The notes under the pieces are model-generated. The model was not told where the DNA came from, did not search any database, and worked only from the letters and a program-made list of their open reading frames with translations. The translations under genes were made by a program, and so were the position numbers. From contig JALVKZ010000147.1 in NCBI GenBank assembly GCA_027033675.1, forward strand, positions 1 to 12,029: a DNA stretch of 12,029 bases, given 5' to 3'. Of this stretch, positions 1-12,029 are shown in pieces (position 1 is the stretch's first letter; the number at the start of each line of letters is the position of its first letter). The stretch is from Pyrodictiaceae archaeon (GTDB lineage: Archaea; Thermoproteota; Thermoprotei_A; Sulfolobales; Pyrodictiaceae).

Positions 1-657
1 AGCGAGTATATAGCCTTCCTCTACGCGCCTAGCAGCCCAATTAACGGGGTCATCGACTTCTATGACTCGGCCACCCGTATCGTAGACAATTGTTCTCGGT
101 CCACAATGTTTACAGCTAATTCCCTGGGCATGGAACCGCCTAATGTTCTCCGGGTCCTCGTAGTCGCGCCTACAATCAAGGCATAGGGGGAAGCCTCTCA
201 TCGATGTATTCTCTCTATCATAGGGAACATCATACATCATCGAGAATCTTGGCCCGCACCAAGCGCAGCTATTCCACGGGTAGCGATAATAACGGGTAGA
301 TGGGTCGTGAATCTCTCTTACACAATGGGGACAAATGCCGAAATCCGGTGGTATCATACTCCTCTTGCTCTTTCTCCTCTCGCTCCGCTTTATCATGAAG
401 CGCTTATAGCCTTTCGGAGAGACCTCTTCTACTTCGAGCTCCTCGATCCTAGCTGGGGGCGGCTTCTCTTCGTAGAGACCTTTGAGAAAACTCTCAAGCT
501 GCCCAGGGCCCCCCTCTACCCATATCTCAACCTCGCTACCGCCAAGATTAATTACGTAGCCGCTTAGCCTCCTAGAGACAGCTAATCTATAGACGAAGGG
601 GCGGAACCCAACACCTTGCACTATTCCCGTGACTCTTAGCCGAATCGCCTTCCTCAA
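1..657 (-). CDS. hypF: HypF, carbamoyltransferase for hydrogenase maturation (5' part only)
   Basis: HypF turns carbamoyl phosphate into a carbamoyl-adenylate and passes the carbamoyl group to the C-terminal cysteine of HypE, the source of the cyanide ligands of the [NiFe] site. Only the N-terminal 219 codons are visible; the gene leaves the window at its left edge. Seen: an acylphosphatase domain with GIVQGVGFRPFVYRLA at residues 11-26, then two zinc-finger units with cysteines at 109, 112, 131, 134 and 159, 162, 182, 185 (CX2CX18CX2C and CX2CX19CX2C), each followed by the family-typical CGPR. The YrdC-like and Kae1-like domains lie outside. I chose the TTG at 657 because an in-frame TAG stands upstream with no ATG, GTG or TTG between, and the acylphosphatase begins directly after it; a GGAGGT lies about 17 nt upstream. 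It is the last gene of hypD-hypC-hypE-hypF, separated from hypE by 170 nt. Confidence 0.95.
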   Translation of the reverse strand, partial: MRKAIRLRVTGIVQGVGFRPFVYRLAVSRRLSGYVINLGGSEVEIWVEGGPGQLESFLKGLYEEKPPPARIEELEVEEVSPKGYKRFMIKRSERRKSKRSMIPPDFGICPHCVREIHDPSTRYYRYPWNSCAWCGPRFSMMYDVPYDRENTSMRGFPLCLDCRRDYEDPENIRRFHAQGISCKHCGPRTIVYDTGGRVIEVDDPVNWAARRVEEGYILA

Positions 658-827
658 CGTATAAGCACCGCAGGACCTCCAGGGGGCCTAGGAGTGCTCG
701 TTTTCGTTCTCCACGCCAGGGGTTATGCTAGTGACAAAGAGGAGTTATTGCTCGTATCTCCTAGCTATGAGATAGATTATACTCTTCACTATGCTTCGAA
801 ACCGCTGCCTTGCTTTTGCCAGTTTTG

Positions 828-1889
828 TTAGCATATGCGTGGCACTATTTCGCCGCTCGGTGGCTCGAGTATCCGCACCCCGCCCGTCACGCTTCTCAGC
901 AATACCCTACCAGCGTGTCTTGGATCCTTAGCCTCGTATACCTGGCCTATTATACTAGCCTCTTTGTAGCCAAGGCTATGGATATACTCCAGTATCTCCT
1001 CTGCCCTGTCTCCCTGCACCGCGAGTACTGCTGCTCCCTCGTTAGCTAGGCTGAGAGGGTCTACTCCCAGCATCTCCGCGTATTCCTTCACCTGCGGCCT
1101 TATCGGTACCTTCTCTTCCTCTATTACTATTACTGTCTTGGTTTTCTCTGCCCAGTCATTGACTAGCATCGCTATGCCTCCACGGGTCGGGTCGCCTGCA
1201 CCATGTATGTATGGGCGATACTTCTCTAGGAGTGGGAGCATGAGGCTTGTTAGGGGCCTCACATCGCTCTCAACGTCGAACTTCACCCCTATCGATTGCT
1301 GTGCAGCCAGTATTGCTGCCCCATGGTCGCCCACGTACCCTGTCACGATTATCTTGTCCCCAGGCCTTATCTCGCGATCATCGATTGGCTTCCCCTCTAC
1401 TATCCCTATACCCGTTGAGGATATCACTATCCCATCTACTTGGCCCTTTGGCATCACTTTGAAGTCTCCACCTATTATTGCTACATCGTTGCTAGTAAGG
1501 GTTGAAACATAGCTGTCTATGATCTTCTTTAGCTGCTCCGTAGAGAACCCTTCCTCAGCAACTATCGCGTCAAGAGCAGCCACGGGCCGGGCGCCAGCCA
1601 TTAGGAGATCGTTTATAGTGCCACTTGCAGCTAGTTTCCCTATGTCGCCTCCGGGGAAGAATATCGGCTTAACAGTATAGGAGTCAATGGTAACCGCTAT
1701 GTACTTGTCCCGGGCTATGGGGATGAGCGCCGAGTCATCCAGCGCGTCTAGCCCCGTCCCGCCCTCAACTCTCCAGTACTTAGGCGGAACCGAGTCCACT
1801 ATTAAGTGCTTAATTAAGTCCTCTGTCTCTTTCCCGCCAGCACCATGGGCAAGTGTTAGTAGTCGCCAGAGCCTCACATACCAAGTCAC
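828..1889 (-). CDS. hypE: HypE, carbamoyl dehydratase / cyanide donor for [NiFe] hydrogenase
   Basis: HypE uses ATP to dehydrate the carbamoyl group placed on its C-terminal cysteine by HypF, giving a thiocyanate that supplies CN to iron on the HypC-HypD complex. Seen: N-terminal LAHGAGGKETEDLI, the IDSYTVKPIFFPGGDIGKLA segment followed by GTINDLLMAGARP, the GDPTRGGIA nucleotide-binding segment, and the decisive last residues VPRIC just before TAA, so the acceptor cysteine is present. These are hallmarks of the PurM/AIR-synthase-like HypE family. At 353 aa it is slightly longer than usual; the extra residues are at the N terminus (MTWYVRLWRL). The GTG start at 1889 overlaps the hypC stop as GTGA, indicating translational coupling; a GTG four codons further in is an alternative. 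Cytosolic; partner of HypF, HypC and HypD. Confidence 0.97.
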   Translation of the reverse strand: MTWYVRLWRLLTLAHGAGGKETEDLIKHLIVDSVPPKYWRVEGGTGLDALDDSALIPIARDKYIAVTIDSYTVKPIFFPGGDIGKLAASGTINDLLMAGARPVAALDAIVAEEGFSTEQLKKIIDSYVSTLTSNDVAIIGGDFKVMPKGQVDGIVISSTGIGIVEGKPIDDREIRPGDKIIVTGYVGDHGAAILAAQQSIGVKFDVESDVRPLTSLMLPLLEKYRPYIHGAGDPTRGGIAMLVNDWAEKTKTVIVIEEEKVPIRPQVKEYAEMLGVDPLSLANEGAAVLAVQGDRAEEILEYIHSLGYKEASIIGQVYEAKDPRHAGRVLLRSVTGGVRILEPPSGEIVPRIC

Positions 1890-2164
1890 TTAGGCTCACC
1901 CTTCTCTGACCCAATGTACTCGAAGAGCTGACTAGCCTTTGTCTCGAGGTCCTCTATGAACTCGTTTATTGCCTTGACTAGCTCCTCTGCACGCTCCGGC
2001 TTAAGCTTCTCAATAACGACTCCAGCGTGTACGATGACTATGTCGCCTGGCTTAAGGTCCTCGTAGGCGCCGCCATAGACTTCACGTAGAACGCCGTCGC
2101 CGAAATCGACTAGTACGATGTCGCCCTTTACCTCTTTTACTTCAGCCGGGATACCTAGGCACAC
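1886..2164 (-). CDS. hypC: HypC/HybG-type hydrogenase assembly chaperone
   Basis: A 92-aa small chaperone that binds HypD, carries the Fe(CN)2CO unit and hands it to the hydrogenase large-subunit precursor. Seen: the family signature MCLGIPAEV at the very N terminus, with Cys2 as the iron/HypD-binding residue once Met1 is removed, a beta-barrel-like core, the GDIVIVHAGVVIEKL segment and a helical tail. The start is a GTG at 2164, fixed by the need for Cys at position 2. The stop overlaps the hypE start by 4 nt. The gap of 121 nt to hypD upstream leaves room for a separate promoter; a tandem GCATCAT pair lies in it near 2218-2232, of unknown meaning. Confidence 0.97.
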   Translation of the reverse strand: MCLGIPAEVKEVKGDIVLVDFGDGVLREVYGGAYEDLKPGDIVIVHAGVVIEKLKPERAEELVKAINEFIEDLETKASQLFEYIGSEKGEPK

Positions 2165-2285
2165 GCCTATCCAGCCCCCTACTCTCCTAGGGCACTCCCC
2201 CTTACTTAATCAATAGGCATCATGCATCATAGCAACGGAGAAGTGAATAAATGAGCGAATGGGAATAAGCATGACCACTTCGTTG

Positions 2286-3518
2286 TTAGACTATTCCCAG
2301 GCTTCTCGCTATGTCCTCTGCTAGTCCTCCACCACCGAACCTCGCCCATACAGCGCATGTGCCCTCGCTACTAACCATACATGGCCCGTATGGTGTGCCC
2401 GGTGTACAGGTCTTCATGAAGTGTGGACAATCAGTTGGCTTCGCTAATCCAAGAGTTACCTCAGCGCATTTACACCCTGGCGGTAGGTCGTACTTCCATT
2501 CCTCAGGGCTTAGCTCCTTTATGCCGTACTGGTGGAAAGCATCAACTGCTCTATACTTCTCGCGGAAAGCTAACCCGCTCTCTGGCACGAAGCCTATACC
2601 ACGCCATGCTGCGTCAACTACTTCGCAACATTCACTTATCTGTTGCTGCGCAGTAACATTACCCTCCCACGTGACTACTCGTGCATACTCATTTACTAGT
2701 CGAGGCTTACCCTCGATGTGTTGCCGCAGTATCTCGAGGACAGCTAGTAGTACGTCTACTGGCTCAAAGCCAGCGACAACAGTCGGTATACCATAATCGT
2801 CTACTACGAATTTCCATGCACGGGCACCAACAATTGTGGAGACATGGCCTGGCGCAATAACTCCTCTTATAGGATTGTCGCGGTGGGTTTCGAACGTGTA
2901 CCTCATTATGGGGGGTGTTAGGCGGTGAACATTGATTATCGTGAGGCTCCTTGGTACATGACCCTTAACGACGGGAGAGGCGGTTGAGGGAGCCGTTGTC
3001 TCGAAACCTACCGCGAAGAAAACGCTCTCCTTGTCATCCTCCCTTGCCATACGTATGGCGTCAAGGATACCATAAACAACGACAACATTGCCTCCAGCAG
3101 CCCTAGCCTCCTCGAGGCTACGTATATCCTTGCCCCGTTTACCAGAGCCAGGAAGCTTATATGCATCACCAAAAGTGAACACCCTTATGCCCTCGAGGCT
3201 CAGCTTTATAGCAACATCAACATAGTATGCTGGTGTAATGCAAACTGGGCAACCAGGACCAGCTACGAGTTCAACCTCCGGGGGCATTAGGCTACGGAGA
3301 CCGAAGTGCGTAATTGTATACTCGTGGGTGCCACAGAAGTCCATTATCTTTATTGGTGACTGCCCTGTCTTCTCTACAGCCTTGGGAGCCAGCTCGTGTA
3401 TCTTCTTAACAATCTTCCTAGCGTACTCGTTTCTCCGCAGGAATTCCTCGAGCCTCTTGATAAGCTCTGCTCCGCCTCGCTGCAAGACTAGTGCACCACT
3501 CCACTTAGCCCGGAGCAC
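2286..3518 (-). CDS. hypD: HypD, iron-sulfur scaffold of Fe(CN)2CO assembly
   Basis: HypD, with HypC, is the platform on which CN and CO are attached to iron. Seen: DFCGTHEYTI around Cys62, AGPGCPVC with Cys90 and Cys93 (redox/iron-binding cysteines of the family), GFETTAPSTA in the middle, and the C-terminal 4Fe-4S region with cysteines in GCKCAEV, DCPHFMKTCTPG, GPCMVSSEGTC. All hallmark cysteines are present. At 410 aa it is longer than the roughly 350-380 aa usual for the family; the excess is mainly N-terminal. The stretch begins with GTG at 3518; a TTG at 3485 (residue 12) is an alternative start giving a more typical N terminus. It lies 44 nt downstream of pantoate kinase on the same strand and could be read through from it. 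Confidence 0.96.
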   Translation of the reverse strand: MLRAKWSGALVLQRGGAELIKRLEEFLRRNEYARKIVKKIHELAPKAVEKTGQSPIKIMDFCGTHEYTITHFGLRSLMPPEVELVAGPGCPVCITPAYYVDVAIKLSLEGIRVFTFGDAYKLPGSGKRGKDIRSLEEARAAGGNVVVVYGILDAIRMAREDDKESVFFAVGFETTAPSTASPVVKGHVPRSLTIINVHRLTPPIMRYTFETHRDNPIRGVIAPGHVSTIVGARAWKFVVDDYGIPTVVAGFEPVDVLLAVLEILRQHIEGKPRLVNEYARVVTWEGNVTAQQQISECCEVVDAAWRGIGFVPESGLAFREKYRAVDAFHQYGIKELSPEEWKYDLPPGCKCAEVTLGLAKPTDCPHFMKTCTPGTPYGPCMVSSEGTCAVWARFGGGGLAEDIARSLGIV

Positions 3519-3562
3519 CAGTGGCTAGGGGGTACAAGAAGCTTCCGAGAGCATCCACTTCT

Positions 3563-4444
3563 CTACTCGAGGCTAATCTCAAGAGGCCTCGTAGTGAGCT
3601 TTAGCTTATAGAGACCGGAGCCGATTATGCCTTCTATTAGCTCCTCTGCCCTCCGCGTCTCTCCCTTCTCCGGCACCATGACGAGAACCTTCTTCTTCAC
3701 ATACCATCCCAGGAGAACTCCTTCATCTACTAGCTTATCCAGGAGCTGTGCAAGCTCCTTACTAATCATCCCGGACTCTATGCTGAAGCCACGGGCCTCC
3801 CGTAGGAAAGCTATGAGCCCGGGCCGGGATAGGAGCCGTGCAAGCCTAGGCGCTGCAGCCTCGTAGAGCCTCTCTCCGAGAACTCTATGCATCTCCCTAG
3901 TCTCCATACGGCCTAGTACCGCTACTAATGCATCCAAGCTCGGCACGGGGTAGCTCTCTACACGGCTTAGTCCAGGCCCGCCGGGCGCTATGCGTATCTC
4001 TAGACCGCGCCCATAGAGCATCGCTACCACATCGCCTAGACCTGTCCCAGCCCTAACCTCAGCCTCATGCGCGATACTAGCAGACTCTAGCAAGCCCATA
4101 CCGCTGAGAAGCCCCGCGCCAAGGACTATGCCGAGAGCTATGCCAGCGGAGACCGCAAAGCCAGCGCCAAGCGGGACCGGGGAAGATATGCGTATATGTG
4201 CAGGTGTAGCGTTGTTCATTAGCTTAAGGGTTTCAGAGGCTATGCTCGGCAAGCTACTCAGCCGTCTACCCTCCACGATTATCTCGACGCGCCATTCACT
4301 TGCCCGTGTCGCTTCTACCTCTATGCCTGGCTCCATTAGCAACCCGGCACCCAGACTACCCGATAGGAGCGGGCTATGCCTCCAGACTGGTATCCAGAGC
4401 CCAGTAACGTGCAGCGGGATCCACAGCTTGACACGCTTCACCAA
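3563..4444 (-). CDS. Pantoate kinase (GHMP-kinase family, archaeal CoA pathway)
   Basis: Archaea make 4'-phosphopantothenate from pantoate by pantoate kinase followed by phosphopantothenate synthetase, instead of the bacterial pantothenate synthetase/kinase order. This 293-aa protein has the GHMP layout: N-terminal IPLHVTGLWIPVW and GSLGAGLLMEPGIEVEA, the phosphate-binding loop PVPLGAGFAVSAGIALG at about residues 90-106, and the AHEAEVRAGTGLGDV segment typical of the pantoate kinase group, with a helical C-terminal part. The neighbour diverging from it is coaBC, which acts later in the same pathway and supports the assignment. The start is TTG at 4444 or the adjacent GTG at 4441. The partner phosphopantothenate synthetase is not in this window. 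Homoserine or mevalonate kinase is less likely given the AHEAEV segment and the coaBC context. Confidence 0.88.
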   Translation of the reverse strand: MVKRVKLWIPLHVTGLWIPVWRHSPLLSGSLGAGLLMEPGIEVEATRASEWRVEIIVEGRRLSSLPSIASETLKLMNNATPAHIRISSPVPLGAGFAVSAGIALGIVLGAGLLSGMGLLESASIAHEAEVRAGTGLGDVVAMLYGRGLEIRIAPGGPGLSRVESYPVPSLDALVAVLGRMETREMHRVLGERLYEAAAPRLARLLSRPGLIAFLREARGFSIESGMISKELAQLLDKLVDEGVLLGWYVKKKVLVMVPEKGETRRAEELIEGIIGSGLYKLKLTTRPLEISLE

Positions 4445-4483
4445 GCAGTATTCCCGGGATACATCACTCCTCTTCCCAAGAAT

Positions 4484-4494
4484 TATTGTATTAT
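4484..4494 (-). promoter_or_regulatory. putative TATA region for pantoate kinase
   Basis: The most AT-rich stretch in the divergent region reads GATAATACAATAATT on the minus strand. A TATA centre near 4484-4491 would put initiation about 26 nt downstream, around 4458-4465, giving a short leader before the start at 4444/4441. Inferred from position and composition only. Confidence 0.35.
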
Positions 4495-4520
4495 CGTACA
4501 GCTTCTCCTGGCTCTGTACG
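4495..4520. promoter_or_regulatory. 7-bp inverted repeat between divergent CoA genes (candidate operator)
   Basis: CGTACAG and CTGTACG form a perfect 7-bp inverted repeat separated by 12 nt. It sits midway in the ~107-nt region from which pantoate kinase and coaBC are transcribed apart, between the two putative TATA elements. The half-site spacing of about two helical turns (19 nt centre to centre) suits a dimeric DNA-binding regulator. As a hairpin it would have a 12-nt loop, so an RNA role is less likely. Binding is an inference. Confidence 0.4.
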
Positions 4521-4524
4521 GGCT

Positions 4525-4534
4525 CCTTAATACC
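4525..4534 (+). promoter_or_regulatory. putative TATA box for coaBC
   Basis: CTTAATACCC is centred about 22 nt upstream of the coaBC ATG, the spacing expected for a leaderless or nearly leaderless archaeal transcript. No convincing Shine-Dalgarno lies before this ATG. Weak match, position-based. Confidence 0.35.
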
Positions 4535-4551
4535 CGGCTAGGCCCCGTTCT

Positions 4552-5847
4552 ATGAGCTGGGGAAGGGTTTCTCCTAGGGTGCGCTATCTATTGGAGGCTC
4601 TACATCCCAGCCTCGGTATAATAGGCGAGCTAGAGGGCGAGTTACGCGGTAAATGCATAGTGCTCGGTGTTACCGGTAGCGCCGCGGTTTACCGAAGCAT
4701 CGATCTTGCACGCCTCCTAATGAGGCTTGGCGCGAGAATAAGAGTAGTAATGACCCCTGCTGCTACCGAGCTAGTCTCGCCTACACTCTTTGAATGGGCC
4801 ACTGGGTACCCAGTAGTGACTCGCCTTACTGGCTCAATAGAGCACGTCCTGCTACCCCGTAGCTGCGACGCCGTGGTTATTGCACCTGCCTCCCTGGACA
4901 CATTGGCTGAGATAGCACAGTTGCGGGCCTCGACCCCGGTCTCGGCCCTGGCACAGGAAGCCCTTGGACTGGGCAAGCCCGTGCTCCTTGTACCAGCAAT
5001 GCACCTTGGTATGTGGAGGAGGGCAAGACCACTTATCGCCGAGCTTAGGCGACAAGGGCTCCACGTCCTTGAGCCCTACGTGGAGGGTGAGCAAGCCAAG
5101 TACCCGCCAACCGAGCTCATAGCTTGGTGGGTTGAGGCCATACTGACGAGAGGAAGAGACCTCGATGGTAGACACGTGCTCGTAACTGCCGGGCCTAGCC
5201 GCGAGCCCATAGACGCTGTACGTGTCATAACCAATCCGTCCTCGGGAAAAATGGGCCTATACTTGGCACTCGAAGCCGCCTGGAGAGGAGCAGAGGTAAC
5301 ACTACTGCATGGACCGCTCTGCGTAAACCTGTCGCCCCAGTGGAGGAACTATGTGAAGAGCTACGAGTTCGTGCGCGCCGAGGAGGCTGCTAGGCTCATA
5401 AAGGAGCATGCTAGGGGCAAGGATGTAGCCCTCTACGCAGCCGCTATAAGCGACTATACACCTGCCGAGGAGGAAAGAGGCAAGATAGACTCCCACCAGG
5501 TACGCGAGGTAACTATAAGGCTAAAGCAGACGCCAAAAGTCATATCTGTCGGCGTGGAGGCGGAGCCGCACGCCATTCACATAGGCTTCGCAGCCGAGGC
5601 GACAACGTCTAGGGAGAAGCTCATAGAGAGGGCTAAGAAGAAGCTTGAGCACTACAAGCTAGACGCCGTAGCAGCTAATAGCGTTGTTGAGCCAGGAGCC
5701 GGGTTCTGGGCCGAGACCAACCACGTTTACCTAGTGACATGGAGGGACAATGTGGTAGAGATACCCAGGATGCATAAGAGGCTTGTTGCGAGAAGAATAC
5801 TCGATGTCGCTAAGGAGCTACTAGAGGAGGGGCCGCGGCCTCGCTAG
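4552..5847 (+). CDS. coaBC: CoaBC: phosphopantothenoylcysteine synthetase / decarboxylase
   Basis: A bifunctional CoA enzyme: the CoaB domain joins cysteine to 4'-phosphopantothenate using a nucleotide, and the FMN-binding CoaC domain decarboxylates the product to 4'-phosphopantetheine. CoaC (about residues 30-195): IVLGVTGSAAVYRSIDLARLL, catalytic His98 in GSIEHVLLPRSCD, the clamp PAMHLGM at 148-154 and an archaeal-type flap EGEQAKYPP. The PASANT-type motif reads PASLDT (112-117), so Asp116 stands where the family has a catalytic Asn, and the cysteine found in the bacterial flap is not seen. CoaB (about 205-431): VTAGPSREPIDAVR, ITNPSSGKMG, AAAISDYTP and the lysine in RGKIDS. Length 431 aa is normal for the fused enzyme. 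The ATG start lies after a TATA-like element. The TAG stop overlaps that of the convergent gene. Confidence 0.95.
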   Translation: MSWGRVSPRVRYLLEALHPSLGIIGELEGELRGKCIVLGVTGSAAVYRSIDLARLLMRLGARIRVVMTPAATELVSPTLFEWATGYPVVTRLTGSIEHVLLPRSCDAVVIAPASLDTLAEIAQLRASTPVSALAQEALGLGKPVLLVPAMHLGMWRRARPLIAELRRQGLHVLEPYVEGEQAKYPPTELIAWWVEAILTRGRDLDGRHVLVTAGPSREPIDAVRVITNPSSGKMGLYLALEAAWRGAEVTLLHGPLCVNLSPQWRNYVKSYEFVRAEEAARLIKEHARGKDVALYAAAISDYTPAEEERGKIDSHQVREVTIRLKQTPKVISVGVEAEPHAIHIGFAAEATTSREKLIERAKKKLEHYKLDAVAANSVVEPGAGFWAETNHVYLVTWRDNVVEIPRMHKRLVARRILDVAKELLEEGPRPR

Positions 5848-6269
5848 ACGGGCTCAGTTCCGCGAGGAGGCTTGCCAGCGTACTGGACAGCGTCCTCGAG
5901 GTCGCGGAAGACCCTAACGCACAGCCTCTTGCGGCCACGGAGCCTCATTTTTAGCGGAACGAGGTAGTAAACGCTCCCTGTGAACGGGTCATCGGGTACC
6001 CAGAGCACGAGTATACGGTATCCTGTCTCGGCCACTGCTAGCTCCGTGGCCTTGGATATTAGGGGCCTAGCCTTGTCCCCGCATGCTCTCATGCGTGGCA
6101 CTTCTAGCTGGTATGGCGGCTGCTGCCTCTTTTCGTAGACGCGTCCACGGCCAGCGATCCACACTGTTACCGCTGCTGTGCCCCCGGGTAGTAGGCGCTC
6201 CTCTTCCTCCGCTATCTCTATTGGTTCAAGTTCCTCCTCGGGCTCGAGCTCTGGCAGCTCGAGCGCCAA
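5844..6269 (-). CDS. uncharacterised 141-aa protein with acidic N terminus
   Basis: Not recognised. Residues 4-25 are almost entirely Glu, Pro, Leu and Ile (ELPELEPEEELEP and IEIAEEEERLL), a probably disordered acidic segment. The remainder looks like a compact alpha/beta fold rich in Arg and Val, with YRILVLWVPDDPFTG and VYYLVPLKMRLRGRKRLCVRV as the most strand-like parts; two cysteines (in MRACGDK and RLCVRV) are not spaced as a metal site. No signal peptide or membrane segment. That it is a real gene is supported by a good TATA-like element just upstream, lack of any competing frame, and a 4-nt stop overlap with coaBC. The assigned start is TTG at 6269 after a GGGGG; the promoter spacing is short for it, so translation may begin further in. 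A role in CoA metabolism cannot be inferred, because it converges on coaBC. Confidence 0.7.
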   Translation of the reverse strand: MALELPELEPEEELEPIEIAEEEERLLPGGTAAVTVWIAGRGRVYEKRQQPPYQLEVPRMRACGDKARPLISKATELAVAETGYRILVLWVPDDPFTGSVYYLVPLKMRLRGRKRLCVRVFRDLEDAVQYAGKPPRGTEPV

Positions 6270-6284
6270 GCCCCCTTCCCCAGC

Positions 6285-6298
6285 GTATATAAGTTCTA
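6285..6298 (-). promoter_or_regulatory. BRE/TATA-like promoter of the 141-aa gene
   Basis: On the minus strand the sequence reads TAGAACTTATATAC, a good archaeal BRE plus TATA. Its TATA centre near 6289 is about 20 nt from the TTG at 6269, so initiation 26 nt downstream would fall near 6263. This suggests a leaderless transcript or a start slightly downstream of the assigned one. Confidence 0.55.
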
Positions 6299-6365
6299 GG
6301 CGTCTCTTGTGGTTATAAGCATAGCCGATGGATTTGATTAGTCTAGTGATAATAGTACGGTACTA

Positions 6366-7271
6366 CTAGGCCTGCCTAGCTCGCCAAGCAACACCATTCT
6401 CCGTGGCCAGGGGCTCTACTAGGCCCTCCTCCTCTAGCCACGCTACTACCGAGACGAGGGTTGTTCTATTAAGGAGTAGCTGGCGGGGATTAGGCTCTGC
6501 AGCGGATAGATCTCGAGTCGCTAAGTAGGCTAGCTTGTCCAGGGTTAGTGGGCCGCGCTCCCTGATGGCTCCTAGTACGTACTCCCTTACCCTCTTCACA
6601 GCCTGTATGTTCGCGTCTATCATCGCTACCGCTCTCTTCGCTTCAGCCACAGGGCCGTGGCCAGGCACTATCCTGTAGCCAGCTTCTGCTAGTTCTCTTA
6701 GCCTTGCTAGGCTCTCTAGCCATTCTCTTAGATCAGCTGCAAAGGGTATACCGAACCTAGCCAATACTCTTTCGCCGAGAACCGCGTCGCCCGCTGCAAC
6801 TACCTGGTCGTCTTCGATAACGATGCCGCTGTGACCATACGTGTGTCCGTGGAGGTCTAGGCTCCGGATACCCGGTAATACTTCCTCGCCCCATCCGAAG
6901 GTATTGGTTACTCTTAGGGCTGCTGGCGGCATGGCTGCTAAGGCCTCCGAGACAATACCGCCATATACGACATTGAACCTCGCCTTGACGCTCTCTACCA
7001 GGGCTAAGCAGAGCCGATGCGCGTGAACCCCTGTATCGGAGCCGAGCAAACCGGGGGCTGCCGCTAAGTGATCGGTGTGGCCATGCGTGAGCACTATGTC
7101 CGTTAAGCCGAGCCCAAGGCTTCTTAGTGTCTCTGCTATTGTCTTGTCGCGGTCAGCCCCTATACCAGGGTCAATAACGGCTACGCGGTCACCGAGGTCA
7201 ACGATGACGGTATTAGGGCTACCCGGTACAAGCCATGTATGCTCTCCGAGGCGGCGAGGCTTCCTAGCCAA
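6366..7271 (-). CDS. metallo-beta-lactamase-fold hydrolase with C-terminal winged-helix-like region
   Basis: A 301-aa cytosolic MBL-superfamily protein. Metal ligands seen in order: THGHTDH at residues 62-68 (His63, His65, Asp67, His68), GHTYGH around His143, the bridging Asp in AAGDA at 162, and PGHGP with His205. This is the glyoxalase II-like/YcbL-type ligand set for two metals. The last ~80 residues (from about 218, NIQAVKRVREYVLGAIRERG onward) resemble the helical or winged-helix tail found in LACTB2-like MBL proteins; SVVAWLEEEGLVEP reads as the wing region. A thioesterase/hydroxyacyl-glutathione-hydrolase-like reaction or a nuclease are both possible; substrate cannot be told. The start is TTG at 7271, soon after GCTAGGGA. 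It stands alone on this strand downstream of the TnpB island, whose right end may supply or disrupt its promoter. Confidence 0.88.
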   Translation of the reverse strand: MARKPRRLGEHTWLVPGSPNTVIVDLGDRVAVIDPGIGADRDKTIAETLRSLGLGLTDIVLTHGHTDHLAAAPGLLGSDTGVHAHRLCLALVESVKARFNVVYGGIVSEALAAMPPAALRVTNTFGWGEEVLPGIRSLDLHGHTYGHSGIVIEDDQVVAAGDAVLGERVLARFGIPFAADLREWLESLARLRELAEAGYRIVPGHGPVAEAKRAVAMIDANIQAVKRVREYVLGAIRERGPLTLDKLAYLATRDLSAAEPNPRQLLLNRTTLVSVVAWLEEEGLVEPLATENGVAWRARQA

Positions 7272-7325
7272 TCCCTAGCACCTAGCCTCAGCCTACAAGC
7301 GTCTCAGTGAAAAGCCCTTACGCTA

Positions 7326-7453
7326 CCCCGCAAATGGTACAGCGGGGAAACTAAATCAGCGAACCCGGATCTATGACTAGGACTTGCGGGCAGCTCACCC
7401 GCCTGACGCCGGGGAAGCGCCCCGCCGTAAAGGGAGGGATGAGGGCGGGGTCC
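7326..7453 (-). ncRNA. candidate TnpB guide (omega/re)RNA scaffold or right-end hairpins
   Basis: Three strong foldbacks lie just downstream of tnpB: CCCCGC/GCGGGG (7326-7331 with 7342-7347), GCGGG/CCCGC (7386-7390 with 7398-7402) and CCCCGCC/GGCGGGG (7420-7426 with 7444-7450), the last in competition with CGGGG/CCCCG around 7410-7424. GGACTT (7380-7385) can also pair with GGGTCC (7448-7453), two pairs being G-U. TnpB elements carry their guide RNA scaffold and right-end hairpins at exactly this place, downstream of and on the strand of tnpB. The identity as a guide RNA, its ends and its strand are inferred; I did not recognise a specific family. Confidence 0.42.
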
Positions 7454-7468
7454 ATAAAGGGTTAAGCG

Positions 7469-7485
7469 AGATTTTACAGAAATCT
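7469..7485. terminator. small hairpin abutting the tnpB stop
   Basis: AGATTT and AAATCT form a 6-bp stem with a 5-nt loop directly after the TAA stop of tnpB. On the tnpB strand it is not followed by a clear run of T, so it may be part of the downstream RNA scaffold and not a terminator. Confidence 0.25.
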
Positions 7486-8607
7486 TTAGGCTTGCCTCAG
7501 TGTTTTTAATGCTATCAAGTACGCTGATGCTACGTGTTTATCTAAGCCTAGTCTTTTCATAACCTTATTATGTATAGCGCTGTGTGATGTTCCTTTAGGG
7601 TTCACGTGAATAGTTTTTATACTGTATAGAGGGGTTTTATATGTAATAGTTTCTATTATTTTATTTCTAAATATTGATATTTTATAATTATAGTTTTTTG
7701 ATTTTCCCTCTCCATTTTTAACCCAATAGTATCTTAGGTAACCAATTATTTTTGGATCCTCTAAGGCTATGAGAGAGACCCCGTGATAATAAGCATAGCT
7801 TAGCATTTTATGTATTGCTTGGTTTATTCTTGTCCAAGCTTGCCTTCCCTTATATCCATGGCTTATTGTTTCGCTAAACCAGAAGGTCTTTGTATCTCTT
7901 AATCTTCCGTATTTATCTACTATAGCTAAGTTAATCCTATCTACATTAACATCTACACCACCAACATGGTCACCAAGAGGTTCACCATATTTTTTCATGG
8001 TATAAATGTAGAAGTCGTATGGTACCATGACTTGTAAATGACAATAGAGATGCAGGCTGCCCTTGTAGAAATTATGTTCCTTTATCACTACTCTAGCTGG
8101 ATAGCCAATTTCCTTATTTATAGCTTTATCGGTGAGTGCTTGTAGTAATTTTCGGTAGCCCTTTGGTATCTTAAGCTTTAGGTCTATTCTCCTTATTTCT
8201 TTTCTCTTATCTATTACTAATATCTCAATCCTATTTGATGATAATAGTCTTATATTAAGATTACCTTTCTTTTCTCTTTCTGCTTCACTTTGAAATAATA
8301 ACCATTCCCCCAGTTCTATATCTTTTATATTAACCCCTAACCTCCTTGCGCTCTTAATTGTTGAATGTATTAACACTGCAACTCCATCTATATATCTACG
8401 ATTAGGCATAATCTCGTAGCATCTTGTACGGGCATACTTAAGGAAATTGGTTTGTGATAGCTCAATAAGCTTATTGTTAGTCTTTATGTCATTGAGCAAT
8501 CTGTGCGCACACAGCTTGAAGAGCCATGAGGTCCACCAAAGTAGTCTGGCCTTCTCTTCCTTTGCCGAAAAAGGTATATTTATAGCAAGGTATTCTGGTA
8601 GCCTCAT
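7486..8607 (-). CDS. tnpB: TnpB-like RuvC nuclease (OrfB, IS605 family), zinc finger absent
   Basis: A 373-aa member of the TnpB/OrfB group, RNA-guided DNA nucleases encoded by IS200/IS605 elements. The RuvC catalytic triad is complete: Asp219 in GGVDVNVDRINLAIVD, Glu283 in LIALEDPK and Asp356 in RLGLDKHVASAYLIAL. Unlike typical TnpB there is no CxxC...CxxC zinc finger between Glu283 and Asp356; that stretch (HVNPKGTSHSAIHNKVM) has no cysteine. The N-terminal half (about 1-210) is basic and presumably forms the wedge/REC-like region. The ATG at 8607 follows a TATA-like palindrome. Base composition is visibly AT-rich with A/T-ending codons, unlike both neighbours, a sign of recent transfer. 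There is no frameshift or internal stop, so it could be active. No tnpA is nearby. Confidence 0.85.
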   Translation of the reverse strand: MRLPEYLAINIPFSAKEEKARLLWWTSWLFKLCAHRLLNDIKTNNKLIELSQTNFLKYARTRCYEIMPNRRYIDGVAVLIHSTIKSARRLGVNIKDIELGEWLLFQSEAEREKKGNLNIRLLSSNRIEILVIDKRKEIRRIDLKLKIPKGYRKLLQALTDKAINKEIGYPARVVIKEHNFYKGSLHLYCHLQVMVPYDFYIYTMKKYGEPLGDHVGGVDVNVDRINLAIVDKYGRLRDTKTFWFSETISHGYKGRQAWTRINQAIHKMLSYAYYHGVSLIALEDPKIIGYLRYYWVKNGEGKSKNYNYKISIFRNKIIETITYKTPLYSIKTIHVNPKGTSHSAIHNKVMKRLGLDKHVASAYLIALKTLRQA

Positions 8608-8616
8608 AGCCTCTCA

Positions 8617-8635
8617 TAGGGGGTATATACCCCTA
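8617..8635 (-). promoter_or_regulatory. TATA-containing palindrome upstream of tnpB (promoter or left-end hairpin)
   Basis: TAGGGG (8617-8622) pairs with CCCCTA (8630-8635); within it GGGGTATATACCCC is a perfect 14-nt palindrome. GTATATAC is centred about 20 nt before the tnpB ATG and could serve as its TATA box for a leaderless message. A subterminal palindrome of this kind is also what IS200/IS605 transposases bind at the left end. Either role is inferred. Confidence 0.45.
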
Positions 8636-8648
8636 AAACTTTATAAAC
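8636..8648 (+). promoter_or_regulatory. strong archaeal BRE/TATA promoter for the structured RNA
   Basis: AAAACTTTATAAAC matches the crenarchaeal BRE (purine/A-rich) plus TATA pattern very well in the plus orientation. The TATA centre near 8643-8644 predicts initiation close to 8670, exactly where the GC-rich foldable segment begins. The TTTATAAA core is itself a palindrome and could also act toward tnpB on the minus strand (predicted start near 8617), but the BRE side is better on plus. Confidence 0.6.
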
Positions 8649-8670
8649 ATTATGTTATTCAACTAAAGTA

Positions 8671-8813
8671 GATGGTGGGCCCTGGCCCCAAGAGCCGTGG
8701 TGGAGCCGCGGTGAGGGGGCCAGGGCGTCGCCGTGATGAACCCAGCCGTGCTGGATAGGAAGTAGAGGTGAATCATGAAGGCACGGTTGGGGGAACGGTC
8801 CACAAGGCGGCGA
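8671..8813 (+). ncRNA. candidate structured RNA of unknown class
   Basis: No protein-coding frame is evident, but the segment folds strongly. Stem 1: GCCCTGGCCCC (8679-8689) pairs perfectly with GGGGCCAGGGC (8716-8726) over 11 bp; inside it CCGTGG (8695-8700) pairs with CCGCGG (8706-8711) around a TGGAG loop, and the junction AAGAG opposite TGAG could form tandem G-A pairs as in a kink-turn. Stem 2: CCCAGCCGTGC (8741-8751) pairs with GCACGGTTGGG (8781-8791), 11 bp with one G-U, around a purine-rich 29-nt loop. Stem 3: TCGCCG (8728-8733) pairs with CGGCGA (8808-8813) and closes stem 2. A strong promoter precedes it and a pyrimidine-rich tract (about 8818-8843) follows, suitable as an archaeal termination region. 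It does not show the conserved core of SRP RNA or RNase P RNA, nor a C/D or H/ACA layout. A structured leader of the following gene is the main alternative. Confidence 0.55.
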
Positions 8814-8864
8814 ATATCTCCCATTTATCTTCTCTTGGTCTCTATGAGTGGAGAGTAGTGGGCT

Positions 8865-9692
8865 ATGAGTAGCCGGGATGAGTGGGGCTGGCTTGGTAAA
8901 GCGTTGCGAAGCGTGCTTGACTCGGAGCTACGGAGATGGGGAGGCTTAAGACTCGTTGATGCTTTCATTGGTCCCCATTATTCTTATGTAGAGTTGGATG
9001 GTGGGTGGTGCGGAGTAGCTTATTCTCCTAGGGAGACTGGGCGGGTCGTAGAGGAGCTAGAGCATGCTACTCCCCGGTATCTTGCTCGGCTCGTTGAGCG
9101 CGGCCTCGGGGGCGGGGCTGCTTCGCTCGCGCTAGCCGCTGCAAATGCCGCCACAATGGCGTGGATCTACGAGACCCCGGATCCACCAATTCTTATCGAG
9201 GCACGTCTCAGCGATTTCATTGAGCTGCGCAGCGACGATGTTGTAGCAGTTATTGGCTTCATGAGGGGGGCTGTAGAGGAGTTGGCGAGCAAGGCGAATA
9301 AGGTCTATGTTATAGAGCTTAGTGAGGAGCTAAGACAAGAGGCCGGCGGTATTAGTGACATAGAGGTTCTCGGCGCTGAGGACGGCATGAAGGTTCTCCC
9401 CCAAGTATCCGTGCTGGTGGCGACTGGTAGCGCACTCCTCTACCCAGCTATATTCCGACAACAACTAGCCAAGGCGGGGAATGCCCGAGAGAGAGTCATC
9501 GTTGGCCCTACGTCTAGTTTTCACCCACGCCTAGCAAGGCTCCTAGGCCTCACGGGGCTCGGCGGAGTATACATTGATCCATCGCTTTGCAGGATTCTGC
9601 GATGGCATGTTGCAGGTGGAGGAGGGATTCATAGCCTTAGGCGCCGGGGCTCCAAGGCCCCCTTGCTCCCAAGGTTCTTTGCCAAGGCCTAG
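8865..9692 (+). CDS. DUF4213/DUF364 domain protein (putative heavy-metal chelation family)
   Basis: A 275-aa cytosolic protein. The N-terminal part, GLRLVDAFIGPHYSYVELDG then GVAYSPRETG, fits the DUF4213 (enolase-N-like) domain. The C-terminal part, VVAVIGFMRGAVEEL then VYVIELSEEL, VLVATGSALLYPAIFRQQL and VGPTSSFHPRLARLLGLTG with GGVYIDP, fits the Rossmann-like DUF364 domain named for putative heavy-metal chelation. The biochemical role of this family is not established. The last ~30 residues are basic and glycine-rich (AGGGGIHSLRRRGSK). The start is ATG at 8865; an earlier ATG at 8844 runs into TAG after four codons. A weak TATA-like CATTTATCTT near 8822-8831 could give it its own short-leader transcript, separate from the structured RNA upstream. 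Its stop overlaps that of the convergent radical SAM gene. Confidence 0.8.
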   Translation: MSSRDEWGWLGKALRSVLDSELRRWGGLRLVDAFIGPHYSYVELDGGWCGVAYSPRETGRVVEELEHATPRYLARLVERGLGGGAASLALAAANAATMAWIYETPDPPILIEARLSDFIELRSDDVVAVIGFMRGAVEELASKANKVYVIELSEELRQEAGGISDIEVLGAEDGMKVLPQVSVLVATGSALLYPAIFRQQLAKAGNARERVIVGPTSSFHPRLARLLGLTGLGGVYIDPSLCRILRWHVAGGGGIHSLRRRGSKAPLLPRFFAKA

Positions 9693-11011
9693 GCTTGTGC
9701 ACGCATACCCCATTCACGGAAAGCATTTACACCCATGTATATTCCACGCTGCATTACATGGAGTAGATAAAGGCTCTGAGGCTGCCTTATCTCGTAGCAC
9801 ATGCTCCCCAATGGCTCTTCGCCGAGCAAGCGCAGCACGGATGATATGAGCGAGACTACTTTCGCCGCATCATCCCCGAATCTCTCAATTACCTCGCGTG
9901 GGCAGAATCTTAGCCCGAATAGCTGTGTCGACAAGTAGTAGAGCAGATCCTCGCTGGGCGTGACCTCGATGCCCCGGATGGCGGAGAACCCTCTCTCATA
10001 TACTAGCTTCACGTACTTATTGACGCTGAAGGTGTTAACGTAGACGTATTTCCCGAGACGCGCTATCCCGCTAAGACCTATCGCGAAGAACTTGTCATAG
10101 TCTACTATGTACTCGTCGACGAGCTCCGAGCCCTTGTCCATGCACCAGGGAGTAGCTGGCCTATAGCCATGCCTAGCTGCTTCCTCGAGAATCGTTTCAT
10201 AGAGTAGCCGCTCGAGTGGGTGCCAGGGCCCCTCTCTCCTGCGTCTCTCGTACTCTCGTAGCCCCGGCGCCGGCATTAAGGGATAGAATGTCACCTGGTC
10301 TGCGCCTAGCTCCAGAGCCTTGCTCGCCTCCTCGCGTATTGTCTCAAGTGTATCGCTCCTCACACCCCACAACATGTCTATGTTAAGGGTCTTGAACTTG
10401 CCCCTCGCAGCCCTAACCGCCTCTAGGGAGTGCTTCACGCCATGATGAAGTCTTCCAAGCTCCCGGAGCCTATCGTTGCGTAGTGCTTGTACACCTATGC
10501 TGAGCCTGGTTACTCCTACTGAGCGCAGAACGCTGACAGCCTCATCGTTTATGTCTAGGGGGCTGGCCTCTGTAGACACGCTTATGGCTCTTCCATAGTA
10601 GCTGCGAAGAACATCTATGAACTCTGCTAACGAGTATACGTTTATTGACGGTGTTCCGCCACCTATGTAGACCACTTGTATTCTCGGATTCTCGGCGATC
10701 GTCGCTAGCCACTCAGCCTCCCTCTTTATAGCAGCCATGTAGTCAGCATAGGCTTTTGGCTCGAACGCGTACCGTACAAAGCAGCAGAACTTGCATAGCG
10801 GTGTATGGCAGAAGGGCATGTGAACATAGAGCGCGTAGTCCCCTGGCTCAAGAGATGCGAGATACTTGACATGTCTCTCCTCGTCAAGGCTACTTGCCTC
10901 AACCTTCTTAAAGAAGTTCTCCACTCTTTTTGTCACTAGTTGGCCAAGCATTTTGCCTATTAGCTGTATTGTTTGAGGAATACTGAGGGTGTTCCTAGGA
11001 TTTGTCAGCAT
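9689..11011 (-). CDS. HemN/HemW-like radical SAM protein with CX4CX2CC cluster motif
   Basis: A 440-aa member of the coproporphyrinogen III oxidase-like radical SAM group. Seen: YVHMPFCHTPLCKFCCF (cysteines 68, 73, 76, 77), the SAM-binding VVYIGGGTPS around 114-122, STEASPLDI at 146-154, RLSIGVQAL at 169-177 and FYPLMPAPGLREYERR; these follow the HemN/HemW order. The cluster motif is CX4CX2C in place of the CX3CX2C usual in radical SAM enzymes, with a fourth adjacent cysteine. Function is unclear: archaea using the siroheme-based heme route do not need HemN, so this may be a HemW-like heme-handling protein or another radical SAM enzyme. The start is ATG at 11011, with an ATG at 10951 (residue 21) as an alternative; an AAAATAAAC element just upstream (11025-11033) is a plausible TATA box. 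The stop overlaps DUF364 by 4 nt. Confidence 0.88.
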   Translation of the reverse strand: MLTNPRNTLSIPQTIQLIGKMLGQLVTKRVENFFKKVEASSLDEERHVKYLASLEPGDYALYVHMPFCHTPLCKFCCFVRYAFEPKAYADYMAAIKREAEWLATIAENPRIQVVYIGGGTPSINVYSLAEFIDVLRSYYGRAISVSTEASPLDINDEAVSVLRSVGVTRLSIGVQALRNDRLRELGRLHHGVKHSLEAVRAARGKFKTLNIDMLWGVRSDTLETIREEASKALELGADQVTFYPLMPAPGLREYERRRREGPWHPLERLLYETILEEAARHGYRPATPWCMDKGSELVDEYIVDYDKFFAIGLSGIARLGKYVYVNTFSVNKYVKLVYERGFSAIRGIEVTPSEDLLYYLSTQLFGLRFCPREVIERFGDDAAKVVSLISSVLRLLGEEPLGSMCYEIRQPQSLYLLHVMQRGIYMGVNAFREWGMRAQA

Positions 11012-11053
11012 TTTGTTTCATCTCGTTTATTTTCACTAAAACCCGGGTCTATG

Positions 11054-11069
11054 CTAGCAGGGGTGCTAG
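11054..11069. other. intergenic 6-bp hairpin with GGGG loop
   Basis: CTAGCA and TGCTAG form a perfect 6-bp stem around GGGG in the 230-nt region between the divergent radical SAM and HerA genes, with AACC/GGTT flanks that may extend it. No function is evident; it could be an operator or a small RNA fold. The rest of this intergenic region shows no gene. Confidence 0.3.
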
Positions 11070-11199
11070 GGTTAATAGGAGAAGCATCGGATATGTGCGA
11101 GCCGCCTCCATCTCAACCACGACTCTTTCTCGGGCCTAGGCGCCTATTCTTCATAAGGTAATACCGTCGGCATAGTATGCTTGGTGGAGAGAGACAACC

Positions 11200-11209
11200 C
11201 CAATATACC
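11200..11209 (+). promoter_or_regulatory. putative TATA box for herA
   Basis: CCAATATACC is centred about 37 nt before the ATG at 11242, so initiation near 11231 would leave a leader of roughly 11 nt. Position-based, moderate match. Confidence 0.35.
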
Positions 11210-11241
11210 CGCCTCTTTTCAGGAGAAACATTGCCAAAGCT

Positions 11242-12029
11242 ATGAGGGGCCGAGCAGTATTGGTGAGGCCAGGGAGCGTTGCTCAGCCTATAGGGATGGT
11301 TACTGGGGATGCTAGGCCAGATTACTTTATATTCACAGCGGATCCTGATAACATACCGCCTCTCTACGACTACGTCTATGTTGAGGCTAAGGAGGTCCCG
11401 CCAGGCGAGACAGAGCCAGTAACTGTGAAGGTTCTTGCACAGATACGCGGCATTAAGCGCTCAGCAATCGGGGTCTCCCCCGAGCACCCGTGGCCTGTTC
11501 TGCGCAACCTCTCCCTCCCAAGAGGCAGCGATACCGTTGTAGCTGCCGCGAAGGTTCTCGGATATAAGTGGCGTGGGGGGATATACTATCCGCGGCACGC
11601 GCCACCCGTGGGTACATGGGTCTACTTGGCCCCGGACAAGCTTCTCGAGGAATTCTACTCCGTTGAGGAGGCTAGGAGGCTTCATGTAGGCTACCTTATC
11701 TCGAGGCCAACTGTTCCAGCTTTCCTCGATCTTGAGGGAGTTAAGCGCCACGTAGCAATCATAGCTGCTACCGGTGCGGGTAAGACATGGGCAAGCGTGG
11801 TACTCATAGAGGAGTTATTGAAGAAGGGAGCAACAATAGTCGTGCTTGATCCTCACGGAGAGTATACTGCTATGAAGAGGACTGTTCATAGACTAGGCAA
11901 GGGCTACGAGAACGCAGTGAGGATTATCAAGGGGCACCGGGAGCAGGACGGCGATATACAGTACAGCATCAGCGTCGCCGACATGACTGCCGAGGAACTC
12001 GCCTCCATAGCCGGCGTGCCCTCGAAGGC
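11242..12029 (+). CDS. herA: HerA-family ATPase (5' part; truncated by window end)
   Basis: HerA forms a hexameric FtsK/VirB4-like DNA translocase that works with the NurA nuclease and Mre11-Rad50 in DNA end resection. About 262 codons are visible. The N-terminal ~150 residues, beginning MRGRAVLVRPGSVAQPIG and rich in beta strands, fit the HAS-barrel domain. Then HVAIIAATGAGKTWASVVLI carries the Walker A lysine at 181, and VVLDPHGEY (200-208) is the Walker B segment with the HerA-typical DPHGEY. The sensor and arginine-finger regions lie beyond the window. The ATG at 11242 was chosen because it is the first usual start codon after an in-frame TAG at 11173 and the HAS-barrel begins right after it; an AGGAG lies 17 nt upstream. 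Whether it is the HerA of the mre11-rad50-nurA operon or a paralogue cannot be decided here. Confidence 0.88.
   Translation, partial: MRGRAVLVRPGSVAQPIGMVTGDARPDYFIFTADPDNIPPLYDYVYVEAKEVPPGETEPVTVKVLAQIRGIKRSAIGVSPEHPWPVLRNLSLPRGSDTVVAAAKVLGYKWRGGIYYPRHAPPVGTWVYLAPDKLLEEFYSVEEARRLHVGYLISRPTVPAFLDLEGVKRHVAIIAATGAGKTWASVVLIEELLKKGATIVVLDPHGEYTAMKRTVHRLGKGYENAVRIIKGHREQDGDIQYSISVADMTAEELASIAGVPSK

Follow-up and report, generated by a model that had tools for sequence, protein, structure and literature searches.

Cas12f nucleases are directed by guides that come from CRISPR arrays. TnpB guides are excised from the 3' portion of the transcript that encodes the nuclease, and their omegaRNAs or reRNAs have a stem-loop no more than about 10 nt away from the guide (excerpted text of PMC10278001). 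Among IS607 elements, ISFba1 has a TnpB gene upstream of its reRNA, which is derived from RAGATH-18, and G-rich TAMs (AGGAG and GAGGG) have been measured for IS607 TnpBs (excerpted text of PMC11061315). The ISXfa1 element of Xylella inserts at a matching dinucleotide, and the base next to its right end is part of the scaffold of its TnpB RNA (excerpted text of PMC10711439). Related DNA is in print for one archaeal genus: the 2009 genome paper on Staphylothermus marinus reported 14 MITEs of about 260 nt that resemble sequences lying upstream of four "transposase" ORFs of IS607 type. In the excerpt available, that description covers DNA repeats only, with no RNA, guide, or nuclease role (PMC2678158).

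Here we describe a mobile element in a 12,029-nucleotide stretch of DNA from a Pyrodictiaceae archaeon (GCA_027033675.1, contig JALVKZ010000147.1), referred to below as the window. The element encodes a compact TnpB/Cas12f-like protein and, divergently from it, a structured RNA that ends at the right border. Judging from the sequences compared, the RNA most likely guides the nuclease back to the element's own DNA site. As with ISXfa1, insertion is at a matching dinucleotide and the right-end base lies in the scaffold, but the position of the RNA and its kink-turn set this system apart (PMC10711439, excerpt). It also differs from ISFba1 (PMC11061315, excerpt), because the RNA is a separate divergent gene with its own TATA box, is not RAGATH-18 by Rfam, and is accompanied by a protein without a zinc ribbon. 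Unlike that of Cas12f, the guide here would be the flank of the element. An RNA with its own promoter that points away from the nuclease gene seems to be unlike known relatives.

Results

Table 1. Features of the element and its target site (window coordinates)
Feature	Position	Strand	Basis or remark
GGGG target motif, TAM-like	7447..7450	+	Left of element; empty site and G044 copies
Mobile element	7451..8798	.	About 1348 bp (1.35 kb); flank alignments to L002 and L003
TnpB/Cas12f-like RuvC nuclease	7486..8607	-	373 aa; putative catalytic D219, E283, D356
Palindrome GGGGTATATACCCC	8620..8633	.	Between divergent nuclease and RNA genes
TATA box of RNA gene	8640..8646	+	32 nt from nuclease start codon; near-palindromic
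RNA scaffold, omegaRNA-like	8669..8798	+	Covariance model match, E 5.6e-18 (23 seed sequences, the window among them); 5' end predicted near 8670
5' hairpin: P1 with inner hairpin P2	8679..8726	+	Fold and compensatory changes
Kink-turn 5' strand	8731..8739	+	C-stem CCGU, 3-nt bulge GAU, GA
Kink-turn NC-stem and loop	8741..8791	+	8741-8751 pairs with 8781-8791
Kink-turn 3' strand	8793..8798	+	GA-ACGG; final GG is the element end
Guide-like tail	8799..8820	+	Flanking target DNA, differs between copies; length assumed from known TnpBs

Insertion site

Two genomes of the same genus contain the empty site, GGGCGGGG/TCCACAGGGCGGCGAAT (GGGG/TCCACA; G004 at L002 and G001 at L003; a slash marks a junction). 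Window positions 6201-7454 and 8797-9800 align to adjacent stretches in both (93.6% and 91.0% for L002, 93.1% and 91.2% for L003). In the window the site is filled, with GGGG to the left of the element, ACGG as its final bases, and TCCACAAGGCGG to its right. This junction fits insertion at GG without duplication, ambiguous by 4 bases with TCCA on both sides, and since GGTCCA is present at each junction, the left border can be placed only to within a few bases. The crossover dinucleotide of the IS607 type would be the GG at 7449-7450.

We also compared two putative Aeropyrum genomes, G044, which has 11 good copies of the RNA, and G058. Both flanks of nine G044 copies lie near each other in G058; the paired flanks of the other two (L021 and L022) were not found there. 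Three copies (L029, L030, and L031) have base-exact junctions with no target duplication, such as GAGGGGG/CTCATAATCC, which is the GG-type dinucleotide insertion expected of IS607. The other six two-flank comparisons were not base-exact, which counts against the guide-RNA reading: at five copies (L023 and L025 to L028) the aligned flanks end 29 to 146 bases apart in G058, and the left junction of L024 has extra bases. At 10 of the 11 copies, the bases just before the left end are GGGG. The exception, GGGT at L021, also counts against that reading, and L021 is one of the two copies that carry the nuclease gene. The G-run just 5' of the target site is likely the TAM.

In the window, the insertion landed upstream of a gene at 8865-9692, which encodes a DUF364/DUF4213 protein with a putative role in heavy-metal chelation. 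The proteins encoded at 1-3518 are ones that we take to resemble the hydrogenase maturation factors HypF, HypE, HypC, and HypD. A phage origin was considered and rejected: there was no blastn match in phages, and among viral contigs 20 stretches fitted a pattern but none was confirmed.

A conserved RNA scaffold with a kink-turn

A preliminary description of this region had proposed a promoter-driven, structured RNA of no recognized class. The structure is borne out. Positions 8670-8798 fold at -74.7 kcal/mol, compared with a mean of -47.1 (sd 3.6) for dinucleotide shuffles (z = -7.7), and none of 200 shuffles matched this energy. Stems 1 and 2 were found just as they had been described. However, a third stem, 8728-8733 with 8808-8813, had to be abandoned, because it pairs into the flank past the border at 8798, which varies by copy. 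The conserved closing helix is instead 8731-8734 with 8795-8798. A kink-turn had been suspected at the stem-1 junction. There is one, but it is at the base of stem 2, where the terminal GG of the element pairs with the CC of the C-stem.

Aligned copies share the 5' hairpin, CCGTGATGA or a near form of it, the stem, and GGTGAACGG or a near form, and the sequence 3' of ACGG is unrelated from copy to copy. We measured 14 pairs in a 23-sequence MAFFT alignment. Seven of these were P1 pairs chosen by hand; MAFFT with RNAalifold on alignment A1 recovered only the seven kink-turn pairs. Paired cells made up 88.7% (shuffle mean, 79.2), two-sided changes numbered 8 (shuffle mean, 4.8; equaled by 2 of 500 shuffles), and covariation was 0.258 (shuffle mean, 0.119; none of 500 as high). 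Shifting the pairing partner by 1 to 3 columns reduced every one of these measures. In P1, all seven pairs had two-sided changes, with 79.6% of cells paired. Compensatory changes in relatives, to which the preliminary description had looked, are therefore present.

The kink-turn consensus is a C-stem, a 3-nt bulge, GA, an NC-stem, and GA. The pattern of C-stem, 3-nt bulge, tandem G.A, and NC-stem fitted 53 of 62 RNAs, using a finder that demanded GA or AA, paired C-stems, and at least 5 NC-stem pairs; several of the nine sequences not fitted are visibly related, irregular forms. The bulge is GAU in 36 of the 53. All 208 C-stem cells are paired by construction, because the finder requires it, so what is informative here is limited to the range of pair types and the NC-stem figures. 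Among 52 distinct RNAs, C-stem pair 1 is C-G in 46 and G-C in 6, and pair 4 is U-A in 48, C-G in 2, and U-G in 2. NC-stem cells paired with their own partner in 365 of 416 cases, compared with a mean of 271 and a maximum of 297 in 1000 strand swaps. The kink-turn would probably be bound by L7Ae.

In six RNAs (L207, L212, L214, L219, L226, and L242) the right end is ACGC rather than ACGG, and the opposite C-stem strand is altered to match. These RNAs possibly use a different crossover dinucleotide, GC. Eight others (L208, L209, L217, L218, L222, L225, L231, and L233), mainly from Caldivirga and Ignisphaera, are irregular, with forms like CCGTTGAGAAG...CTGAGAAACGG, and several have an extra hairpin in the 5' domain.

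Scaffold and element share their right end, and the tail is flank; this holds to the base in the window and in the three G044 copies with exact junctions. Seven nucleotides separate the NC-stem from the tail, and the C-stem borders directly on the tail, which places a stem-loop as close to the guide as in omegaRNAs and reRNAs. Immediately 3' of the scaffold, 40 of 53 RNAs have T and the other 13 have C. A scaffold that ends with the element, followed by a tail that is the right half of the target, follows the logic of TnpB omegaRNAs and reRNAs.

An Rfam search agreed in placing the RNA in no class of that database. In the window, the only two matches were at chance level (E 4.7 and 6.1) and lay away from the RNA, and at 18 further loci only one 5S rRNA and three tRNAs exceeded the threshold. 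Rfam classes were therefore rejected, as no family was above its gathering threshold for the RNA at any of these loci. A tRNA or tmRNA was likewise rejected, because none was found in the window.

The divergent putative nuclease

The protein has a predicted structure with WED/REC and RuvC folds, and the closest solved folds are Cas12f (9i8y, AsCas12f, and others). The RuvC D-E-D triad is invariant in 15 of 15 aligned proteins. However, curated TnpB models scored below their cutoffs (TIGR01766, 15.9 against 32 bits; NF040570 [guided_TnpB], 9.9 against 100 bits), and by eye the 15 aligned proteins have no CxxC pairs between RuvC-II and RuvC-III that would form a zinc ribbon. Both count against the reading as an RNA-guided nuclease. 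Because the curated models were not reached, we call the protein TnpB-like rather than TnpB. It is small and presumably heat-stable. Short matches to its C-terminal part only (L064, L065, L067, and L073 in G002, G036, G055, and G050) are perhaps decayed copies or the left ends of MITEs.

Distribution and pairing of gene and RNA

A blastn search of 58 related genomes with positions 8630-8860 gave partial matches in several and many copies in two. The covariance model extended this to 70 of 197 genomes of the order and 41 of 74 genera, with at most 16 matches per genome, and this confirms the conservation that the preliminary description had anticipated. Two of the G044 copies lie in longer elements (1314 and 1316 bp) in which the protein of window positions 7486-8607 is also encoded. 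The other nine are solo copies of 291 to 313 bp, made up of the left end, a remnant of the 3' end of the gene, the promoter region, and the RNA.

We scanned genome contigs for relatives of the nuclease and found 58 loci. Nearly all are archaeal, mostly from Thermoprotei, and the rest include one Thermococcus MAG, one Baldrarchaeota MAG, and one weak Bacillus match. For the pairing analysis we used the 43 loci whose gene has an intact 5' end and sufficient DNA upstream; the other 15 had too little upstream DNA (two), were 5'-truncated (seven), or were distant (six). At 42 of the 43, the covariance model, R1, placed the RNA upstream on the opposite strand at E of at most 0.05; seed sequences of R1 account for five of the 43. 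At the exception, L231, it is recognizable but irregular. Of the six distant loci, L244, L245, and L246 also had a divergent R1 match. This arrangement departs from that of omegaRNAs and reRNAs, which lie at the 3' end of tnpB on the same strand.

Starting from the RNA, we examined 30 matches as loci. Nine adjoin a nuclease gene (one of them cut by a contig end), three have only a gene remnant, and 18 have no nuclease gene in the DNA examined. One locus (L290; G040:C72, 1-3860) has a distant relative of the protein (351 aa) and a divergent RNA beside an IS607-type pair, TnpA and a longer TnpB, whose end reads ..GGGCGGGAAACGC/T.

The predicted promoter region

The promoter of the preliminary description was found where it had been placed, give or take one base: the TATA box is TTTATAA, and AAAACTTTATAAAC starts at 8635 rather than 8636. 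We surveyed 44 loci, namely the 43 with 5'-complete nuclease genes and the window. A full 7/7 TATA box 20 to 80 nt from the nuclease start occurred at 28 of them (shuffle mean, 2.7; maximum, 9), and a palindrome with arms of at least 5 within the first 45 nt occurred at 35 (shuffle mean, 6.6; maximum, 12). The distance from the chosen box to the RNA 5' motif had a median of 31 nt (range, 15 to 50), and three loci had no match to that motif. The near-palindromic TATA box possibly serves both genes. The intergenic palindrome looks like an operator, or like a hairpin in the nuclease leader. Palindromes in relatives are near the same place and differ in sequence.

Mobility

Neither the window element nor the 1.31-kb G044 elements have a gene, or room, for their own serine-recombinase TnpA, so the element is at most a non-autonomous relative of IS607. 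A serine recombinase (PF00239) is encoded in 12 of 18 genomes and a Y1 transposase (PF01797) in one of 18. In G058, the left end of the autonomous element reads GGGG/CAGAAACATT, as it does in the RNA elements of G058 and G044, and its right end reads GGTAGGGTGAAACGG/. A serine-recombinase element of G033 starts GGGG/CTGTTTTCTTTTTGAT, like the RNA elements of G033. Within a genome, canonical IS607 elements and the RNA elements have left ends in common, and they also share a right-end module, ..AAACGG/. They differ in carrying a serine recombinase and a longer TnpB, and in having the end module just 3' of the TnpB gene on the same strand. The shared left ends and the insertion at G-runs without duplication suggest that IS607-type TnpA mobilizes the RNA elements in trans. 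However, PF00239 had no match in G044 or in the genome of the window (G000, 68% complete), which counts against this.

Discussion

The preliminary description is partly supported. It recognized a structural RNA, but it missed that the RNA is the right end of a mobile element, that a nuclease gene diverges from it, and that a guide-like tail follows 8798. We propose that 8669-8798 is a scaffold which, with the guide that follows it, makes up an omegaRNA or reRNA working with the divergent TnpB/Cas12f-like protein (probability, about 0.83).

An RNA-like hairpin at a transposon border need not be a guide. The ends of elements often carry hairpins, and this one might be a cis-acting DNA or RNA end recognized by the transposase, with the tail as mere flank. 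Nine of the 11 G044 copies resemble ordinary MITEs, and such repeats in Staphylothermus were described purely as MITEs in 2009 (PMC2678158, excerpt). A cis-acting end would not, however, account for a TATA box before the RNA at a frequency far above that in shuffles, for the compensatory base changes, for a tandem G.A kink-turn of the RNA type, or for the near-constant pairing with a protein of Cas12f fold. Moreover, to our knowledge IS607-type recombinases need no structured end of 130 nt. We consider this explanation unlikely.

The tail upstream of the 8865 gene and the many solo RNAs per genome would also suit a domesticated, TldR-like regulator, whose protein binds without cutting while its RNA targets promoters beside the insertion. 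The invariant D219, E283, and D356 in all 15 proteins argue against a protein that has lost cleavage. In addition, where the tail allowed a base-level comparison, in the window and in three G044 copies, it proved to be just flanking DNA of a polymorphic insertion, so selection for some other target did not shape those guides. This makes a TldR-like role quite improbable. Finally, the element might have picked up a host structural RNA of the box C/D, H/ACA, or SRP type, since CCGUGAUGA contains what we take to be a box-C-like RUGAUGA and a kink-turn. But the RNA matches no Rfam family in the window or at 18 further loci, it stops at the border of a transposon, and closely related genomes differ in whether they have it, and we give this origin hardly any credence.

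Under the guide-RNA model, the RNA would be transcribed from its own TATA promoter and bound by the TnpB/Cas12f-like protein, with L7Ae probably at the kink-turn. The complex would then direct cleavage of G-run-plus-guide DNA at alleles that lack the element, and this may keep or restore the element through recombination. IS607-type serine recombinases would supply mobility in trans. Solo copies, which keep the TATA box and the scaffold, could give the same protein further guides.

A separate guide gene would uncouple guide supply from protein supply, and it would be a plausible step toward CRISPR. The RNA family is large, absent from Rfam, and found in hyperthermophilic archaea, and the predictions for scaffold, TAM, and guide boundary are exact enough to be tested directly. 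A further, tentative idea, one that we would not bet on, is that one or two compact nucleases in a genome draw in trans on many scattered solo guide RNAs, each with its own promoter, with an L7Ae-bound kink-turn for assembly and, for guide RNA and nuclease, a shared two-way promoter controlled by the palindrome as operator. If true, this dispersed, CRISPR-like guide set would be an intermediate between mRNA-derived transposon omegaRNAs and independent guide genes of the CRISPR type.

In the open-licence PMC literature, no divergent guide gene for TnpB appeared in the titles and abstract starts among the matches listed, and no paper on TnpB with Aeropyrum was found. The DNA repeats are already in print for one genus, and the RNA, the guide, and the divergent promoter are apparently new relative to the excerpts of the papers cited. 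The S. marinus MITEs are probably the RNA of this family plus the left end. The covariance model gave no match in two putative Staphylothermus genomes, although a diverged form is visible there by eye. In G037, a putative Staphylothermus genome, inspection by eye of the DNA upstream of a distant nuclease relative (L063) shows a diverged RNA whose C-stem is GGG/CCC, and the same form can be seen in solo copies.
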